64,000 nt of DNA from Roseospira goensis (GTDB lineage: Bacteria > Pseudomonadota > Alphaproteobacteria > Rhodospirillales > Rhodospirillaceae): NCBI RefSeq assembly GCF_014197795.1, contig NZ_JACIGI010000002.1, forward strand, positions 168,222-232,221, given 5' to 3'. The notes under the pieces were generated by a model. It was not told the origin of the DNA. It searched no databases and worked only from the letters and a program-made list of their open reading frames with translations. The translations under genes and the position numbers were made by a program. Of this stretch, positions 1-64,000 are shown piece after piece; the first letter of the stretch is position 1, and every line of letters starts with the position of its first letter.

Positions 1-1441
<1,441 letters not shown>

Positions 1442-1503
1442 CTATCCTCTCGAACGAATCGGGTCGGGAAGGGTCGATGGAAGGGGTCGAGCAGGCGGCC
1501 GCC

Positions 1504-1791
1504 CTACTCCAGAACGCCCATGATGTCGGCTTCCTTCATGATCAGCAGCTCTTCGCCGTCGATCTTGACCTCGGTGCCGGACCACTTGCCGAACAGAACA
1601 CGGTCGCCCGGCTTCACGTCCGGGGTGATGACCTTGCCGTCGTCGCCGCGGGCACCGGGGCCGACGGCCAGAACCTCGCCCTGCATGGGCTTTTCCTTGG
1701 CGGTGTCCGGGATGATGATGCCGCCGGTGGTCTTCTCTTCCGACTCGACACGCTTCACCAGCACGCGGTCGTGCAGCGGACGCAGCTTCAT
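1504..1791 (-). CDS. groES: Co-chaperonin GroES
   Basis: 95-residue lid of the GroEL cavity. The protein starts [15 protein letters not shown], with the mobile-loop region near residues 16-35 ([20 protein letters not shown]), and ends in the typical [14 protein letters not shown]. Start ATG at 1791 was chosen because GGAGGAAGAGA lies directly upstream and the family begins here; an upstream in-frame extension exists but has no family support. First gene of the operon, 68 bases before groEL. Transcription probably begins near the -35/-10 and CIRCE elements at 1895-1951, giving a leader of roughly 100 bases. Confidence 0.98.
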
Positions 1792-1894
1792 TCTCTTCCT
1801 CCGTCGGTCGACGCCGTCTTGATCGGGGTTGATCATGGAAAGGCCGCCCCGAGGGACGGCCAACATGTTGATCTGAGCCGGTTTCTGAGGGCTG

Positions 1895-1921
1895 TTAGCA
1901 CTCTTGCCCGGCGAGTGCCAA
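1895..1921 (-). promoter_or_regulatory. CIRCE operator (HrcA-binding inverted repeat)
   Basis: Reads TTAGCACTC, nine bases, GAGTGCCAA on the plus strand. This is the CIRCE consensus TTAGCACTC-N9-GAGTGCTAA with one mismatch. It lies immediately downstream of the -10 hexamer of the groES promoter, where HrcA would occlude polymerase or block clearance. HrcA repression relieved on heat shock is established for this element; no hrcA gene is in the window. Confidence 0.95.
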
Positions 1922-1922
1922 C

Positions 1923-1951
1923 GAGATAGGGCGAGGCCTTCAGGCTGTCAA
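1923..1951 (-). promoter_or_regulatory. Probable sigma-70 promoter of groESL
   Basis: On the minus strand a perfect -35 TTGACA (1946-1951) is followed by a 17-base spacer and TATCTC (1923-1928) as a partial -10. The CIRCE element starts one base downstream of the -10. Perfect spacing and position support the call; the transcription start is not known. A heat-shock sigma factor promoter could coexist. Confidence 0.75.
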
Positions 1952-2005
1952 GCGTCCGCGTGCGGATCGCGTGCGGGAAAGTGTGGGAATGGGGACGGGG
2001 CCCCC

Positions 2006-2113
2006 GGCGCCCACGCGGGAGCGTGGGCGCGAGATTGCCCGGACCCCCGGCGCCCACGCGGGCGCGTGGGCGCGAGATCCCATCTCTCGGTCCCACGCTC
2101 CGGCGTGGGACCG
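2006..2113. repeat. Palindromic hairpin array 1 (A, A, B units)
   Basis: Two copies of hairpin A (arms GCGCCCACGC and GCGTGGGCGC, 4-base loop) are followed by one hairpin B (arms GGTCCCACGC and GCGTGGGACC). The linkers contain GAGA and TCTC. It sits between the lpxK stop and the groES promoter. The same two hairpins occur near 23.1, 38.7 and 42.8 kb, so this is a dispersed REP-like family. It may act as a 3'-end structure for the lpxK transcript. Confidence 0.9.
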
Positions 2114-2116
2114 GCG

Positions 2117-3112
2117 TCATCCGGCCGCCGCCAGCGCCCGCCCGAGCAGGCGCGCCAGCGCCGCCGGGTCGTCCCAGGCCACGGCCACGTCGATGACGTC
2201 CACCTGCTGGCGCTGGTCGGGCGGCAAGCGGGCGGCGTCCTTGGCCGTGGTCACCGGCGCTGCGCCCAGCGCGAAGGCCTCGTCGAGGATCGGCTGGATG
2301 TCCGCGCCCTGGTAGGGGTGGTGGTCGGCAAACGGATGGGTCGCCAGCACCCGGCAGCCCACGTCGTGCAGCATCCGGAACACCTTGTCCGGGTCGCCGA
2401 TGCCGGCGAAGGCCACCACGGGCTGCCCGGCCAGCCGCCGCACCCGCGGCCCCGGCACCAGCCGCGCGCCCAGGGTCGGCACGTGCGCCGGCACCCGGCG
2501 GGCCACGCGGGCGGTGTCGCGGCCCATGATGACCACCGCGCCCGCCCGCCCCAGGCCCACGGGGACCGGCTCGCGCAGGGGCCCGGCGGGGATCAGGCGG
2601 CCGTTGCCGAAGCCGCGGGCGCCGTCCACCACCACCAGGGACAGGTCCTGCACCAGCGCCGGGTTCTGGAAGCCGTCGTCCATCACCACCGCCCCGGCGC
2701 CGGCCGCCACGGCGGCGCGGCCGCCGGCGGCCCGGTCGCGGGCGATCCACACCGGCAGGCCGTCGCGGGCCAGCATCAGCGGTTCGTCGCCCACCGTGGC
2801 GGCGTCGTGGCCGTGCGGATCGACCCGCAGCGGCCCGCGCGCCCGTCCGCCGTGACCGCGCGATAGCACCACGGCATCAAGGCCCCGGTCGCGGCGCAGC
2901 CGCCGTGTCAGGTCGGCCACCACCGGGGTCTTGCCGGCGCCGCCCGCGACCAGATTCCCCACGCACACCACGAGCACCGGCAGGCGGACCGCCCGCCCCC
3001 GGCCGCGCGCCAGGCGCCGCGCCGTGGCCCAGCCGTAGGCCAGCCCGGCCGGCTCCAACAGGCGCGCCGGCAGCCCGCCCTCGGCGGTCCACCAGAACTC
3101 AGGGGCCCGCAT
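2117..3112 (-). CDS. lpxK: Tetraacyldisaccharide 4'-kinase LpxK
   Basis: Phosphorylates the 4' position of the lipid A disaccharide precursor at the inner membrane. The P-loop VGNLVAGGAGKTP lies near residues 51-63, followed by the family motifs SRGHGG, MDDGFQN and the C-terminal TTAKDAARLP. Length 331 residues fits the family. Start ATG at 3112 (MRAPEFWW) is chosen because LpxK proteins begin close to this motif; an upstream start at 3136 would add eight residues. The 5' end overlaps the 3' end of waaA by 14 bases, so the two are probably translationally coupled. Confidence 0.96.
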   Translation of the reverse strand: MRAPEFWWTAEGGLPARLLEPAGLAYGWATARRLARGRGRAVRLPVLVVCVGNLVAGGAGKTPVVADLTRRLRRDRGLDAVVLSRGHGGRARGPLRVDPHGHDAATVGDEPLMLARDGLPVWIARDRAAGGRAAVAAGAGAVVMDDGFQNPALVQDLSLVVVDGARGFGNGRLIPAGPLREPVPVGLGRAGAVVIMGRDTARVARRVPAHVPTLGARLVPGPRVRRLAGQPVVAFAGIGDPDKVFRMLHDVGCRVLATHPFADHHPYQGADIQPILDEAFALGAAPVTTAKDAARLPPDQRQQVDVIDVAVAWDDPAALARLLGRALAAAG

Positions 3113-4445
3113 GGCCGCCCGCCTGACCCCCGGCATGGCTCAGGGCCTCCGGCGGCGTCGCGCGGACCGGCGCCAGAGGGTCGAGCCATGGCGCCAGCGC
3201 CTCCAGCACCCGCGTCAGCACGTCGGCCTCGCCGGCGGCGAAGGCGGCGCCGCGCGCCCCCAGGGCGCTCCGGTCGGCCGCGTCGAGCAGCAGGTCGGCC
3301 ACCGCGTCGGCCAGCGCCGCCGCGTCCGAGACGCAGCGCGCGGCGTCGGCGCCGATCATGCGTGCTGCGATCTCGCGGAAGTTCTCCATGCGCGGCCCGA
3401 ACAGCACCGCCGCGCCCAGCCGCGCCGGCTCCAGGGGGTTCTGGCCGCCGCCCTCGCCGAGCAGGCTCTTGCCCATCACCACCACCGGCGCCAGGCGGGC
3501 GAACAGCCCGACCTCGCCCATGGTGTCGGCCAGGTAGACGTCCGTGCCCGGGCCGGGCAGCACCCCGGCCGAGCGTTGCGCCACCGTCACGCCCTCGGCT
3601 TCCAGCGCCGCCCGCACGGCGTCGCCGCGCGGGGCGTGGCGGGGCATCACCAGGGTCAGCAGGCCCGGCACGCGCTCGGCCACCGCGCGGTGCACACGCG
3701 CCGCCAGCGCCTCCTCGCCCGGGTGCGTCGACAGCGCCAGCCAGCACGGCCGCCCCGCCAGCACCGCCCGCAGCCGGGCCAGCTCGTCCGCGTCGGCGGG
3801 CGCCGGCGGGGCGGCGAACTTCAGGTTGCCGACGCAGCGCACCGGCGCTGCGCCGAGGGCGGCCAGGCGGGCGGCGTCGGTCTCGCTCTGCGCCAGGGAC
3901 AGCCGGAACAGGCCTAGCAGGTGGCGCAGCGGGGCGGCGGCGTGGCGGCGCCAGGCCGTGAACGAGCCGTCCGAGACGCGGCCGTTGAGCAGCACCATGG
4001 GCACGCCGCGGCGCGCGGTCTCCACCAGCAGGTTGGGCCAGAACTCGCTTTCGGCCAGCAGCAGCAGATCCGGGCGCCAGTGGTCCAGGAAGCGCCGCAC
4101 GCCCGATACGCGGTCGACCGGCACGAACTGGTGCACCGCGCCGGGCGGCAGCCGCTCGGCCATCAGCGCCGCCGAGGTCACCGTGCCGGTGGTACACAGC
4201 ACCGACAGGCCCGGTCGCTCCGCCGTCATGCGGTCGATCAGCGGCAGCAGCGACAGCGCCTCGCCCACGCTGGCGCCGTGCAGCCACACCAGCGGTCCGT
4301 CCGGGCGCGGCCGGCCGGCATGGCCCAGGCGTTCGCCCAGGCGCGCCGGATCCTCTTTGCCACGCGCCCGCCGGTGCAGCAGCAGCAGGCGGACCACCGG
4401 CGCGGACAGGTCGGTGAGTCCCCGGTACAGGGTGAGCAGCAGCAT
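3099..4445 (-). CDS. waaA: 3-deoxy-D-manno-octulosonic acid (Kdo) transferase
   Basis: Transfers Kdo from CMP-Kdo to lipid IVA. 448 residues, with an N-terminal hydrophobic segment (about 1-25) as membrane anchor, the WLHGASVGE motif with the predicted catalytic Glu62, the ESEFWPNLL and LLNGRVSDGSF motifs, and the C-terminal GEGGGQNPLEPARLGAAVLFGP donor-binding region. All are hallmarks of family GT30. It lies between a GT4 glycosyltransferase and lpxK in one leftward run, consistent with a lipid A-core operon. Whether it adds one or two Kdo residues cannot be told. Confidence 0.97.
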   Translation of the reverse strand: MLLLTLYRGLTDLSAPVVRLLLLHRRARGKEDPARLGERLGHAGRPRPDGPLVWLHGASVGEALSLLPLIDRMTAERPGLSVLCTTGTVTSAALMAERLPPGAVHQFVPVDRVSGVRRFLDHWRPDLLLLAESEFWPNLLVETARRGVPMVLLNGRVSDGSFTAWRRHAAAPLRHLLGLFRLSLAQSETDAARLAALGAAPVRCVGNLKFAAPPAPADADELARLRAVLAGRPCWLALSTHPGEEALAARVHRAVAERVPGLLTLVMPRHAPRGDAVRAALEAEGVTVAQRSAGVLPGPGTDVYLADTMGEVGLFARLAPVVVMGKSLLGEGGGQNPLEPARLGAAVLFGPRMENFREIAARMIGADAARCVSDAAALADAVADLLLDAADRSALGARGAAFAAGEADVLTRVLEALAPWLDPLAPVRATPPEALSHAGGQAGGHAGP

Positions 4446-4511
4446 CCGTCCGCCAGGGCCGTCGGTGGAAAGGGGGGAACCGCGCAGCCTTACGAGGGCT
4501 GGGCGCGCGGG

Positions 4512-5687
4512 TCAAGCACCGCCGGCGGCGCTCGCCAGGGCGTCGGTGTCGAACGGGCAGACGTTGCCGAGGAACTGGTCCACGCTGGCCTCCCAGCCGT
4601 GCCGCAGGGCGAACGCGCGGCAGCGCGCGGCCGGGACCTCCAGCGCGGCCAGGGCGGCGGCGCGCAAGTCGTCGTCCAGCCGGCCCACCGGCGCATCGCC
4701 GATGACGTCCAGCGGGCCGGCCACCGGGAACGCCGCCACCGGCACGCCGCAGGCCAGCGCCTCCAGCAGCACCAGGCCGAAGGTGTCGGTCAGGCTGGGG
4801 AACACGAAGGCGTCGGCCACGGCGTAGTGCAGGGCCAGGTCCTCGCCGCGCTTCTCGCCGACAAACACCACGTCCGGATGGGCCGTGCGCAGTTCCTCCA
4901 GTTGCGGGCCGCCGCCGACCACGATCCGGGTGCCCGGCAGGTCGAGCGACAGGAAGGCCTCGATGTTCTTTTCGATCGCGACCCGGCCGACGTAGACGAA
5001 CCAGGGCCGCGGGCCACTGATGACACCGTCGAGCGCGCCCTTGTCGCGCGGCCGGAACAGGTCGGTGTCGACGCCGCGGCCCCAGCGGCGGATGTTGGTG
5101 AAGCCCCAGCGCGTCAGCTCCGCCTCGATCGACGGGGTCGCCACCATGACGGCCTCGGCGCGGCTGTGGAAATGGCGCAGCAGGGCGTAGCTCCAGTCCA
5201 CCGGCACCCAGAACCGGGCGTGGACATACTCGGGAAAGCGGGTGTGGAAGGCGGTGGTGAAGGGCAGGCCACGATCCAGGCAGAGGCCGCGCGCGGCCCA
5301 GCCCAGCGGACCCTCGGTGGCGATGTGAATCACGCTCGGGTGCCACTCGGTCAGCGCCTTGGTGAGGCGGTGGCGCGGCGCCAGCGCCAGCCGGATCTGC
5401 GGATAAGTCGGGCAGGGCACGGTGTCGAACTGGTCCGGGGTCACCATGCGCACGGCGTGACCGCGCCGCTCCAGGTGCTCGCGCAGGGTGTCCAGGGTGC
5501 GCACCACGCCGTTGACCTGGGGGAACCACGCGTCGCTGACGATCATGATCCGGTGCCGGGAGTCGTCCGCCGCAGAGCCGGCCGTCGACTTGGGGGCCGA
5601 CCGCGCCGGCCCGGCGCCCGGGTCGGGGGACGCGGCCTCGACGGGGGTGAGGGCGCGGGGGTCGGGCGTGATGTCGGGGCTGGTCAT
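4512..5687 (-). CDS. GT4-family glycosyltransferase
   Basis: 391 residues, two-domain GT-B fold. The N-terminal acceptor domain starts at RIMIVSDAWFPQVNGVVRTL and contains HIATEGPLGWAARG. The C-terminal donor domain has YVGRVAIEKNIEAFL and the EX7E-like FPSLTDTFGLVLLEALACGVPVAAFPV. Residues 1-45 are low-complexity. Start ATG at 5687 has no clear ribosome-binding site, so a later start near residue 47 is possible. In related bacteria a gene of this type often follows the LpxH-like phosphoesterase found here 80 bases upstream, which suggests glycolipid or LPS-core synthesis. The sugar and acceptor are not identifiable. Confidence 0.85.
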   Translation of the reverse strand: MTSPDITPDPRALTPVEAASPDPGAGPARSAPKSTAGSAADDSRHRIMIVSDAWFPQVNGVVRTLDTLREHLERRGHAVRMVTPDQFDTVPCPTYPQIRLALAPRHRLTKALTEWHPSVIHIATEGPLGWAARGLCLDRGLPFTTAFHTRFPEYVHARFWVPVDWSYALLRHFHSRAEAVMVATPSIEAELTRWGFTNIRRWGRGVDTDLFRPRDKGALDGVISGPRPWFVYVGRVAIEKNIEAFLSLDLPGTRIVVGGGPQLEELRTAHPDVVFVGEKRGEDLALHYAVADAFVFPSLTDTFGLVLLEALACGVPVAAFPVAGPLDVIGDAPVGRLDDDLRAAALAALEVPAARCRAFALRHGWEASVDQFLGNVCPFDTDALASAAGGA

Positions 5688-5767
5688 GGCACGAGGACTC
5701 GACGGAACGGCGGGCGGCGCAGGGGTCCGCCCCGAGACGGGCGCCGAGACGGCGGGCGCGGCGCCGG

Positions 5768-6838
5768 TCAGGCGGCGCCGGAGGTGGGGTGGGCGTGCTC
5801 GGCCGGTTCGGCCTCGGCGGGGCGCTCGCCGGCGCCGGCCTCGGGGGAGGCAGGCGTGGACTCGGCCGGGGCCGTCACGCGAGACGGGCGCGACAGCGGC
5901 GCGGGCGCCTGCGCGAGGCCGGCGAGGTCGGGGGACGTCTCCTCCAGCGCCCGCCGGGCGGCCCGGGCCTTCTTGCCCCGGCTGCGGTAGGCCTCGACCA
6001 TCGAGATGTCGCGCACCTTGGTCCAGTCGAGGATCTCCATGCGGCCGTCGGCATGCTCGACCATGGCGGTGCAGCTTTCGACCCAGTCGCCGTCGTTGCA
6101 ATAGAGGATCTCACCCACCTGTCGGATCTCGGCATGGTGGATGTGGCCGCAGATGATGCCGTCGACGCCGCGCTTCTGCGCCAGCTCGGCCATGCTCTCC
6201 TCGAACTTGTTGATGTACTGGACGGCGTTCTTCACCTTGTGCTTGAGGTACTGCGACACCGACCAGTAGGGCAGGCCGAGGCGGCGCCGGGCCACGTTGA
6301 ACCAGTGGTTCAGCTCCAGCACCAGGACATAGGCCCAGTCCCCCAGCACCGCCAGCCAGCGGGCGTACATCACCACGCCGTCGAACTCGTCGCCGTGGAT
6401 GACCAGGTAGCGGCGGCCGTCGGCGCCCTCGTGGATGGCCTCGCGGCGCAGTTCCACGTCCCCGAAGTTGGCATCGCAGTAGTCGCGGGCGAATTCGTCG
6501 TGATTGCCGGGGATGAAGATCACCCGGGTGCCCTTGCGCGCCTTGCGCAACAGCTTCTGAATCACGTCGTTGTGGGCCTGGGGCCAGTGCCAGTGGTTCT
6601 TGAGGCGCCAGCCGTCGACCACGTCGCCCACCAGGTACAGCGTCTCCGACTCGGTGCTGCGCAGGAAGTCCAGCAGCATGTCGGCCTTGCAGCCGCGCGT
6701 CCCGAGATGGATATCCGACAGGAAAATGGTCTTATAGTAGCGTGTCGTTGCACCGAGTGCGGTCATGTCCCTGGCCTGCTCCCCGCCCCCCGGATCGCGA
6801 GGGGCCTGCTCGTTCGGGGCCTGTGCGCTTGGCTCCAT
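5768..6838 (-). CDS. LpxH-like calcineurin-type metallophosphoesterase
   Basis: Predicted UDP-2,3-diacylglucosamine diphosphatase-like enzyme. Metal-binding motifs are in order: FLSDIHLGTRG, LVGDVVDGW, IPGNHDE, VIHGDEFDG, ICGHIHHAE. About 60 residues at the C-terminus are Ala/Pro/Glu-rich and outside the fold. Start ATG at 6838 is preceded by GGTGGTGAG; an alternative Met at 6766 begins right at the conserved domain. First gene of the leftward run with a GT4 enzyme, waaA and lpxK, which supports an envelope role. Many alphaproteobacteria use the unrelated LpxI for the lipid A step, so this paralogue may act on another glycolipid pyrophosphate. Confidence 0.85.
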   Translation of the reverse strand: MEPSAQAPNEQAPRDPGGGEQARDMTALGATTRYYKTIFLSDIHLGTRGCKADMLLDFLRSTESETLYLVGDVVDGWRLKNHWHWPQAHNDVIQKLLRKARKGTRVIFIPGNHDEFARDYCDANFGDVELRREAIHEGADGRRYLVIHGDEFDGVVMYARWLAVLGDWAYVLVLELNHWFNVARRRLGLPYWSVSQYLKHKVKNAVQYINKFEESMAELAQKRGVDGIICGHIHHAEIRQVGEILYCNDGDWVESCTAMVEHADGRMEILDWTKVRDISMVEAYRSRGKKARAARRALEETSPDLAGLAQAPAPLSRPSRVTAPAESTPASPEAGAGERPAEAEPAEHAHPTSGAA

Positions 6839-7086
6839 CGTCTCACCACCCACCGGAGCGCCGTTCGTCCTATGCCGCAGTCCGATCGTCCGCCGCTGCC
6901 GCTGCCATCGCCGATGACGCCTTCGTCGTCATGGCATCCCCACACCGGGGTGTTCGGCCTACGATCGGCGGGCCGGCCTGGACCGCCCGAGCCGGCGGCC
7001 AAAACACCCCGTCCGTCTAAGCAGTCGAACCGGGGGGCGCAAGGGAAACGACCCCCTCGGGCCGGCGGTGCCGCGCCGCCGCAGGC

Positions 7087-8133
7087 GTGTCGGACACAAA
7101 GACTAGTATAGCATCCAGAGGAGCGCACCGCATTTTGATCCTGAAACAAATAATTCATGCCTCCCGTCGCCGTGCGGCCCCAGAGACGGGGGACGCGGCA
7201 CGCGCGACGCGCGTGTTGGTGATTGCCAATCCCCGCGCCGGTCGGGCCGGCGGCCGGCGCTTGGCGCGCGCCCTCACGGATCTGCGGGCCGGCGGCGTCT
7301 GCGTCGACGTGGCCCGGCCCCAGGGACCGGCCGACGCCCGCGCCCGCGCCGCCGGCGCCGCCGCCTCCGGCTACGATGTGGTGGTCGCCGCCGGCGGCGA
7401 CGGCACCGTGGCCGAGGTGGCGGCCGGCTTGCTCGACGGTGCGGGTTCGCCGGACGGCCGACGGCCGGCGCTGGGCGTGCTGCCGCTTGGCACCGCCAAT
7501 GTGCTGGCCCATGAACTGGGTCTGCCGCGCCGGCCGGAGGCCGCGGCCCGGGTGCTGCGGGCGGGGCACCGGCGCGTCTTGTGGCCGGGGATCGTCAACG
7601 GTCGGCCCTTCATGATGATGGCCAGTGTCGGCATCGATTCGCACATCGTACACCACATGGACGCCGGCCTGAAGCGGCGCACCGGCAAGCTGGCCTATGT
7701 CTGGGCGCTGCTGGGTGCCGCCTTCCGCTACCGGTATCCGCCCGTCGCGGTCACGGTGGAGGCCCCGGACGGCCATACGGAGACGCTGCGCGGCCCGCTG
7801 GTGCTGATTACGCGCGGGCGCTGCTACGGCGGCCCGCTGGTGGTGGCGCCGGAGGCCGATATCGGCACGCCGCTGCTGTGGGCGGTGGTGCTGACCCGGG
7901 GCGGCGCCTGGGCGACCGCGCGCTATGGGCTGGCGCTGCTGGCCGGGCGGCTGCCGCGTCAGCCCGGCGTCCGGCTGTGCCCGGCGCGGCGGGTCCGGCT
8001 GGCGGCGGCGGAGCCGGGCGCGGACTCGGCGGGCGCGGCGCTGCCGCTTCAGGCCGATGGCGACGCCATCGGGACGCTGCCGGCCGAGATCGGCGTCGGC
8101 CCGGTCGCGCTGGAGGTGCTGGCGCCGGCCTGA
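7087..8133 (+). CDS. Diacylglycerol/lipid kinase family protein
   Basis: DAGK-catalytic-domain protein of the YegS/BmrU type. It shows the nucleotide-binding VLVIANPRAG start of the fold, the signature AAGGDGTVAEVAAGL and GVLPLGTANVLAHELGLP, then the C-terminal beta-sandwich region. Such enzymes phosphorylate lipid alcohols at the membrane; the substrate here is unknown. The 5' end is uncertain. GTG at 7087 lacks a ribosome site, TTG at 7135 follows AGAGGAG by 11 bases, and GTG at 7213 lies at the domain edge. Divergent from the LpxH-like gene across about 250 bases, and convergent with the FlgO-like gene five bases downstream. Confidence 0.85.
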   Translation: MSDTKTSIASRGAHRILILKQIIHASRRRAAPETGDAARATRVLVIANPRAGRAGGRRLARALTDLRAGGVCVDVARPQGPADARARAAGAAASGYDVVVAAGGDGTVAEVAAGLLDGAGSPDGRRPALGVLPLGTANVLAHELGLPRRPEAAARVLRAGHRRVLWPGIVNGRPFMMMASVGIDSHIVHHMDAGLKRRTGKLAYVWALLGAAFRYRYPPVAVTVEAPDGHTETLRGPLVLITRGRCYGGPLVVAPEADIGTPLLWAVVLTRGGAWATARYGLALLAGRLPRQPGVRLCPARRVRLAAAEPGADSAGAALPLQADGDAIGTLPAEIGVGPVALEVLAPA

Positions 8134-8138
8134 GCGGG

Positions 8139-8747
8139 TCAGTACGCCGACACGGGGTGACGGTCGTAGCGCGTGGCGTTGAAGCCGCTGGCCGGCATCG
8201 GCGTCAGGGTCTCCAGGTCGTCGGAGCGCGGCAGCTCGAAGTCGACGGCCGACAGGACGTCGCCGGTGGACGCCTGGATCAGCTTGGCGTTGATGAACAC
8301 GCGGGTGCGCGCCGGGGTATAGGTGCCGGCCACCACCGCCTGGGCGCCGACGCTGCGGCTGAGGTCGCGCATGTCGCGCGACAGCACCAGCTCGCCGGTG
8401 CCCTCGCGGGCCTTGAAGGCGGTGCCGAAGCGCAGTTCGCGGACCGTGAAGCCGGCGTTGGCGAGGCGGGTGGCGACCTGCTCCGACACCAGCCGGCCGA
8501 GCGGCGACGAGGTGCGCAGGTCGCTGCCGCTGACCAGGGTGGTCACCACGATGGGCTTGTCCGGGTTGAGCGGGGCGCGCGAGAACTCCATGAGCTGGTC
8601 CGCGGCCGCATAGCTGGCCAGTTCGATGTCCACGGCGGGCCGGCCCGCCTCGGGTTCGGTCAGGGTCGAGGCCGGCCGGGGGTCCTCGGCGCAGGCCGCG
8701 AGCAGCAGGGCCGGGATGATCAGGAGCGGACGCAGCAGGGGACTCAT
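8139..8747 (-). CDS. FlgO-like outer-membrane lipoprotein
   Basis: 202 residues with a lipoprotein signal peptide (LLIIPALLLAAC, lipobox Cys19). The FlgO-type body has LGRLVSEQVATRLANAGFTVRELR, then SVGAQAVVAGTYTPARTRVFINAKLIQASTGDVLSAVDFELP. FlgO proteins in Vibrio are outer-membrane lipoproteins needed for flagellar or outer-membrane integrity; no flagellar gene is nearby, so motility is only one option. It lies 12 bases after a second lipoprotein gene on the same strand, so the two are probably co-transcribed and may form an envelope complex. Confidence 0.8.
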   Translation of the reverse strand: MSPLLRPLLIIPALLLAACAEDPRPASTLTEPEAGRPAVDIELASYAAADQLMEFSRAPLNPDKPIVVTTLVSGSDLRTSSPLGRLVSEQVATRLANAGFTVRELRFGTAFKAREGTGELVLSRDMRDLSRSVGAQAVVAGTYTPARTRVFINAKLIQASTGDVLSAVDFELPRSDDLETLTPMPASGFNATRYDRHPVSAY

Positions 8748-8759
8748 GACCGGCCTCTG

Positions 8760-9455
8760 TTATTCGACGGCGAAGCGCGCCACCGGCGGCTCCGGCAGGG
8801 ACCGGCCCTGGGCCGCGTACAGCGGCGGCATGGCCAGTTCGGGGTAGTGCTGGATGTTGCGCCGGGCGACGTAATAGGTGGTCTCGCGCGTGATCTCGGC
8901 GCCCTCGGGCCCCAGGATGGTGACGGCCACGGTGATCTCGGACAGGCCGCCCTCGTCGGCACGGTCGGTGGCCAGGTCGAGGAACGTGGCGCTGGCCACC
9001 GCGGTGGCGGCCGGCGGGGCGAGTTGGGCCAGTTCGGACAACCCCCACAGGCCCGACGTCAGCAGTGTTACCTTGCCGAACGGGCGCTCGTCGGCGATGT
9101 CGTGGTCGCTGACCCGGGTGCCGTAGGCGATCTGGTGCGTGGCCTGTGCCTTGGTGGGCACCACGGCATAGTCGTGGCGGCGCAGTTCTTCGGCCAGACC
9201 GTTGCGGAAGATGCGGTCGAAGTCGGTGTAGCTGGCGTGGCCCTGGACGTAGAACCGGGCGTCGTCCGGAATCTCCTCGCGCAGGTGCTGGGCCAGCTTG
9301 AAGCCGGTGTCGGTCGCCATCGAGCGCCAGTGCGTGTTGGACAACAGCTCCGGCTGGGCCTGCATCGGATGCGCCGTGCGGATCGGCACGTCCGTGCAGC
9401 CGGCCAGCCCGGAGATCGCCACGGCGGCGAGGAGCGCGGAAAGCGGCGTGCGCAC
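8760..9455 (-). CDS. Predicted lipoprotein, partner of FlgO-like protein
   Basis: No family recognised. Start GTG at 9455 is preferred because AAGGAAGGATAAG lies just upstream and it gives a compact signal peptide MRTPLSALLAAVAISGLAGC with the lipobox Cys at residue 20; an ATG at 9479 would add eight residues and include the ribosome site. The mature part carries a middle segment (FDRIFRNGLAEELRRHDYAVVPT) resembling lipoproteins that handle oligomeric periplasmic structures. There is a Gly/Ala-rich weakly hydrophobic stretch near residues 133-152. Cotranscription with the FlgO-like gene is likely. Confidence 0.7.
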   Translation of the reverse strand: MRTPLSALLAAVAISGLAGCTDVPIRTAHPMQAQPELLSNTHWRSMATDTGFKLAQHLREEIPDDARFYVQGHASYTDFDRIFRNGLAEELRRHDYAVVPTKAQATHQIAYGTRVSDHDIADERPFGKVTLLTSGLWGLSELAQLAPPAATAVASATFLDLATDRADEGGLSEITVAVTILGPEGAEITRETTYYVARRNIQHYPELAMPPLYAAQGRSLPEPPVARFAVE

Positions 9456-9614
9456 GGGCCTTATCCTTCCTTGACACATCTGTCCGCACTGTACGGCCGC
9501 ACGAAGAAGAATGTCAATGTGATTAGGGGTCTATGAGACGCAATTCCAGCTCTTGTTGAAGGCGGCGCGCGCGTTGCCGCGGTCCCGGACGGGGCCGGGG
9601 GCGCGGCCGGGGGC

Positions 9615-10010
9615 TCAATGGATGCTGTGGCCGCCGTGCGGGCTGTCGAGGGAGAAGGTCGGCACGGTCACGTCGAAGACCTCCCCGGTCTCGGTCTGGC
9701 GCATGGCGTAGGTGCCCTCCATGAACCCGGAGGGCGTCGCCAGCGGGCAGCCGCTGGTGTACTCGAAGGCCTCCCCCGGCTCCAGCACCGGCTGGACGCC
9801 GACCACGCCCGGCCCCTCGACCTCCTGCACGAAGCCGTTGGCGTCGGTGATGACCCAGCGTCGGCGCAGGAGTTGCACCGTCTCGCCGCCCTCGTTGTCG
9901 ATGGTCACCTGATAGGCCCAGACGAAATGCCCCTCGTCCGGATCGGACTGGTCCTCCAGGAAGATGGGCCGGACGGTGATGCGGATGGCGCGGGTGGTGC
10001 GGCTGTACAT
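9615..10010 (-). CDS. apaG: Co2+/Mg2+ efflux protein ApaG
   Basis: 131 residues, a single ApaG (DUF525) immunoglobulin-like domain. Typical motifs are FVWAYQVTIDNEGGETVQLLRRRWVITDANG, GVVGVQPVLEPGEAFEYTSG and the SGFMEGTYAM turn. Start ATG at 10010 follows AGGGAGG; upstream in-frame sequence is not part of the family. ApaG is linked genetically to cobalt/magnesium resistance and diadenosine tetraphosphate levels, but the molecular function is unclear. Divergent from the VWA gene. Confidence 0.95.
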   Translation of the reverse strand: MYSRTTRAIRITVRPIFLEDQSDPDEGHFVWAYQVTIDNEGGETVQLLRRRWVITDANGFVQEVEGPGVVGVQPVLEPGEAFEYTSGCPLATPSGFMEGTYAMRQTETGEVFDVTVPTFSLDSPHGGHSIH

Positions 10011-10245
10011 GGGCGACGGGCCTCCCTGACTGCGGCGGCTCGGCCGAGGTGTACTGCATTCGTGGGGCTGGCGGAACCGTCGTCCCGGTCGTGCCGGGGC
10101 CGGGCGCCGCGCGGCCGGCGTCCATGCCCCGGTTTCGCACCGGCCCCGCCATGATGTCGACGCCTTCGGCGCGTGTCCTGAGGCCAGATCGCGGCGGCCG
10201 GTCCGGGGGGCGGATGCCGGCGCCGTTTCGCGGGGAGGACGCATC

Positions 10246-12024
10246 ATGCACCTTGAGACGCCTTTGAGGACGGGGATCGGCGGCGCGGCGATGATCGCCC
10301 TGGCGCTGCTGGGAGGTCTGGGCGCGGCATCCGTGCCGGCGGCCCGGGCGGCGGAGCCGGAGAGCTGCCTGGCAATCGTCGAGCGTCTGGAGCGCGACCT
10401 GGAGACCGAGACCGGCTTGACGCGGACCCTGCCGGCGGTGCCCGGCGTCGGGGGCGGCGGGGCCGTCCACGGAATGACCCGCGACGCGGCGCGGCTCACC
10501 ACCCGGGCGCCGGCCGCTCAGCCGCTCGCCGAGGCCCGGCCGCAGGCCGCCACCGCTCCGACGCCGCCACCGGCCCCGGCCCCGGTTGGGGGGCCGCCGC
10601 CGCGGGTGGAGCGCGACCGCTTCCCGGAGGCCGCCGTCAACGGCGTCGTCCGCGTGACCGACCAGCCGGTCTCCACCTTCGCCGCCGACGTGGACACCGC
10701 GTCCATGGGGGTGGTGCGCCGCTTCCTGCGCGACGGCGACCGCCCGCCCAGCGATGCGGTGCGGGTCGAGGAGATGGTGAACTCGTTCGACTACGACTAC
10801 CCCAAGCCGATGTCGGCGGACCAGCCGTTCGCGCCATCGGTGACCCTGATGCCATCGCCCTGGGGGGCGGGGCGCGACCTGCTGGTGATCGGCATCCGCG
10901 GCTGGTCGCCGGAGCGCAGCGCACGGCCGCCGGCCAACATCGTGCTGCTGGCCGATGTGTCCGGCTCCATGCATGGCCCTGATCGCCTGGGCCTGGTGAA
11001 GCGGTCGATGGCGCTGCTGGTGGACCAGCTCGGCGCCCGCGACACGGTCTCGCTGGTGACCTATGCCGGCGCCGACCGCGTGGTTCTGGAGCCGACCCCG
11101 GCGGACGCGCGCGACACCATCTGCACGGCCCTTGGTCGTCTCGCGTCGGGCGGTGGCACGGCGGGCGCGAAGGGCATCGCCACGGCCTATGCGCTGGCCG
11201 AGGAGAGCTTCCGCAAGGGCGGCATCAACCGAATCATTCTGGCCACCGACGGCGACTTCAATTTGGGGATCGTCGACGACGGCCGCCTGGAGGATACCGT
11301 CGCGGCCAAGCGCGAGACCGGGATCTATCTCAGCATCCTGGGCGTCGGGCGCGGCAACTACAACGACCGCACCATGCAGCGGCTGGCGCAGGCGGGCAAC
11401 GGCATGGCGGCCTATCTGGACTCGCTGGCCGAGGGGCGCCGCGTGCTGGTGGAGAAGCTGGCCGCGCAGCTCCAGCCCATCGCCGACGACGTCAAGTTCC
11501 AGATCGAGTTCAACCCGGCCCGCGTCGCCGAGTACCGCCTGGTGGGCTACGAGACCCGGCTGCTGCGCGAGGAGGACTTCGCCAACAACGCCGTGGACGC
11601 CGGCGAGATCGGCGACGGTCACAGCGTCACGGTGCTCTATGAACTGGCCGCGCCGGGTTCGGCCGGGCTGCGCCTGCCCGCGCGGCGCTACGGCGACGCC
11701 GCGGCGGTGGCGCCGGCCGGTGGGCGCGACGCCGAGATCGCGCACCTGCGCATCCGCTGGAAGCCGCCGGGGGCGACCGCCTCGCGGCTGATGGAACGGC
11801 CGGTGACCGAGGCCGACCGGGCGCCGCTGGCGCAGCAGGACGACGACGCCCGCTTCGCCGTCGCGGTGGCCGGATTTGCCCAGATCCTGCGGGGCGACTC
11901 GGCGGTGGGCGAGACCGGACTGGGCGATGTCCTGGAACTGGCGGCCGGCGCCGTGGGCGACGATCCCAACGGCCACCGCGGCCGCTTCTTGGCGCTGGTG
12001 CGGGCCGCCATGGCGGGGCCGTGA
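10246..12024 (+). CDS. Secreted von Willebrand factor type A protein (YfbK-like)
   Basis: 592 residues. A signal peptide is visible at about 1-35 (ends AARAAEP), followed by a Pro/Ala-rich linker. Next come the YfbK-type N-terminal segment (TFAADVDTASMGVVRRFLRDG, VEEMVNSFDYDYP), a VWA domain with the MIDAS motif DVSGSMHG, ILATDGDFNLG, and a C-terminal DUF3520-like region. Start ATG at 10246 follows GGGGAGGA. Family members are periplasmic or surface proteins of unknown role. It stands alone between apaG (divergent) and the E1/TRAP locus. Confidence 0.88.
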   Translation: MHLETPLRTGIGGAAMIALALLGGLGAASVPAARAAEPESCLAIVERLERDLETETGLTRTLPAVPGVGGGGAVHGMTRDAARLTTRAPAAQPLAEARPQAATAPTPPPAPAPVGGPPPRVERDRFPEAAVNGVVRVTDQPVSTFAADVDTASMGVVRRFLRDGDRPPSDAVRVEEMVNSFDYDYPKPMSADQPFAPSVTLMPSPWGAGRDLLVIGIRGWSPERSARPPANIVLLADVSGSMHGPDRLGLVKRSMALLVDQLGARDTVSLVTYAGADRVVLEPTPADARDTICTALGRLASGGGTAGAKGIATAYALAEESFRKGGINRIILATDGDFNLGIVDDGRLEDTVAAKRETGIYLSILGVGRGNYNDRTMQRLAQAGNGMAAYLDSLAEGRRVLVEKLAAQLQPIADDVKFQIEFNPARVAEYRLVGYETRLLREEDFANNAVDAGEIGDGHSVTVLYELAAPGSAGLRLPARRYGDAAAVAPAGGRDAEIAHLRIRWKPPGATASRLMERPVTEADRAPLAQQDDDARFAVAVAGFAQILRGDSAVGETGLGDVLELAAGAVGDDPNGHRGRFLALVRAAMAGP

Positions 12025-12246
12025 GCAGGGTCGCAGACCCGCTGGGTGGGACATGGGCGAGGTGTCGGGTGACGATGGGCGCGGATCCGCGGGGCGGCGG
12101 CGACCCGCGGCTATCCCCGAGCCGACACCGATCCGGAGATGCAACGTCCGAAGAACACAAACATAGGTCGGACTTTTCGGCGCGCCATCCCGGAAAATCG
12201 AATCCCGTATACGGATTGGGGTGGTCGCCTGCACGCCAAGGATGCT

Positions 12247-12262
12247 ATGTGTTATAACACAT
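12247..12262. promoter_or_regulatory. Perfect 16-bp palindrome, candidate operator
   Basis: ATGTGTTATAACACAT, a perfect inverted repeat, lies 26 bases before the E1-alpha start codon and ribosome site (GGCGGAGGAG). The GT...AC arms fit the style of GntR/FCD operators, and a GntR-FCD regulator is encoded 5.4 kb downstream at 17646. The assignment to that regulator is inference. The AT-rich centre in a very GC-rich region suggests a promoter core at the same place. Confidence 0.6.
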
Positions 12263-12287
12263 CACGCATCTGGCGGAGGAGCCCCGG

Positions 12288-13322
12288 ATGAGCGCCGACC
12301 TCACCCCGCTCGCCAACCGGCCGTCGATAGACGACCATCTCACGATGCATCGCCGCATGGCGATCACGCGCGGGATCGAACAGGAACTGGGCGCCCTGCA
12401 CAAGGCCGGACGCACCCGTGGCCCGATCCATCGCTGCGACGGCCAGGAGGCCGTCGGGGTCGGGGCCACGGCGGTCCTGACGGCCGACGACTACGTCACC
12501 ACCACCCACCGAGGCCATGCCGTCTACATCGGCAAGGGCCTCGACCCGCGTAAGGTCGTGGCCGAGATCCTGGGCCGCGAGACCGGCTACAACGGCGGCC
12601 GCGCCGGCCACATGCTGCTGGGCTCGGCGGCTCACGGCATGCTGGGCGGCAACGCCATCGTCGGCGCCTCGATCCCGGCGGCGGCCGGCATGGCGCTGTC
12701 GGTGCAGCTCCGACGCCAGGACCGGGTGGCGGTGGCGGTGTTCGGCGACGGGGCGGCGCAGACCGGCATCTGTCACGAATCCATGAACCTGGCCGCGCTG
12801 TGGCGGCTGCCCGTGGTGTTCCTGCTGGAGAACAACGAGTACGGCCTGACGGTGCCCTACACCGCGCAGTCGGCGGTCCGTGACCTGCACGTGCGCGCGG
12901 CCGGCTACGACATGCCGGGCGTCCAGATCGACGGCAACGACGTGGTCGCGGTCCATCAGGCGGTCGCCGCCGCCGTGCAGCGGGCGCGCCGGGGCGAGGG
13001 GCCGAGCCTGATCGAGGCCCGCACCTACCGCATGGAAGGATTCTCCACCTCCGACGTGGGCGGCTACCAGTCGGAGGCCGACCTGGCCCGCTGGCGGGCG
13101 CGCGATCCCTTGACGGTGTCGCGCGCGGCGCTGGTCGAGAGCGTGGGGGCGGACCGGGTCGAGGCGGTCGAGGCGGAGGCCGCGGAGATCGTCGCGGCCG
13201 CGTTCGCCGCAGCGCTCGCCGATCCGCCGCCGCGCTTCGCCCCGCATCCCGCCAGCGCGCCCTACGCGACCCCGGGACCGGTCCGGGGAGCGGCCCGGGG
13301 AGCGGCATTGGGAGCGGCGTGA
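12288..13322 (+). CDS. TPP-dependent 2-oxoacid/acetoin dehydrogenase E1 alpha subunit
   Basis: 344 residues of the AcoA/PdhA E1-alpha family. The thiamine-pyrophosphate motif runs from GDG (153-155) to ENNEYG (NN at 182-183). IHRCDGQEAVGVGA and HRGHAVYIGKG mark the N-terminal active-site region; the last 25 residues are low-complexity. Start ATG at 12288 has a strong GGAGGAG. One base separates it from the E1-beta gene. The gene set (E1 alpha, E1 beta, hydrolase-type E2) resembles the acetoin dehydrogenase operons of Pseudomonas and Cupriavidus, but the substrate is not fixed by sequence. No E3 is encoded nearby. Confidence 0.88.
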   Translation: MSADLTPLANRPSIDDHLTMHRRMAITRGIEQELGALHKAGRTRGPIHRCDGQEAVGVGATAVLTADDYVTTTHRGHAVYIGKGLDPRKVVAEILGRETGYNGGRAGHMLLGSAAHGMLGGNAIVGASIPAAAGMALSVQLRRQDRVAVAVFGDGAAQTGICHESMNLAALWRLPVVFLLENNEYGLTVPYTAQSAVRDLHVRAAGYDMPGVQIDGNDVVAVHQAVAAAVQRARRGEGPSLIEARTYRMEGFSTSDVGGYQSEADLARWRARDPLTVSRAALVESVGADRVEAVEAEAAEIVAAAFAAALADPPPRFAPHPASAPYATPGPVRGAARGAALGAA

Positions 13323-13323
13323 C

Positions 13324-14295
13324 ATGCCCGTGATAAGGTATGCCGAAGCCCTCAATGCCGCATTGTATCAAGCTCTGTCCGAAGACCCTCGCGTGTTCGT
13401 CTTGGGTGAGGACATCGCCCAATACGGCGGCGTTTTCAAGGTGACGAAGGGCCTGCGCGATGCGTTCGGCGACCGGGTTCGCGACACGCCCATCAGCGAG
13501 CAGACCCTGACCGCCATGGCGGTCACGGCGGCCATGACGGGCACCCGGCCGGTGCTGGAGATCATGTATGCCGACTTCATGCCGCTGACCCTGGATGCGC
13601 TGGTCAATCAGGCGTCGGTCTATGGCTACCTGTGGGGTGATCAGGTCGAGTTGCCGTTCGTGCTGCGCACCCAGGGCGGCGGCGGCCTCGGCACCGGCGC
13701 GCAGCATGCCAAGTCGCTGGACTCGTTCGTCGCCCACATCCCCGGCCTGAAGGTGGTGGCGCCCGTGACCCCGGCCGACGCGAGAGGCCTGTTGCTGGCC
13801 GCGATCCAGGACCCGGCGCCGGTGGTCGTGCTGGAACACAAGCTGCTCTACAACACGCGCGGCGAGGTCCCGGACGGCGGCGCGCCGGTCGAGATCGGCC
13901 GCGCCCGGGTGGCGCGGCCCGGGCGCGATGTCTCGCTGATCGCCACGTCGCGCATGGTGCTGGAGGCGGAAGCCGCCGCCGACCGGCTGGCCGAGTCCGG
14001 CATCGAGGCCGAAGTCATCGACCTGCGCACGCTGCGGCCGCTGGACGTCGCGGCGATCACGGCCTCGGTGGCGAAGACGCATCACGCCGTCGTCATCAAC
14101 GAGGACTGGGGCTTCTGCGGCTATGCCGCCGAGCTGTCGGCGACCATCATGGATCATGCGTTCGACGATCTGGACGCGCCGGTCGAGCGCGTCGCGACGC
14201 GCGACATGCCGATACCGTATGCGCAGCCGCTGGAGGACGCGGTGATCCCCAACGCGGCGCGGATCGTCCACGCGGCGCTGCGCGCGCTCGCCTGA
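13324..14295 (+). CDS. TPP-dependent 2-oxoacid/acetoin dehydrogenase E1 beta subunit
   Basis: 323 residues, transketolase pyrimidine domain plus C-terminal domain. Motifs: VFVLGEDIAQYGGVFKVT, PISEQTLTAMAVTAAMTGTRPV (the Glu that activates TPP), [38 protein letters not shown]. Tightly coupled behind E1 alpha (one base gap). It should form an alpha2-beta2 heterotetramer with it and deliver an acyl group to the lipoyl domain encoded next. Confident family call; substrate unknown. Confidence 0.9.
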   Translation: MPVIRYAEALNAALYQALSEDPRVFVLGEDIAQYGGVFKVTKGLRDAFGDRVRDTPISEQTLTAMAVTAAMTGTRPVLEIMYADFMPLTLDALVNQASVYGYLWGDQVELPFVLRTQGGGGLGTGAQHAKSLDSFVAHIPGLKVVAPVTPADARGLLLAAIQDPAPVVVLEHKLLYNTRGEVPDGGAPVEIGRARVARPGRDVSLIATSRMVLEAEAAADRLAESGIEAEVIDLRTLRPLDVAAITASVAKTHHAVVINEDWGFCGYAAELSATIMDHAFDDLDAPVERVATRDMPIPYAQPLEDAVIPNAARIVHAALRALA

Positions 14296-14310
14296 GACGG
14301 GGAGGGGACC

Positions 14311-15717
14311 ATGGTCACGGCAATCACCACGGGCGCGGTCGGCGGCGAGTACATGGACCACGTCCTGGTGGTCGAGTGGCGGGTCGGGCCGGGCGATGCC
14401 GTGCGCCAGGGCGACGTCGTCGCCGTGGTCGAGACCGCCAAGGCCGCCACCGAGGTCGAGGCCCCCTGTGACGGCGTGATGGGGCCGATCCTGGCGCCGG
14501 TGGGAACCGAGGTTCCGGTCGGCGCCCGCCTGGGCCTGATCGGCGCCGATGCTGCCGATGCCGCCGATGCTGCCGGCGACCAGCCGACCCCCGAGCCCCC
14601 CACGCCGGTCCCCGCGCCAGAGATCAACGCCGATGCGGGCGCCGATGCGGGCGCCGAGTCGGACCCGGGGCCGGCCGACCGCCGCGTGCCAGAGGCCGGG
14701 GACGGCGCGCGCCTCGTCGCCAGCCCGGCCGCGCGCCGCATGGCGGCCGAAACCCGGGTCGACCTTCGGGTCGTCGCCGGCACCGGTCCGGGGGGGCGCA
14801 TCAAGCGGCGCGATGTCATGGCCATCCTGCGGGCCGGGGCCCCGGCCGGCGAGGCGGGGCTGCCGGCTGTGGCCGGCTCGCCAGAGGGTGACCGCCCGCT
14901 CGCCGTGCGCCGCAGCGGCCCGGCCAACGGCACCCCCGTCTTGCTGCTGCACGGGTTCGCGGGCGACAGCACGGTCTGGCATGCGCTGGAGCGGGAGCTG
15001 GCCCGTCGGCATCCCGTCCTGCGTCTCGATCTGCCGTGCCATGGCCGGTCGCCGCGGCGCCGCTACCGCTGCTTCCGCGACTTCGCCGGTGACGTCATCG
15101 CCACCGTTGCGGGCTGGGACACCGGCCCCCTGCACGTGGTCGGCCACTCCCTGGGCGGGGCGGTGGCGCTCGCGCTCGCCGACCAGCGGCCGCAGGCGGT
15201 GCGGTCGCTGAGCCTGATCGCGCCGGTGGGGCTGGGCAGCGAGATCGACGGCGGCATCATCGAGGGCCTGTGCCGGGCCTCCCGGGTCGAGAGTCTGGAG
15301 CCGTGGCTGCGGCATCTGGTCGTCGATCCGGCCCGGGTCGGGGATGCCTACGCCCGCGCGGCCATGGCGGCCCGCGCCGACCCCGCGCTGCGCCTGGCCC
15401 AGGGGGCGCTGGCCGCGATGCTGTTCCCGGACGGCACCCAGGCCGTCAACGTGACCCCGTTGCTGCGCCGGGTGCGGGTGTCGCTGCGCATGATCTGGGG
15501 CCGGGCCGACGCCGTGGTGCCGTGGCGGCATGCCCTGGCCGCGCCGGGACACGCCGGGCTGCACCTGTTGCCGGCGGTCGGCCATCTGCCGCACCTGGAA
15601 GCGCCCGAGACGGTGCTTCGCGTGCTTGAAGATCTCATCACCTGTACCGATGATGGCGTCTCAACCGTGACGTCGGCGACCCCGGACGGGTCGCTGCTGT
15701 CGACGCAGGAGGCGTGA
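14311..15717 (+). CDS. Lipoyl/E3-binding/alpha-beta hydrolase fusion (AcoC-like E2)
   Basis: 468 residues. Domains in order: lipoyl domain at about 1-78 with lipoyl-lysine Lys44 in VVETAKAAT; an Ala/Pro/Asp linker; a peripheral subunit-binding domain near residues 130-170 (VASPAARRMAAETRV, GPGGRIKRRDVMAIL); and an alpha/beta hydrolase from about residue 195. The predicted hydrolase triad is Ser280 (GHSLGG), Asp400 and His425. The usual E2 acyltransferase domain is absent, replaced by the hydrolase fold as in AcoC of acetoin dehydrogenase complexes. The ribosome site GGGGAGGGG precedes ATG 14311. The SDR gene begins directly after the stop. Confidence 0.87.
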   Translation: MVTAITTGAVGGEYMDHVLVVEWRVGPGDAVRQGDVVAVVETAKAATEVEAPCDGVMGPILAPVGTEVPVGARLGLIGADAADAADAAGDQPTPEPPTPVPAPEINADAGADAGAESDPGPADRRVPEAGDGARLVASPAARRMAAETRVDLRVVAGTGPGGRIKRRDVMAILRAGAPAGEAGLPAVAGSPEGDRPLAVRRSGPANGTPVLLLHGFAGDSTVWHALERELARRHPVLRLDLPCHGRSPRRRYRCFRDFAGDVIATVAGWDTGPLHVVGHSLGGAVALALADQRPQAVRSLSLIAPVGLGSEIDGGIIEGLCRASRVESLEPWLRHLVVDPARVGDAYARAAMAARADPALRLAQGALAAMLFPDGTQAVNVTPLLRRVRVSLRMIWGRADAVVPWRHALAAPGHAGLHLLPAVGHLPHLEAPETVLRVLEDLITCTDDGVSTVTSATPDGSLLSTQEA

Positions 15718-16482
15718 GTGTCGGATCTGAGCGGTCAACGAATCCTCGTGACGGGCGCCCGCCGGGGCCTCGGCTTCGCCATCGCGGCGCGGTTCCGGGA
15801 CGCCGGGGCGCGGCTGTGCCTGTTCGGGCGCAGCGGGATGGAGGCCGCGCGGGAGTCCCTGGGCGCGCCCGATGCGCTGGCCGTCACCGGCGACGTGACC
15901 GATGCCGCCGACCTCGACGCCGCCGTGGCGCAGATGACCGCGGCGTTCGGCGGCGTGGACGGCGTGGTGACCGCGGCCGGCATCACCCAGGTGGCGCCGA
16001 TCGACTCCCTCACGCCGGCGCAGTTCCGCGCCGTCCTGGACACCAACGTCACCGGCACCTGGCTGACGGTGCGCGCGGCGCTGCCGGCGATGCCGGCCGG
16101 GGGCGGCTGGGTGGTCATGCTGGGGTCGGTCTATGGGGCCGACGGGGCGCCGGACCGCTCGCCCTACTGTGCCTCCAAGGGCGCCGTGCACATGCTGGCC
16201 CAGGCGCTGGCCGTGGAGCTGGGGCCGCGCGGGGTTCGCGTCAACGTGGTCGCGCCCACCGGCGTTCGCACGCCCATGGTGCAGGACCTGATCGACCGTG
16301 GCGTCTACGACGAGGCCGGGGTGGCGGGACGGACGCCGCTCGGCCGCCTGGCCACGGCCGAGGAGGTGGCGGCGGCCTGCGCCTTCCTCGCCAGCGGGGA
16401 GGCCGGGATGGTCACGGGCACGGTGCTGCCCGTCGATGGCGGCTGGCTCGCCAACGGCTTCATCCAGACGCGCGGGCGCTGA
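15718..16482 (+). CDS. SDR-family NAD(P)-dependent oxidoreductase
   Basis: 254 residues, classical short-chain dehydrogenase. Cofactor motif VTGARRGLGFA is near residues 10-20, NAG-like TAAGITQ near 84, catalytic YCASK near 155-159, and the VDGGW C-terminal motif. GTG at 15718 directly abuts the stop of the preceding gene, so translation is probably coupled. By context it may interconvert an alcohol and a ketone feeding the E1/E2 system (as acetoin/butanediol reductases do), but the substrate is not known. Confidence 0.88.
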   Translation: MSDLSGQRILVTGARRGLGFAIAARFRDAGARLCLFGRSGMEAARESLGAPDALAVTGDVTDAADLDAAVAQMTAAFGGVDGVVTAAGITQVAPIDSLTPAQFRAVLDTNVTGTWLTVRAALPAMPAGGGWVVMLGSVYGADGAPDRSPYCASKGAVHMLAQALAVELGPRGVRVNVVAPTGVRTPMVQDLIDRGVYDEAGVAGRTPLGRLATAEEVAAACAFLASGEAGMVTGTVLPVDGGWLANGFIQTRGR

Positions 16483-16486
16483 GCCG

Positions 16487-17467
16487 ATGGCCGCCCCCGC
16501 CTCCGCCCCCGATACGCTGCTGTTCCGGTGCGAGGGCACCGAGCATCCGATCATGCTGGAGACCGCGCACGCGCCGCGCACGCGGGCCGCACTCGATGCC
16601 TGGCTGCCTGCCGAGGTGACGATCCACTGCGCCAAGATCGCGGGCTGCCACATCTACTGGCCGTGCCCGATCCTGGAGACCCTGGAGGCGGGGGCCGATA
16701 TCCACACCCTGCCGCGGGGGGCGTTTCTGTACTATCCAGACCGCCAGTACATGGAACTGACCTATGACGCCCTCCAGGCGGAGACGGCGGCGGTCACCGT
16801 TCTGGGCCGATTCGCCGGTGATCTCGGCTGGCTGCGGGCCTTCGCCGAACGGCAGCGGCGCGCGCATGGCGCGCGGGTGTTCACCGCCCGGCTGGTCCCG
16901 GCCGGGGCGGACGGGGCCCCGGCGCCCGCTTCCGGCCCCGTGCCGTCGGATACCCCGCTGGCGCGGCTGCGGGCCGGCCGCCGCGCCGCCTGGGCGGCCG
17001 AACCCGACGAGTTGCGGGCGTTCCTGAAGCGGGACGGCCTGAACATCCCCTTCGGTCCGCTGATGACGGCCGAAGGGGAGTTCCGCCGCACCCAGGAGAT
17101 CCTCTGGCGGCTGTGGCGCAATGAAGCGGGCCATGACGATCGCGTCCGTGCGACACTGGCGCGCGAACTCCTGTCGCTGACGCTGGACCGTGTGGTCGGC
17201 TATTGCCATCTGACCGAGGCGGGTACAATCCTGGAGGCTGGCGTGTCCGCCCTCGCGGCGTCGGAGGGGGCGTCGGAGGGGGCGTCGGAGGGGGCGTCGG
17301 AGGGGGCGTCGGACGGGATGGCGGCGCCAGTCTCGGAGGTACTGGCGGACCTGACCCTGTACTGCGGGCGCATGGCGTCCTGGCTGGACCTTCGTATTCC
17401 CTGGTGGGAGGCGAACGAGATCACCCGGCGCCTGCGCGGAGAACCCGGGGCGGAGTCGGACGACTGA
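16487..17467 (+). CDS. Unknown protein, possible cyclophilin-like (DUF3830-type) N-terminal domain
   Basis: 326 residues. ATG at 16487 is four bases after the SDR stop. The first about 130 residues (LLFRCEGTEHPIMLE, TRAALDAWLPAEVTIHCAKIAG, GAFLYYPDRQYMELTYD) resemble the small cyclophilin-like proteins often found beside TRAP transporters; this match is tentative. The C-terminal half (about 160-326) is helical with RTQEILWRLWR and LADLTLYCGRMASWLDLR and is not recognised. An (EGAS)n stretch from a 12-bp tandem repeat interrupts it near residue 258. The operon position suggests a role in the catabolic pathway. Confidence 0.55.
   Translation: MAAPASAPDTLLFRCEGTEHPIMLETAHAPRTRAALDAWLPAEVTIHCAKIAGCHIYWPCPILETLEAGADIHTLPRGAFLYYPDRQYMELTYDALQAETAAVTVLGRFAGDLGWLRAFAERQRRAHGARVFTARLVPAGADGAPAPASGPVPSDTPLARLRAGRRAAWAAEPDELRAFLKRDGLNIPFGPLMTAEGEFRRTQEILWRLWRNEAGHDDRVRATLARELLSLTLDRVVGYCHLTEAGTILEAGVSALAASEGASEGASEGASEGASDGMAAPVSEVLADLTLYCGRMASWLDLRIPWWEANEITRRLRGEPGAESDD
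17258..17317 (+). repeat. 12-bp in-frame tandem repeat inside CDS
   Basis: Five consecutive units of GCGTCGGAGGGG, the last one changed at two positions, encode Ala-Ser-Glu-Gly repeats. In-frame units of 12 bp are prone to copy-number slippage without breaking the gene. Confidence 0.95.
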
Positions 17468-17586
17468 TGTCGCCCGCAGCCACCGTGCGGGGCCACCGCA
17501 AGCGGCGGCGACCGCCCGGCACGCTCAGGTCGTGTTCGCCCCCGACTCCAACACATACGATCCGACACAGTCGAACGGCCGGAGCG

Positions 17587-17649
17587 ATGACAGTGCGAGA
17601 CGACTCCCGACATCCCCTCCCGCGCGCCACGACGGGAGGGCAGCCGTGA
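17587..17649 (+). other. Possible 20-codon upstream ORF overlapping the GntR start
   Basis: ATG at 17587, preceded by GGAGCG, opens a 20-residue frame whose TGA (17647-17649) overlaps the regulator's GTG (17646-17648) as GTGA. Such overlaps can couple translation. No family or composition evidence supports a functional peptide. Confidence 0.3.
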
Positions 17650-18389
17650 ACGGCGCGCTGGGCCAACTGGATCCCGTCAATCGGCCGGGCACCCTGGCGG
17701 ATCGGGCGCGTGACCAGTTGCGCGCCGCCATCATGGCCGGGCGCTTCGATCCCGGATCCAAGCTGACCATCCGCTCCGTGGCCCGGTCGCTGGACATCAG
17801 CCTCACGCCGGCGCGCGAGGCCCTGTACAGCCTGGTGTCCGAGGGTGCGCTGGACATGGGGCCGAACGGCACCGTGTACGTCCCCGACCTGGACGAGGAT
17901 CGGGTGCGCGAGCTGCTGGTGATCCGCACCGCGCTGGAGAGCGCCGCGGCGCGCGAGGCGGCGCCCTTCCTCGATGCCGAGACGGTGGCGCGCATCACCG
18001 AGATCAACGACCGGCTGGTGGAGGCGGACGCGCAACAGGACTACCGCGCTGTCATCCATCTCAACTGGCGCTTCCACTTCGAGATCTACCGCCAGGCCCG
18101 GATGCCCAACCTGACCCGCATGATCGAGACCTGCTGGCTCAAGACCGGCTCCTATCTCAACGTGCTGTACCCGGACTACGGGCGCACCGATCGCGGCATT
18201 CAGAACCATGCCGAGATCATCGCGGCCATGCAGGCCGGCGACGGCGAGCACCTGGCGGTCGCCATGCAGAAGGACATCGAGACCGCCAGCCACGCCCTGC
18301 TGGGCGCGATCACGGGGGCGCGCGGCGGCACGCGGGCGGCGGGCGCGAGCGTGGCGCCGCCCACCGATCCGGACGGCGGCGTGCCGTGA
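17646..18389 (+). CDS. GntR-family regulator with FCD ligand domain
   Basis: 247 residues. The winged helix-turn-helix is at about 10-75 (LADRARDQLRAAIMAGRFDPGSKL, SVARSLDISLTPAREALYSLVSEG). The FCD all-helical domain follows, with metal-ligand-type residues in LNWRFHFEIYRQA and QNHAEIIAAMQAGD. Start GTG at 17646 follows GGGAGG; in-frame codons upstream are low-complexity and not family-like. FCD regulators commonly sense carboxylic acids and repress neighbouring catabolic or transport genes. It sits between the E1/E2 genes and the TRAP genes, on the same strand. The palindrome at 12247 is a candidate target. Confidence 0.9.
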   Translation: MNGALGQLDPVNRPGTLADRARDQLRAAIMAGRFDPGSKLTIRSVARSLDISLTPAREALYSLVSEGALDMGPNGTVYVPDLDEDRVRELLVIRTALESAAAREAAPFLDAETVARITEINDRLVEADAQQDYRAVIHLNWRFHFEIYRQARMPNLTRMIETCWLKTGSYLNVLYPDYGRTDRGIQNHAEIIAAMQAGDGEHLAVAMQKDIETASHALLGAITGARGGTRAAGASVAPPTDPDGGVP

Positions 18390-18396
18390 CGGTCCG

Positions 18397-18438
18397 GGAC
18401 CATCCGGTGTGCCCCCGGGGGCGGGGCGCACCGGGTCC
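18397..18438. other. Long hairpin between GntR gene and TRAP genes
   Basis: Arms CCGGTGTGCCCC (18404-18415) and GGGGCGCACCGG (18423-18434) pair over 12 bases with one G-U, and are extended by GGAC/GTCC after a 3-base bulge. Six A residues follow. It begins eight bases after the GntR stop. With no U-tract downstream it is not a canonical terminator; it could stabilise or attenuate the TRAP message. Confidence 0.6.
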
Positions 18439-18503
18439 AAAAAACAGCCTTTGAGAGCGGGCCGCCCGGCGTTACGCTTTCGGCCGGAACAGGGAGGCAG
18501 ACC

Positions 18504-19592
18504 ATGGAGGGACCGATGATGCGGACTGTGGTGGCGGGTGCGGCGCTGACCGGCGCGATGGCGGCGGCCGCCTGGGGCGGCGCGGCGCAGGCGGCGGAGA
18601 TCGACCTGCGCATGGCGATCATCTCCAGCGAGAACAGCATCTACTACGAAGACATGGCGAAGCCGTTCGCCGATCTGGTCGCGGAGCTGACCGACGGCCG
18701 GGTCGAGATCGAAATCCTGCCCGCCGGCACCGTCGGCAGCGTCCTCAAGCTGCACGACGCGGTGCAGGACGGCCTGATCGACATGGCCCAGACGACGCCG
18801 ATCTTCCTCGGGACCTCGGACCTGGTGAACGCCATGGTGGCGTCGTTCCCGACCGGCCTCGGGGTCGACAGCTACCTGCCGTGGCTGTACCAGGCCGGCG
18901 GCCTGGAGCTGTGGCAGGAACACCGACGCGAGACGATGGGCATGCATGCCCTGGTCACCTCGCTGGGGCCGTCGGAGTTCTTCGCGCACGCCAACGAGCC
19001 GATCACCGGGGCGGATGACCTGGAGGGCAAGAAGTTCCGAACCCTCGGCAACTGGGCCGCCATCGTGGAAGAGAACTACGGCGTGTCGCCGACCGTCGTC
19101 GCCGGCTCCGAGATCTACGGTATGCTGGAGAAGGGCGGCATCGACATGGCGGAATACTCGATTCCGTCTGAGAACCAGAAGATCGGCTTCCACGAGGTCG
19201 CCAAGTACATCATCTACCCCGGGATCCAGGCTCCGGCCTGGGCCTTCGAGACGGTGATGCTGACCGAGACCTGGGAGAGCCTGCCGGAGGACATTCAGCG
19301 CCGTATGGAACTGGCGGCCGAGCTGACCACCCACCGCAGCCTGCAGGCCATGATCACCCGCGACCTGAAGGCCCTGGAAGAGTTGCAGGACGGCGGCAAT
19401 GCGTTCGTCCGCCTCGACGACGCCTTCATCGCCGATGCCCAGGAGAAGGCGCGCGCCTGGGCGATGCGCCTGGCCGAGCAGGCCCAGGCCGAGGGCGACG
19501 ACCTGCCGATGCGGCTGGCCGAGTCCGTGTTCGGGTTCCAGGACTACTGGCGGGATAACGCCAAGTATCTCGTCATGGATTATCGCAAGTAG
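18504..19592 (+). CDS. TRAP transporter periplasmic solute-binding protein (DctP family)
   Basis: 362 residues. Signal peptide with AQAA cleavage region near residue 32, then the DctP fold: FADLVAELTDGRVEIEILPAGTVGS, AVQDGLIDMAQTTP, and the family segment LEGKKFRTLGNWAAIVEENYGVSPTVV. The substrate-binding Arg is probably in KKFRTLG. The ligand, likely a carboxylate or related anion, cannot be told. First of three TRAP genes; ATG at 18504 is a few bases after GGGAGG, and a second Met four residues on is possible. Confidence 0.9.
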   Translation: MEGPMMRTVVAGAALTGAMAAAAWGGAAQAAEIDLRMAIISSENSIYYEDMAKPFADLVAELTDGRVEIEILPAGTVGSVLKLHDAVQDGLIDMAQTTPIFLGTSDLVNAMVASFPTGLGVDSYLPWLYQAGGLELWQEHRRETMGMHALVTSLGPSEFFAHANEPITGADDLEGKKFRTLGNWAAIVEENYGVSPTVVAGSEIYGMLEKGGIDMAEYSIPSENQKIGFHEVAKYIIYPGIQAPAWAFETVMLTETWESLPEDIQRRMELAAELTTHRSLQAMITRDLKALEELQDGGNAFVRLDDAFIADAQEKARAWAMRLAEQAQAEGDDLPMRLAESVFGFQDYWRDNAKYLVMDYRK

Positions 19593-19681
19593 GGCGGCGG
19601 CGGCGGCCGGGCCGGGTCCCTGGGGGCCGGCCCGCTGCCGCCGTGCCGTCGTGGTCCGACCCGTCCCGGCGCGAGAGGCCC

Positions 19682-20224
19682 GTGCTGCATCGTCTCCACA
19701 CCGTTCTGAGGGGCGTCGACCGCCTGTCCGACGCCATGGCCGCGCTGGCCGTCGTGCTGCTGGGGGTCATGATCGGCGCCACCCTGTACGAGGTGGTGGC
19801 GCGCCACTTCTTCAACGCGCCCACCATCTGGTCGAACGACGTCAGCTACATGCTCAACGGCAGCGTGTTCATGCTGGCGGCGGCCTACACCCTGCGGCGC
19901 GACGCCCACGTGCGCATCGACGTGCTGTGGCAGATGCTGCCGCGCGCGCTGCGCCACGGCGTGCAGGCGCTGTTCCTGCTGGCGGTGTTCACGCCGGTGC
20001 TGGGGTTCGGCACGTACTACGCCGTGACCAAGGCGTGGCGGGCCTGGTCGCGCGGGTCGCTGGAGACCGCCAGCGCCTGGGAGCCGCTGATCTGGCCGTT
20101 CCTGACCGGGCTGGCGGTGGGCATGCTGGGCCTGCTGGTGCAGGCGGTGGCCGAGGGCATCCGTCACCTGCTGCGTCTGGCCGGCGTGCCGGGGTCGGAC
20201 GACGACCCGGCCGCGGCGTCCTGA
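19682..20224 (+). CDS. TRAP transporter small membrane subunit (DctQ family)
   Basis: About 180 residues with four predicted membrane helices. Recognisable features are ATLYEVVARHFFNAPTIWSNDVSYMLNGSVFMLAAAYTLRRDAHVRIDVL and ASAWEPLIWPFLTGLAVGMLGLLVQ. Start GTG at 19682 follows GAGAGG; an in-frame GTG at 19643 would add 13 polar residues. Pairs with the DctM subunit encoded 42 bases downstream. Confidence 0.9.
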   Translation: MLHRLHTVLRGVDRLSDAMAALAVVLLGVMIGATLYEVVARHFFNAPTIWSNDVSYMLNGSVFMLAAAYTLRRDAHVRIDVLWQMLPRALRHGVQALFLLAVFTPVLGFGTYYAVTKAWRAWSRGSLETASAWEPLIWPFLTGLAVGMLGLLVQAVAEGIRHLLRLAGVPGSDDDPAAAS

Positions 20225-20266
20225 GCCCCGGTCCGTCCCAACTCCGCCGACAGGAGGCCGCGCCCC

Positions 20267-21592
20267 GTGGAGACCGAGACCCTCGCCGTCCTGATGTTTC
20301 CGGCGGTCATCGCCCTGCTGCTTCTGGGCCTCCAGGTCTCGTTCTCGCTGATCGCGGTCGGGTTCCTGTTCGGCTGGGTGCTGTACGACTACCGGGTGGG
20401 CATCCAGCTCTTCAACATCATCCAGACCACCGCCTCCCAGTTCCTGCTGACCGCGGTGCCGCCGTTCATTCTCATGGGCTGCGTGCTGGAACGCTCCGGC
20501 ATCGCCGAGCGCCTGTTCCGGGTGGTGCAGATCTGGGTCGGGCGGCTGCCCAACGGGCTGGCCCTGACGACCATGGCGATGGCGACCATGATCGCGGCCA
20601 CCACCGGCATCGTCGGCGCGGTCGAGGTCATGATCGGCCTGATGGCGATCCCGGCCATGCAGCGGCTGGGCTACCGCAACGACCTGATCGCCGGCACGGT
20701 CTGCGCCGGCGGCTCGCTGGGGACCATGATCCCGCCGTCGCTGGTGCTGATCGTCTACGCGTCGGTCGCCAACCTGTCGGTGGGCAAGCTGTTCGCCGCC
20801 GCCATCCTGCCCGGGATCCTGATGGTCGGGCTGTTCATGCTCTACATCATCGTGCGCGGTATCCTGGCGCCGCCGGCGGTGCCCTACGCCGACACCGAGG
20901 GCGAGGGCATGACCCTGGGGCGCAAGCTGTGGCTGACCCTGGTCGGGCTGCTGCCGGCGACGGCGCTGATCGTGGCGGTGCTGGGCACGATCCTGCTCGG
21001 GATCGCGACCCCGACCGAGGCGGCGTCGGTGGGCGCGCTCGGGGCGCTGCTGCTGGCGGCGGCGGATCGGCGCCTCAACGGGCGCATGCTGCGCGACGCC
21101 TTCCTGACCACGGTGCGGCTGACCAGCATGATCCTGCTGATCGTGGTGGCCGGCTCCATGTTCAGTTCGATCTTCCGGGGGCTGGGCGGCAACGACGTGG
21201 TGCGGGGGCTGGTGGACGCCATCCAGGTCGACGCCCTGGGGCTGGTGCTGCTGCTGCTGGCGATCGTGTTCGTGGCCGGGTTCATTCTGGAGTGGGTCTC
21301 GGTGCTGCTGATCTGCCTGCCCATCTTCGTGCCGCTGCTCGACCTCTACGGGGTGGATCCGATCTGGTTCGCGATGCTGACCTTCGTGATGCTCCAGACC
21401 TCGTACCTGACGCCGCCGATGGCGCCGTCGATCTTCTACCTCAAGGGCATCGCGCCGCCGGGCATGACGACGCGGCAGATGTACGCCGGCGTGCTGCCCT
21501 TCATCCTGTGCCAGATCGTGGTTCTGGCCATCCTGATCGCGGTTCCGTCCCTGGCCACCTGGCTGCCGACGGTGCTGGTCACGGGGTTCTGA
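20267..21592 (+). CDS. TRAP transporter large permease (DctM family)
   Basis: 441 residues, about 12 hydrophobic helices, with the DctM signatures VPPFILMGCVLERSGIAERLF, CAGGSLGTMIPPSLVLIVYA and TPTEAASVGALGAL. GTG start follows an AGGAGG. It forms the Na+-coupled uptake channel with DctQ and the binding protein. Hydrophobic residues and family motifs are unbroken, so the transporter looks intact. Confidence 0.93.
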   Translation: METETLAVLMFPAVIALLLLGLQVSFSLIAVGFLFGWVLYDYRVGIQLFNIIQTTASQFLLTAVPPFILMGCVLERSGIAERLFRVVQIWVGRLPNGLALTTMAMATMIAATTGIVGAVEVMIGLMAIPAMQRLGYRNDLIAGTVCAGGSLGTMIPPSLVLIVYASVANLSVGKLFAAAILPGILMVGLFMLYIIVRGILAPPAVPYADTEGEGMTLGRKLWLTLVGLLPATALIVAVLGTILLGIATPTEAASVGALGALLLAAADRRLNGRMLRDAFLTTVRLTSMILLIVVAGSMFSSIFRGLGGNDVVRGLVDAIQVDALGLVLLLLAIVFVAGFILEWVSVLLICLPIFVPLLDLYGVDPIWFAMLTFVMLQTSYLTPPMAPSIFYLKGIAPPGMTTRQMYAGVLPFILCQIVVLAILIAVPSLATWLPTVLVTGF

Positions 21593-21617
21593 GACCGAGC
21601 CTGAAGGAGCCGACGGT

Positions 21618-22112
21618 ATGGCCGACCTGCCGAACATCGCGCGCCGCCGCCTCCAGGGCGAGGTGATCAAGCCGATCTACGAGGAACTGGTGGCCGAGAT
21701 CGGTCCCGCGCGCGCCCGTGCCCTGCTGGGGCGGGCCATCACCCGCTCGGCCGAGGCCGAGGCGCGCCGCGCGGCGGCCGCCGAGCCGGACGGCGAGACC
21801 TCGATGGAGCGGTTCACGGCGCTCTTCAACGCCACCTACCGCGACCGCGGCCTGGAGAGCGGCCTGGAGGCGGAGGTGCTGAGCGCCGGCCCGGACCACC
21901 TGGATTTCGACGTCACCCGCTGCCGCTTTGTCGAGGTGTACCGGGAGCTGGGCCTGGGAGAGATCGCCGACGTGCTGTCGTGCAACCGCGACGGCACCTT
22001 CGCCAGCGCCTACGATCCGCGCATCACCCTGGAGCGCGCCCAGACCATCGCCGAGGGCGCCGACCGCTGCACCTTCCGCTACCGCTTCAAGCCATGCGGT
22101 GGCGGCGTTTGA
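21618..22112 (+). CDS. L-2-amino-thiazoline-4-carboxylic acid hydrolase family protein
   Basis: 164 residues of the ATC hydrolase-type family. Conserved parts: VIKPIYEELVAEIGPARARALLGRAI, FDVTRCRFVEVYRELGLGEIADVLSCNRDGTFASAYDPRITLERAQTIAEGADRCTFRYRF (Cys and Asp clusters). The founding enzyme opens a thiazoline ring on the way to cysteine, but most members are of unknown substrate. Follows the DctM gene by 25 bases with GAAGGAG before the ATG, so it is probably part of the TRAP operon and may act on the imported compound. Confidence 0.8.
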   Translation: MADLPNIARRRLQGEVIKPIYEELVAEIGPARARALLGRAITRSAEAEARRAAAAEPDGETSMERFTALFNATYRDRGLESGLEAEVLSAGPDHLDFDVTRCRFVEVYRELGLGEIADVLSCNRDGTFASAYDPRITLERAQTIAEGADRCTFRYRFKPCGGGV

Positions 22113-22173
22113 GGTGCGGCGCCGGCGCGGGTAAGGTGGCGCGCCCCGCCGTCACCGAGGTTCGCCCGTCGCC

Positions 22174-23103
22174 ATGTCCGACCGCACCGCCGTTGCATCG
22201 CCCCGGATCACCATCGTCACCGGGGCCGACGACCGTTACGCCCCGCTGGCCGCGGAGCTGATCGCCTCCGTGCGCGCCCACCGCGTCCTCGACCACATCG
22301 ACCTGTCGCTGATCGGCACCGGCATGAGCCCGGCCGTCGCGGAGAGCCTGCGGCCGCAGGTGGAGAATTTCGCCGATGGCACCTGGAGCATCGACGCCGC
22401 CGAACGCCGCGCTGCCGGCCGCGACTGGCTCATGGCCCGGGTCGCCAAGCTGTACACCCGCGATTTCTTTCCCGGCTACGACGTCTACATCTGGATCGAC
22501 GCCGACGCCTGGGTGTGCGACCCGGCGGCCATCGACTGGCTGCTGACCGGGGTGGCCGAGGCCGGCCTGGCGGTGGGCTACGACGACCGCCCGACCAGCC
22601 CGATCCCGCTCGACATCCGGGGCTTCCTGGGCGGCTGGGTGCTGGCCCGCACCTACTGCATGAAGCACGCCCGCCGCGCCCGCCTGCCAGCGGAGGCGGT
22701 GCGCCGGCTGGCGCGGGTGCGGCCGTTCAACAACGGGGTGTTCGCCCTCGCCGCCGACGCGCCGCACTGGCCGGTGATCCAGGGGCATATGCGGCGGCTG
22801 GTGCACAAGGGCCGCATCGTGGGCTCGAACCAGATGGCGATCGTGATGGCGGTGCACCTGGACGGCCTGCCGGTGGCGATCCTGCCGCATGCCTGCAACT
22901 ACCTGGAGGTGCCGCGTGTGTGCGCCCGCAGCGGCGCCTTCGTCGAGGCCGAGATCCCGCACCGGCCGGTGGGGGTGCTGCACCTGGCGGCGCGCGACGC
23001 CATGCGCGCGGATCCGACGCTGGAGATGGACCTGCGCGACACGGCGGGGGGCACGGTGCGCCGGTCACTGCGCTACCGGTCCGAGTATCTGGCGCGGGCG
23101 TAG
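22174..23103 (+). CDS. Putative GT-A-type glycosyltransferase
   Basis: 309 residues without a signal peptide. The N-terminal RITIVTGADDRYAPLAAELIASV and the YIWIDADAWV segment with a DxD motif (about residues 109-111) suggest a nucleotide-sugar-dependent GT-A fold. FNNGVFALAADAP also resembles GT8-like acceptor regions. No specific family was recognised. It follows the ATC-hydrolase gene by 61 bases but its function seems unrelated. Its stop is directly followed by hairpin array 2. Confidence 0.6.
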   Translation: MSDRTAVASPRITIVTGADDRYAPLAAELIASVRAHRVLDHIDLSLIGTGMSPAVAESLRPQVENFADGTWSIDAAERRAAGRDWLMARVAKLYTRDFFPGYDVYIWIDADAWVCDPAAIDWLLTGVAEAGLAVGYDDRPTSPIPLDIRGFLGGWVLARTYCMKHARRARLPAEAVRRLARVRPFNNGVFALAADAPHWPVIQGHMRRLVHKGRIVGSNQMAIVMAVHLDGLPVAILPHACNYLEVPRVCARSGAFVEAEIPHRPVGVLHLAARDAMRADPTLEMDLRDTAGGTVRRSLRYRSEYLARA

Positions 23104-23115
23104 GGCGTGCACCAT

Positions 23116-23404
23116 GGCGCCCACGGAGGACCGTGGGCGCGAGATCTCTTTCTCGGTCCTACGCTCCGGCGTGGGACCGCGCGCCAGTCTGGCGCCCACG
23201 GAGGACCGTGGGCGCGAGATCTCCTTCTCGGTCCCACCCTCCGGCGTGGGACCGCGCGCCAGTCTGGCGCCCACGGAGGACCGTGGGCGCGAGATCTCTT
23301 TCTCGGTCCCACGCTCCGGCGTGGGACCGCGCGCCAGTCTGGCGCCCACGGAGGACCGTGGGCGCGAGATCTCCTTCTCGGTCCCACGCTCCCGCGTGGG
23401 ACCA
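23116..23404. repeat. Palindromic hairpin array 2 (four 75-bp A-B units)
   Basis: Units start at 23116, 23191, 23266 and 23341, exactly 75 bases apart; the last is truncated at its right end. Each has hairpin A (GCGCCCACGGA... form), a GAGATCTC-type linker with TTTCTC, and hairpin B (arms GGTCCCACGC and GCGTGGGACC). It fills the gap between the convergent ends of the GT-A-like gene and trmB. Near identity of the copies implies recent tandem amplification. No other gene is seen in this gap. Confidence 0.95.
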
Positions 23405-23429
23405 CGGGCAGGACAGAGTGGGTGCGGCC

Positions 23430-24167
23430 CTACGCGGACCGCGGACGCCTCCGGAAATCCAGGTACGCCGGCGGGCGGCCGGCGGCCAGGGCCTTGGCCT
23501 CGTAGCGGGTCTGTACGTGGTCGGCCGGGGGCGCGCGCCAGTCGGCGGGCCGCCGGGCGGTCCACTCGAAGGCCGGGTGCGCGGTGGCGTGGCGCAGCGT
23601 CCAGCGGACATAGCCGGGATCGTCGCTGGCCACCCGCAGCAGGCCGCCGTCCGTCAGCAGGCGGGCGAACAGGTCCAGGCGGCGGGGCGCGATCAGCCGC
23701 CGTTTGGCATGGCGGCTTTTCGGCCAGGGGTCGGGGAACAGCACGAAAATGCGCTCAAGGCAGGCGTCGGGCAGGTGCGCCAGCAGGGGACGCATGTCGT
23801 CCGGCCAGATCCGCACGTTGGTCAGGCCGGCGTCGTCCACCGCCGCGACCAGCTTGGCGACGCCGTATTCGAACACCTCGCCGCCGACAAAGCCGACATC
23901 GGGGTGGGCGGCCGCCTGGGCCGCCAGGTGCTCGCCGCCGCCGAAGCCGATCTCCAGCCACACCGCGCGCGGGGGGCGGGGGAACAGGGTCCGTGGATCA
24001 AGGCTCTCGCCCTCGGCCGGTGCCGGGATGGCGAGCGCGGGCAGGACCCGGTCCATCGCCGCCTGCCGGCCGGCGCGCAGGGGCTTGCCCTTGCGCCGGC
24101 CGTAGAAGCGGACGTCCTCGGTGCGGACGCCGTCCGGGGGGGACGTATGCTCGGGATCAGAGACCAA
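23430..24167 (-). CDS. trmB: tRNA (guanine-N7-)-methyltransferase TrmB
   Basis: 245 residues, SAM-dependent methylation of G46 in tRNA. Motifs: [13 protein letters not shown] (SAM binding), [40 protein letters not shown], and the C-terminal TRYEAKAL. The start is uncertain: TTG at 24167 overlaps the end of metK by 11 bases and is the only suitable start codon before the core. Co-directional with metK, which makes its cofactor SAM. Confidence 0.93.
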
Positions 24168-25335
24168 GGGCCGTCTTCAGGTCGTCCACCAGGTCCACCC
24201 GCTCCCACGAGAAGCCGCCGTCGTCCAGCGGCGTGCGGCCGAAGTGGCCGTAGGCGGCGGTGCGGGCATAGATCGGCCGGCTCAGGCCCAGGTGCTCGCG
24301 GATGCCGCGCGGCGACAGGTTCATGACCTCACGCAGCGCCAGCGACAGCGCGGCCTCGTTGACCGTGCCCGTGCCGTGGGTGTCGACGTAGACCGACAGC
24401 GGCTTGGAGACGCCGATGGCATAGGACAGCTGGATGGTGCACTTGCGCGCCAGGCCAGCGGCGACGACGTTCTTGGCCAGATAGCGGGCAGCGTAGGCGG
24501 CGGAGCGGTCCACCTTGGTGGGGTCCTTGCCGGAGAAGGCGCCGCCGCCGTGCGGGGCCGCGCCGCCGTAGGTGTCGACGATGATCTTGCGCCCGGTCAG
24601 GCCGCAGTCGCCCACCGGGCCGCCGATGACGAAGCGTCCGGTCGGGTTGACGTAGAACTCGTCGTCCGGGCACATCCAGCCCTCGGGCAGCACCTTTTCG
24701 ACGTGTCGGCGCACCAGCTCGCGCACCTCGTCCTGGCTGGCGCTGCTGACGTGCTGGGTCGAGACCACGACGCTGGTCGCCCCCACGGGCCGGCCCTCGA
24801 CGTAGCGCAGGGTCACCTGGCTCTTGGAGTCCGGTCCCAGGATTGGGGCATGGCCCTGCTTGCGGGCCTCCGCCAGGGACTGGAGGATGCGGTGCGAGAA
24901 CGCGATCGGCGCCGGCATCAATTCGTCGGTCTCGTCGCAGGCGTAGCCGAACATGATGCCCTGATCGCCCGCGCCCTCGTCCTTGTTGCCGCTGGCGTCG
25001 ACACCCTGGGCGATGTCGCTGGACTGGCTGTGCAGATAGATCTGGACCTTGGCCCGCTCCCAGTGGAAGCCCTCCTGGTCGTAGCCGATATCGCGGATGG
25101 CCGCGCGGACCTCCTCCTCCAGCCGGTCGGGGTTCTCCGCCACCTCGGCCGGGCCGCGCACCTCGCCGGCCAGGATCACCAGATCGGTGGTCGTCAGCGT
25201 CTCGCAGGCCACCCGGGCCATCGGATCGGCGGCGAGGAAGGTGTCGACGACGGCATCGGAGATGCGATCGCAAACCTTGTCCGGATGTCCCTCGGACACG
25301 GATTCAGAGGTGAACAGGTAGTCTTGCAACGACAC
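24157..25335 (-). CDS. metK: S-adenosylmethionine synthetase
   Basis: 392 residues; makes SAM from methionine and ATP. Motifs: [54 protein letters not shown], and a C-terminal [10 protein letters not shown]. Start is GTG at 25335 after AAGGAG. The gene is divergent from the DAHP synthase gene across a 340-base spacer and overlaps trmB. The leader is GC-rich; no known SAM riboswitch consensus could be matched. Confidence 0.97.
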
Positions 25336-25675
25336 GACCGGGCTCCTTCTCGGCGGGCGGCGGTACGGCTCCGGGGGCGGGTGGGGCAGGGCGGCGGCCC
25401 GGAGGGGCGTCGCGGACCCGGCCTCGGCAGGGACGATGACGGCGCCGGCGGCGCCACCACGCCCACGGTGCGCTCCCCCCGGAGCGCGGCGTCCGGCTCC
25501 CGACCGCCGTCAAGCGGCGGTACTTGGCATGAAAGGCGCTTTGCTGACAAGAGTGCAGGTGCGCCGGCACGCGCGCTCTTGGCGTCTTTCGTCCTTTCAT
25601 CGCGCCCGCGGTCCCATTATATGAGGGCACTCCGGCCGGCGGCGGCGGACAGAGAGGCAGACGAAAGGCAGGACG
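25336..25675. other. 340-base divergent spacer between metK and DAHP synthase
   Basis: No gene seen. On the metK side there is a 7-base-pair hairpin (arms ACCGCCG and CGGCGGT, loop CTTGA, at 25507-25525 on the other strand) and a GC-rich leader of about 170 bases. The sequence ATTATATG near 25616 is the only AT-rich spot on the other side and may belong to the promoter of the rightward gene. It was compared by eye with SAM-II and SAM/SAH riboswitch motifs without a match. Confidence 0.5.
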
Positions 25676-27070
25676 ATGGCCCGCGAGTGGACAGCGCACA
25701 CTTGGCGCGACAAGCCGATCCAGCAGGTGCCCGATTATCCGGACGCCGCGCGCCTGCGGGCCGTCGAGGCCGATCTGGCGGTGCTGCCGCCGCTGGTGTT
25801 CGCCGGCGAGGCGCGCCGGCTGCGGCGGGCGCTGGGCGAGGTGGCGCGCGGCAAGGCGTTTCTGTTGCAGGGCGGCGACTGCGCCGAGAGCTTCGCCGAG
25901 TTCAACGCCAACAGCATCCGCGACACCTTCCGCGTGATCCTTCAGATGGCGGTGGTGCTGACCTACGGCGCCGCCTGCCCGGTGGTCAAGGTGGGCCGCA
26001 TGGCCGGCCAGTTCGCCAAGCCGCGCTCGGCGCCGATGGAGGTGGTGGACGGGGTCGAGTTGCCGTCCTACCGCGGCGACATGGTCAACGGCATGGAGTT
26101 CGAGGCGGCCGTGCGCCAGCCCGACCCGGACCGGCTGCTGCGCGTCTACCACCAGTCGGCCGCGACCCTGAACCTGTTGCGCGCCTTCGCCCAGGGCGGC
26201 TATGCCGACCTGTTCCAGATGCACCGCTGGACCCTGGACTTCATCAAGGGCAGCCCGGCGGCCGAACGTTACCAGGACATGGCCAATCGCATCACCGAGG
26301 CGCTGGGCTTCATGGAGGCGTGCGGCCTGACGGGCGAGTCGGTGTCGCAACTGCGCGAGACCGAGTTCTACACCTCGCACGAGGCGCTGCTGCTGAACTA
26401 CGAGGAGGCCCTGACGCGCGAGGACTCGACCCACCCCGGCGAGTTCTACTCGACCACGGCGCACATGCTGTGGGTCGGCGACCGCACCCGCCAGCGCGAC
26501 GGCGCCCACATCGAGTACCTGCGCGGCATCCGCAACCCGATCGGCCTCAAGGCCGGGCCGTCCATGACCGAGGACGAGCTGCTGCGGCTGATCGACGTGC
26601 TCGATCCCCATAACGATCCGGGACGGCTGACGATCATTTCGCGGATGGGCGCGGACAAGATCGAGAGCCATCTGCCGGCCCTGGTGCGCGCCACCAAGCG
26701 CGAGGGGCGCACCGTGGTGTGGGCCTGCGATCCCATGCACGGCAACACGGTGAAGGCGTCCAGCGGCTTCAAGACCCGCTCGGTGGACCGCATCCTGGCC
26801 GAGGTGCGCGGCTTCTTCGCCGTGCACAGCGCCGAGGGCACGCACGCCGGCGGGGTGCACTTCGAGATGACCGGGCGCGATGTCACCGAATGCATCGGCG
26901 GCGCCCAGGCCATCACCGAGGCCCGTCTCGGCGACCGCTACCATACCCACTGCGACCCGCGCCTGAACGCCAATCAGGCACTGGAGCTGGCCTTCCTGAT
27001 CGCCGAGGGCCTGAAGCAGGAGCGCAGCCTGGGCAAGCTGGCGCCGCCCGGGCTGGCCGCCGTCTCCTGA
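25676..27070 (+). CDS. Class II 3-deoxy-7-phosphoheptulonate synthase (DAHP synthase)
   Basis: 464 residues; first step of aromatic amino-acid synthesis from PEP and erythrose-4-phosphate. Class II hallmarks: [58 protein letters not shown], and [22 protein letters not shown] followed by [22 protein letters not shown]. Metal ligands Cys, His, Glu and Asp are all present. Divergent from metK. Confidence 0.95.
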
Positions 27071-27130
27071 GCGCCGGGAGGCCGGGCCGTGGCGGCTGCG
27101 GCCGTCCCGCTTGAGGGTGTTGGAGTCATC

Positions 27131-28315
27131 ATGGACAGCATTCCGTCGGACGCCACCGGCAGCATCAGCGCCTCGTGGCCGCAGGCCGACCGCATCCGGG
27201 CGTGGACCGATTCCTACTTCGTGCGGACCCGCGACATCGTGCAGCGGTTCGGCGACCGTCAGGTGACCTACGCCATTTTCATGCGCCGGCCGGTGGTCTA
27301 CGCGCCGCGCCTGGCGCTGATGTGGTTGCGCTCGGTGGCGGCGGCGCGCGGCTTCGAGGTCGAGGTCGAGGAGTTGTTCCGCGAGAGTCAGTGGGTCGGG
27401 GCCGGCGAGCCCATGATGTACCTCACCGGCTCGCTGGCCGGGCTGGTCGATCTGGAGACCCTGTTTCTGCAGAAGCTGGGCGCCTGCGGGGTGGCGGCCT
27501 ACAATGCCTTCACCATGAGCGCCGAACTGCCGGGCGTGGCGTTCCTGGCCATGGACGCGCGCCATTGCGCCGGCACCGAGATGGCCGAGTTGATGGCCTA
27601 TGCCGCGTCCGTCGGCTCCAACCGGGCGCGCCGCAAGGCGGGGGCGCAGGGCTTCATCGGCAACGCCACCGATGCCACCGCGCACTTCTTCGGACAGGAG
27701 CGCGGCCTGGGCACCATGCCGCACGGCCTGATCGGCTACGCGGGCAGCACGGTGCGTGCCGCCGAGATGTTCCACGAGACCTTTCCGGACACCCCGCTGA
27801 CCGTGTTGGTGGACTACTTCGGCCAGGAGATCACGGACTCGCTGGCCGTCTGCCGCCGGTTCCCGGAGCTGGCGGCGAGCGGGCGGCTGGCGGTGCGCCT
27901 GGATACCCACGGTGGCCGCTTCATCGAGGGCCTGGACACGCAGTCGTCGTACGCCGTGCTGGAGCGGCACTGTCCCGACGCCATCCGCGGCTACCGCTCG
28001 GAGCGGGAACTGCGCTACCTGATCGGCACCGGCGTCTCGGCCGCCGCCGTGTGGTACGCCCGCGAGGCGCTGAACGACGCCGGCTTCGAGCGCGTGCGCA
28101 TCATCGCGTCGTCCGGGTTCGGGCCGGCCAAGTGCCGGGTCATGGGCTATGCCAAGGCGCCCATCGACGTCATCGGCACCGGCAGCTTCCTGCCCGAGAA
28201 CTGGAACGAGACCTACGCCACCGCCGATATCATCGCCTACGACGGCGCGCCGCAGGTCAAGGTGGGGCGCGAGTTCCTGCTGCGCCGCCTGGAGGAGGAC
28301 CAGCCGCACCGGTGA
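27131..28315 (+). CDS. pncB: Nicotinate phosphoribosyltransferase
   Basis: 394 residues; NAD salvage from nicotinate and PRPP. NAPRTase motifs: MYLTGSLAGLVDLETLFLQKLGACG, GFIGNATDATAHFFGQERGLGTMPHGLIG, and VRIIASSGFGPAKCRVMGYAKAPIDVIGTGSFLP. ATG at 27131 with TTGGAG upstream is chosen; an in-frame GTG at 27089 would add 14 low-complexity residues. It follows the DAHP synthase gene by 60 bases with the same orientation. Confidence 0.9.
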   Translation: MDSIPSDATGSISASWPQADRIRAWTDSYFVRTRDIVQRFGDRQVTYAIFMRRPVVYAPRLALMWLRSVAAARGFEVEVEELFRESQWVGAGEPMMYLTGSLAGLVDLETLFLQKLGACGVAAYNAFTMSAELPGVAFLAMDARHCAGTEMAELMAYAASVGSNRARRKAGAQGFIGNATDATAHFFGQERGLGTMPHGLIGYAGSTVRAAEMFHETFPDTPLTVLVDYFGQEITDSLAVCRRFPELAASGRLAVRLDTHGGRFIEGLDTQSSYAVLERHCPDAIRGYRSERELRYLIGTGVSAAAVWYAREALNDAGFERVRIIASSGFGPAKCRVMGYAKAPIDVIGTGSFLPENWNETYATADIIAYDGAPQVKVGREFLLRRLEEDQPHR

Positions 28316-28322
28316 GGGCCGG

Positions 28323-28664
28323 TCAGGATCGGTCCCCCTTGGAAGGGTCCGGGGCGCGGTCGGCCGCCTCGAGTCGGCTCAGGTGGCGGTTGCCCAGCAC
28401 GATGGCCGGCCCCAGCGCCAGGAGGAACGCCGTCTGCGCCACCCAGACGGTCCAGCGCGGCAGCATCCCGGCGACGACCAGGCCGATCAGCCCCATCAGC
28501 ACGCCCAGCACCAGCCACAGGATGACGACCGACCAGACCATGAAGCGGCGCGGCGGGCCGGGCCGGGCGTTGCGGATCGAGCACCAGCTTCCGTAGGCGC
28601 CGCCGGCGAGTCCGATCAGCGTGCCGGCGATGCCGCCGATCCAGCCCCATGTGGCTCCCGTCAT
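28323..28664 (-). CDS. Small conserved-type membrane protein, unknown
   Basis: 113 residues. Three predicted membrane helices: about 5-25 (GWIGGIAGTLIGLAGGAYG), 43-65 and 70-92. Start ATG at 28664 follows a strong AGGAGGGG; the longer upstream frame is rejected for lack of a ribosome site. The C-terminus is charged and cytosolic (ADRAPDPSKGDRS). Convergent with pncB, seven bases apart. No function recognised. Confidence 0.75.
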   Translation of the reverse strand: MTGATWGWIGGIAGTLIGLAGGAYGSWCSIRNARPGPPRRFMVWSVVILWLVLGVLMGLIGLVVAGMLPRWTVWVAQTAFLLALGPAIVLGNRHLSRLEAADRAPDPSKGDRS

Positions 28665-28943
28665 GGTCGCCCCTCCTGCGCCCGTTCGGCTGTGATCGTC
28701 GCTGCACAAAACACTGTTTCTCGTGCACCTTCGATCCAGACAAGAGCCAGACAAGAGAACGCGGGCTGCATCTTTTGTCTGGATCAGGACACGAGCGTAG
28801 CACGGGCCGGGCGGCATGGCAGTGATGCGCGTCGGGGGACGGACGGAGCGCCCGGAGAACGCGGCGGGCGGTCCGGGCGTGTGCTACACTGGTGTCGCGT
28901 GGACGGAAAGAGCGAGGGGCGGGGCGAACGCGGAGGACGGACC

Positions 28944-29810
28944 GTGCGGCTGCTGGCGGTCAGCGACCTACACCTGGGACATGCCGAGAATCGGGCGATC
29001 CTGGACGATCTGGACGATCACCGCGACGACTGGTTGGTGCTGTGCGGCGACATCGGCGAATCCCTGGCCCACGCCGCGCTGGCGTTCGAGGCCCTGGCGC
29101 CGCGGTTCGGGAAGCTGATCTGGGTTCCCGGCAATCACGAGTTGTGGACCACCGAGGAGGCGGACGGCCCGCTGGCCGGCGAGGCCAAGTACGAGGCCCT
29201 GGTCGCGCTGGCGCGGTCGTTCGGGGTGCTGACCCCCGAGGACCCCTATCCGGAATGGCCCGGCCCGCACGGCACCATAAGGCCGGCGGGGGGCGCGGGT
29301 GGCGCGGACGGTCCGCTGGTGCTGTGTCCGCTGTTCCTGCTCTATGACTACAGCTTCCGCCCGCCCGGGATCGCGCTCGGCGACCTGCGGGCCTGGGCGG
29401 CGGAGGGCCACGCCCTGTGCGCCGACGAGTTCCACCTGTCGCCGGCGCCGCACGCCGACCGGGCGAGTTGGTGCCGCAGCCGGGTGGAGACGACCGCCGC
29501 CCGCTTGGCGGCGCTGCCGCCGGGAACGCGGACGGTGCTCATCAATCATTTCCCACTGCGGCGCGACCTGTTGTTCATCCATCGGGTGCCACGTCTGGCG
29601 CCCTGGTGCGGGACCGTGCACACCGAGGACTGGCATCAGCGGTTCAACGCCCCGGTCGTGGTCACCGGGCACCAGCACGTCCCGCGCACCGACTGGCGCG
29701 ACGGCACCCGCTTCGAGGAGGTCTCGCTGGGCTATCCGCGCGAGTGGCGCGGCCGCTTCCCGGCGCCGCGCCTGGCCGACGTCATGCGCGTGGTGCTGCC
29801 CGGGCCTTGA
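28944..29810 (+). CDS. Calcineurin-like metallophosphoesterase
   Basis: 288 residues. Metal-site motifs in order: LAVSDLHLGHAENR, VLCGDIGES, VPGNHELW, INHFPLR, VTGHQHVP. GTG at 28944 follows GGAGGA; an earlier start would run through non-family sequence. Substrate unknown; it is not close to the LpxH-type enzyme at 5768. Stands alone between the small membrane protein gene (divergent) and dnaE2 (convergent, 35 bases). Confidence 0.85.
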   Translation: MRLLAVSDLHLGHAENRAILDDLDDHRDDWLVLCGDIGESLAHAALAFEALAPRFGKLIWVPGNHELWTTEEADGPLAGEAKYEALVALARSFGVLTPEDPYPEWPGPHGTIRPAGGAGGADGPLVLCPLFLLYDYSFRPPGIALGDLRAWAAEGHALCADEFHLSPAPHADRASWCRSRVETTAARLAALPPGTRTVLINHFPLRRDLLFIHRVPRLAPWCGTVHTEDWHQRFNAPVVVTGHQHVPRTDWRDGTRFEEVSLGYPREWRGRFPAPRLADVMRVVLPGP

Positions 29811-29845
29811 GGGGGCGGCCGGGAGAGCGCGCGCAAGCGAGGCGG

Positions 29846-32800
29846 TCAGGGTTCACTGCCGCGGGCGCCGGCCCCTCCCAAGGCAGGGGGGAAGCGGCCC
29901 ACCCGGTCGGCGCGGCTGGGGATCAGGGCCAGATCGGCCGGATCGGCGGTCAGGCCGGCCAGGCGGTCGGTGCGGTCCTCCAGCCGGGTCACCAGGACGT
30001 GCTGGACCTCGCCCTCCGTCTGGAAGCGGCCCTCGGCGTACAGCAGGCGGGCGCGCAGCACCGCCTGGCGGTGGGCCTCGAACACCCGCGCCGGGACGAT
30101 CAGGTTGGCGGTGCCCTCTTCGTCCTCCAGGGTGATGAACAGGGTCCCCTTGGCGGTGCCCGGCCGCTGCCGGCACACCGTCAGTCCGCCGACCCGCACC
30201 CGGTCGCCGTCGGCGGCCGCGCGCAGGCGGCGGGTGGACAGCACCCCGTCGCGGTCCAGCGTCGGCCGTAGCAGCGCCAGGGGGTGCGCCCGCAGGGTCA
30301 GGCGCAGGCTCTCGTAGTCCTCCACCACCGCCTCGCCGAGCCCGGCCTCGGGCAGCGCCACGGCCGGTTCGGCCCCGGTCTCGCGCGCCCCGGAGGCGGC
30401 GAACAGCGGCAGCGGCGGCGCCTTCAGGCGCTTGACCGCCCACAGCGCGGCGCGGCGGTCGAGCCCCAGGCCGGCCAGGGCATCGGCGCGCGCCAGGATG
30501 TCCAGCGTGCGCGCCGACAGGCCGGCGCGCGCCCACAGGTCCTCGGCGTCGCGGAACGGCCGCCGCAGGCGGGCGGCGGCGATGCGCCGGGCCTCCTGGT
30601 CGGCCGCCGTGCCCGCCAGCCCCTTGACCTGGCGGAAGCCGAGCCGCAGGGCCAGGCCGGCCGGTGTGCCGTCGGGGCCGCGGACCGGCTCCAGGGTGTT
30701 GTCCCAGGCGCTGCGGGTGACGTCCACCGGCCGCACCGTCACGCCGTGCCGGCGCGCGTCCTGCACGATCTGGTCGGCGGAATAGAACCCCATCGGTTGG
30801 CTGTTGAGCAGGGCGCAGGCGAAGGCCGCCGGGTGGTGGCGCTTGAGCCAGGCCGACACGTACACCAGCAGGGCGAAGCTGGCGGCGTGGCTTTCCGGGA
30901 AACCGTACTCGCCGAAGCCCTCGATCTGGCGGAAGCAGGCCTCGGCGAAGGCGCGGTCGTGGCCGTTGCGCCGCATGCCGGCGACGAAGCGGTCGCGGAA
31001 GCGGTGGATGGTGCCGGCGCGCCGGAACGCCGCCATGGCGCGGCGCAGGTTGTCGGCCTCGGCCGGGGTGAAGCCGGCGCCGTCGATGGCGATGCGCATG
31101 GCCTGCTCCTGGAACAGGGGCACGCCCAGGGTCTTTTCCAGGGTCCGGCGCAGGGCGCCGGAGGGATAGGTCACCGGCTCCAGCCCCTGGCGGCGGCGCA
31201 GGTAGGGATGGACCATATTGCCCTGGATGGGGCCGGGGCGGACGATGGCGACCTCCACCACCAGATCGTAGAAGCAGCGCGGCCGCAGGCGCGGCAGCAT
31301 GCTCATCTGAGCGCGACTCTCGACCTGGAACACGCCCAGCGAGTCGGCCGCGCACAGCATGTCGTAGACCGCCGGATCCTCCGCCGGGACGGTGGCCAGG
31401 GTCAGGTCCGGCCCGCCGGTGGCGCGCAGCAGGTCGAAGGCCTTGCGGACGCAGGTCAGCATGCCCAGCGCCAGCACGTCCACCTTCAGCAGGCCGAGCG
31501 CGTCCAGGTCGTCCTTGTCCCACTGGATGACCGTGCGGTCGGCCATGGCGGCGTTCTCGATCGGTACGGTGGTGTGCAGCGCCCCCCGCGTCAGCACGAA
31601 GCCGCCCACGTGCTGCGACAGGTGGCGGGGGAAGCCGCGCAGCTCGTCGACCAGGGTCAGCGCCAGGCGCAGGCGCGGATCCGCGGGGTCCAGGCCGACC
31701 TCGCGCACATGGGCCTCCTCCAGGGGGCGCGCGGAGGAGCCCCAGACCGTGCCGGCGAGCGCCGAGACCGCGTCCTGCGACAGCCCGAGCGCCTTGCCGA
31801 CGTCGCGGATGGCCGAGCGTGTGCGGTAGCGGATGACCGTCGCCGCCAGCCCGGCGCGGGCACGGCCGTAGGTCTCGTAGAGGTACTGGATCACCTCCTC
31901 GCGGCGTTCGTGCTCGAAGTCGACGTCGATGTCCGGGGGCTCGTTGCGGGCGGCGGAGATGAAACGCTCGAACAACAGGTCGAAGCGGGCCGGGTCGATG
32001 GCCGTGATGCCCAGGCAGTAGCACACCGCCGAGTTGGCCGCCGAGCCGCGGCCCTGGCACAGGATCCCGCGCGAGCGGGCAAAGCGCACGATGTCGTAGA
32101 CGGTCAGGAAATAGGGCGCGTAGTCGAGGTCGCGGATGATCGCCAGTTCGCGCGCGACGGTGTCGCGCACAGACGCGGGCGCGCCGTCCGGCCAGCGCCA
32201 GGCCATGCCGGCGCGGGTCAGGTCCTCCAGGTGCTGCTGCGGTGTACGGTCGGGCGGGGTGATGTCGTCCGGGTACTCGTAGCGCAGGTCTCCCAGGTCG
32301 AAGGTGCAGCGATCCGCGATCGCCACCGTGCGGGCCAGGGCCTCGGGATGGTCCGCGAACAGGACGGCCATCTCCGCCGGTCCCTTCAGGTGGGCCTCGG
32401 CGTTGACGGCCAGGCGCCAGCCGGCCGTCTCGACCGTCACGTGCGCGCGGATGCAGGTCAGCACGTCGAGCAGCGGCCGGCGCGCCGGGGTGTGCATGCG
32501 CACGCCGTTGGTGGCGACCAGCGGCACCCCGGCGCGCCCGGCCACCGCCGCCAGGACGGCCAGCCGGCGGGCGTCGCGGCCGTCCAGGCGGCAGCGGGCG
32601 GCGAGGTGGCAGGCGTCGGGATCGGGGAACAGCGCGCGCAGCGCCGCCAGGTCGCGTTCGAAGGTGTCCAGCGCGGCCGCCCCCGGGGTCTCCTCCGGCG
32701 GCAGCACCACGGCGATCAGGCCGGCGGCGTGGGCGGCGAGGTCGTCGCGGACCAACCGGCACGCCCCCTTGGGGGCGCGCCGGCGGCCGAGGGTGAGCAG

Positions 32801-33109
32801 GGTGCACAGCCGGCCGTAGGCGGCGCGGTCGGTGGGATAGACCAGCACGCTCGGCGCGTCCTCCAGGTCGAGCCGGCAGCCGACGATCAGGCGCAGGCCG
32901 GCGTCGCGGGCGGCGCTCCAGGCCCGCACCACCCCGGCCAGGCTGTTGCGGTCGGTGACCGCCAGGGCATGCAGGCCGAGGGCGGCGGCCGTGACCACCA
33001 GTTCGTCGGCATGCGAGGCGCCCTCCAGGAAGGTGAAGTTGGTCGTGACGTCCAGTTCGGCGTAGGCGGGGGGCGGTGGAGACGGCAACGGCAACGGCAA
33101 CGGTGTCAT
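29846..33109 (-). CDS. dnaE2: Error-prone DNA polymerase DnaE2 (ImuC)
   Basis: 1087 residues; SOS-induced translesion polymerase of the C family. PHP domain is at the N-terminus (AELDVTTNFTFLEGASHADELV). The palm contains the catalytic-Asp motif PDIDVDFEHERREEVIQYLYE, followed by VIQWDKDDLDALGLLKVDVLALGMLT, the helix-hairpin-helix region, and a C-terminal OB-fold. Start ATG at 33109 overlaps the imuB stop as ATGA, so translation is coupled. Third gene of the imuA-imuB-dnaE2 operon under the LexA box at 35380. Full length and unbroken. Confidence 0.97.
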   Translation of the reverse strand: MTPLPLPLPSPPPPAYAELDVTTNFTFLEGASHADELVVTAAALGLHALAVTDRNSLAGVVRAWSAARDAGLRLIVGCRLDLEDAPSVLVYPTDRAAYGRLCTLLTLGRRRAPKGACRLVRDDLAAHAAGLIAVVLPPEETPGAAALDTFERDLAALRALFPDPDACHLAARCRLDGRDARRLAVLAAVAGRAGVPLVATNGVRMHTPARRPLLDVLTCIRAHVTVETAGWRLAVNAEAHLKGPAEMAVLFADHPEALARTVAIADRCTFDLGDLRYEYPDDITPPDRTPQQHLEDLTRAGMAWRWPDGAPASVRDTVARELAIIRDLDYAPYFLTVYDIVRFARSRGILCQGRGSAANSAVCYCLGITAIDPARFDLLFERFISAARNEPPDIDVDFEHERREEVIQYLYETYGRARAGLAATVIRYRTRSAIRDVGKALGLSQDAVSALAGTVWGSSARPLEEAHVREVGLDPADPRLRLALTLVDELRGFPRHLSQHVGGFVLTRGALHTTVPIENAAMADRTVIQWDKDDLDALGLLKVDVLALGMLTCVRKAFDLLRATGGPDLTLATVPAEDPAVYDMLCAADSLGVFQVESRAQMSMLPRLRPRCFYDLVVEVAIVRPGPIQGNMVHPYLRRRQGLEPVTYPSGALRRTLEKTLGVPLFQEQAMRIAIDGAGFTPAEADNLRRAMAAFRRAGTIHRFRDRFVAGMRRNGHDRAFAEACFRQIEGFGEYGFPESHAASFALLVYVSAWLKRHHPAAFACALLNSQPMGFYSADQIVQDARRHGVTVRPVDVTRSAWDNTLEPVRGPDGTPAGLALRLGFRQVKGLAGTAADQEARRIAAARLRRPFRDAEDLWARAGLSARTLDILARADALAGLGLDRRAALWAVKRLKAPPLPLFAASGARETGAEPAVALPEAGLGEAVVEDYESLRLTLRAHPLALLRPTLDRDGVLSTRRLRAAADGDRVRVGGLTVCRQRPGTAKGTLFITLEDEEGTANLIVPARVFEAHRQAVLRARLLYAEGRFQTEGEVQHVLVTRLEDRTDRLAGLTADPADLALIPSRADRVGRFPPALGGAGARGSEP

Positions 33110-34656
33110 GGGAACACCCCCCGCACGGTCCAGCCGCTCCCGGGCTCGCGGGCCAGCCACAGGCGATGGCCGTCGCTGTCCTCGATGCGCCAGAGGTCGC
33201 GGACGCACGTCGGCGGGGGTGGCGCGGCGTCGTGCCACCATTCCGGGGCGATCCGCTCCGGCCCTTCGGCGCGGGCCACGCACCAGGTGTGGCGGCGCCA
33301 GCGGAAGCGGGCGGGCGGGGTGCCGTCGGCCAGCACCTCGACCGGTTCCGGGGCCAGCAGGCGCGGCGGGCGCGGCGCCGTCGCTGGCCAGATGGCGGGC
33401 GCGCCGGCCGGGGTCCGCTCGGCGATGGTGACGGCGGTCTCGGGCCAGTGGCTGGGGCGGGGCGCGGGGCGGACCACCCGGTCCGGCCCCAGGCGGGCGC
33501 GCAGGCGGTCGAGCAGCGGCGCGAGCCGTGCCTCGCCCGCGGCCGTGTCGTCTCCGGCGCCGGCCCCGGAGACGAGGGCCGGCTGTTCGCTCCCGAACGG
33601 CTCGACGGCGGTCAGCGTCAGCGCCATGGCCTCGATCCCGAACCCGACGTCGAGGCCGTCCAGGGTCTCGCGGAACAGCCGGGTCAGGGCCGCCGGATCG
33701 CGGACCGGCCGGCTGGTTCCGAACATGCGGTGCAGCCGCGTGCCGTCGACGCGCATCAGCTCCAGCAGCAGGCGGCGGGCGCCCTTGCCGGCGCGTTCGA
33801 GGCGCGGCCGGAGCGCGCGACACAGGGCCTCGGCGGCGCCCAGGATGTCCTCGCTGCGTCCGATCGGTTCGGGAAAGGCCAGGGTCTCGCGCCAGGGCAC
33901 CACCGGCGGGCGGGGCGTGAAGGGCTCCGGTTCCCGCCCCAGGGCCTGGTCCAGGCGCTGGGTCACCGCCGGCCCCAGGCGCGCGGTCAGCGGCGCCCGG
34001 GGCAGGGTGGCGAGATCGCCGATGCGGCGCAGGCCGAGCCGCCGCAGGGTCTCCACGGTCTCGGGCGGCAGCCGCAGGGCCTCCACCGGCAGGCCCATCA
34101 GAAGCTGGCGCTGCGCCCCCTCCGGCAGCAGGGCGACCCCGGGCGGATCACCGCCATCGTCGGCCAGGAAGCGGGCGGCCGCCCAGGCGGCGCCCTGGGT
34201 GTCGGCCAGGCCGACGCGCACGGCGCTGAGCCCCAGGGCCAGGACGCGCTGCCGCAGGTCGCGGGCCAGGGCGTCCTCGCCGCCGAACAGATGGGCGCAG
34301 CCGGTGATGTCCAGCCAGAGCCCGGCCTCACCGCCGTCGCCCGGGCCGTCGAGGGCGGTCCAGGGGGTATAGCGCGTGGCCCAGGTGGCCAGCGCGCCGA
34401 GGGCCGCCACGTCGGCGGCGGGTGTGGCCGGCCCGACCCGCAGGGCCGGCCGCACCGCGCGGGCGTCGGTCAGCGGCATGCCCGCGAACACCCCGGCCGC
34501 CTCCGCCGCCCGGTTGACGGCGTGCAGGGTGGCGGCGGCGCCGGTCTCCGCCGTCAGCGCGAAGGGCCGGTCACGCGCGTCGGCGTGCGGGTCGCCGGGC
34601 CGCGTCACCCGGTCGGTCGCGAAGCGCGGCAACCACAGAAAGATCACCCGTCTCAT
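33106..34656 (-). CDS. imuB: ImuB, inactive Y-family polymerase-like mutasome protein
   Basis: 516 residues. Y-family-like fold without the full catalytic acidic set; in characterised systems it links ImuA, DnaE2 and the beta clamp. Visible features: FLWLPRFATDRVTR, LWLDITGCAHLFGGEDALARDL, a helix-hairpin-helix near LRRLGLRRIGDLATLPRAPL, and the C-terminal ImuB domain (RDLWRIEDSDGHRLWLARE). It overlaps imuA by 86 bases and dnaE2 by 4 bases, so the three genes are one unit. Confidence 0.95.
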   Translation of the reverse strand: MRRVIFLWLPRFATDRVTRPGDPHADARDRPFALTAETGAAATLHAVNRAAEAAGVFAGMPLTDARAVRPALRVGPATPAADVAALGALATWATRYTPWTALDGPGDGGEAGLWLDITGCAHLFGGEDALARDLRQRVLALGLSAVRVGLADTQGAAWAAARFLADDGGDPPGVALLPEGAQRQLLMGLPVEALRLPPETVETLRRLGLRRIGDLATLPRAPLTARLGPAVTQRLDQALGREPEPFTPRPPVVPWRETLAFPEPIGRSEDILGAAEALCRALRPRLERAGKGARRLLLELMRVDGTRLHRMFGTSRPVRDPAALTRLFRETLDGLDVGFGIEAMALTLTAVEPFGSEQPALVSGAGAGDDTAAGEARLAPLLDRLRARLGPDRVVRPAPRPSHWPETAVTIAERTPAGAPAIWPATAPRPPRLLAPEPVEVLADGTPPARFRWRRHTWCVARAEGPERIAPEWWHDAAPPPPTCVRDLWRIEDSDGHRLWLAREPGSGWTVRGVFP

Positions 34657-35362
34657 CGTTCCAGTCCAGGCTCCAGCGTGCCGGGCGCCCGCCGCGGCAG
34701 CGTTCCAGCGTCACGTCCCAGCGTGGCGGTCCCAGCCCCGGCCAGCTCACCGGCGCGGCCGGACGCGGCGTCACCCGCCAGCGGGTGGTCGCCGCCACCG
34801 ATGCGACTCCGGACCCGGCCCCGGCGCCGCGCCGCCCGGCGGCGGCCAGCAGCAGGCCGGTGACGCCGCCGGCCTCGGCGGCAAGCTGGAGCCGGCGCCC
34901 GGCGGTGAGGTCGACGGCGCGGGCCTGGCCCACGACGGCGGCGAGGCCGGCGGTGCGCAGGCCCTCCTCCATGCACCACAGCACCTGGACATCGTCGCGG
35001 GCGCGGGCGATGGTCAGCCGCGCCGGCGGCAGGCCGAACTGGGCCAGTCCCGGCGGGAACAGCGTGTCGTCTGCCGCGCCGTGCCGCACGCACCACAGCA
35101 CCGGCGCCGCCGCGTGCGCCGCCAGCCGCGCCGCCAGAACGGCGGTGAACCCCAGCGCCGCCGCCGGCCCGGTGGCGGCCTCGGCCGGATCGTCGGCCTC
35201 CCCGACCACCTGGTGCAGGCATCCCAGCGGCAGCCCGCCCCAGGGCAGGCCGGCATCCAGCGCGGCCAGCCCCAGGGGCAGCACCCGGCCGGCCTCCCGG
35301 GCCGAGCCTTCCAGGACCCGGATGCGCTGGCGCAGCCGGTCCAGTGATGGCGGGTGAGACAT
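34571..35362 (-). CDS. imuA: ImuA, RecA-like mutasome protein
   Basis: 263 residues. RecA-fold fragment of the SulA/ImuA family: LPLGLAALDAGLPWGGLPLGCLHQVVGE, then VLWCVRHG and LWCMEEGLRTAGLAAVVGQA. Start ATG at 35362 (MSHPPSLDRL) is preferred because an ATG at 35377 would lie almost on the LexA box. First gene of the operon; the long overlap with imuB indicates coupling. Its regulation is read directly from the LexA box upstream. Confidence 0.92.
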   Translation of the reverse strand: MSHPPSLDRLRQRIRVLEGSAREAGRVLPLGLAALDAGLPWGGLPLGCLHQVVGEADDPAEAATGPAAALGFTAVLAARLAAHAAAPVLWCVRHGAADDTLFPPGLAQFGLPPARLTIARARDDVQVLWCMEEGLRTAGLAAVVGQARAVDLTAGRRLQLAAEAGGVTGLLLAAAGRRGAGAGSGVASVAATTRWRVTPRPAAPVSWPGLGPPRWDVTLERCRGGRPARWSLDWNDETGDLSVVAALRDRPGDAARRPARRRA

Positions 35363-35379
35363 GCGACGGCACCCCATGT

Positions 35380-35394
35380 GTTCTTGTTTCGTTC
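35380..35394. promoter_or_regulatory. LexA box (alphaproteobacterial, GTTC-N7-GTTC)
   Basis: Reads GTTC at 35380-35383, seven bases, GTTC at 35391-35394. The spacing exactly matches the LexA operator described for alphaproteobacteria. It sits 18 bases upstream of the imuA start, in line with SOS control of the mutasome operon. A promoter must overlap it; no clean -35/-10 pair was picked out. Confidence 0.85.
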
Positions 35395-35585
35395 TATTGT
35401 GGGGGCGGACGGGAGTCAAGGTCCCGGCGCGGGCCCGGATGGGGGCAGGAAGATCCTCTGCCCCCAGCGGGTCGGGGCAGGCGATTCTTCTCCGCCGGCG
35501 GCCGGACTTCAGGACCACTTTCACGGCCGGCGCCCCTATCCTGATCGGCAGACGACCCACCCACATGCTGACATGGGAGGCGGTG

Positions 35586-37070
35586 ATGCTGCGGCACGCG
35601 AGCAGCACGGACCTATCGTCCGTGCCCCTGACCGACCCTGCGCTGTTGCGCGAGCGCGCCTACATCGGAGGCGCCTGGCGGGACACCGCCTCAGGCCACA
35701 CGGTGACGGTCACCAACCCGGCCGATGGCGGCCCGGTCGGGACCGTTCCCGCGCTGACCGCCGCGGAGAGCGCCGACGCCGTGGCCGCGGCCCATGCCGC
35801 GTTCGGCCCGTGGGCGCACACTCTGGGCTGGGAGCGCTCGCGCATCCTGCGCCGCTGGTTCGACCTGATGGCGGCGGCGCGCGAGGACCTGGCGGTGATC
35901 ATGACCCTGGAGCAGGGCAAGCCGCTGTCCGAGTCGCGGGGCGAGATCGACTACGCGGCCTCGTTCATCGAGTTCTACGCCGAAGAGGCCAAACGCCCCA
36001 ACATCGAGGGGGTGACCAGCCACCTGCCCGACGCCGAGGTCGAGATCTGGCGCGAGCCGGTCGGCGTCGCCGCCCTGGTCACGCCCTGGAACTTCCCGTG
36101 CGCCATGATCACCCGCAAGGCCGCCGCCGCCATGGCCGCCGGCTGCCCGGTGGTGGTGCATCCGTCGCGCGAGACCCCGTTCTCCGCCCTGGCGCTGGCC
36201 GAGCTGGCCGACCGCGCCGGTGTGCCGGCGGGCGTGTTCAACGTGGTCACCGGCAAGTCGTCCGAGGTGGTGCCGCCGTGGATGGCGGAGCCGCGCGTGC
36301 GGGCGCTGTCGTTCACCGGCTCGACCGAGGTCGGCAAGCTGCTCTACCGCCAGTCCGCCGACACCGTGAAGCGCATGGTCATGGAGCTGGGCGGGCACGC
36401 GCCGGTACTGGTGTTCGCCGACGCCACCTTCGACGAGGCGGTGGCGGAAGGGATCAAGGCCAAGTTCGCCACCTCGGGCCAGGACTGTCTGGCCGCCAAC
36501 CGCATCTTCGTCGAGCGGCCGCTGTACGAGCGTTACTGCGCCGCCTTCGCCGAGGCCACCGCCGCCATGACCGTGGGGCCGGGGCTGGACGACCCCGACA
36601 TCGGCCCGCTGATGAACGAGGCGGCCGTGAAGAAGCAGGAGGAGCACGTCGCCGACGCGCTGGAGAAGGGCGCGCGCCTGCTGTGCGGCGGCAAGAGGCA
36701 CGCCGCCGGGCCGTTGTTCTTCGAACCCACGGTGCTGGTCGATGTGCCGCCGGACGCCCTGATCTGGCGCGAGGAGACCTTCGGCCCCGTCGCCGCCCTG
36801 GCGCCGTTCGACACCGAGGAGGAGGCCATCGCCCGCGCCAACGACAGCGAGGCCGGGCTGGTGGCCTATCTGCACACCAACGACCCGCGTCGCATCTATC
36901 GCGCCAGCCGGGCGCTGCGCTATGGCATGGTGGCGGTCAACCGGACCAAGGTAACCGGTGCCCCCATTCCCTTTGGTGGCTACAAGCAGTCCGGCATCGG
37001 CCGCGAGGGCGCCCGCCTGGGCATGGAGGCCTTCACCGAGGTCAAGTACGTCTGCCGCGATTGGGCCTGA
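35586..37070 (+). CDS. gabD: NAD(P)-dependent succinate-semialdehyde-type aldehyde dehydrogenase
   Basis: 494 residues of the ALDH superfamily, SSADH branch. Catalytic Cys301 (ATSGQDCLAANR) and general base Glu267 (MVMELGGHAP) are present, plus VTPWNFPCAMITRK and LSFTGSTEVGK. Unusually, the conserved cofactor-binding Lys of the KPSE-type motif is His192 (VVVHPSRETPFSAL). Start ATG at 35586 follows GGGAGG. It precedes a class III aminotransferase by about 220 bases, suggesting GABA or another omega-amino-acid degradation. gabD is assigned by family, not by proven substrate. Confidence 0.85.
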   Translation: MLRHASSTDLSSVPLTDPALLRERAYIGGAWRDTASGHTVTVTNPADGGPVGTVPALTAAESADAVAAAHAAFGPWAHTLGWERSRILRRWFDLMAAAREDLAVIMTLEQGKPLSESRGEIDYAASFIEFYAEEAKRPNIEGVTSHLPDAEVEIWREPVGVAALVTPWNFPCAMITRKAAAAMAAGCPVVVHPSRETPFSALALAELADRAGVPAGVFNVVTGKSSEVVPPWMAEPRVRALSFTGSTEVGKLLYRQSADTVKRMVMELGGHAPVLVFADATFDEAVAEGIKAKFATSGQDCLAANRIFVERPLYERYCAAFAEATAAMTVGPGLDDPDIGPLMNEAAVKKQEEHVADALEKGARLLCGGKRHAAGPLFFEPTVLVDVPPDALIWREETFGPVAALAPFDTEEEAIARANDSEAGLVAYLHTNDPRRIYRASRALRYGMVAVNRTKVTGAPIPFGGYKQSGIGREGARLGMEAFTEVKYVCRDWA

Positions 37071-37101
37071 GGCCCCCGCACCCGGCCTGCGGCGCGGCGG
37101 C

Positions 37102-37220
37102 CCGTCCTTGCGAGTTCCGCCTTGTTCGCCTGGCGAAACGGGCGGGGCGACGCAATCCAGAGCGGACGGCAGCCCGCTCCGCCGTGGATTGCCTCGTCGC
37201 TCCGCTCTTCGCAATGACGG
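37102..37220. repeat. 119-bp imperfect inverted-repeat element
   Basis: The outer ends are inverted (CCGTCCTTGCGAG left; TTCGCAATGACGG right), with inner CGCAATCCAG and CTGGATTGC-like arms. This layout matches a widespread kind of intergenic repeat ending in CAATGACG and carrying an internal GCAATCCAG. A single copy lies in this window, in the gap between the aldehyde dehydrogenase and the aminotransferase. Confidence 0.7.
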
Positions 37221-37288
37221 TGTCTGTCTGACGGTTCGGGCGGCTGGTTTCGGCCAGGCCGCCCTAGCAAACAAGGAAACCCCGTTCG

Positions 37289-38665
37289 ATGCTCACCAAC
37301 GACCAGCTTTCCGCCTGGGACCGGGCGTGCTTCATGCACCCCTCGACCCACCTGGCCCAGTTCGCCCGCGGCGACGCCGCCAACCGCATCGTTTCGGGCG
37401 GGTCGGGCGTCTACATCGAGGACCGCGACGGCCACAAGCTGCTCGACGCCTTCGCCGGCTTGTACTGCGTCAACGCCGGCTACGGCCGCAGCGAGATTTC
37501 CGACGCCATCGCCGAGCAGGCGCGCCAGCTCGCCTACTTCCATGCCTATGTGGGTCATGGCACCGAGGCGTCCATCACCCTGGCCAAGATGATCGTGGAC
37601 CGGGCGCCGGAGGGCATGGGCAAGGTCTACTTCGGCCTGAGCGGCTCGGACGCCAACGAGACCAACATCAAGCTGGTCTGGTACTACAACAATGTCCTGG
37701 GCCGCCCGGAGAAGAAGAAGATCATCTCGCGCTGGCGCGGCTACCACGGCTCCGGGCTGATGACCGGCTCTCTCACCGGGCTGCATCTGTTCCATGCCCA
37801 GTTCGACCTGCCGCTGCCCTACATCAAGCACACCGAGGCGCCGTACTACTACCGCCGCCCGGACCCGGCCATGAGTGAGCCGCAGTTCTCCGCCTGGTGC
37901 GCCGACCAACTGGAGGCGCTGATCCTGGCCGAGGGACCGGACACGGTGGCGGCCTTCATCGGCGAGCCGGCCCTGGGCACCGGCGGCCTGGTGCCGCCGC
38001 CGGCCGGCTACTGGGAGGCCATCCAGGCGGTGCTGGAGAAGTACGACATCCTGCTGATCGCCGACGAGGTGGTGACCGGCTTCGGCCGCCTGGGCACCAT
38101 GTTCGGGTCCGATCTGTACGGCATGCGCCCGGACATCATCACCATCGCCAAGGGCCTGACGTCGGCCTATGCGCCGCTGTCGGGCTCCATCGTGTCGGAC
38201 GCGGTCTACGACGTGCTGATGAAGGGCACCGACGAGTACGGCGTGTTCGGCCACGGCTGGACCTATTCGGCCCACCCGATCGGCGCCGCGGCCGGTGTCG
38301 CGACCCTCGCCCTGATCGACGACCTGGGGCTTGTGGACAACGCCGGCAGCGTCGGCGCCTACCTGAAGGAGGGCCTGGAGGCCGCCCTGGGCCATCACCC
38401 CAACGTCGGCGAGGTGCGCGGCCAGGGCCTGCTGTGCGCGGTGGAACTGGTGGAGGCGCGGGAGCCGCGCCGGTTCTTCGAGCCATCGCGCAAGGTGGGG
38501 CCGAACACGGTCTCGGCGATGCTGCGCCAGGGCGTGATCGCCCGCGCCATGCCGCAGGGCGACATCATCGGCATCGCGCCGCCGCTGTGCCTCACCAAGG
38601 CCGAGGCCGACACCATCATCGCCGCCACCCGCGACGCGGTCGAGGAGGTGCTGGGCGCCGGGTGA
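37289..38665 (+). CDS. Class III PLP-dependent aminotransferase (GABA/omega-amino acid type)
   Basis: 458 residues. PLP-lysine is Lys288 (IITIAKGLTSAYAPL), preceded by LLIADEVVTGFGRLG. SGSDANETNIKLVWYYNN and RWRGYHGSGLMTGSLTG match the omega-amino acid:pyruvate group. The 3' end is unbroken. With the aldehyde dehydrogenase upstream it could convert GABA or beta-alanine-like amines to semialdehyde and then acid; the donor cannot be fixed. AAGGAAA precedes ATG 37289. Confidence 0.88.
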   Translation: MLTNDQLSAWDRACFMHPSTHLAQFARGDAANRIVSGGSGVYIEDRDGHKLLDAFAGLYCVNAGYGRSEISDAIAEQARQLAYFHAYVGHGTEASITLAKMIVDRAPEGMGKVYFGLSGSDANETNIKLVWYYNNVLGRPEKKKIISRWRGYHGSGLMTGSLTGLHLFHAQFDLPLPYIKHTEAPYYYRRPDPAMSEPQFSAWCADQLEALILAEGPDTVAAFIGEPALGTGGLVPPPAGYWEAIQAVLEKYDILLIADEVVTGFGRLGTMFGSDLYGMRPDIITIAKGLTSAYAPLSGSIVSDAVYDVLMKGTDEYGVFGHGWTYSAHPIGAAAGVATLALIDDLGLVDNAGSVGAYLKEGLEAALGHHPNVGEVRGQGLLCAVELVEAREPRRFFEPSRKVGPNTVSAMLRQGVIARAMPQGDIIGIAPPLCLTKAEADTIIAATRDAVEEVLGAG

Positions 38666-38677
38666 TCGCGCCGGGTC

Positions 38678-38974
38678 CGCTCCCACGCGGGCGCGCTGGG
38701 TATGCGCGGTCCCACGCGGGAGCGTGGGACCGAGGAAAGGGGGGCTTGCGCCCACGCTCCGGCGTGGGCGCCTGGGGTGTGCACGGTTCCACGCGGAAGT
38801 GTGGGACCGGGAAAAAGGGTCTTGCGCCCACGCGCCGGCATGGGCGCCTGGGGTGCGCGCGGTCCCACGCGGGAGCGTGGGACCGAGAAAAAGGGTCTTG
38901 CGCCATGCACGGTCCCACGCGGGAGCGTGGGACCGGGAAAAAGGGTCTTGCGCCCACGCTCCGGCGTGGGCGCC
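38678..38974. repeat. Palindromic hairpin array 3 (inverted orientation)
   Basis: Alternating hairpin B (arms GGTCCCACGC/GCGTGGGACC) and hairpin A (GCGCCCACGC/GCGTGGGCGC), joined by linkers such as GGGAAAAAGGGTCTT. Some hairpins carry changes (ACGGTTCCACGCGG, GCGCCCACGCGCCGGC), so it is older or less uniform than array 2. It is the reverse orientation of arrays 1, 2 and 4. Lies between the convergent ends of the aminotransferase and the DUF900 hydrolase. Confidence 0.92.
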
Positions 38975-38980
38975 TGCCCC

Positions 38981-40096
38981 TCACCCCCCGTCCGCCCGCA
39001 ACCGGTAGCGCCGCCCCGGCTCGACGGTCTCGCGCCAGGGGAAGCGGTCCCCCGTGCCGCCGGCCAGCACGGCGCGGACGTCGCGGATCACCTCGGGCCG
39101 CAGGCGATAGTACTGGTGGCAGCCATGCTCGATCTCGGTGGCCGCCACATCGGTGCAGTCGACGGCGGTGATGCGGGTGTCGAGCCCGCTGAAGGTGCGC
39201 GGCCCGGCGGTGCCCAGCCGATCGCGGTTGAACTTGGTCTTGTCGCTGACCTCCAGCGCCAGATCGGTCTCGGCGTGGTAGACGTGGATCCGCCGCGCCA
39301 GTTCGGTCAGCGGTTTGAGTTTGTCCGCGTGTTCGAAGCAGTCGTCGTCCTCGTCGGCGGCCATCAGGAACACGTGATCGAACACCTTGGTCAGGCGGCC
39401 GCCCTCCATCAGCCCCTTGAGGCACTGCACGGCGTGGCGCAGCGCCCAGTTGCCCATGCTGTGCGCCACCAGATGGATGCGGTGCGGGCAGCGCTCGCCG
39501 GCCTCCATGAAGTCCAGGAACCGGCGCAGCGCGCGCGCCATCGCCAGGCCGGACATGGCGGCGTCCTCGCGGTCGCCGCTGTACTTCCACGGGGGCTGAA
39601 CCTGACCGTCGGACGGCCAGGAAAACACCAGCGTGTGCGGCTCGGTGGCCCGGATCTCGCCGCTGGCCGGGTCGGGGCGGTCAACGGTGTAGGTCTCGCG
39701 CAACTGCGCGGCGCGGCCCAGCGCGCTGTCAAAGGTGTTGGCGAAGCCGTGGATGAAGATCAGCGCGTCCCCGGCGACGCCCGGGCCGGGGCCGGCCGTC
39801 CGCTCCGCGTCCAGCGTCGCACGCAGGCTCTCGAACAGGCGCAGGCTGCCCGGGCGCTCGTTGCGGGCGCGCCGGCGGGTCATCTCCGGCACGGCGGCGG
39901 GCGCCTCCACCGGCGGGCGCTTCTCCAGCTCGACCTCCCAGTCGACGGTGAAGTCGTCCCAGCGGTCCAGCCAGGTCACCACGCCGCGCCCGACGCGGAA
40001 GTACTGCGGCCCGTCGGCATGAAAGCGGGTGCCGAAACTCTTGCGCCCGCCGCGCGGTTCGGTACGGTTGGTGGCGAACCAGATCGGTGTGGTCAT
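38981..40096 (-). CDS. DUF900-family alpha/beta hydrolase
   Basis: 371 residues. Starts MTTPIWFATNRTEPRGG at ATG 40096 after GCAGGAGCAGCAGGG. The alpha/beta hydrolase core shows ALIFIHGFANTF, LVFSWPSDG and the nucleophile elbow LVAHSMGNWAL, then LMAADEDDDCFE with an acidic catalytic candidate. This is the family of DUF900 esterase/lipase-like proteins. No signal peptide is visible. The substrate is unknown, and it stands alone. Confidence 0.82.
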   Translation of the reverse strand: MTTPIWFATNRTEPRGGRKSFGTRFHADGPQYFRVGRGVVTWLDRWDDFTVDWEVELEKRPPVEAPAAVPEMTRRRARNERPGSLRLFESLRATLDAERTAGPGPGVAGDALIFIHGFANTFDSALGRAAQLRETYTVDRPDPASGEIRATEPHTLVFSWPSDGQVQPPWKYSGDREDAAMSGLAMARALRRFLDFMEAGERCPHRIHLVAHSMGNWALRHAVQCLKGLMEGGRLTKVFDHVFLMAADEDDDCFEHADKLKPLTELARRIHVYHAETDLALEVSDKTKFNRDRLGTAGPRTFSGLDTRITAVDCTDVAATEIEHGCHQYYRLRPEVIRDVRAVLAGGTGDRFPWRETVEPGRRYRLRADGG

Positions 40097-40404
40097 GCCC
40101 TGCTGCTCCTGCGCTTGGGTCCGCACGCGCAGGCCGGCGCCGGTGCGTCGACCCTCCGCGCGTCTGCCCCCATCCTGGCCCCCATCCTGGCCCCCGTCCT
40201 GGCCATGATGCCGCGAAGCGCGTCCCCCATCAAAGGGAATGAATCCCGAGGACTGCACGCTCTGCGCGATCCCTCTGGCGTCCCCCCGCCCGCCTCACGC
40301 CCGGCCGTGCGGGTGGCTTGACCGTGGCCGGGCGTCTGCCCACACTTGCCCGCCCGGCGACGGGGCGGCACGGGTGGCGGTCTGGGAACGGGAGCGCGGG
40401 CAGC
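40097..40404. other. Divergent spacer with three 12-bp tandem repeats
   Basis: No gene is supported. Three copies of CCCCCATCCTGG (last one with a G for A) lie at 40167-40202. The rest is GC-rich sequence between the DUF900 gene and the LhgO-like gene. Promoters for both genes should be here, but none can be chosen with confidence. Confidence 0.6.
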
Positions 40405-41514
40405 GTGGAGCGGGTGGAACGGGTGGTGATCGGCGCCGGCGTGATCGGCCTGGCGGTGGCGCGGGCGCTGGCCGAGGCCGGCCGCGAAGTGGTGATCCTG
40501 GAGGCCGCCGAGACCTTCGGCACGGAGACCAGTTCGCGCAACAGCGAGGTCATCCACGCCGGCGTGTACTACCCGGAGGGCAGTCACAAGGCCCGGCTGT
40601 GTGTGCGCGGCAAGCACCTGCTCTACCGGTATCTGGCCGAACGCGGCCTCCCGCACGCGCGCTGCGAGAAGCTGATCGTCGCCAGCCGGGCCGGCGGCGA
40701 CGCCGATCTGGCCGCGCTGCGCGCGATCCGGACGCGCGCCGCGGCGGCCGGGGTGGACCTTCCGTGGCTGTCGGCGGCCGAGGCCATGGCGCTGGAACCG
40801 GACGGGCTGGACTGCGCCGCCGCGCTGCACTCGCCGACCACCGGCATCGTGGACAGCCACGGCCTCATGCTGGCGCTGCTGGGCGATGCCGAGGCCGCCG
40901 GCGCCGTGCTGGCCGTGCACGCCCCGGTCACCGGCGGCCGCGTGGGGGACGACGGCCTGGAGCTGGCGGTGGGCGGGGCCGATCCCATGACCCTGCGGGC
41001 CGACGGCGTGGTCAACTGTGCCGGCCTGGGGGCGCAGGCGGTCAGCCGCGCCCTCGCGGGCGTGCCGCCGGAGACGGTGCCGCCACTGTACTATGCCAAG
41101 GGCGTCTATTTCTCGCTGACCGGGCGGGCGCCGTTCCGGCGGCTGATCTACCCGGTGCCGGACCAGGCCGGGCTCGGCCTGCACTACACCCGCGACCTGG
41201 GCGGGCAGGGCCGCTTCGGCCCGGACGTGGCCTGGGTGGAGCGCCCCGACTACACCGTGGACGACGGCCGGGTGGGCCAGTTTGTCGAGGCCATCCGGCG
41301 CTACTGGCCGGGGCTGCCGGACGGCGCGCTGGCGGCCTCCTACGCCGGCATCCGGCCCAAGGTGCAGGCGCCCGGAGAGCCGGCGCGCGATTTCGTGATA
41401 CAGTCCCCGCGCGAGACCGGGGTGCCGGGCTATACCGCGCTGTATGGCATCGAGAGCCCGGGCCTGACCGCCTGCCTCGCCATCGCCGAGCATGTCGCGG
41501 AGAGCGCCGCATGA
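40405..41514 (+). CDS. lhgO: FAD-dependent L-2-hydroxyglutarate oxidase-like protein
   Basis: 369 residues of the DAO/LhgO family. N-terminal FAD motif [20 protein letters not shown] (about 5-24), then [26 protein letters not shown], a hallmark of L-2-hydroxyglutarate oxidases/dehydrogenases, and the C-terminal [25 protein letters not shown]. Start GTG at 40405 has a GGGAG upstream; an earlier GTG at 40318 adds non-family sequence. Overlaps the next gene as ATGA. Function in 2-hydroxyacid repair is likely but not proven. Confidence 0.87.
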
Positions 41515-42767
41515 TCCGCCCCCTTGCCCTCGCCCTGATCGCTGTCCTGAGCGTGGGCCTGAGCGCCGCGCCGGCCGGGGCCGCCGATCCCGCTCCGCCC
41601 GCGCCGGGCGCCGGGACCGGGCCGGGCACCGACCGGCTGATGGAGCAGATGCGCGACCTGGGACTGGCGCCCGAGCAGGAGGGCATGGACCCCCAGGGCC
41701 TCTACGACCCGGGCGAGCGGCCCGGCCTGATGGACCGCTACCGCCGCGAGCGCGAGGCGCGCGAGGCCGCGCGGGCCGCCGAGCGCGATCCCGGCGAGCC
41801 GCTGCTGGTGCTGCCGCCGACGATGATCCCCGACTTCCGCGCCGAACTGCGGCTGATCGTGCGCGAACTGGCGCGGTATGCCCGCGCCCGCGATCCGAAC
41901 TTCGCGGTGCTGGCGCGCGGCGGCGCCACCCTGGCGTTCCGCACCCGTCGCGAGGCCGTGCTGGAGGCGGCGCGCGCGGCCGCGGGCGGGCTGGGCGCCG
42001 TCGATCCGGACAGCCCGGCCGCCGGTGTGGGCGAGCCGGCCGGCGGGTTCCTGGGGGCCGTCGACGGGCTGGTGCTGGACGGCCAGTTCTGCGGCGAGCC
42101 GCCGATCGCGGACGACCGGCTGGCGCGGCTGGCCGACATGGGCCTGCGGCTGGTGTCGGTCGAGCACTGCGCCGACCGCGAGACCGCCGCCGAGGCGCGC
42201 CGCCGGGCGCGGGCCGCCGACGTGCTGATCCATGTCGACACGGCGGCCGACGGCCGCCTCGACACGGTGCCCGTCGGGCGGCCCTGGGGCGAGAACCCGG
42301 ACAACATCACCGACCCGGCCCAGGCCCGCTCGATCCTGTGGCTGGAGACCGCGGCCGGCTACGGCGACGCCAGCCTGCTGATCGGCGCCCTGCGCGACAC
42401 CAACCACGACATGCTGGTGCTGAACCCGTTCCTGCTGGGCGGGGTGGCGCTGGGCGAGGCCGACGTCCAGGCGTTGCGCTACAAGAAGCTGGGGGCGCGC
42501 CGGCTGGTGCTGGCGACCTTCGACGTGGCCTTCGCGCATGAGGACGCCTATTACTGGGAACCGGACTGGCGCCTGGGGGCGCCGCGCTGGCTGTCGGCGA
42601 CCGCGCGCGACCGGACCGGGGCCTACTTCACCGAGTACTGGGACCCGGCGTGGAAGGCGCTGCTGGGCGACTTCTTCGTCGCGGTCATGGACCTGGGCTT
42701 CGACGGGGTGGTGCTGGACGGCCTCGACGCCGTGCATCGCTGGGAGGCCATCACGCCGGTGGAGTAG
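41511..42767 (+). CDS. Secreted TM1410/GH114-like protein
   Basis: 418 residues. Signal peptide at about 1-26 ([20 protein letters not shown]). After a charged helix ([16 protein letters not shown]) comes a TIM-barrel region of the TM1410/MJ1477 (cysteinyl-tRNA synthetase-related) type near GH114. Conserved features are [34 protein letters not shown] and the acidic [17 protein letters not shown]. It overlaps lhgO by four bases (ATGA), so the pair is coupled. The polysaccharide or other substrate is unknown. Followed by hairpin array 4. Confidence 0.78.
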
Positions 42768-42792
42768 GGCCGCGGGGGCGCGCTCCGCTTTG

Positions 42793-43095
42793 TCGGTCCC
42801 CCGCTCCCCTCCCCTTTCTCGGTCCCACGCCGGATACGGCGCCCACGCGGGAGCATGGGCGCGAGAGGGAAGAGGGGCGCCCACGCGGGAGCATGGGCGC
42901 GAGACCCCCTTTCTCGGTCCCACGCTCCGGCGTGGGACCGGCATGCCGCCGACGGCGCCCACGCGGGAGCATGGGCGCGAGACCCCCTTTCTCGGTCCCA
43001 TGCTCCGGCGTGGGACCGTCATGCCGCCGACGGCGCCCACGCGGGAGCGTGGGCGCGAGCGCCCTTTCTCGGTCCCACGCTCCCGCGTGGGACCG
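42793..43095. repeat. Palindromic hairpin array 4 (78-bp units)
   Basis: Three A-B units start at 42876, 42954 and 43032, exactly 78 bases apart. Degraded B and A pieces precede them from 42793. Unit features: hairpin A with GGGAGCATGGGC variants, a GAGACCCCCTTTCTC linker, hairpin B, and a short GCATGCCGCCGAC tail. It lies between two rightward genes, downstream of the GH114-like gene. Nothing else is seen in this 370-base gap. Confidence 0.93.
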
Positions 43096-43137
43096 CATCC
43101 CGGCCACCCATGACGCGCCTTATCAAGAGAGGTCCGC

Positions 43138-44169
43138 GTGCATCTCACCCAGGTCATGGCCGGCGCCGCGCACGGCGGCGCCGAAACCTTTTTCACCACC
43201 CTGGCCGTCGCCCTGCAGAAGGACGGCGTCGACCAGTCGCTGGTGATCCGGCCCCACGCCGAGCGTGTCGCCGCGCTGCGGGCCGCCGGCTGCCGGGTCG
43301 ACACCGCGCCGTTCGGCGGCCGGCCGGACCTGTGGACGCCGTGGATGCTGCGCCGCTACATGCATGTGCACCGTACCACGGTTGCGCTGGCCTGGATGAA
43401 CCGGGCGGCGGCCAAGCTGCCCGGCGGGGCCTGGATCCGGGCGGCGCGCCTGGGCGGCTACTACGATCTGAAGTACTACCGGGGCTTCGACCACCTCATC
43501 GCCATCATCCCCGGCATCCGCCGCCACATCCTGGATGGCGGCTGGCCCGAGCGGCGGGTGCATTACATCCCCAACTTCTGCGTCGTGGACGAGGGGGCGG
43601 CCCCGGTCGACCGCGCCCATCACGACACCCCGGCGGACGCGCCCCTGCTGCTGGCGCTGGGGCGGCTGCACCCGGTCAAGGGGCTGGACGTGCTGCTGCA
43701 CGCGCTGGCCGCCGTACCCGGCGCGTACCTCTGGATCGCGGGCGAGGGGCCGGAGCGGGGCGCCCTGGAGGCCCTGGCCGACTCGCTGGGCGTGGCCGGG
43801 CGGGTGCGCTTCCTGGGCTGGCGCGATGACCGCACGGCCTTGATGCGCGCCGCCGATGTGGTGGTGTTCCCGTCGCGCTACGAGCCCAACGGCACGGTGA
43901 CCGTGGAGGCCTGGGCGCACGACAGGCCGCTGGTGGTGGCCGACGCCGCCGGCCCGGCCGAGATGGTGCGCGACGGCGACGACGCGCTGCTGGTGCCCAA
44001 GGACGACGCCGGCGCCCTGGCCGCGGCCCTTCGTCGGGTGCTGGACAGCCCGGATCTGGCCGCCCATCTGGTCGGCCGTGGCGCCGAGCGCGTGGCGGCC
44101 GAGTTCTCCCCGGCCCGGGTGGTCGCCGCCTATCGCGCCTTCCTGGACCAGATGGAGCGGGAGCGGTAA
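43138..44169 (+). CDS. GT4-family glycosyltransferase
   Basis: 343 residues, GT-B fold. Starts HLTQVMAGAAHGGAETFFTTLAVAL, with the donor-site region LALGRLHPVKGLDVLLHAL, YLWIAGEGPERGALEALADSLG, VVFPSRYEPNGTVTVEAWAHDRPLVVAD (EX7E-like Glu pair) and the VRDGDDALLVPKDD end. GTG at 43138 follows AAGAGAGG. Donor and acceptor are unknown. It precedes thiE by 39 bases but their functions are unrelated. Confidence 0.87.
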   Translation: MHLTQVMAGAAHGGAETFFTTLAVALQKDGVDQSLVIRPHAERVAALRAAGCRVDTAPFGGRPDLWTPWMLRRYMHVHRTTVALAWMNRAAAKLPGGAWIRAARLGGYYDLKYYRGFDHLIAIIPGIRRHILDGGWPERRVHYIPNFCVVDEGAAPVDRAHHDTPADAPLLLALGRLHPVKGLDVLLHALAAVPGAYLWIAGEGPERGALEALADSLGVAGRVRFLGWRDDRTALMRAADVVVFPSRYEPNGTVTVEAWAHDRPLVVADAAGPAEMVRDGDDALLVPKDDAGALAAALRRVLDSPDLAAHLVGRGAERVAAEFSPARVVAAYRAFLDQMERER

Positions 44170-44208
44170 GAGGGAACGCTCTCCCGTTCCGCTGAGCCAA
44201 GGCCCGCC

Positions 44209-44877
44209 ATGCCCGCCCGCAGACCCGAAGACCGCTGCCGCCTCTACCTCATCACGCCGCCGCGCATCGACGACGGGGACGCCTTCGCCGCCACCCTGAC
44301 CGAGGCGCTGGACGGCGGCGATGTCGCCTGCCTTCAGATCCGCCTCAAGGACGTGGACGACGACACCATCCGCCGCGTCGCCGGCGTGCTGGTGCCGCTG
44401 GCCCAGGCCCGCAACGTCGCGGTGCTGATGAACGACCGCCCCGACCTGGCGGTGGAGACCGGGTGCGACGGCGTGCACGTCGGCCAGGAGGATACACCCC
44501 TGGTCGAGGCCCGCCGCATCGTCGGCGAGGATGGGGTGGTGGGGGTCACCTGCCACGACTCCCGCCATCTGGCGATGGAGGCCGGGGAGAACGGGGCCGA
44601 TTACGTCGCCTTCGGCGCCTTCTTCCCCACCGAAACCAAGGAGGCCAGGACCCGGGCCGACCTGGACCTGCTGCAGTGGTGGGCACAGGACATGGTGGTG
44701 CCGGTGGTCGCCATCGGCGGGATTTCGCCCGACAACGCCCGCCCGCTGATCGAGGCCGGCGCCGACTTCCTGGCCGTCAGCGGCGGGGTGTGGGCCTGGC
44801 CCGAGGGGCCGAAGGCGGCGGTGGCGCGCCTGAACGCGCTGATGGAGGCGCACTCCCCGGAGCGCGAAGAGGGGTAG
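44209..44877 (+). CDS. thiE: Thiamine-phosphate synthase
   Basis: 222 residues, TIM barrel. Couples HMP-PP and thiazole-phosphate to thiamine phosphate. Motifs: [52 protein letters not shown] and [29 protein letters not shown]. Convergent with the DUF29 gene, nine bases apart. No riboswitch was seen before it. Confidence 0.95.
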
Positions 44878-44886
44878 GGTGGGGGG

Positions 44887-45327
44887 CTACGACGCCGCGT
44901 CGGGCCAGAACCCGTCGTCCATCATGGCGTCGAACGCATAGGGACAGGCGACCGGAAAGGTGGCCTCGGGCAGGCCGGTTTCGCGCTCGGCTTCGATCAC
45001 CGCCAGCCGCCACGCCCGCACGATGGCCGCGTCGAGGCTGGCCTTGAGGCTCGGGTTGTCCTCCAGGTGGGCAGCCAGACGGAGCCGCTGTTCCCTGATC
45101 GACAGCCGCCAGGAATTGCCGCGACGGGCCGGCTGGTGCTGCCATTTCAGCAGGTGCAGCATCAGGATGACGAGGCGGTTGACCAGCTCGCGCCGTTCCG
45201 TGCGGCCCATGCTGTCGATCTCCTCGGCAATATGGGCGACGTCGGCCTCGTCCAGCCGGCCGGCCCGCAGCAGGGCGGCCTGCTCGGTCGCCCAGGCGTG
45301 GAAATCCAGATCGTACAGCGTGGACAT
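44887..45327 (-). CDS. DUF29 domain protein
   Basis: 146 residues, whole protein is the DUF29 fold: LYDLDFHAWATEQAALLRAGRLDEADVAHIAEEIDSMGRTERRELVNRLVILMLHLLKWQHQP, then helical segments to ATFPVACPYAFDAMMDD. Function is unknown for this family. It lies close to the toxin-antitoxin cassette but outside the 40-bp repeats that flank it, so it does not appear to belong to that insertion. Confidence 0.9.
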   Translation of the reverse strand: MSTLYDLDFHAWATEQAALLRAGRLDEADVAHIAEEIDSMGRTERRELVNRLVILMLHLLKWQHQPARRGNSWRLSIREQRLRLAAHLEDNPSLKASLDAAIVRAWRLAVIEAERETGLPEATFPVACPYAFDAMMDDGFWPDAAS

Positions 45328-45401
45328 GGCGGGGCTCCACCGGAGGCGCGTCGGGATTAGGATCCCGCCCTCGCATCAACCGGTCAAGTCATGGGGTGTC
45401 G

Positions 45402-45441
45402 TCCGCCACCGGCGCCCATAGCACGTCCTCGATGCGGCGCG
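45402..45441. repeat. Left 40-bp direct repeat, copy of the epmA 3' end
   Basis: Identical over 40 bases to 46254-46293, which lies inside the 3' end of epmA. On the minus strand it encodes the same RRIEDVLWAPVA residues and then reads on to its own stop at 45389-45391. Sequences outside the 40 bases are unrelated, so the pair brackets the toxin-antitoxin genes exactly. Confidence 0.95.
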
Positions 45442-45467
45442 ACCCTGTTCGGGACGGCCATACCTCA

Positions 45468-45496
45468 TTGACGCAGTCGCCTGCCCGTCCTACCGT
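45468..45496 (+). promoter_or_regulatory. Possible promoter of the toxin-antitoxin genes
   Basis: TTGACG (45468-45473), 17-base spacer, TACCGT (45491-45496), about 38 bases before the toxin GTG. The -10 is weak. It lies inside the repeat-bounded cassette, so the cassette would carry its own promoter. The antitoxin may repress it, as is usual in this family. Confidence 0.4.
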
Positions 45497-45534
45497 TATC
45501 CAGCGTAGACCGAGAGCGTCGGGAGGGGCGGACC

Positions 45535-45896
45535 GTGGGGCTGTCGAAAGACCGTGCCGTCACGATCCTCGAGTTCCAAACCTTCCGAAAGGACGCCGAC
45601 ACCCTGTTCAGCGTCGAGGAGCTGGATCATCTGAGGGTGACGCTGGCCTGCGCGCCGCGGATCGGGGACCTAATCCCGGGGACAGGCGGGGTCCGGAAAC
45701 TGCGGTGGGGTCTCGCCCGTCGCGGTCAGGGCAAGCGGGGCGGCGCCCGCGTGATCTACTATTTCCATAACGAGGCCATGCCCTTGGCGTTGATCGCGGT
45801 GTACGCCAAGGGGAGAAGGCGACCCTGACCGCCTCCGAGAAGGCCGAACTGCGTGGCTTGGTCAAAGCCTATGTTTCGGCCTATGGCATGGACTGA
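45535..45896 (+). pseudogene. RelE/HigB-type toxin with a one-base frameshift
   Basis: Starts GTG at 45535 after GGGAGGGG. The encoded core is a RelE/ParE-fold toxin (DLIPGTGGVRKLRWGLARRGQGKRGGARVIYYFHNEAMPLALIAVYAKG). In the present frame it stops at 45828 after 97 residues. One extra G in the run at 45810-45813 would restore the family's C-terminal helices (GEKATLTASEKAELRGLVK) to the stop at 45894-45896. So the gene is a frameshifted copy, a sequencing artefact, or a truncated toxin. The antitoxin gene lies 40 bases on. Toxin inactivation is common in such modules. Confidence 0.75.
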
Positions 45897-45936
45897 CCGG
45901 GCGGGCCGCGCTCGGCACGGATGGAGGCGTCGCGAC

Positions 45937-46230
45937 ATGTCTGCTTCGAAGATCATCGAAGGCATGCGGGAAGCGGTTGCCTACGCGCAAGGCCGGCCGG
46001 TGCCCGTGCGCGAGACCGTCGTCGCCGTGCCGGCCGAGGTGGATGTCAAGGCGCTGCGGGAGCGTATGGGGTTGACCCAGCAGGCGTTCGCGCGGTGTTT
46101 CGGCTTCTCGGTGGGGTCGGTCCGCAACTGGGAGCAGGGCGCGCGCCGGCCGGAAGGACCCGCCCGCGTGCTGCTGAAGGTGATCGAGAAACGCCCCGAG
46201 GCGGTGCTGGAGGCGCTGCGGGACGGGTGA
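45937..46230 (+). CDS. HigA-type antitoxin with Xre helix-turn-helix
   Basis: 97 residues. HTH is at about 40-75 (VKALRERMGLTQQAFARCFGFSVGSVRNWEQGARRPEGPARVLLKVI), the usual layout of antitoxins encoded after a RelE/HigB toxin. Start ATG at 45937 follows GGAGG. It should neutralise the upstream toxin and autoregulate the pair; both genes lie between perfect 40-bp repeats. It is intact while the toxin is frameshifted. Confidence 0.88.
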   Translation: MSASKIIEGMREAVAYAQGRPVPVRETVVAVPAEVDVKALRERMGLTQQAFARCFGFSVGSVRNWEQGARRPEGPARVLLKVIEKRPEAVLEALRDG

Positions 46231-46243
46231 TCCGGTCGCTCGC

Positions 46244-47314
46244 CTACCGTCCCTCCGCCACCGGCGCCCATAGCACGTCCTCGATGCGGCGCGCCCCGGC
46301 GCACAGCATGACCAGCCGGTCGAGGCCCAGGGCGATGCCGGCGCAGTCGGGCAGGCCGGCTTCCAGCGCCGACAGGAAGTCCGTGTCGATGGGGTAGCGT
46401 TCCCCGTACAGCGCCTGCTTGAGATCCATGTCGGCCTCGAAGCGGGCGCGCTGTTCGGCCGCGTCGGTCAGTTCTCCGAACGCGTTGGCCAGTTCCAGGC
46501 CGCAGACATAGACCTCGAAGCGTTCGGCCAGCCGGGGGTCCGCCGCCTTGGGTCGTGACAGCGCCGCCATGCAGACGGGATAGTCATAGAGGAGACACGG
46601 CGCGCCGAAGCCCAGGCGCGGCTCGACATGCTCCAGGAAAATGCGGAAGAAGACGTCGTCGAAGCGGTCGTCGTCGCCCACGGTCAGGCCCAGCCGCCGG
46701 GCCGCCGCCGCCAGCGGTGCCGGGTCGGGGTCGCGCGCGGGCTCCGGTGGCAGACAGGCCATCAGGTCCACACCGGCGTATTCGGCCATCGCCTCGGCCA
46801 CCGACAGGCGCCGCCACGGCCGCGTCGCGTCCGCCTCGCTCTCCCGCCAGCGCAGCGCCTTGGCACCGGCGGCCCGCTGGCAGGCGGCGACGTAGGCTTC
46901 CGTTTCGTCCATGAGATCGGTATACGTCGCGCCCGCCCGGTACCACTCCAGCAGGGTGAACTCCGGGTGATGGGTGGCGGAGCGCTCACCGTCGCGATAC
47001 ACCCGCGCCATCTGGAAGACCCGGGCCAGCCCGCCGGCCAGCAGCTTCTTCATGGCGAACTCGGGCGAGGTGTGCAGGTACAACGGCACCTGCGGCCGGC
47101 CGTCCGGCGGGGTCCAGGCGGTGGCGAAGGCCTTCAGGTGCGGCTCCAGACCGGGCGAGATCTGGAGTGCCGGGGTTTCCACCTCCAGGTAGCCGTGGGC
47201 CGAGAAGAAGGCCCGCGTGGCCGCCAGCACGCGGGTCCGCACGGCCAGCATGGGGCGGCGCTCGGCCACCGCGTCGGGGTGCCACCAGGGCCGGGCGGGG
47301 CGCGGGTCTGCCAT
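46244..47314 (-). CDS. epmA: Elongation factor P--(R)-beta-lysine ligase
   Basis: 356 residues, truncated class II lysyl-tRNA synthetase catalytic domain without the anticodon-binding domain. Motifs: FFSAHGYLEVETPALQ, LYLHTSPEFAMKKLLAGG, ARVYRDGERSATHHPEFTLLEWYRAG, FEVYVCGLELANAFGELTD, GIALGLDRLVMLCAG. It activates beta-lysine and attaches it to EF-P. Divergent from efp across about 100 bases. Its 3' end is duplicated at 45402-45441. EpmB is not in the window. Confidence 0.95.
   Translation of the reverse strand: MADPRPARPWWHPDAVAERRPMLAVRTRVLAATRAFFSAHGYLEVETPALQISPGLEPHLKAFATAWTPPDGRPQVPLYLHTSPEFAMKKLLAGGLARVFQMARVYRDGERSATHHPEFTLLEWYRAGATYTDLMDETEAYVAACQRAAGAKALRWRESEADATRPWRRLSVAEAMAEYAGVDLMACLPPEPARDPDPAPLAAAARRLGLTVGDDDRFDDVFFRIFLEHVEPRLGFGAPCLLYDYPVCMAALSRPKAADPRLAERFEVYVCGLELANAFGELTDAAEQRARFEADMDLKQALYGERYPIDTDFLSALEAGLPDCAGIALGLDRLVMLCAGARRIEDVLWAPVAEGR
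46254..46293. repeat. Right 40-bp direct repeat, within the 3' end of epmA
   Basis: Identical to 45402-45441 and lies in the last codons of epmA, leaving that gene's frame intact to its stop at 46244. Together the pair resembles an attachment-site duplication at a gene 3' end, although no integrase gene is present. Confidence 0.95.
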
Positions 47315-47415
47315 CGAAAATCCAGAGTAATCAGAGGGTTGCGTGGTCGGCCCCAGGCGGTTGCCCGGGGGGCGCCAACCTGATAGGGTCCCGCCGCATT
47401 CAAGGGAATGACGTC

Positions 47416-47982
47416 ATGAAAATCAATGCCAACACCATCCGGCCCGGCATGGTCCTGGATCACCAGGGGCGCACGTGGTCGGTGCTGAAGATCCAGCTCA
47501 TCCAGCCGGGCAAGGGCGGCGCCTTCATCCAGGTGGAGATGCGCGACATCCAGTCCGGCAACAAGACCAACGAACGCTGGCGCACCGCGGATACGGTCGA
47601 GCGCCTGGACGTGCGCGAGCGCGACTGCCAGTTCCTGTTCAAGGACGAGGTCGGCTGCCATTTCATGGACGACGAGACCTTCGACCAGTTCCAGCTCCCC
47701 GAGGACGCCATGGGCGAGCAGGCGCCGTTCCTGCAGGACGGCATGAAGGTCCAGGTCAGCTTCATCGAGGGCACCCCGATCTCGGTCAAGCTGCCGCAGA
47801 CCGTGATCCTGGAGGTGGTCGAGGCCGACCCGGTGGTGAAGGGCCAGACCGCCGCCGCGTCCTACAAGCCCGGCATCCTGGAGAACGGCGTGCGCATCAT
47901 GATCCCGCCGTTCGTCGAGGCCGGCACCCGCGTTGTCGTCAACACCGAGGACAGCACCTACGTCGAGCGGGCCAAGGACTGA
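47416..47982 (+). CDS. efp: Elongation factor P
   Basis: 188 residues; relieves ribosome stalling at polyproline stretches. KOW-like domain I has the acceptor Lys33 in QPGKGGAF, and the C-terminal EF-P motif PGILENGVRIMIPPFVEAGTRVVVNTEDSTYVERAKD is present. Start ATG at 47416 gives the family's normal length. The nearby epmA indicates the beta-lysylation route for Lys33, rather than rhamnosylation of Arg. Several very Pro-rich proteins are encoded nearby (for example at 49016). Confidence 0.97.
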   Translation: MKINANTIRPGMVLDHQGRTWSVLKIQLIQPGKGGAFIQVEMRDIQSGNKTNERWRTADTVERLDVRERDCQFLFKDEVGCHFMDDETFDQFQLPEDAMGEQAPFLQDGMKVQVSFIEGTPISVKLPQTVILEVVEADPVVKGQTAAASYKPGILENGVRIMIPPFVEAGTRVVVNTEDSTYVERAKD

Positions 47983-47988
47983 CAGCCG

Positions 47989-48789
47989 ATGGCCTTCCGC
48001 TCCGCCAACATCAACGTCATGGTCTCGGCCGCCAACAAGGCGGCGCGCGGCCTCGTGCGCGACTTCGGCGAGGTCGAGCAGCTTCAGGTCTCGGTCAAGG
48101 GGCCGAGCGACTTCGTCTCCACCGCCGACACCAAGGCCGAACGCGTCATCAAGGCCGAACTGAAGAAGGCCCGGCCCGACTGGGGCTTCCTGATGGAAGA
48201 GGGCGGCATCGACGAGGGCCGTGATCCGCGCTGGCGCTGGATCGTCGACCCCCTGGACGGCACCACGAACTTTCTGCACGGCATCCCGCACTTCGCCATC
48301 TCCATCGCCCTGGAGAAGGACGGCGAGATCGTCGCCGGCGTCGTCTACAGCCCCATCGTCGACGAGATGTACTGGGCCGAGAAGGGCAGCGGGGCGTTCA
48401 TGAACGACCGCCGCCTGCGCGTCTCGGCGCGCCGCGACATCGGCCAGTCGCTGTTCGCCACCGGCATCCCGTTCCGGGGGCGCCCCGGGCACAAGCCGTT
48501 CCTGGAGCGCCTGTCGAAGGTGATGGCGGTCTCCGCCGGCGTGCGGCGCATGGGCGTGGCCTCGCTGGACCTGGCCTTCACGGCGGCGGGGCGCTTCGAC
48601 GGCTACTGGGAGCACGACCTCCAGCCCTGGGACGTGGCCGCGGGCATCATCCTGGTCCGCGAGGCCGGCGGCTCGGTCACGGCCCTGGAGCCCGGCACCG
48701 ACCCGGTGCACGGCGGCAGCATCCTGGCCGCCAACCAGCCCATGCACAAGGCGCTCAAGGACCTGCTGACGGTCGACGCGGCGGCCTGA
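47989..48789 (+). CDS. suhB: Inositol-1-monophosphatase family protein
   Basis: 266 residues. Metal-site motifs: EEGGIDEG, WIVDPLDGTTNFLHGIPHFAISIAL, and the distal WEHDLQPWDVAAGIILVREAGGSVT. It dephosphorylates inositol phosphates or related sugar phosphates; in E. coli SuhB also acts in rRNA antitermination. Begins seven bases after efp, likely co-transcribed. The family call is firm, the symbol follows usage. Confidence 0.92.
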   Translation: MAFRSANINVMVSAANKAARGLVRDFGEVEQLQVSVKGPSDFVSTADTKAERVIKAELKKARPDWGFLMEEGGIDEGRDPRWRWIVDPLDGTTNFLHGIPHFAISIALEKDGEIVAGVVYSPIVDEMYWAEKGSGAFMNDRRLRVSARRDIGQSLFATGIPFRGRPGHKPFLERLSKVMAVSAGVRRMGVASLDLAFTAAGRFDGYWEHDLQPWDVAAGIILVREAGGSVTALEPGTDPVHGGSILAANQPMHKALKDLLTVDAAA

Positions 48790-49015
48790 GGCGGCCGCCG
48801 CTGTCGGCTTGCCCGAAAAGCCGGCCCTGGGATAGGGTGACATGGCGGGGCGGTGTGCAACCGCGGGGTGCCCGCGCCCACGGGACCTGCGGTGGTCGCG
48901 GCGGCGTGGCCCTCGGGCGGCCCGCAAGACGCCACAATGTGGCGGCATGCTCCGAACCAGTGTCCTGGGTGCGTCATCCGGGGCGAGACCCTGACGCAGG
49001 AAGAACGAGCCGGCC

Positions 49016-50461
49016 ATGCGCGCACAGCGATCGTCGACCCGAGCCCCGTTGCCGCCCGTCCTGGGGGCTCTGATCCTTGGCGCGGTGCTGGTCGCCGGTC
49101 CGGGCGTCGTCGCCCCGGCCCTGGCCCAGTCCGGCCAGCCTAACGTCGTCGTCAACCCCGCCTTCTCCGCCGGCGCCGGTTCCGTCGGCGCCGGCTATGG
49201 CTACGGTCCGGGTGCCGGGGTCGGCTATGGCCCCGGCGCAGGGCTGTACCAGCCGCCGGCCAGCGCGGCGCCGCCGGTCGTGGGTGGGCCGTTGCAGTTG
49301 CCGCCCGCCGGCATGCCGCGGTCGCGCCTGACCCTGCCGCCCGGCATGACGCCGCCCGCCGTGGCCGTGCGCCCCGCGCCTCCCGCCGCGCCGGCTCGCC
49401 GTGCCGCGCCGTCCCCCGAGGCGCCCCCTCCCGAGGCGCCCCCTCCCGAGGCGGCGCGCGCCCCGGTGCCGGTCACACCAGCGCCGGCCGAACCCGAGGT
49501 GGCCTCGACGCCCGCCCCCGAGCCGGCCCCCGAGCCCAGCGCCGAGCCCGCCCCCGAGCTGCCGGCCGCCGAACCGGAACCACCGGCCGCCCCGCCCACA
49601 CCGGCGGCGGCCGCGCCGCCGCCCGTCCCCGAGACCACGGCGCCCGCTGCCGAGTCCGACGGCGCGCAGACGGCCGCCGCGCCGCCGGCGCCGCCGCCTT
49701 CGGCGGCCACCGAAGCGGGGGCGGCCACCGAGGCCACGGGCCGCGCGGTGCCGGTCGTCGTAACGATGGCCAAGCCGCCGGCGCCGCCGCGCCCGGGCAG
49801 TGCCGACCGGCCGTTGCGCACCCGCCTGACCGCCGGCACCACGCGGCTGGTGCAGGATGCGACCGGGCGTCTCGGCCCGGCGCCGCCGCCGCTGGGCATG
49901 CCGGGGGCGCCGATGACGCGACGGGTCGAGGCCCCGGCGCCCGCCCCGACCCCCGCTCCGGCACCGGCGACCCCCGACCGCGCCGCGCCCGACCGCGCCA
50001 CCGACCCCGCCGCCGGACCCGCTGCCGAACCGGCGCCCGCGCCGGCCCGCCTGCCGGAGGTGGTCTCGACCGCGCCCGCGCCGGAGCCGGCGTCCCCGCC
50101 GCAGACCGCCGCGCGTCCGGCGGACGGCGGATCCGCCGCCGCCGTGCCGGTGGGCGGCACCGTCAGCGTGCTGTTCGACGGTGACCAGACCGATCTCCCC
50201 GACGCCGCGCAACGGACACTGGATCGCGTGGCGGCCGTGCTGGCCGGCAATCCGGCGGCGCGGGCCACCGTGCGGGCCTACGCCGACGGCGGCGGCGACG
50301 CCAACCAGGCGCGGCGCACGTCGCTGTCTCGGGCGCTGTCGGTGCGGGCCTATCTGATCGACCAGGGCGTCGAGAGTTCCCGCATTGACGTCCGCGCACT
50401 CGGCAACCAGTACGGGGATGGCCGCAGGGATCGCGTCGATGTCGTCACGGCCGAACGCTGA
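49016..50461 (+). CDS. Pro/Ala-rich OmpA-family envelope protein
   Basis: 481 residues. Signal peptide at about 1-38 (LGALILGAVLVAGPGVVAPALAQ). A Gly/Tyr-rich segment (GAGYGYGPGAGVGYGPGAG) is followed by a long Pro/Ala/Glu low-complexity region of about 300 residues. The C-terminal OmpA-like peptidoglycan-binding domain (about 390-480: GGTVSVLFDGDQTDLPDAAQRTLDRVAAVL, VRAYADGGGD, RALSVRAYLIDQGVESSRIDVRALG) closes it. ATG at 49016 lies 14 bases after GAAGAAC. It precedes the ExbB/MotB-like pair with the same orientation, so a shared envelope role is likely. Confidence 0.8.
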   Translation: MRAQRSSTRAPLPPVLGALILGAVLVAGPGVVAPALAQSGQPNVVVNPAFSAGAGSVGAGYGYGPGAGVGYGPGAGLYQPPASAAPPVVGGPLQLPPAGMPRSRLTLPPGMTPPAVAVRPAPPAAPARRAAPSPEAPPPEAPPPEAARAPVPVTPAPAEPEVASTPAPEPAPEPSAEPAPELPAAEPEPPAAPPTPAAAAPPPVPETTAPAAESDGAQTAAAPPAPPPSAATEAGAATEATGRAVPVVVTMAKPPAPPRPGSADRPLRTRLTAGTTRLVQDATGRLGPAPPPLGMPGAPMTRRVEAPAPAPTPAPAPATPDRAAPDRATDPAAGPAAEPAPAPARLPEVVSTAPAPEPASPPQTAARPADGGSAAAVPVGGTVSVLFDGDQTDLPDAAQRTLDRVAAVLAGNPAARATVRAYADGGGDANQARRTSLSRALSVRAYLIDQGVESSRIDVRALGNQYGDGRRDRVDVVTAER

Positions 50462-50503
50462 CGCCGGCCCGCCGCCTGCGGTCCGCACCCAGGAGCCCGC
50501 CAC

Positions 50504-51688
50504 ATGACCCGGCCGCGCCGTTTCCTCACCCGCATGGTGCTGTTCGTCGCCATGGTGGCGGTGGTGGCCGCGGGGCTGTTCCCGCCGCTGTTCTCGGCCT
50601 TCATGGCGAACCCGGCGCTGAACGGCCTGATCCTGTTCGTCGTGCTGTTCGGCATCGGGCTGAACTTCCGCCTCGTGCTGCGGCTGCGGCCCGAGGTCGA
50701 CTGGGTGGAGCGGTTCCGCGCCGGCGAGGTCGGGCTGTCGTCCGAGCAGGCTCCGCCGCTGGTCGCGGCCATGGCCCAGATGCTCACCGAGCACAAGGAG
50801 AAGTCGCTCGGGCGCGGCCGTTTCTCGATCTCGGTCCCGGCCATGCGCTCGCTGATGGACGGGCTGGCGTCCCGCCTCGACGAGGCGCGCGACCTGGCGC
50901 GCTATTTCATCGGTCTGTCGATCTTTCTCGGCCTGCTGGGCACCTTCTGGGGCCTGCTGGAGACCGTGGGCTCGATCGGCGACGTGATCCGCGACCTGAG
51001 CATCGGCGGCAGTGGCGCCGAAGCGGTGTTCGATGACCTCAAGGCCGGCCTGGAGGCGCCCCTGTCCGGCATGGGTACGGCGTTTTCGTCCTCGCTGCTC
51101 GGCCTCGCGGGCTCGCTGATCCTGGGCTTCCTGGACCTTCAGTCCAGCCGGGCACAGAACGCGTTCCTGAACGACCTGGAGGAATGGCTGTCGCGCCTGA
51201 CCCGGTTGTCGTCGGGCGGCGGCCTGGGCGACGGCGACGCCGGCGGCTCGGTGCCGGCCTACATCCAGGCGCTGCTGGAACAGACCGCCGACAGCCTTGA
51301 CGACCTGCAACGCACCATCGCCCAGGGCGAAGAGGGGCGCTTGCAGATGCAGACCCAGATGCGCCAGCTCGTCGACACCCTGGGCACCCTGACCGAGCAG
51401 ATGCGCACCGAACAGGCCGTGCTGCTGCGGCTGGCCGAGAGCCACGCCGACCTGCGGCCGCTGATGCAGCAACTCGTCACGGCCACCGAGCACCGCGTCG
51501 GCGAGGGGCTGGACGAGGCCACGCGCGGCCATATCCGCAACACCGACGCCGCCGTCACCTATATCGCCAACGAGTTGACGAGCAGCCGTGAGCAGACGGT
51601 CAAGGAACTGCGCGCCGAGATCAAGCTGCTGGCGCGCACCATCGCCGCGGCGGCCGGGACCTCGGACGCCTCGCGCTCCGGCGGGTGA
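50504..51688 (+). CDS. ExbB/MotA/TolQ-family proton-channel protein
   Basis: 394 residues. Predicted helices near 10-32, 38-58, 142-170 (YFIGLSIFLGLLGTFWGLLETVG) and 198-222 (GMGTAFSSSLLGLAGSLILGFLD), the core of the MotA/TolQ/ExbB family. The C-terminal third is coiled-coil (QMQTQMRQLVDTLGTLTEQMRTEQ, SSREQTVKELRAEIKLLARTIAA). It is followed by a MotB-like gene 88 bases on, giving a stator-type pair. Not a known TolQ or MotA orthologue; related pairs are common in alphaproteobacteria. Confidence 0.82.
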   Translation: MTRPRRFLTRMVLFVAMVAVVAAGLFPPLFSAFMANPALNGLILFVVLFGIGLNFRLVLRLRPEVDWVERFRAGEVGLSSEQAPPLVAAMAQMLTEHKEKSLGRGRFSISVPAMRSLMDGLASRLDEARDLARYFIGLSIFLGLLGTFWGLLETVGSIGDVIRDLSIGGSGAEAVFDDLKAGLEAPLSGMGTAFSSSLLGLAGSLILGFLDLQSSRAQNAFLNDLEEWLSRLTRLSSGGGLGDGDAGGSVPAYIQALLEQTADSLDDLQRTIAQGEEGRLQMQTQMRQLVDTLGTLTEQMRTEQAVLLRLAESHADLRPLMQQLVTATEHRVGEGLDEATRGHIRNTDAAVTYIANELTSSREQTVKELRAEIKLLARTIAAAAGTSDASRSGG

Positions 51689-51776
51689 GCCGCGGGCCGC
51701 GCACGGCCGGTCGGAGCGCCCCCGTCTGCCCCTGTCTGCCCCCGTCTGCCGCCGTCTCTGACACTATGGAACCGCC

Positions 51777-53255
51777 ATGGCCAGTCTCAGCCGCCGCCGC
51801 GCCGGCCAGAGCCTCGACATCTGGCCCGGATTCGTCGATGTCCTGGCCACCTTGCTGATCATCGTCATTTTCGTGCTGCTGGTGTTCGTGCTGGCCCAGG
51901 TGTTCCTTGGCCAGGCGCTGAGCGGGCGCGACGCCGCCCTCGACCGGCTGCGCGCCGAGGTGGCCCAGTACGAGGACCTGCTGGCGATCGAGCGCCAGGC
52001 CAACGCCGACCTGCGCGCCGACGTGGCCCAGCTTTCGGGTGATCTACAGGCCGCCAACGCCCGCTGGGAGGCGCTGATCGGCACCGCCCGGGCCAGCGAG
52101 GCGACCGAACTGGAACTGGCCGAGGCGCTCGATCTGGTCGAGCGCCAGCGCCAGGAAATCGCCGCCCTGGAGGGCGACCGCCGCACCCTGGCCGAGCGCC
52201 TTCAGGCGGCCCTGGGGCAGGTGGCCGACCGCGAGGCCGCCCTGGTCCGGCGCGAGGACCGCATCGCCGCGCTGGAGGCCGCGGAAGAGCGGCTGGCGGC
52301 GGACCTGGAGGCCGCCTATGCCACCATCGAGGCCGACGCCGAGACCCTGGAGGCGCGCCTCGCCGACCTGGCGCGGCTGGAGGCCCAGGTCGCCGACCTG
52401 ACCGAGACCCGCGACCGGCTGCGCGCCGAACTGGAGGCCGCCAACCGGACCATCCGCGTCGACAAGGAGACGATCGAGACCTCGCTGGCCCAGCTCGCCC
52501 GCCTGCGCCAGGACGTGGAGGCGCTGACCGCCCTGCGCGACGACCTCGAAGATCGCATCCGCAGCATGGACCGCCAGCTTTCGGAGACCGAGGGCGCGCT
52601 CGCGGAGGAGCAGCGCATCTCCGAGCAGGCGCGCGCCCAGGCGGCGATGCTGAACGCCCAGCTCAAGCGGGTGCGCACCGAACTGGCCCGCCTCAACGAC
52701 CTGCTGGAGGCCAAGGAGGCCGAGAGCGAGGCCCAGCAGGCCACCATCGCCAACCTGGGCCAGCGCCTCAACGCCGCCCTGGCCACCAAGGTGCAGGAGC
52801 TGCAACGCTACCGCTCCGAGTTCTTTGGCCGCCTGCGGGCGGTGCTGGGCGACCGCGAGGGCATCCGGGTGGAGGGCGACCGCTTCGTGTTCCAGTCCGA
52901 GGTGCTGTTCGGCGTCGGTGAGGCCACGCTGGGGCCGGCGGGGCGCGACGACCTGGCCGACCTAGCCGACACCCTGATGAGCGTGGCGCAGCAGTTCCCG
53001 CCCGGGATCGACTGGATCCTGCGCGTCGACGGGCACACCGACAAACGGCCGATCAGCACGCCCCGGTTCGCCAACAACTGGGAGCTGTCGACGGCGCGGG
53101 CCATCTCGGTGGTGCAGTTCCTGATCGACCAGGGCGTGCCGCCGGAACGCCTGGCCGCCGCCGGCTTCGCCGAGCACCGCCCGGTGGCCGCGGGCGACAC
53201 CGAGCAGGCCTATGCCCGCAATCGCCGCATCGAACTGAAGCTGGACCAGCGGTAG
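51777..53255 (+). CDS. MotB-like OmpA-domain protein with long coiled coil
   Basis: 492 residues. One membrane helix at about 18-42 (GFVDVLATLLIIVIFVLLVFVLAQVF) with a MotB-type aspartate, Asp21. Residues 45-340 are predicted coiled coil of Glu/Ala/Arg-rich heptads. The OmpA-type C-terminus (about 355-490: ILRVDGHTDKRPI, NWELSTARAISVVQFLIDQGVPPERLAAAGFAEHRP, RNRRIELKLDQ) binds peptidoglycan. Probable partner of the preceding channel protein, using proton flow to act on the cell wall or outer membrane. Confidence 0.83.
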   Translation: MASLSRRRAGQSLDIWPGFVDVLATLLIIVIFVLLVFVLAQVFLGQALSGRDAALDRLRAEVAQYEDLLAIERQANADLRADVAQLSGDLQAANARWEALIGTARASEATELELAEALDLVERQRQEIAALEGDRRTLAERLQAALGQVADREAALVRREDRIAALEAAEERLAADLEAAYATIEADAETLEARLADLARLEAQVADLTETRDRLRAELEAANRTIRVDKETIETSLAQLARLRQDVEALTALRDDLEDRIRSMDRQLSETEGALAEEQRISEQARAQAAMLNAQLKRVRTELARLNDLLEAKEAESEAQQATIANLGQRLNAALATKVQELQRYRSEFFGRLRAVLGDREGIRVEGDRFVFQSEVLFGVGEATLGPAGRDDLADLADTLMSVAQQFPPGIDWILRVDGHTDKRPISTPRFANNWELSTARAISVVQFLIDQGVPPERLAAAGFAEHRPVAAGDTEQAYARNRRIELKLDQR

Positions 53256-53790
53256 CCGCGCGAGCCTTGCCGTGGCCTGGGCGGCCTGCGGGCGGTCCTG
53301 CAAGGCGCATGACGTCTGAGACGTTTGAGAGGTCACCTGGCGCCACCGGAACTTCTTCCAGCACCATTGCCACATCACGGCGCGCAGCCCCCGGGGTCCA
53401 GCCCGTCCAGACGGCGTGCGTCGGGGATGCCGCACAGGTCGCACAGGGCCTCGGCCTGACAGGCCATGATCAGCCAGGGGGAGGCGGCCTCGATCGGCAG
53501 CGCGGCCGGCTCGTCGGCGGCTTCCTTGTCCGGAGTCCGGAGTCGTCGGGACGGCGTCAGGTGACCGCGTGGCGGCGGTGAAACCGTAGCCTGTCACCGT
53601 CTTGTGTCGACTGTCCCGCCGCCCATATTCTGCCAAAGGATCCAGGAACAACAGATGGGCTGGACACAGGTGCGGTCCGGTGCACCTGCGGCGAGTGGGC
53701 ACCGGTCGGCCCGGACTCGACGCGCTCGCCAGACGGTTCGGCGAACACCCGGCCCCCGCGGAACGGCAGCAGCGAGGGAGGACCATCACG
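53256..53790. other. 535-base spacer before the carboxylase genes
   Basis: No intact gene. On the minus strand about 53400-53560 reads as an open segment with a plausible protein-like stretch (PIEAASPWLIMACQAEALCDLCG) ending in a stop, but it lacks a start codon, so it may be a gene relic. The right part is the leader of the carboxylase gene, with GGGAGGA at 53776-53782. Confidence 0.45.
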
Positions 53791-55308
53791 ATGGGACGTC
53801 AGATCGAAGTCACCGAGCTCATTCTCCGGGATGCCCACCAGAGCCTGATGGCCACGCGCATGGCGATGGAGGACATGGTCCCGGTGTGCGAGGACCTGGA
53901 CAACGCCGGCTACTGGTCCCTGGAATGCTGGGGCGGGGCCACCTATGACGCCTGCATCCGCTACCTGAACGAGGACCCGTGGGAGCGGCTGCGCACCTTC
54001 CGCAAGCTGATGCCGAAGACCCGGCTGCAGATGCTGCTGCGGGGGCAGAACCTGCTCGGTTATCGCCATTACGAAGACGGCGTGGTCGAGCGCTTCTGCG
54101 ACAAGGCGGCCGAGAACGGCATGGACGTGTTCCGCATCTTCGATGCCTTGAACGACCTGCGCAACCTGAAGACCGCCGTCGACGCCGTGCGCCGCACCGG
54201 CAAGGAGGCGCAGGGCACCATCTGCTACACGGTCTCGCCGGTCCATACCACCGAGGCCTTCGTGGAGATGGCGCAGCGGCTCAAGGACCTTGGCGTGGAC
54301 TCCATCTGCATCAAGGACATGGCCGCGCTGCTGAAGCCGCAGCCGGCCTACGAGCTGGTGCGCGGCATCAAGGAGACCTGCGGCGAGGACACCCGGGTGC
54401 ACCTGCACTGCCACGCCACCACCGGGGTCACCTTCGTGTCCATGATGAAGGCGATCGAGGCCGGGTGCGACGTGGTCGACACCTCGATCAGTTCCCTGTC
54501 GCTCGGCTCCGGGCATAATCCGACCGAATCCCTGGTCGAGATGCTGGACGGCACCGGCTACACGACCCGCCTCGATCTGGAGCGCATCCGCCCGGTGCGC
54601 GATCACTTCGCCGAGGTGCGCAAGCGCTACCGGCATTTCATGAGCGATTTCACCGTCATCGACACCGACATCTTCGAAAGCCAGATCCCCGGCGGCATGC
54701 TCTCCAACATGGAGAACCAGCTCAAGGGCCAGGGCGCCGGCGATCGGGTGCAGGAGGTCATGGAGGAGGTGCCGCGGGTGCGGGCCGATTCCGGCTATCC
54801 GCCGCTGGTCACGCCGTCGAGCCAGATCGTGGGCACGCAGGCCGTCTTCAACGTCCTGATGGGCCGCTACAAGACCATGACCAGCGAATTCGCCGACCTG
54901 ATGCTGGGGTACTACGGCAGCACGTTCGGCGACAAGAACCCTGAGGTGCTGACGCAGGCCGAGGCACAGCAGCAGAAGCCGGCCATCACCGGCCGCCCCG
55001 CCGACCTGCTGGAGCCGGAGTGGGACCAACTGCGGGCCACCGCCGCCGCGCTCGAAGGCTTCGACGGCAGCGACGAGGACGTGCTGACCTACGCCATGTT
55101 CCCGCAGGTCTCGACCAAGTTCTTCAAGACCCGCCACGAGGGGCCGAAGACCCTGGCCAAGGATCCAGAGGCGTCGCGGGTCACGGAACCGCCAGCACCC
55201 GCCTCCGGCAAGTCCGGCGACGCCGACAAGGCCGCGAAGGCTCCGGTGACGTACGTCGTCACTCTCAACGGCCGGGAGCACCAGGTCCGGGTCTCCCCGG
55301 CGGCCTGA
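53791..55308 (+). CDS. Biotin-dependent carboxyltransferase (transcarboxylase 5S/PycB-like)
   Basis: 505 residues, HMGL-like barrel: EVTELILRDAHQSLMATRMAMEDM (metal ligand Asp), GGATYDACIRYLNEDPWERLRTFRKLMPKTRLQMLLRGQNLLGYRHY, IKDMAALLKPQPAYELV, VHLHCHATTGVTFVSMMKAIEAG with the HxH metal motif, and a C-terminal carboxylase domain. This is the pyruvate/oxaloacetate side of transcarboxylase and of oxaloacetate decarboxylase alpha. Start ATG at 53791 follows GGGAGGA. Followed by the 12S-like, a small, and a biotin-carrier gene. The substrate pair is inferred, not proven. Confidence 0.87.
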   Translation: MGRQIEVTELILRDAHQSLMATRMAMEDMVPVCEDLDNAGYWSLECWGGATYDACIRYLNEDPWERLRTFRKLMPKTRLQMLLRGQNLLGYRHYEDGVVERFCDKAAENGMDVFRIFDALNDLRNLKTAVDAVRRTGKEAQGTICYTVSPVHTTEAFVEMAQRLKDLGVDSICIKDMAALLKPQPAYELVRGIKETCGEDTRVHLHCHATTGVTFVSMMKAIEAGCDVVDTSISSLSLGSGHNPTESLVEMLDGTGYTTRLDLERIRPVRDHFAEVRKRYRHFMSDFTVIDTDIFESQIPGGMLSNMENQLKGQGAGDRVQEVMEEVPRVRADSGYPPLVTPSSQIVGTQAVFNVLMGRYKTMTSEFADLMLGYYGSTFGDKNPEVLTQAEAQQQKPAITGRPADLLEPEWDQLRATAAALEGFDGSDEDVLTYAMFPQVSTKFFKTRHEGPKTLAKDPEASRVTEPPAPASGKSGDADKAAKAPVTYVVTLNGREHQVRVSPAA

Positions 55309-55411
55309 GCCCACTCACCGACGACACCCCACCCAGGCGGGCGCGGCCGGACGGAATCCGGCCGCGCCGACGGCCGGGTTACGCACGCCAATCCAGGGAG
55401 AGGAACGCCTG

Positions 55412-56989
55412 ATGTCTCAGGGTCAGGGGGGCGCACCGCCCACACCGAGCATGAAGGAGAAGATCGCCGGCCTCGCCGCCAACCGGACCCGCGTTGAGGG
55501 TGGCGGGGGACCGGCGCAGATCGACAAACAGCACGCCGCCGGCAAGATGACGGCGCGCCAGCGCATCGAACACCTGGTCGATACCGGCAGTTTCCAGGAG
55601 ATCGGTCTGTTCGCGCGCCACCGCGCCACGTCGCTCGGCATGGCCGACAAGGACCTGCCGGCGGACGGCGTGGTCACCGGCTGCGCCCGGGTCGACGGCA
55701 AGGTGGTGCATCTCGCCAGCCAGGACTTCACGGTCTCCGGCGGCGCCGCCGGCGAGGTGCACAGCCTCAAGGTGGCCGAGATGATGGAGATGTCCCTCAA
55801 GACCGGCTCGCCGTTCGTGTTCATCAACGATTCCGGCGGTGCTCGCGTGCAGGAGGGCATCGACAGCCTGTCCGGCTACGGCCGGGTCTTCTACACCAAC
55901 GTCATGCTGTCCGGCTCGGTGCCCCAGATTTCGCTGATCTGCGGCCCGTGCGCCGGCGGCGCCTCCTACAGCCCGGCGCTCACGGATTTCATCATCCAGA
56001 CGCGGCAGGCGCAGATGTTCATCACCGGGCCCCAGGTGATCAAGCAGGTCACCGGGGAGACGGTAAGCGCAGAGGCGCTCGGGGGGCCGGATGCGCAGAT
56101 GAACCGCTCCGGCGTGGTCCACCTGGTGGCCGAAAACGACGAGGACGCGCTCTACCAGTGCCGCCGGCTGCTCAGCTTCCTGCCATCGAACAACCTTGAG
56201 GATCCGCCGCAGCTGCCGTTCGACGAGCCGCTGGAGGCGGACCCGGCGCTCAACGAGATCGTGCCCGCCGACGTCAAGGCCGGATACGACGTCCGCGACG
56301 TCATCGCGCGGTGCGTCGACGATGGCGACCTGCTGGAGATTCAGGCCGGGTTCGCGGCCAACCTCGTCATCGGCTTCGCCCGCATCCAGGGCCGCAGCAT
56401 CGGCGTGGTCGCCAACCAGCCCTCGGTGAAGGCGGGCGCCCTCGACATTGACGCCTCGGACAAGGCCGCGCGCTTCATCCGCTTCTGCAACGCCTTCAAC
56501 ATCCCGCTGGTCACCTTCGTTGACGTGCCGGGCTTCCTGCCCGGGGTCGAGCAGGAGTATGGGGGCATCATCCGCCACGGCGCCAAGATGCTGTTCGCCT
56601 ACTCCGCGACCACGGTGCCGAAGCTGACGGTGATCCTGCGCAAGGCCTATGGCGGCGCCTATCTCGCCATGTGCGGCAAGGACCTGGGCGCAGACCGAGT
56701 GGTGGCCTGGCCATCGGCGGAGGTTGCCGTCATGGGCGCCGAGGGCGCGGCCGAGATCGTCTTCCGCAAGGCCATCGCCGAGGCCGAGGATACGGGGGCC
56801 AAGCGCGCGGAGATGATCCGGCTGTACCGGGAGACCTTCGCCAATCCCTATGTCGCCGCCGGGCGGCGGCTTGTCGACGACATCATCGAACCGTCGGAGA
56901 CGCGGCGCTATCTGGGCCAGGCACTCGCAAGCCTGTGGACCAAACGCGAGGTGCGTCCGCCCAAGAAGCACGGCCTGATCCCGCTGTGA
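55412..56989 (+). CDS. Acyl-CoA carboxyltransferase subunit (12S / MmdA-like)
   Basis: 525 residues. Crotonase-fold carboxyltransferase of the methylmalonyl-CoA decarboxylase alpha/transcarboxylase 12S type: ARQRIEHLVDTGSFQEIG, SPFVFINDSGGARVQEGIDSLSGYGRVFYTNVMLSGSVPQISLICGPCAGGASYSPALTDFI, GGPDAQMNRSGVVHLVAEND, FVDVPGFLPGVEQEYGGIIRHGAKMLFAYS. It transfers CO2 between a CoA ester and biotin. Adjacent to the 5S-like gene (about 100 bases) and to the biotin carrier downstream. Confidence 0.92.
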   Translation: MSQGQGGAPPTPSMKEKIAGLAANRTRVEGGGGPAQIDKQHAAGKMTARQRIEHLVDTGSFQEIGLFARHRATSLGMADKDLPADGVVTGCARVDGKVVHLASQDFTVSGGAAGEVHSLKVAEMMEMSLKTGSPFVFINDSGGARVQEGIDSLSGYGRVFYTNVMLSGSVPQISLICGPCAGGASYSPALTDFIIQTRQAQMFITGPQVIKQVTGETVSAEALGGPDAQMNRSGVVHLVAENDEDALYQCRRLLSFLPSNNLEDPPQLPFDEPLEADPALNEIVPADVKAGYDVRDVIARCVDDGDLLEIQAGFAANLVIGFARIQGRSIGVVANQPSVKAGALDIDASDKAARFIRFCNAFNIPLVTFVDVPGFLPGVEQEYGGIIRHGAKMLFAYSATTVPKLTVILRKAYGGAYLAMCGKDLGADRVVAWPSAEVAVMGAEGAAEIVFRKAIAEAEDTGAKRAEMIRLYRETFANPYVAAGRRLVDDIIEPSETRRYLGQALASLWTKREVRPPKKHGLIPL

Positions 56990-57039
56990 GCCCGCCCCCA
57001 GACCGTGCATCGGCCGCAAGGCCGGCAGGAGCGAGAGAC

Positions 57040-57357
57040 ATGAGCGAATTGACCCTGGACGATGTCATGGCCGCGGTCGAGCGCCTGCGCGAGGACATGC
57101 GCGGCGAACTCGATGCGCTCAGGACCCAGGTGGCGGTGCTGGAGGCCCGTCAGGCCGAGGTCGAGCGGGATCGGGACGCCGACGTCGGTGCGGAGACGCT
57201 GGCCATGCTGGCCGCCGCGGTGACCTCCTACCTGGGCAAGCGCGTGCGCATCCGCTCGGCGCGGCGGGTCCGGTCGGCCGGGGACGGCGCGCCCGCCTGG
57301 ACCCGCCACGGACGCGCCGCCATCCAGACCTCGCATCAGTTGCACCGGGGACACTAG
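57040..57357 (+). CDS. Small subunit of the carboxyltransferase complex
   Basis: 105 residues. N-terminal coiled coil (LDDVMAAVERLREDMRGELDALRTQVAVLEARQAEVERD), then ETLAMLAAAVTSYLGKRVRIRSARRVRS and a C-terminal SPAWxxxGR-like segment (APAWTRHGRAAIQTSHQL). Small proteins with such ends accompany decarboxylase and transcarboxylase operons. No membrane helix, unlike OadG. Function is probably assembly or scaffolding. ATG at 57040 follows GGAGCGAGAG. Confidence 0.65.
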   Translation: MSELTLDDVMAAVERLREDMRGELDALRTQVAVLEARQAEVERDRDADVGAETLAMLAAAVTSYLGKRVRIRSARRVRSAGDGAPAWTRHGRAAIQTSHQLHRGH

Positions 57358-57450
57358 GCCCCTTTGACCCTCATCCGAAAGCGGCCTGCCGGCCCGCCCG
57401 CGGACCTGCCCGGGCCCGCCGCCCGGCCGCCTACGCCAGGAGTTCCGGCC

Positions 57451-57876
57451 GTGAAACTGCGCATCGACCTTGACGGGAAGACCTACGACCTCGATGTCGA
57501 GGTTCTGGAAGAAGACCGGCCCCCGCCGCGGCCGGGCTACCTGCCACCGCACGCGCCGCCGATGACGGTGCGCTCCTCGGCCGGACCGGCGCCGGGCGCC
57601 GGCGGCGAGGACGGCGCGGGCGGCCCGGCGGGCGGCGCGGGGGACGATGCGGCGGTGGACGAGGAGAAGGTGAGCCGCAGCCCGCTTTCGGGTGTGGTCA
57701 ACCGTATCGCCGTCAGCCCCGGTCAGGAACTCAAGCAGGACGACCTGATCATGGTCCTGGAGGCGATGAAGATGGAGACCAACGTCGTCGCCGGCCACCC
57801 GGGAACCGTGAAGGCGCTGCGGGTCGCCGAGGGCGATGGCGTGAAGGTCGGGCAGATCCTGATGGACTACGCCTGA
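57451..57876 (+). CDS. Biotin carboxyl carrier protein (1.3S-like)
   Basis: 141 residues. N-terminal KLRIDLDGKTYDLDVEVLEED, Pro/Gly-rich linker, then the biotinyl domain with Lys107 in VLEAMKMETNV, 34 residues from the C-terminus as usual. Start GTG at 57451 with AGGAG upstream; an earlier GTG in frame would add low-complexity residues. It completes the transcarboxylase set, and its stop lies inside the first of five 15-bp repeats. Confidence 0.9.
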   Translation: MKLRIDLDGKTYDLDVEVLEEDRPPPRPGYLPPHAPPMTVRSSAGPAPGAGGEDGAGGPAGGAGDDAAVDEEKVSRSPLSGVVNRIAVSPGQELKQDDLIMVLEAMKMETNVVAGHPGTVKALRVAEGDGVKVGQILMDYA

Positions 57877-57951
57877 AGGAACACCGCCTGAAGGAACACC
57901 GCCTGAAGGAACACCGCCTGAAGGAACACCGCCTGAAGGAACACCGCCTGA
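57871..57951 (+). repeat. Five 15-bp tandem repeats containing stop and AAGGA
   Basis: GCCTGAAGGAACACC is repeated five times from 57871, with a sixth partial unit to 57951. Each unit holds TGA and AAGGA. The first TGA is the stop of the biotin-carrier gene; the others are downstream. Perfect copies imply recent expansion. Confidence 0.97.
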
Positions 57952-58002
57952 CTCGCTGCCGCGTCATCAGGTGCGCCGGCACGCCGGGCGGTCAGCGCTC
58001 CC

Positions 58003-58033
58003 AGCCCGCACCGAGGTCCTCTCGGTGCGGGCT
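58003..58033 (+). terminator. Strong hairpin after the carboxyltransferase operon
   Basis: Perfect 13-base-pair stem with arms AGCCCGCACCGAG and CTCGGTGCGGGCT and loop GTCCT. It lies about 125 bases after the biotin-carrier stop and between it and the convergent DUF4914-type gene. There is no U-tract, so it may be a factor-assisted terminator or RNA stabiliser. Confidence 0.6.
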
Positions 58034-58045
58034 AGGGCCGATCCC

Positions 58046-58156
58046 TCGAAATCGGAACCACCGGGGTGGGGCCGATTTGGAGCGTGACTCGGCGCGATCT
58101 GTTGGTGTCAGAGCGAAACGTCCGAATTTGAAATCACCACGCGAGTCCGTAATCGG
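58046..58156. repeat. Diverged element copy 1 (TCGAAATCGG ... GCGAGTCCG)
   Basis: Begins TCGAAATCGGAACCAC, with GCCGATTTGGAGCGTGA after about 20 bases, and carries GCGAGTCCG 95 bases after its start. It matches copy 2 at 60461 (99 bases between the same points). Its internal palindrome is degraded. Lies at the 3' side of the DUF4914-type gene. Confidence 0.75.
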
Positions 58157-58194
58157 GCGTTCCGCTCTAGGCTCGCATCAAGAGCCGGTCAGGG

Positions 58195-60093
58195 TCAGGC
58201 GGCGTCCCACACGTTCTTGAACTGCCCCTGACTGCCGCCGTCGTAGAACACCTCGATGATGCGCTTGCCGAGCGGATCGAGCCGCGGGTCCCGCCGCAGG
58301 GGCTCCAGCTCGCGCCGGAAGAACGCCTTGAGCTGCTCGGCCCCCTCCGCATAGGCCGCATCGCCCACCTCGGGCTGGCGGTTCACCTGGAGAAAGAACT
58401 CGGGCACGTTGGCGCCCTCGACGTGCATCTGTAGCAGCACATAGCCAAGCAGCGGGGTATCGGCCCGCCGCAACTGACCGCGCCGGAAGCGAGCGCCGCC
58501 ACGCCGGGCCAGATACTCGCGGCCGATCCACTGCGGCATGAAGCCGACATGCCACGCCCCGATATGGCTGTTGGGGAAGATGGCGAAGTCGGTCTCCGGC
58601 GTCTCGCGGACCTGGTTCAGGAGGATGTTGGCGAAGTCCACCACCCGGCCGGTGGCGAATGGCCAGAACGAGCCCACGCCCTCGCTTTGCAGGCCCTCGG
58701 TATCGACGATGCTCGGATTCGCGTGCCCGCGCGGCGCAGCCAGGCGCCACAGCCAGCCCAGCGCCGGCGGCAGGATATGCATCATGCCGAAGATGCCGTA
58801 GGTGGGTTTGTCGCGGGTGCACGGCGGGGTGCGGATCCCCAGGGTGCGGATATCCACCTCGACGGGCTCGTCCTGGATGTTCGGGACCTCGTCGCGCGGC
58901 AGGATGACACGGGGATTGGGGCAGGGCTTGCCGGGGGCGTCCTCGGTGTGCTCCCAGATCAGGGTGGTGGCGTGGGGCACCCCCTGGACGTTGATGAAGA
59001 TCAGCGGTTTGCTCGGGGCGGCGCAGATCCGTTCGAGGTGCGGATCGGTGCCGTATCCGGTGATATGGTCGACCCGGACGAACCACGCGTTCTCGGCGTC
59101 CATGGTGACCAGCTTGCCGCCGGGGCGCTGTAGCTCCGGCTGGGACTGGGCCATATCGTCGGTGACGGGATGCAGCCGGCAGGTCTGGGGCAGGACCAGG
59201 TGGCGCTCCTGGCCGGTCACCAGATTGTGGCCCAGGCGCAGGCGCCCGTCGTGTTCTCGGTGCGGGTATTCGAGCATCTCGCTCTTGCCGCCGCCGGAGG
59301 CCCCCTCGTGCATGATCGTGAAGGTGTAGTCGTACGGGGTGACCACCTGTACCGTGGAGGCGTGGTTGGTCACCCAGCCCTCGGCCTCGCCGATGTTCAG
59401 AAGGATGCCGTAGACCCCCTTCTTCGCGCTCGGCCCCGGATACAGGTTAAGCGAGAATATCTCGTGCATATCGGCAGAGCGGTTGTGGACCACCACCTGC
59501 TTGCCGTCGCACAGCGTGTGACGGAACGGCGGCGCCAGGAAGATGAACGCCTGCGGCCGGAAGTCCGCCCCGGCCTCGCTGCCGGCCACATGGCCTTGCA
59601 GGTCGGCCAGGCCGCCGGCGAAGAAGCCGGCGTTGGCCGGCCCGATGAACAGGCTGTCGTAACCGTGCTCGGCGTGGCCCGAGCGGAACGGAACCAGGAT
59701 CAGGTCCTGCCCGGCCAACCAGTCCAGGATATCCTGTCGCGCCTGCGTGAAGGGCACGCCGAACCGGTCCTTGAACCGGGGCTTGTCCGACGGTCCGTCG
59801 TCGGCGACCACCATGCTGTCGGGGTCGCGGCGGCGCATATAGGTGTCGACGTAGTTCACGGCGGCGCCGTTGCGGCAGCGGGCCACCGTGGCCTCAAGGA
59901 CCCAGCCGCGGCCGGGCGTGTCGTAGCCGACCTCGAACAGGGTACAGTCCGGGCCGCCGCAGGCCTTGTCCAGGAGGTCTTCGCGGCTCTCGGCCACGTA
60001 GACACTCGGTGCGGCCTCGACCACCGCCGCGACATGCGGCGGCAGAGGGAAGGTGACGCGGGCCGGCGCCGCGCTGACGTTTTGCATGTCCAT
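58195..60093 (-). CDS. DUF4914-type P-loop protein (PEP carboxykinase-like)
   Basis: 632 residues. A P-loop GASGGGKSE (about 264-272) of the PEPCK/HPr-kinase type lies after TIMHE, followed by further conserved-looking blocks PRVILPRDEVPNIQDEPVEVDIRTLG, GIFGMMHILPPALGWLWRL and FWPFATGRVVDFANILLNQV. The family name is a tentative recognition; biochemical function is not established. ATG at 60093 follows GGGGAGAAG. Convergent with the transcarboxylase operon, so a role near the oxaloacetate/PEP node is plausible but only inference. Confidence 0.62.
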   Translation of the reverse strand: MDMQNVSAAPARVTFPLPPHVAAVVEAAPSVYVAESREDLLDKACGGPDCTLFEVGYDTPGRGWVLEATVARCRNGAAVNYVDTYMRRRDPDSMVVADDGPSDKPRFKDRFGVPFTQARQDILDWLAGQDLILVPFRSGHAEHGYDSLFIGPANAGFFAGGLADLQGHVAGSEAGADFRPQAFIFLAPPFRHTLCDGKQVVVHNRSADMHEIFSLNLYPGPSAKKGVYGILLNIGEAEGWVTNHASTVQVVTPYDYTFTIMHEGASGGGKSEMLEYPHREHDGRLRLGHNLVTGQERHLVLPQTCRLHPVTDDMAQSQPELQRPGGKLVTMDAENAWFVRVDHITGYGTDPHLERICAAPSKPLIFINVQGVPHATTLIWEHTEDAPGKPCPNPRVILPRDEVPNIQDEPVEVDIRTLGIRTPPCTRDKPTYGIFGMMHILPPALGWLWRLAAPRGHANPSIVDTEGLQSEGVGSFWPFATGRVVDFANILLNQVRETPETDFAIFPNSHIGAWHVGFMPQWIGREYLARRGGARFRRGQLRRADTPLLGYVLLQMHVEGANVPEFFLQVNRQPEVGDAAYAEGAEQLKAFFRRELEPLRRDPRLDPLGKRIIEVFYDGGSQGQFKNVWDAA

Positions 60094-60449
60094 GGCTGCT
60101 TCTCCCCGTCGTTCGCCCGCCCCGCGCGCGGAGCCGGCAGTTTCAGTCGTCGTCGCAAAAAAGACTGATCTGTCCTGACACCGTCGCCCTCGGCGATCCG
60201 GGGCGCCCGCGGCGATCCGGGGCGCCCTCGCCGTCCCCCGCCGGGCGGAGAACAGGTCGGGTTGCCGTTCCCGGCTGTCACGTGGCGTCCCGGCCCGCGC
60301 GGGGCAAGAGGGGCCGGCCACCGGGACCGGGTCATGCCACACCCGGCCACGCCGCGACCGGGTGCCGGTCGGACCCAGACAGGCGGGTCCCCGAAGGGCC
60401 GCCTTCGATCGGTTCGGTTCGCGGGTCAGCGGCAGGCGCCACGGGACAT

Positions 60450-60509
60450 GAGCCGATTGTTCGAAATCGGAACCGCAGATGTGGTCCGATTTCGAACGTG
60501 AATCGGCTC
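60450..60509. other. Long imperfect hairpin within element copy 2
   Basis: Outer arms GAGCCGATT (60450) and AATCGGCTC (60501-60509), inner 13-base arms GTTCGAAATCGGA (60459) and TCCGATTTCGAAC (60485-60497), separated by a 3-base bulge on one side. Lies about 360 bases upstream of the DUF4914-type gene start. Could be a binding site or part of a mobile repeat. Confidence 0.75.
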
Positions 60510-60584
60510 TACATTATTGATTTTACAGCAGATTATCGCCAAAGAACCGAAATCGTGCCGCGAGTCCGGTTTGTCGCGATCGGC
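60461..60584. repeat. Diverged element copy 2
   Basis: Second copy of the element at 58046-58156, with TCGAAATCGGAACC, GTGGTCCGATTTCGAACGTGA, and GCGAGTCCGG at its right end. The two copies are direct repeats around the DUF4914-type gene. The remaining part of the 576-base gap (60094-60669) shows no gene. Confidence 0.75.
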
Positions 60585-60669
60585 TGATGCCCATCTGAAC
60601 CACGCCGTGGTTCCGATTGAGCGCGATCCGTGCTGAAAATCCGCTCCGGCCCCGGAACGGGCGGGGGCG

Positions 60670-63393
60670 TTACGGCCGGCTGCCGCGCGCGGCGAGCGGA
60701 CGGCGGAACGCAAGGCGCATCTGCTTTTCGGTCTCGATCAATGCGAAGAAGACGACGCCGACCGCCACGATGAGGACGCCGTCAAGAAGCGGCACGGGCC
60801 GTGTTCCGAAGACCGCCTGCATGGGCGGCAGATAGGTGAGGGCGAACTGCGCGGCGATGACGGTGAGAACGCAGGCCCAGACGATCCGGGTGCCCCGGGC
60901 CGCGGCCCAGGTGAGCGAGGCGCCGTGGATGTTGCGAATAAAGAACAAGTGGAACATTTCGAGCACGACCAGCTGGTTCATCGCCATCGTCTGGGCCAGC
61001 TCGATCGGGTAGCCGCGATCCGTGGCGTAGAAGAACATGCCGAACACCGCCGTCAGGAACAGGCTCGAGACGAGCACGATGTGCCAGACGAGTTCGCCGG
61101 TCAGAAGGGGCTCGTCACGCGGGCGGGGCGGGCGGCGCATCGTGCCCGGCTCGGACGGCTCGAACGCGAGCGCGAGGCCGAGCGTGATCGCCGTGATCAG
61201 GTTCACCCACAGGATCTGCACCGCGGTGATCGGCAGCGCCATGCCGGCAAACAGCGCCACCACGATCGTCAGTGCCTCGCCCGCGTTGGTAGGCAGGGTC
61301 CAGCTGATCACCTTCTTGATGTTGTCGTAGACGGTGCGCCCCTCACGCACCGCGGCCGCGATGGAGGCGAAATTGTCGTCCGCGAGCACGAACTCGGCGG
61401 CCTCCTTCGCGGCCTCGCTGCCCTTGCGGCCCATGGCGATCCCGGCGTCGGCGCGCTTGAGCGCGGGGGCGTCGTTCACGCCGTCGCCAGTCATCGCCAC
61501 GGTCATGCCGCGCGACTGTAGCGCATTGACAAGGCGCAGCTTGTGCGCGGGCGACGTGCGCGCAAACACGTCCGTCTCCGCCGCCGCCGCGGCCAGCGCG
61601 GTGTCGTCCATCGCCTCGACCTCGGCGCCGGTCAGAACGCGGTCGTGGTTCTGCAGCCCGATCATCCGGGCAATGGCGCGGGCGGTGGCGGCGTGGTCGC
61701 CCGTGATCATCTTCACCCGGATGCCGGCCCCATGGCACTCCGCCACGGCGTCGATCGCCTCGGCGCGGGGCGGGTCGATCAGGCCGATCAGGCCGATCAG
61801 GGTGAGCTGACCCTCCAGGTCGACGGTGTTCAGGATCGTATGGTCCTGCGGCACCGTCCGGACGGCGACCGCGAGCACCCGCTGCCCTTCCGCGGCCAGC
61901 TCTTCCACCGACCTGAGCCAGCGTTCGGCGTCGAGGGGGTCCGTCCCGCCGGCCGCGGCGCGCTGACCCGAACACAGCGCCAGCACCGCTTCCGGCGCAC
62001 CCTTGACGTGGATGCAGGCGTTCCCCTCGTGGTCGTGATTGAGGGTGGCCATGTAGCGGTGCGCCGCATCGAAGGGAATGGCGTCGGTGCGGGTCCATTG
62101 ACAGAAGGACTCGGCCCCAGCCCCGGTGATCTTGCCGGCCAGCGCCAGCAGGGCCCCCTCCATCGGGTCGCCCTCGACCCGCCATCCGTCCTGCGCGCCG
62201 TGCAGGACGGCGTCGTTGCACAGCCCGGCGGCGCGTGCGAACTCCATCAGCACCGCATGCTCGTCGGGATGGGCGTCGGCCTCGCGATAGCGGACCGCGC
62301 CTTCGGGGGCATAGCCGTTGCCGGCCACGGAATAGAGGTGCTCTGCGGCCGCGAGCGTCGCCGCCATCATCTCGTTGCGCGTGAGCGTGCCGGTCTTGTC
62401 GGAGCAGATCACCGAGACCGAGCCCAACGTCTCGATCGCCGGCAGGCGGCGGACGATGGCGTTGCGACGCGCCATGGCCTGCACGCCGACCGCGAGGGTG
62501 ATGGTCAGCACCGCGGGCAGCCCCTCGGGGATCGCCGCGACCGACAGGCCGACGACGGCCATGAACAGGTCGGAGAACGGGAGGTGCCCGACGAAATAGC
62601 CGTAGGCCAGCAGCGACACGGCGACGATCAGGATGAAGACGGTCAGCCAGCGGGCGAAGCGGTCCATCTGGGCAACCAGCGGGGTCGTCAGCGTCTCGAC
62701 ACCGGCGAGCATGCCGCTGATCCGGCCGATCTGGGTGTGGATCCCGGTCGCCGCGACCACACCACGCCCCGTGCCCGCGGCCACCAGGGTGCCGGAGAAC
62801 AGCATCGGCGTCCGGTCGCCGAGCGCGGCCTCCGCGGCGACCGGCGCGGTGCCCTTGTCGACGGGGACGGACTCGCCGGTCAGAATCGCCTCCTCGGCCT
62901 TCAGGCCGCGCGCCTCGATCAGCCGCAGATCCGCCGGCACGCGGTCGCCCGCCTCGACCAGCACGATATCGCCCGGCACCAGATCTGCCGCGTCGACGCT
63001 CTGGCGCCGCCCGTCGCGCACCACGGCGGAACGAGGGGCGAGCATCCCCCGAATCGCCGCCATCGCCTGTTCGGCGCGGCCTTCCTGCACATAGCCGATC
63101 ACCGCGTTCACGATCACCACGGCGAGGATCACGCCGGTGTCCACCCAGTGCGACAGCGCCGCCGTGACCGCGGCCGAAGCGATCAGCACGTAGATCAGGA
63201 CATTGTGGAAATGCGAGAGGAACCGCAGGAACGGACTGCGCCGGGGCGGCTCGGGCAGCCGGTTCGGCCCGGACTCGGCACGCCGGCGGGCGGCCTCCGC
63301 CCCGCTCAATCCGCCCGGCTCCGCCGCCAGCGCGCCGAGCGCCTCGTCCGGGCCAAGGGTGTGAAAGGCTGTGTCCGTACGGGTCTGGGTCAT
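60670..63393 (-). CDS. P-type cation-transporting ATPase (P2/Ca-type)
   Basis: 907 residues. Cation-ATPase N-terminal domain, actuator LTGESVPVDKG (171-175), M4 PEGLP (289-293), phosphorylation site DKTGT with Asp332, nucleotide domain KGAPEAVLALC, hinge TGDGVNDAPALKRADAGIAMG, and a C-terminal six-helix domain. The PEGLP motif fits Ca2+/Na+/K+ or Mn2+ pumps rather than soft-metal (CPx) pumps. Start ATG at 63393. Its 5' end is 276 bases from an ISL3-type transposase. The specific ion is not resolved. Confidence 0.9.
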   Translation of the reverse strand: MTQTRTDTAFHTLGPDEALGALAAEPGGLSGAEAARRRAESGPNRLPEPPRRSPFLRFLSHFHNVLIYVLIASAAVTAALSHWVDTGVILAVVIVNAVIGYVQEGRAEQAMAAIRGMLAPRSAVVRDGRRQSVDAADLVPGDIVLVEAGDRVPADLRLIEARGLKAEEAILTGESVPVDKGTAPVAAEAALGDRTPMLFSGTLVAAGTGRGVVAATGIHTQIGRISGMLAGVETLTTPLVAQMDRFARWLTVFILIVAVSLLAYGYFVGHLPFSDLFMAVVGLSVAAIPEGLPAVLTITLAVGVQAMARRNAIVRRLPAIETLGSVSVICSDKTGTLTRNEMMAATLAAAEHLYSVAGNGYAPEGAVRYREADAHPDEHAVLMEFARAAGLCNDAVLHGAQDGWRVEGDPMEGALLALAGKITGAGAESFCQWTRTDAIPFDAAHRYMATLNHDHEGNACIHVKGAPEAVLALCSGQRAAAGGTDPLDAERWLRSVEELAAEGQRVLAVAVRTVPQDHTILNTVDLEGQLTLIGLIGLIDPPRAEAIDAVAECHGAGIRVKMITGDHAATARAIARMIGLQNHDRVLTGAEVEAMDDTALAAAAAETDVFARTSPAHKLRLVNALQSRGMTVAMTGDGVNDAPALKRADAGIAMGRKGSEAAKEAAEFVLADDNFASIAAAVREGRTVYDNIKKVISWTLPTNAGEALTIVVALFAGMALPITAVQILWVNLITAITLGLALAFEPSEPGTMRRPPRPRDEPLLTGELVWHIVLVSSLFLTAVFGMFFYATDRGYPIELAQTMAMNQLVVLEMFHLFFIRNIHGASLTWAAARGTRIVWACVLTVIAAQFALTYLPPMQAVFGTRPVPLLDGVLIVAVGVVFFALIETEKQMRLAFRRPLAARGSRP

Positions 63394-63668
63394 GCGGGCG
63401 ATCTTCGCTGTCTCGTGAACCCCGGACGACAGGGTCCTCCGGAGGGGCCTCCGGCGGGGGGCTCCGGCGGGGCCTCTGACGTGCGCTTCCTGTCCAATCT
63501 ACGGGATCTCGGGGGGGGCTTCCACCGGAGCCCACCCGTGGGCGGTGCGATCCGTGCATGGATGCCCTTTTCGTTTGGTTCATGACGGAAAATCGGGGAG
63601 GGGCGGACAACGGGACGGTCTGACACACTGGTAGTTGCGACACGACACAGACTGCCAGGGAGGCCCCG

Positions 63669-64000
63669 TTGTCCTTCGATGACCCTATGTCCTGGCTTGG
63701 AGGCTGGGAAGGCTACCGCGTTGAGACGATCCAGCGGCGTGAGGGTGAGCAGCCGGAAGTCTGGGTTTTCCTGGGCTTCCAGCCGGGCGCGGCGTTGATC
63801 TGCGACGGCTGCGGTGAGGCGGCCGACGCGGTGCATGACATTGAGTGTCGAGTGGTCCGTGACCTTCCGATTCTTGACGCCACGACCTTCGTGTCGGTCC
63901 CGCGGCGCCGGGTCGCGTGCCCCCGGTGCGGTCCACGCCTTGAACGCCTGTCGTGGCTGGCGCGCTATGCCCGGGTGACAACCCGTCTGGCTGAGAGTGT
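63669..64000 (+). mobile_element. ISL3-family transposase, 5' part (cut by window end)
   Basis: About 110 residues visible: MSWLGGWEGYRVETIQRREG, then a zinc-ribbon typical of ISL3 transposases with CDGCG and CPRCG pairs about 40 residues apart. Start is TTG at 63669 or ATG at 63687; AGGGAGG at 63657-63663 fits the TTG. The DDE domain and the right end lie outside. The left inverted repeat cannot be delimited without the other end. Confidence 0.85.

Follow-up and report, generated by a model that had tools for sequence, protein, structure and literature searches.

In Roseospira goensis, a type II toxin-antitoxin (TA) operon lies between two identical copies of the 3′ end of epmA, and some related operons in other bacteria are flanked in the same way by the ends of other genes. 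On balance, we favour the view that a bare TA operon inserted into the 3′ end of epmA with a 40-bp target duplication; addiction would have favoured its retention. Because some related pairs elsewhere sit between copies of other genes' tails, the arrangement suggests that such TA pairs are able to move as units of just two genes that bring no mobility enzyme with them.

Within the window (the whole 64-kb stretch of R. goensis DNA that was analysed), the two copies (Table 1) are identical in 40 of 40 bases, with a copy spacing of 852 bp. The longer block, 45402–45445 against 46254–46297, matches at 43 of 44 bases. This is the sole direct-repeat pair in the window with a score of at least 24 and a separation of 300–2500 bp, which bears out the perfect 40-bp repeats described in a first-pass annotation of this DNA. 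In the 4.18-Mb assembly, a search for a 36-base core of the repeat that allowed three mismatches matched these two positions alone, each perfectly, and the reversed-pattern control gave 0 matches. When degenerate copies of the epmA end were sought, down to window position 34001, the known second copy alone stood well above shuffled sequence (42 and 60 vs. maxima of 17 and 15; scores of 14–17 were disregarded); a 30-base core was absent from the viral contigs searched. As also described earlier, the epmA frame stays open through the distal copy up to a separate stop. Read from the DNA, this tail ends in VADDTP-stop, and epmA itself in VAEGR-stop. The two genes in the 812-bp insert are both oriented against epmA. 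Elsewhere in the window (42850–43110), GC-rich repetitive DNA with inverted repeats lies immediately before a glycosyltransferase gene.

Table 1. Features of the epmA region (window coordinates), sequences duplicated around HigBA2-like TA loci, and repeat-flanked pairs of other families (TA-oriented coordinates).
Feature	Locus	Position	Strand	Basis or remark
Distal copy of epmA 3′ end	window	45402..45441 (43/44 to 45445)	-	direct comparison
Proximal copy, within epmA	window	46254..46293	-	44-bp block, 53 to 10 nt before last base of stop codon
Remainder of displaced, probably original epmA tail (..VADDTP-stop)	window	45389..45401	-	DNA read; VAD-starting tails in G003 and G004 of six congeners
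Inserted piece between copies, 812 bp	window	45442..46253	.	read from DNA
HigB2-like toxin ORF, 97 aa, altered C-terminal end	window	45535..45828	+	phmmer
Stretch matching C-terminal end of relatives' toxins in other frame	window	45807..45887	+	5/9 relatives' toxins
HigA2-like HTH antitoxin, 97 aa, open frame	window	45937..46230	+	profile search and phmmer
epmA (EF-P lysine aminoacylase), target gene, 3′ end duplicated	window	46244..47314	-	TIGR00462 equivalog above cut-off
DUF29 gene beyond distal copy (neighbour; membership in unit not implied)	window	44887..45327	-	Pfam
dnaJ	L198/L200			above curated cut-off
radC	L215			above curated cut-off
topA-like gene	L277			below curated cut-off
rpsD	L287			above curated cut-off
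292-aa gene, unnamed	L284			no NCBIfam match
340-aa gene	L212			weak methyltransferase match
2-hydroxyacid-dehydrogenase-like gene	L188			below curated cut-off
GcvT-like gene	L218			below curated cut-off
Small HTH-like gene in prophage-like contig of R. goensis	L125			both by eye
cobQ	L209			above curated cut-off; repeat begins 4 bp past stop
tRNA-like 3′ sequences	L262, L272			assignment uncertain
Intergenic repeat	L134
DUF4160/DUF2442 pair	L224	4239-4985		repeat is 3′ end of neighbouring gene
HigB/HigA pair	L229	4288-5033		repeat 25 bp past Bax1-I gene stop
HigB/HigA pair	L203	5773-6561		repeat is 3′ part of higA itself
DUF6036/HTH pair	L134	426-2036		between direct repeats

By sequence comparison, the insert genes are a HigB2/HigA2-like type II TA operon with the toxin gene first. 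The toxin ORF matched chains named HigB-2 in phmmer (E = 6.7e-16 to 1.8e-15; best over residues 11–93), with no Pfam or NCBIfam match at 0.001 and none in PADLOC. The antitoxin matched Atu1735 (8e-12) and HigA-2 (2.2e-7), MqsA chains are also related to it, and its relatives are present in 841 plasmid and 14 phage records. The gene order, toxin and then HTH antitoxin, is the one expected of HigBA2-type type II TA. Used as queries, the toxins of nine relatives behaved in two ways: five split over two frames (about 45541–45813 and 45807–45887, the second part at E ≤ 0.001), and the remaining four aligned to the first part alone. Relative to these toxins, the toxin frame at epmA is apparently interrupted near its 3′ end, and because the frame is broken, the addictive hold of this copy is probably gone. 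Thus, of the possible promoter, toxin and HigA-type antitoxin that the first-pass annotation placed between the copies, the two TA genes stand, the toxin with an interrupted frame, but the promoter does not: a sigma-70 consensus scan found 0 promoters (shuffles, mean 0.1).

The epmA gene is present in six other genomes of the genus (80–86% protein identity), its 3′ end is single in all six, and in none of them does a cassette lie in the 500 bp downstream. DNA matches to the cassette in these congeners sit on other contigs, with none at all in G004. Where the first-pass annotation had called for a search for empty sites, the congeners thus show one copy and no cassette, but each of the seven genomes of the genus (G000–G006) has different DNA beyond the epmA stop, so that an exact empty epmA site is not readable from the congeners. 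For the same reason, the epmA end may be a general breakpoint in the genus. The VAD-starting tails in G003 and G004 favour the distal copy as the source of the old gene end; thus, its tail is probably the original epmA tail.

The repeat-flanked arrangement recurs beyond epmA in the HigBA2-like TA family. Loci of the family were gathered in two sets, and 5 of 148 were dropped for short flanks, leaving 143. In the first set, which was exploratory and includes the window, a direct repeat across the TA with a score of at least 20 was found at 8 of 79 loci, vs. 29 of 2350 control intervals. The second set, collected later, gave 4 of 69 vs. 4 of 338 controls, with large or tRNA-like repeats at two of the four (L262 and L272). 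A seed test over both sets (500-bp flanks, N ignored) found repeats at 11 of 143 loci vs. 20 of 2118 control intervals (Fisher, 1.3e-6; 7.1e-6 without the window), p values that are indicative only, since the control intervals overlap; at least one control hit was seen at 10 of 138 loci. In Smith-Waterman comparisons of the left with the right flank, 13 of 143 loci lay above the 99.9% quantile of mismatched pairs, with 0.14 expected, and seven of the 13 exceeded 29, the largest of 3538 null scores. The union of the tests, plus L218 from the first-set test, comprises 15 loci but 14 events, because L198 and L200 are orthologous. About nine-tenths of the family's loci show no flanking repeat, which counts against the insertion reading. 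These counts rest on thresholds and flank lengths chosen in the course of the analysis and on genomes that are mostly single species representatives, many in hundreds of contigs, in which assembly error at individual repeats is possible.

Across the order, 57 of 318 genomes matched the epmA 3′-end pattern, and two copies were found only in R. goensis and in G205, a member of another family. In G205 (L092, 1490–1640), two epmA 3′ ends lie 102 bp from each other and enclose no TA. The epmA end can therefore be duplicated alone, as it would have been if the TA lay at an unrelated short duplication, or a chance repeat, by coincidence. Such a coincidence is highly improbable, however, given the excess of repeats around TA loci in both the seed test and the Smith-Waterman comparison and given that only 2 of the 57 pattern-matching genomes are two-copied. 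Two copies without a TA in many strains, an outcome that the first-pass annotation had regarded as damaging, were thus not seen; G205 is the sole case. Nor did its other damaging outcome turn up, a cassette kept in place in distant species with no repeats around it.

Ten of the 14 events have a repeat that overlaps a protein gene's 3′ end, a different gene each time (repeats and gene ends were matched by eye; Table 1). Across the 11 events measured, the repeats are 23–59 bp long with copy spacings of 680–1277 bp. The TA occurs in either orientation relative to the target gene. As a rough null, 11–17% of permissive window positions overlap a gene 3′ end, with genes called by codon GC alone and intergenic space overestimated. 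The probability of at least 10 of 14 events at 3′ ends is 1e-5 at 17%, 0.006 at 35% and 0.09 at 50%; over this range, a preference of TA insertion for gene 3′ ends is likely, not proven. At L125 (contig C58 of R. goensis, 3358–4819), a second TA of the family lies between 43/45-base copies of the small gene's 3′ end. At L287 (1881–3330, TA-oriented; G099), two TA units of the family stand side by side between a radC-like gene and rpsD, both of them among the target genes found here.

The duplicated sequence varies from site to site, and no terminal motif common to the sites was apparent by eye. Together with the lack of a dif or attC signature, this gives no support to the site-specific integration, with an attachment site and a circular junction, that the first-pass annotation had implied. 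For the same reason, we consider it very unlikely that a resident recombinase (XerCD, integron or phage integrase) moved a site-specific cassette in trans at the repeat. TA modules moved by XerCD are known from Acinetobacter plasmids, according to the portions of that literature available, but here each site has its own host sequence as the repeat, none of 11 repeats contains a XerD core, none of 11 beats its own shuffles against E. coli dif, and a motif search of 45402–46293 found no attC core, GTTRRRY or RYYYAAC. A transposon or MITE was also disfavoured, with no common termini by eye and duplications varying over 23–59 bp.

The moving unit extends little beyond the operon. Among 72 pairs of TA loci listed, 32 are at least 80% identical, and 15 of those lack flagged flank homology. 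In 12 of the 15, pairs that are not independent and involve ten loci, the common DNA begins within −39..+22 of the toxin start and ends within −43..+47 of the antitoxin stop. The exceptions are L294/L295 and L291/L294, with about 200 bp more upstream in common, and L276/L277, for which the toxin start is estimated only and homology stops 10–11 bp from two topA repeats. The L276/L277 TA is found at topA in one species and elsewhere in its sister, beside a terminase-like gene (by eye). In both species, the toxin gene is apparently interrupted by the same palindromic, MITE-like sequence of about 100 bp (by eye). As to the same cassette at other sites, which the first-pass annotation had proposed to look for, cassettes 80–96% identical to one another occur at unrelated loci and have little in common beyond the operon. 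The L125 TA matches TAs elsewhere in G002 and G003 at 95–96% identity, compared with 77–84% for the epmA region across the genus. Retroposition of the operon was dropped by eye, with promoter-like boxes inside the unit shared at L212. In G021, a CRISPR-like array (L122, 16145–17203; repeats of about 28 bases, 61-bp spacing) lies about 7 kb from a close TA relative.

These limits bear on whether the epmA cassette is a mobile TA unit of minimal size or what remains of a larger island, between which the first-pass annotation did not choose. Homology confined nearly to the operon, duplications of other genes' 3′ ends and TA-free sites in relatives all favour the former. The alternative is that a prophage, ICE or IME carrying an integrase entered the 3′ end of epmA and that everything but the TA was then deleted, leaving attL and attR. 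Gene 3′ ends and tRNA-like 3′ sequences are typical integrase targets, both kinds occur here (the latter at L262 and L272), and the related TA at L125 is in a contig of R. goensis that looks prophage-like by eye. But no integrase or transposase is present in the inserted piece or among the Pfam matches of the 25 window proteins scanned, as the first-pass annotation had remarked for integrases, and at many sites both copies are close to the TA (the 11 spacings above), which random deletion would rarely give. We therefore regard an island relic as unlikely.

Relatives with and without the TA were compared at several sites. In the radC genus (six genomes), G241 has the TA and the duplicate; G240 has remnants of the antitoxin region but lacks the duplicate; the 3′ end is single in G238, G239 and G079, with no TA within the approximately 1.5 kb examined; and G237 gave no match. 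On the Sinorhizobium plasmid pSymB, Ak57 has 794 bp with the TA, beginning 5 bp after an annotated stop; in the same place, C101 (about 95% identity; two examined of three such relatives found) has 18 bp. The Ak57 insertion has no direct repeat of 20 bases, which, like the G240 remnant without a duplicate, counts against insertion with target duplication. Further sister pairs are L188/L189 and L198/L200. G315, G316 and G317 share the TA at one gene, but the perfect 50-bp duplicate is found solely in G317. In G316, what adjoins that same edge of the cassette is a HigA-like gene's 3′ end. Because the TA is shared and the duplicate is not, the duplicate can be younger than the TA. These three genomes provide the strongest result against a simple one-step view.

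Both the younger duplicate in G317 and the constant edge joined to different DNA in G316 would be accounted for by homology-facilitated illegitimate recombination, in which incoming DNA recombines through homology at its epmA side and is joined illegitimately at the opposite one, the 40 bp representing the donor and recipient copies of one gene end. This origin requires, however, a donor in which the TA already stood at that gene. It leaves the first arrival unexplained, and likewise the topA case, in which the sister has the same TA elsewhere. We consider it quite unlikely as the explanation for epmA.

The pattern is not confined to one TA family. A PhdYeFM TA in G060 (L348, 2124–2902) has a copy of a comM-like gene's 3′ end on each side (gene named by eye), with 20 identical bases 753 bp apart. 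As a control family, PhdYeFM gave 1 of 66 loci at score 22 and 2 of 66 at score 21, with three configurations tried each and 66 of 70 loci testable (4 dropped). The excess of the HigBA2-like family (13 of 143) over this control is modest (Fisher, p = 0.032 against 1/66 and 0.094 against 2/66). Pairs of other families also lie between direct repeats of 43–79 bp (L224, L229, L203 and L134; Table 1), in 4 of 10 background loci examined among the matches listed, a lead and not a count. The L203 repeat may be the scar of a tandem copy. We advance, tentatively and at somewhat less than even confidence, the broader reading that type II TA operons of several families are themselves mobile units without their own recombinase, which prefer gene 3′ ends and leave target duplications of about 25–80 bp.

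The anatomy at epmA, its recurrence at other genes, the tight boundaries of the unit and the TA-free sites in relatives are directly shown. For the insertion of a bare operon at epmA, which remains our preferred reading, we infer the following course of events, akin to the insertion with long target duplication described for restriction-modification units. A HigB2/HigA2-like operon without a recombinase would have entered the last codons of epmA, possibly as a DNA fragment caught at a break or stalled fork, with the copied target stretch on both sides. Duplication of 40 bp of target would have kept the epmA frame, so that the gene would now end in a few insert-supplied codons, with its old tail 852 bp away. 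Recombination between the repeats should readily delete such inserts. An active TA pair would penalise cells that lose the insert, and TA operons would be the inserts that persist because their loss is punished. Gene 3′ ends would tolerate, and perhaps favour, such duplication.

The spread of solitary chromosomal TA pairs has long been a puzzle, as their distribution is patchy and often no vehicle is obvious. Insertion leaves a physical footprint in the form of a target duplication, which delimits the moving unit (hardly more than the operon) and lets the event be dated. Through rates of loss between the repeats, it also opens to test both how insertion occurs and whether addiction preserves DNA on chromosomes. 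Since the repeats ease loss, survival of TA inserts would record addiction acting on chromosomes. If true, TA pairs would join the rule proposed for restriction-modification genes.

TA systems have been treated as horizontally moving or as located in islands (PMC2654758, PMC5906591, PMC8265657, PMC2781298), and the available portions of these four sources describe no target-duplication footprint for them. Our literature search, which left most subscription papers outside its reach, returned no description of a TA system inserting in this way, with a long duplication of its target. Among known systems, higBA2 is alike in that HigB-2 and HigA-2 are phmmer sequence relatives and the toxin gene precedes the antitoxin gene. 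The well-known higBA2 locus of Vibrio cholerae is an integron cassette, whereas the epmA cassette has no attC motif. The dif (pdif) modules of Acinetobacter plasmids, as far as the sources available go, are also recombinase-less, some with TA genes, with short repeats around them. They differ in having fixed Xer sites, in place of which the TA loci here have host gene ends that differ per site. To our knowledge, no flanking target duplication has been reported for ccdO157-type islets. They are alike in that a TA pair alone forms a genomic islet, in the portion of the report available (PMC2654758). Integrative elements that occupy gene 3′ ends, together with their CIME relics, share the gene-3′-end repeat on both sides and the target gene kept in frame, but here there is no integrase, and nearly every site within one TA family has a different target gene. 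Nobusato 2000 and Furuta 2010 are said to be the primary papers on insertion of restriction-modification units with long target duplication. In the portions available, such duplications are long and variable, on the order of 100 bp (PMC3874152), and insertion of this kind is described also in PMC3031569, PMC4978471 and PMC1643837. As these sources present them, restriction-modification units resemble the TA operons described here in being small, addictive and recombinase-less, with the target directly duplicated on both sides; in contrast, the unit here is a type II TA pair, its duplications are shorter (11 events), and it lies at gene 3′ ends in 10 of 14 events.
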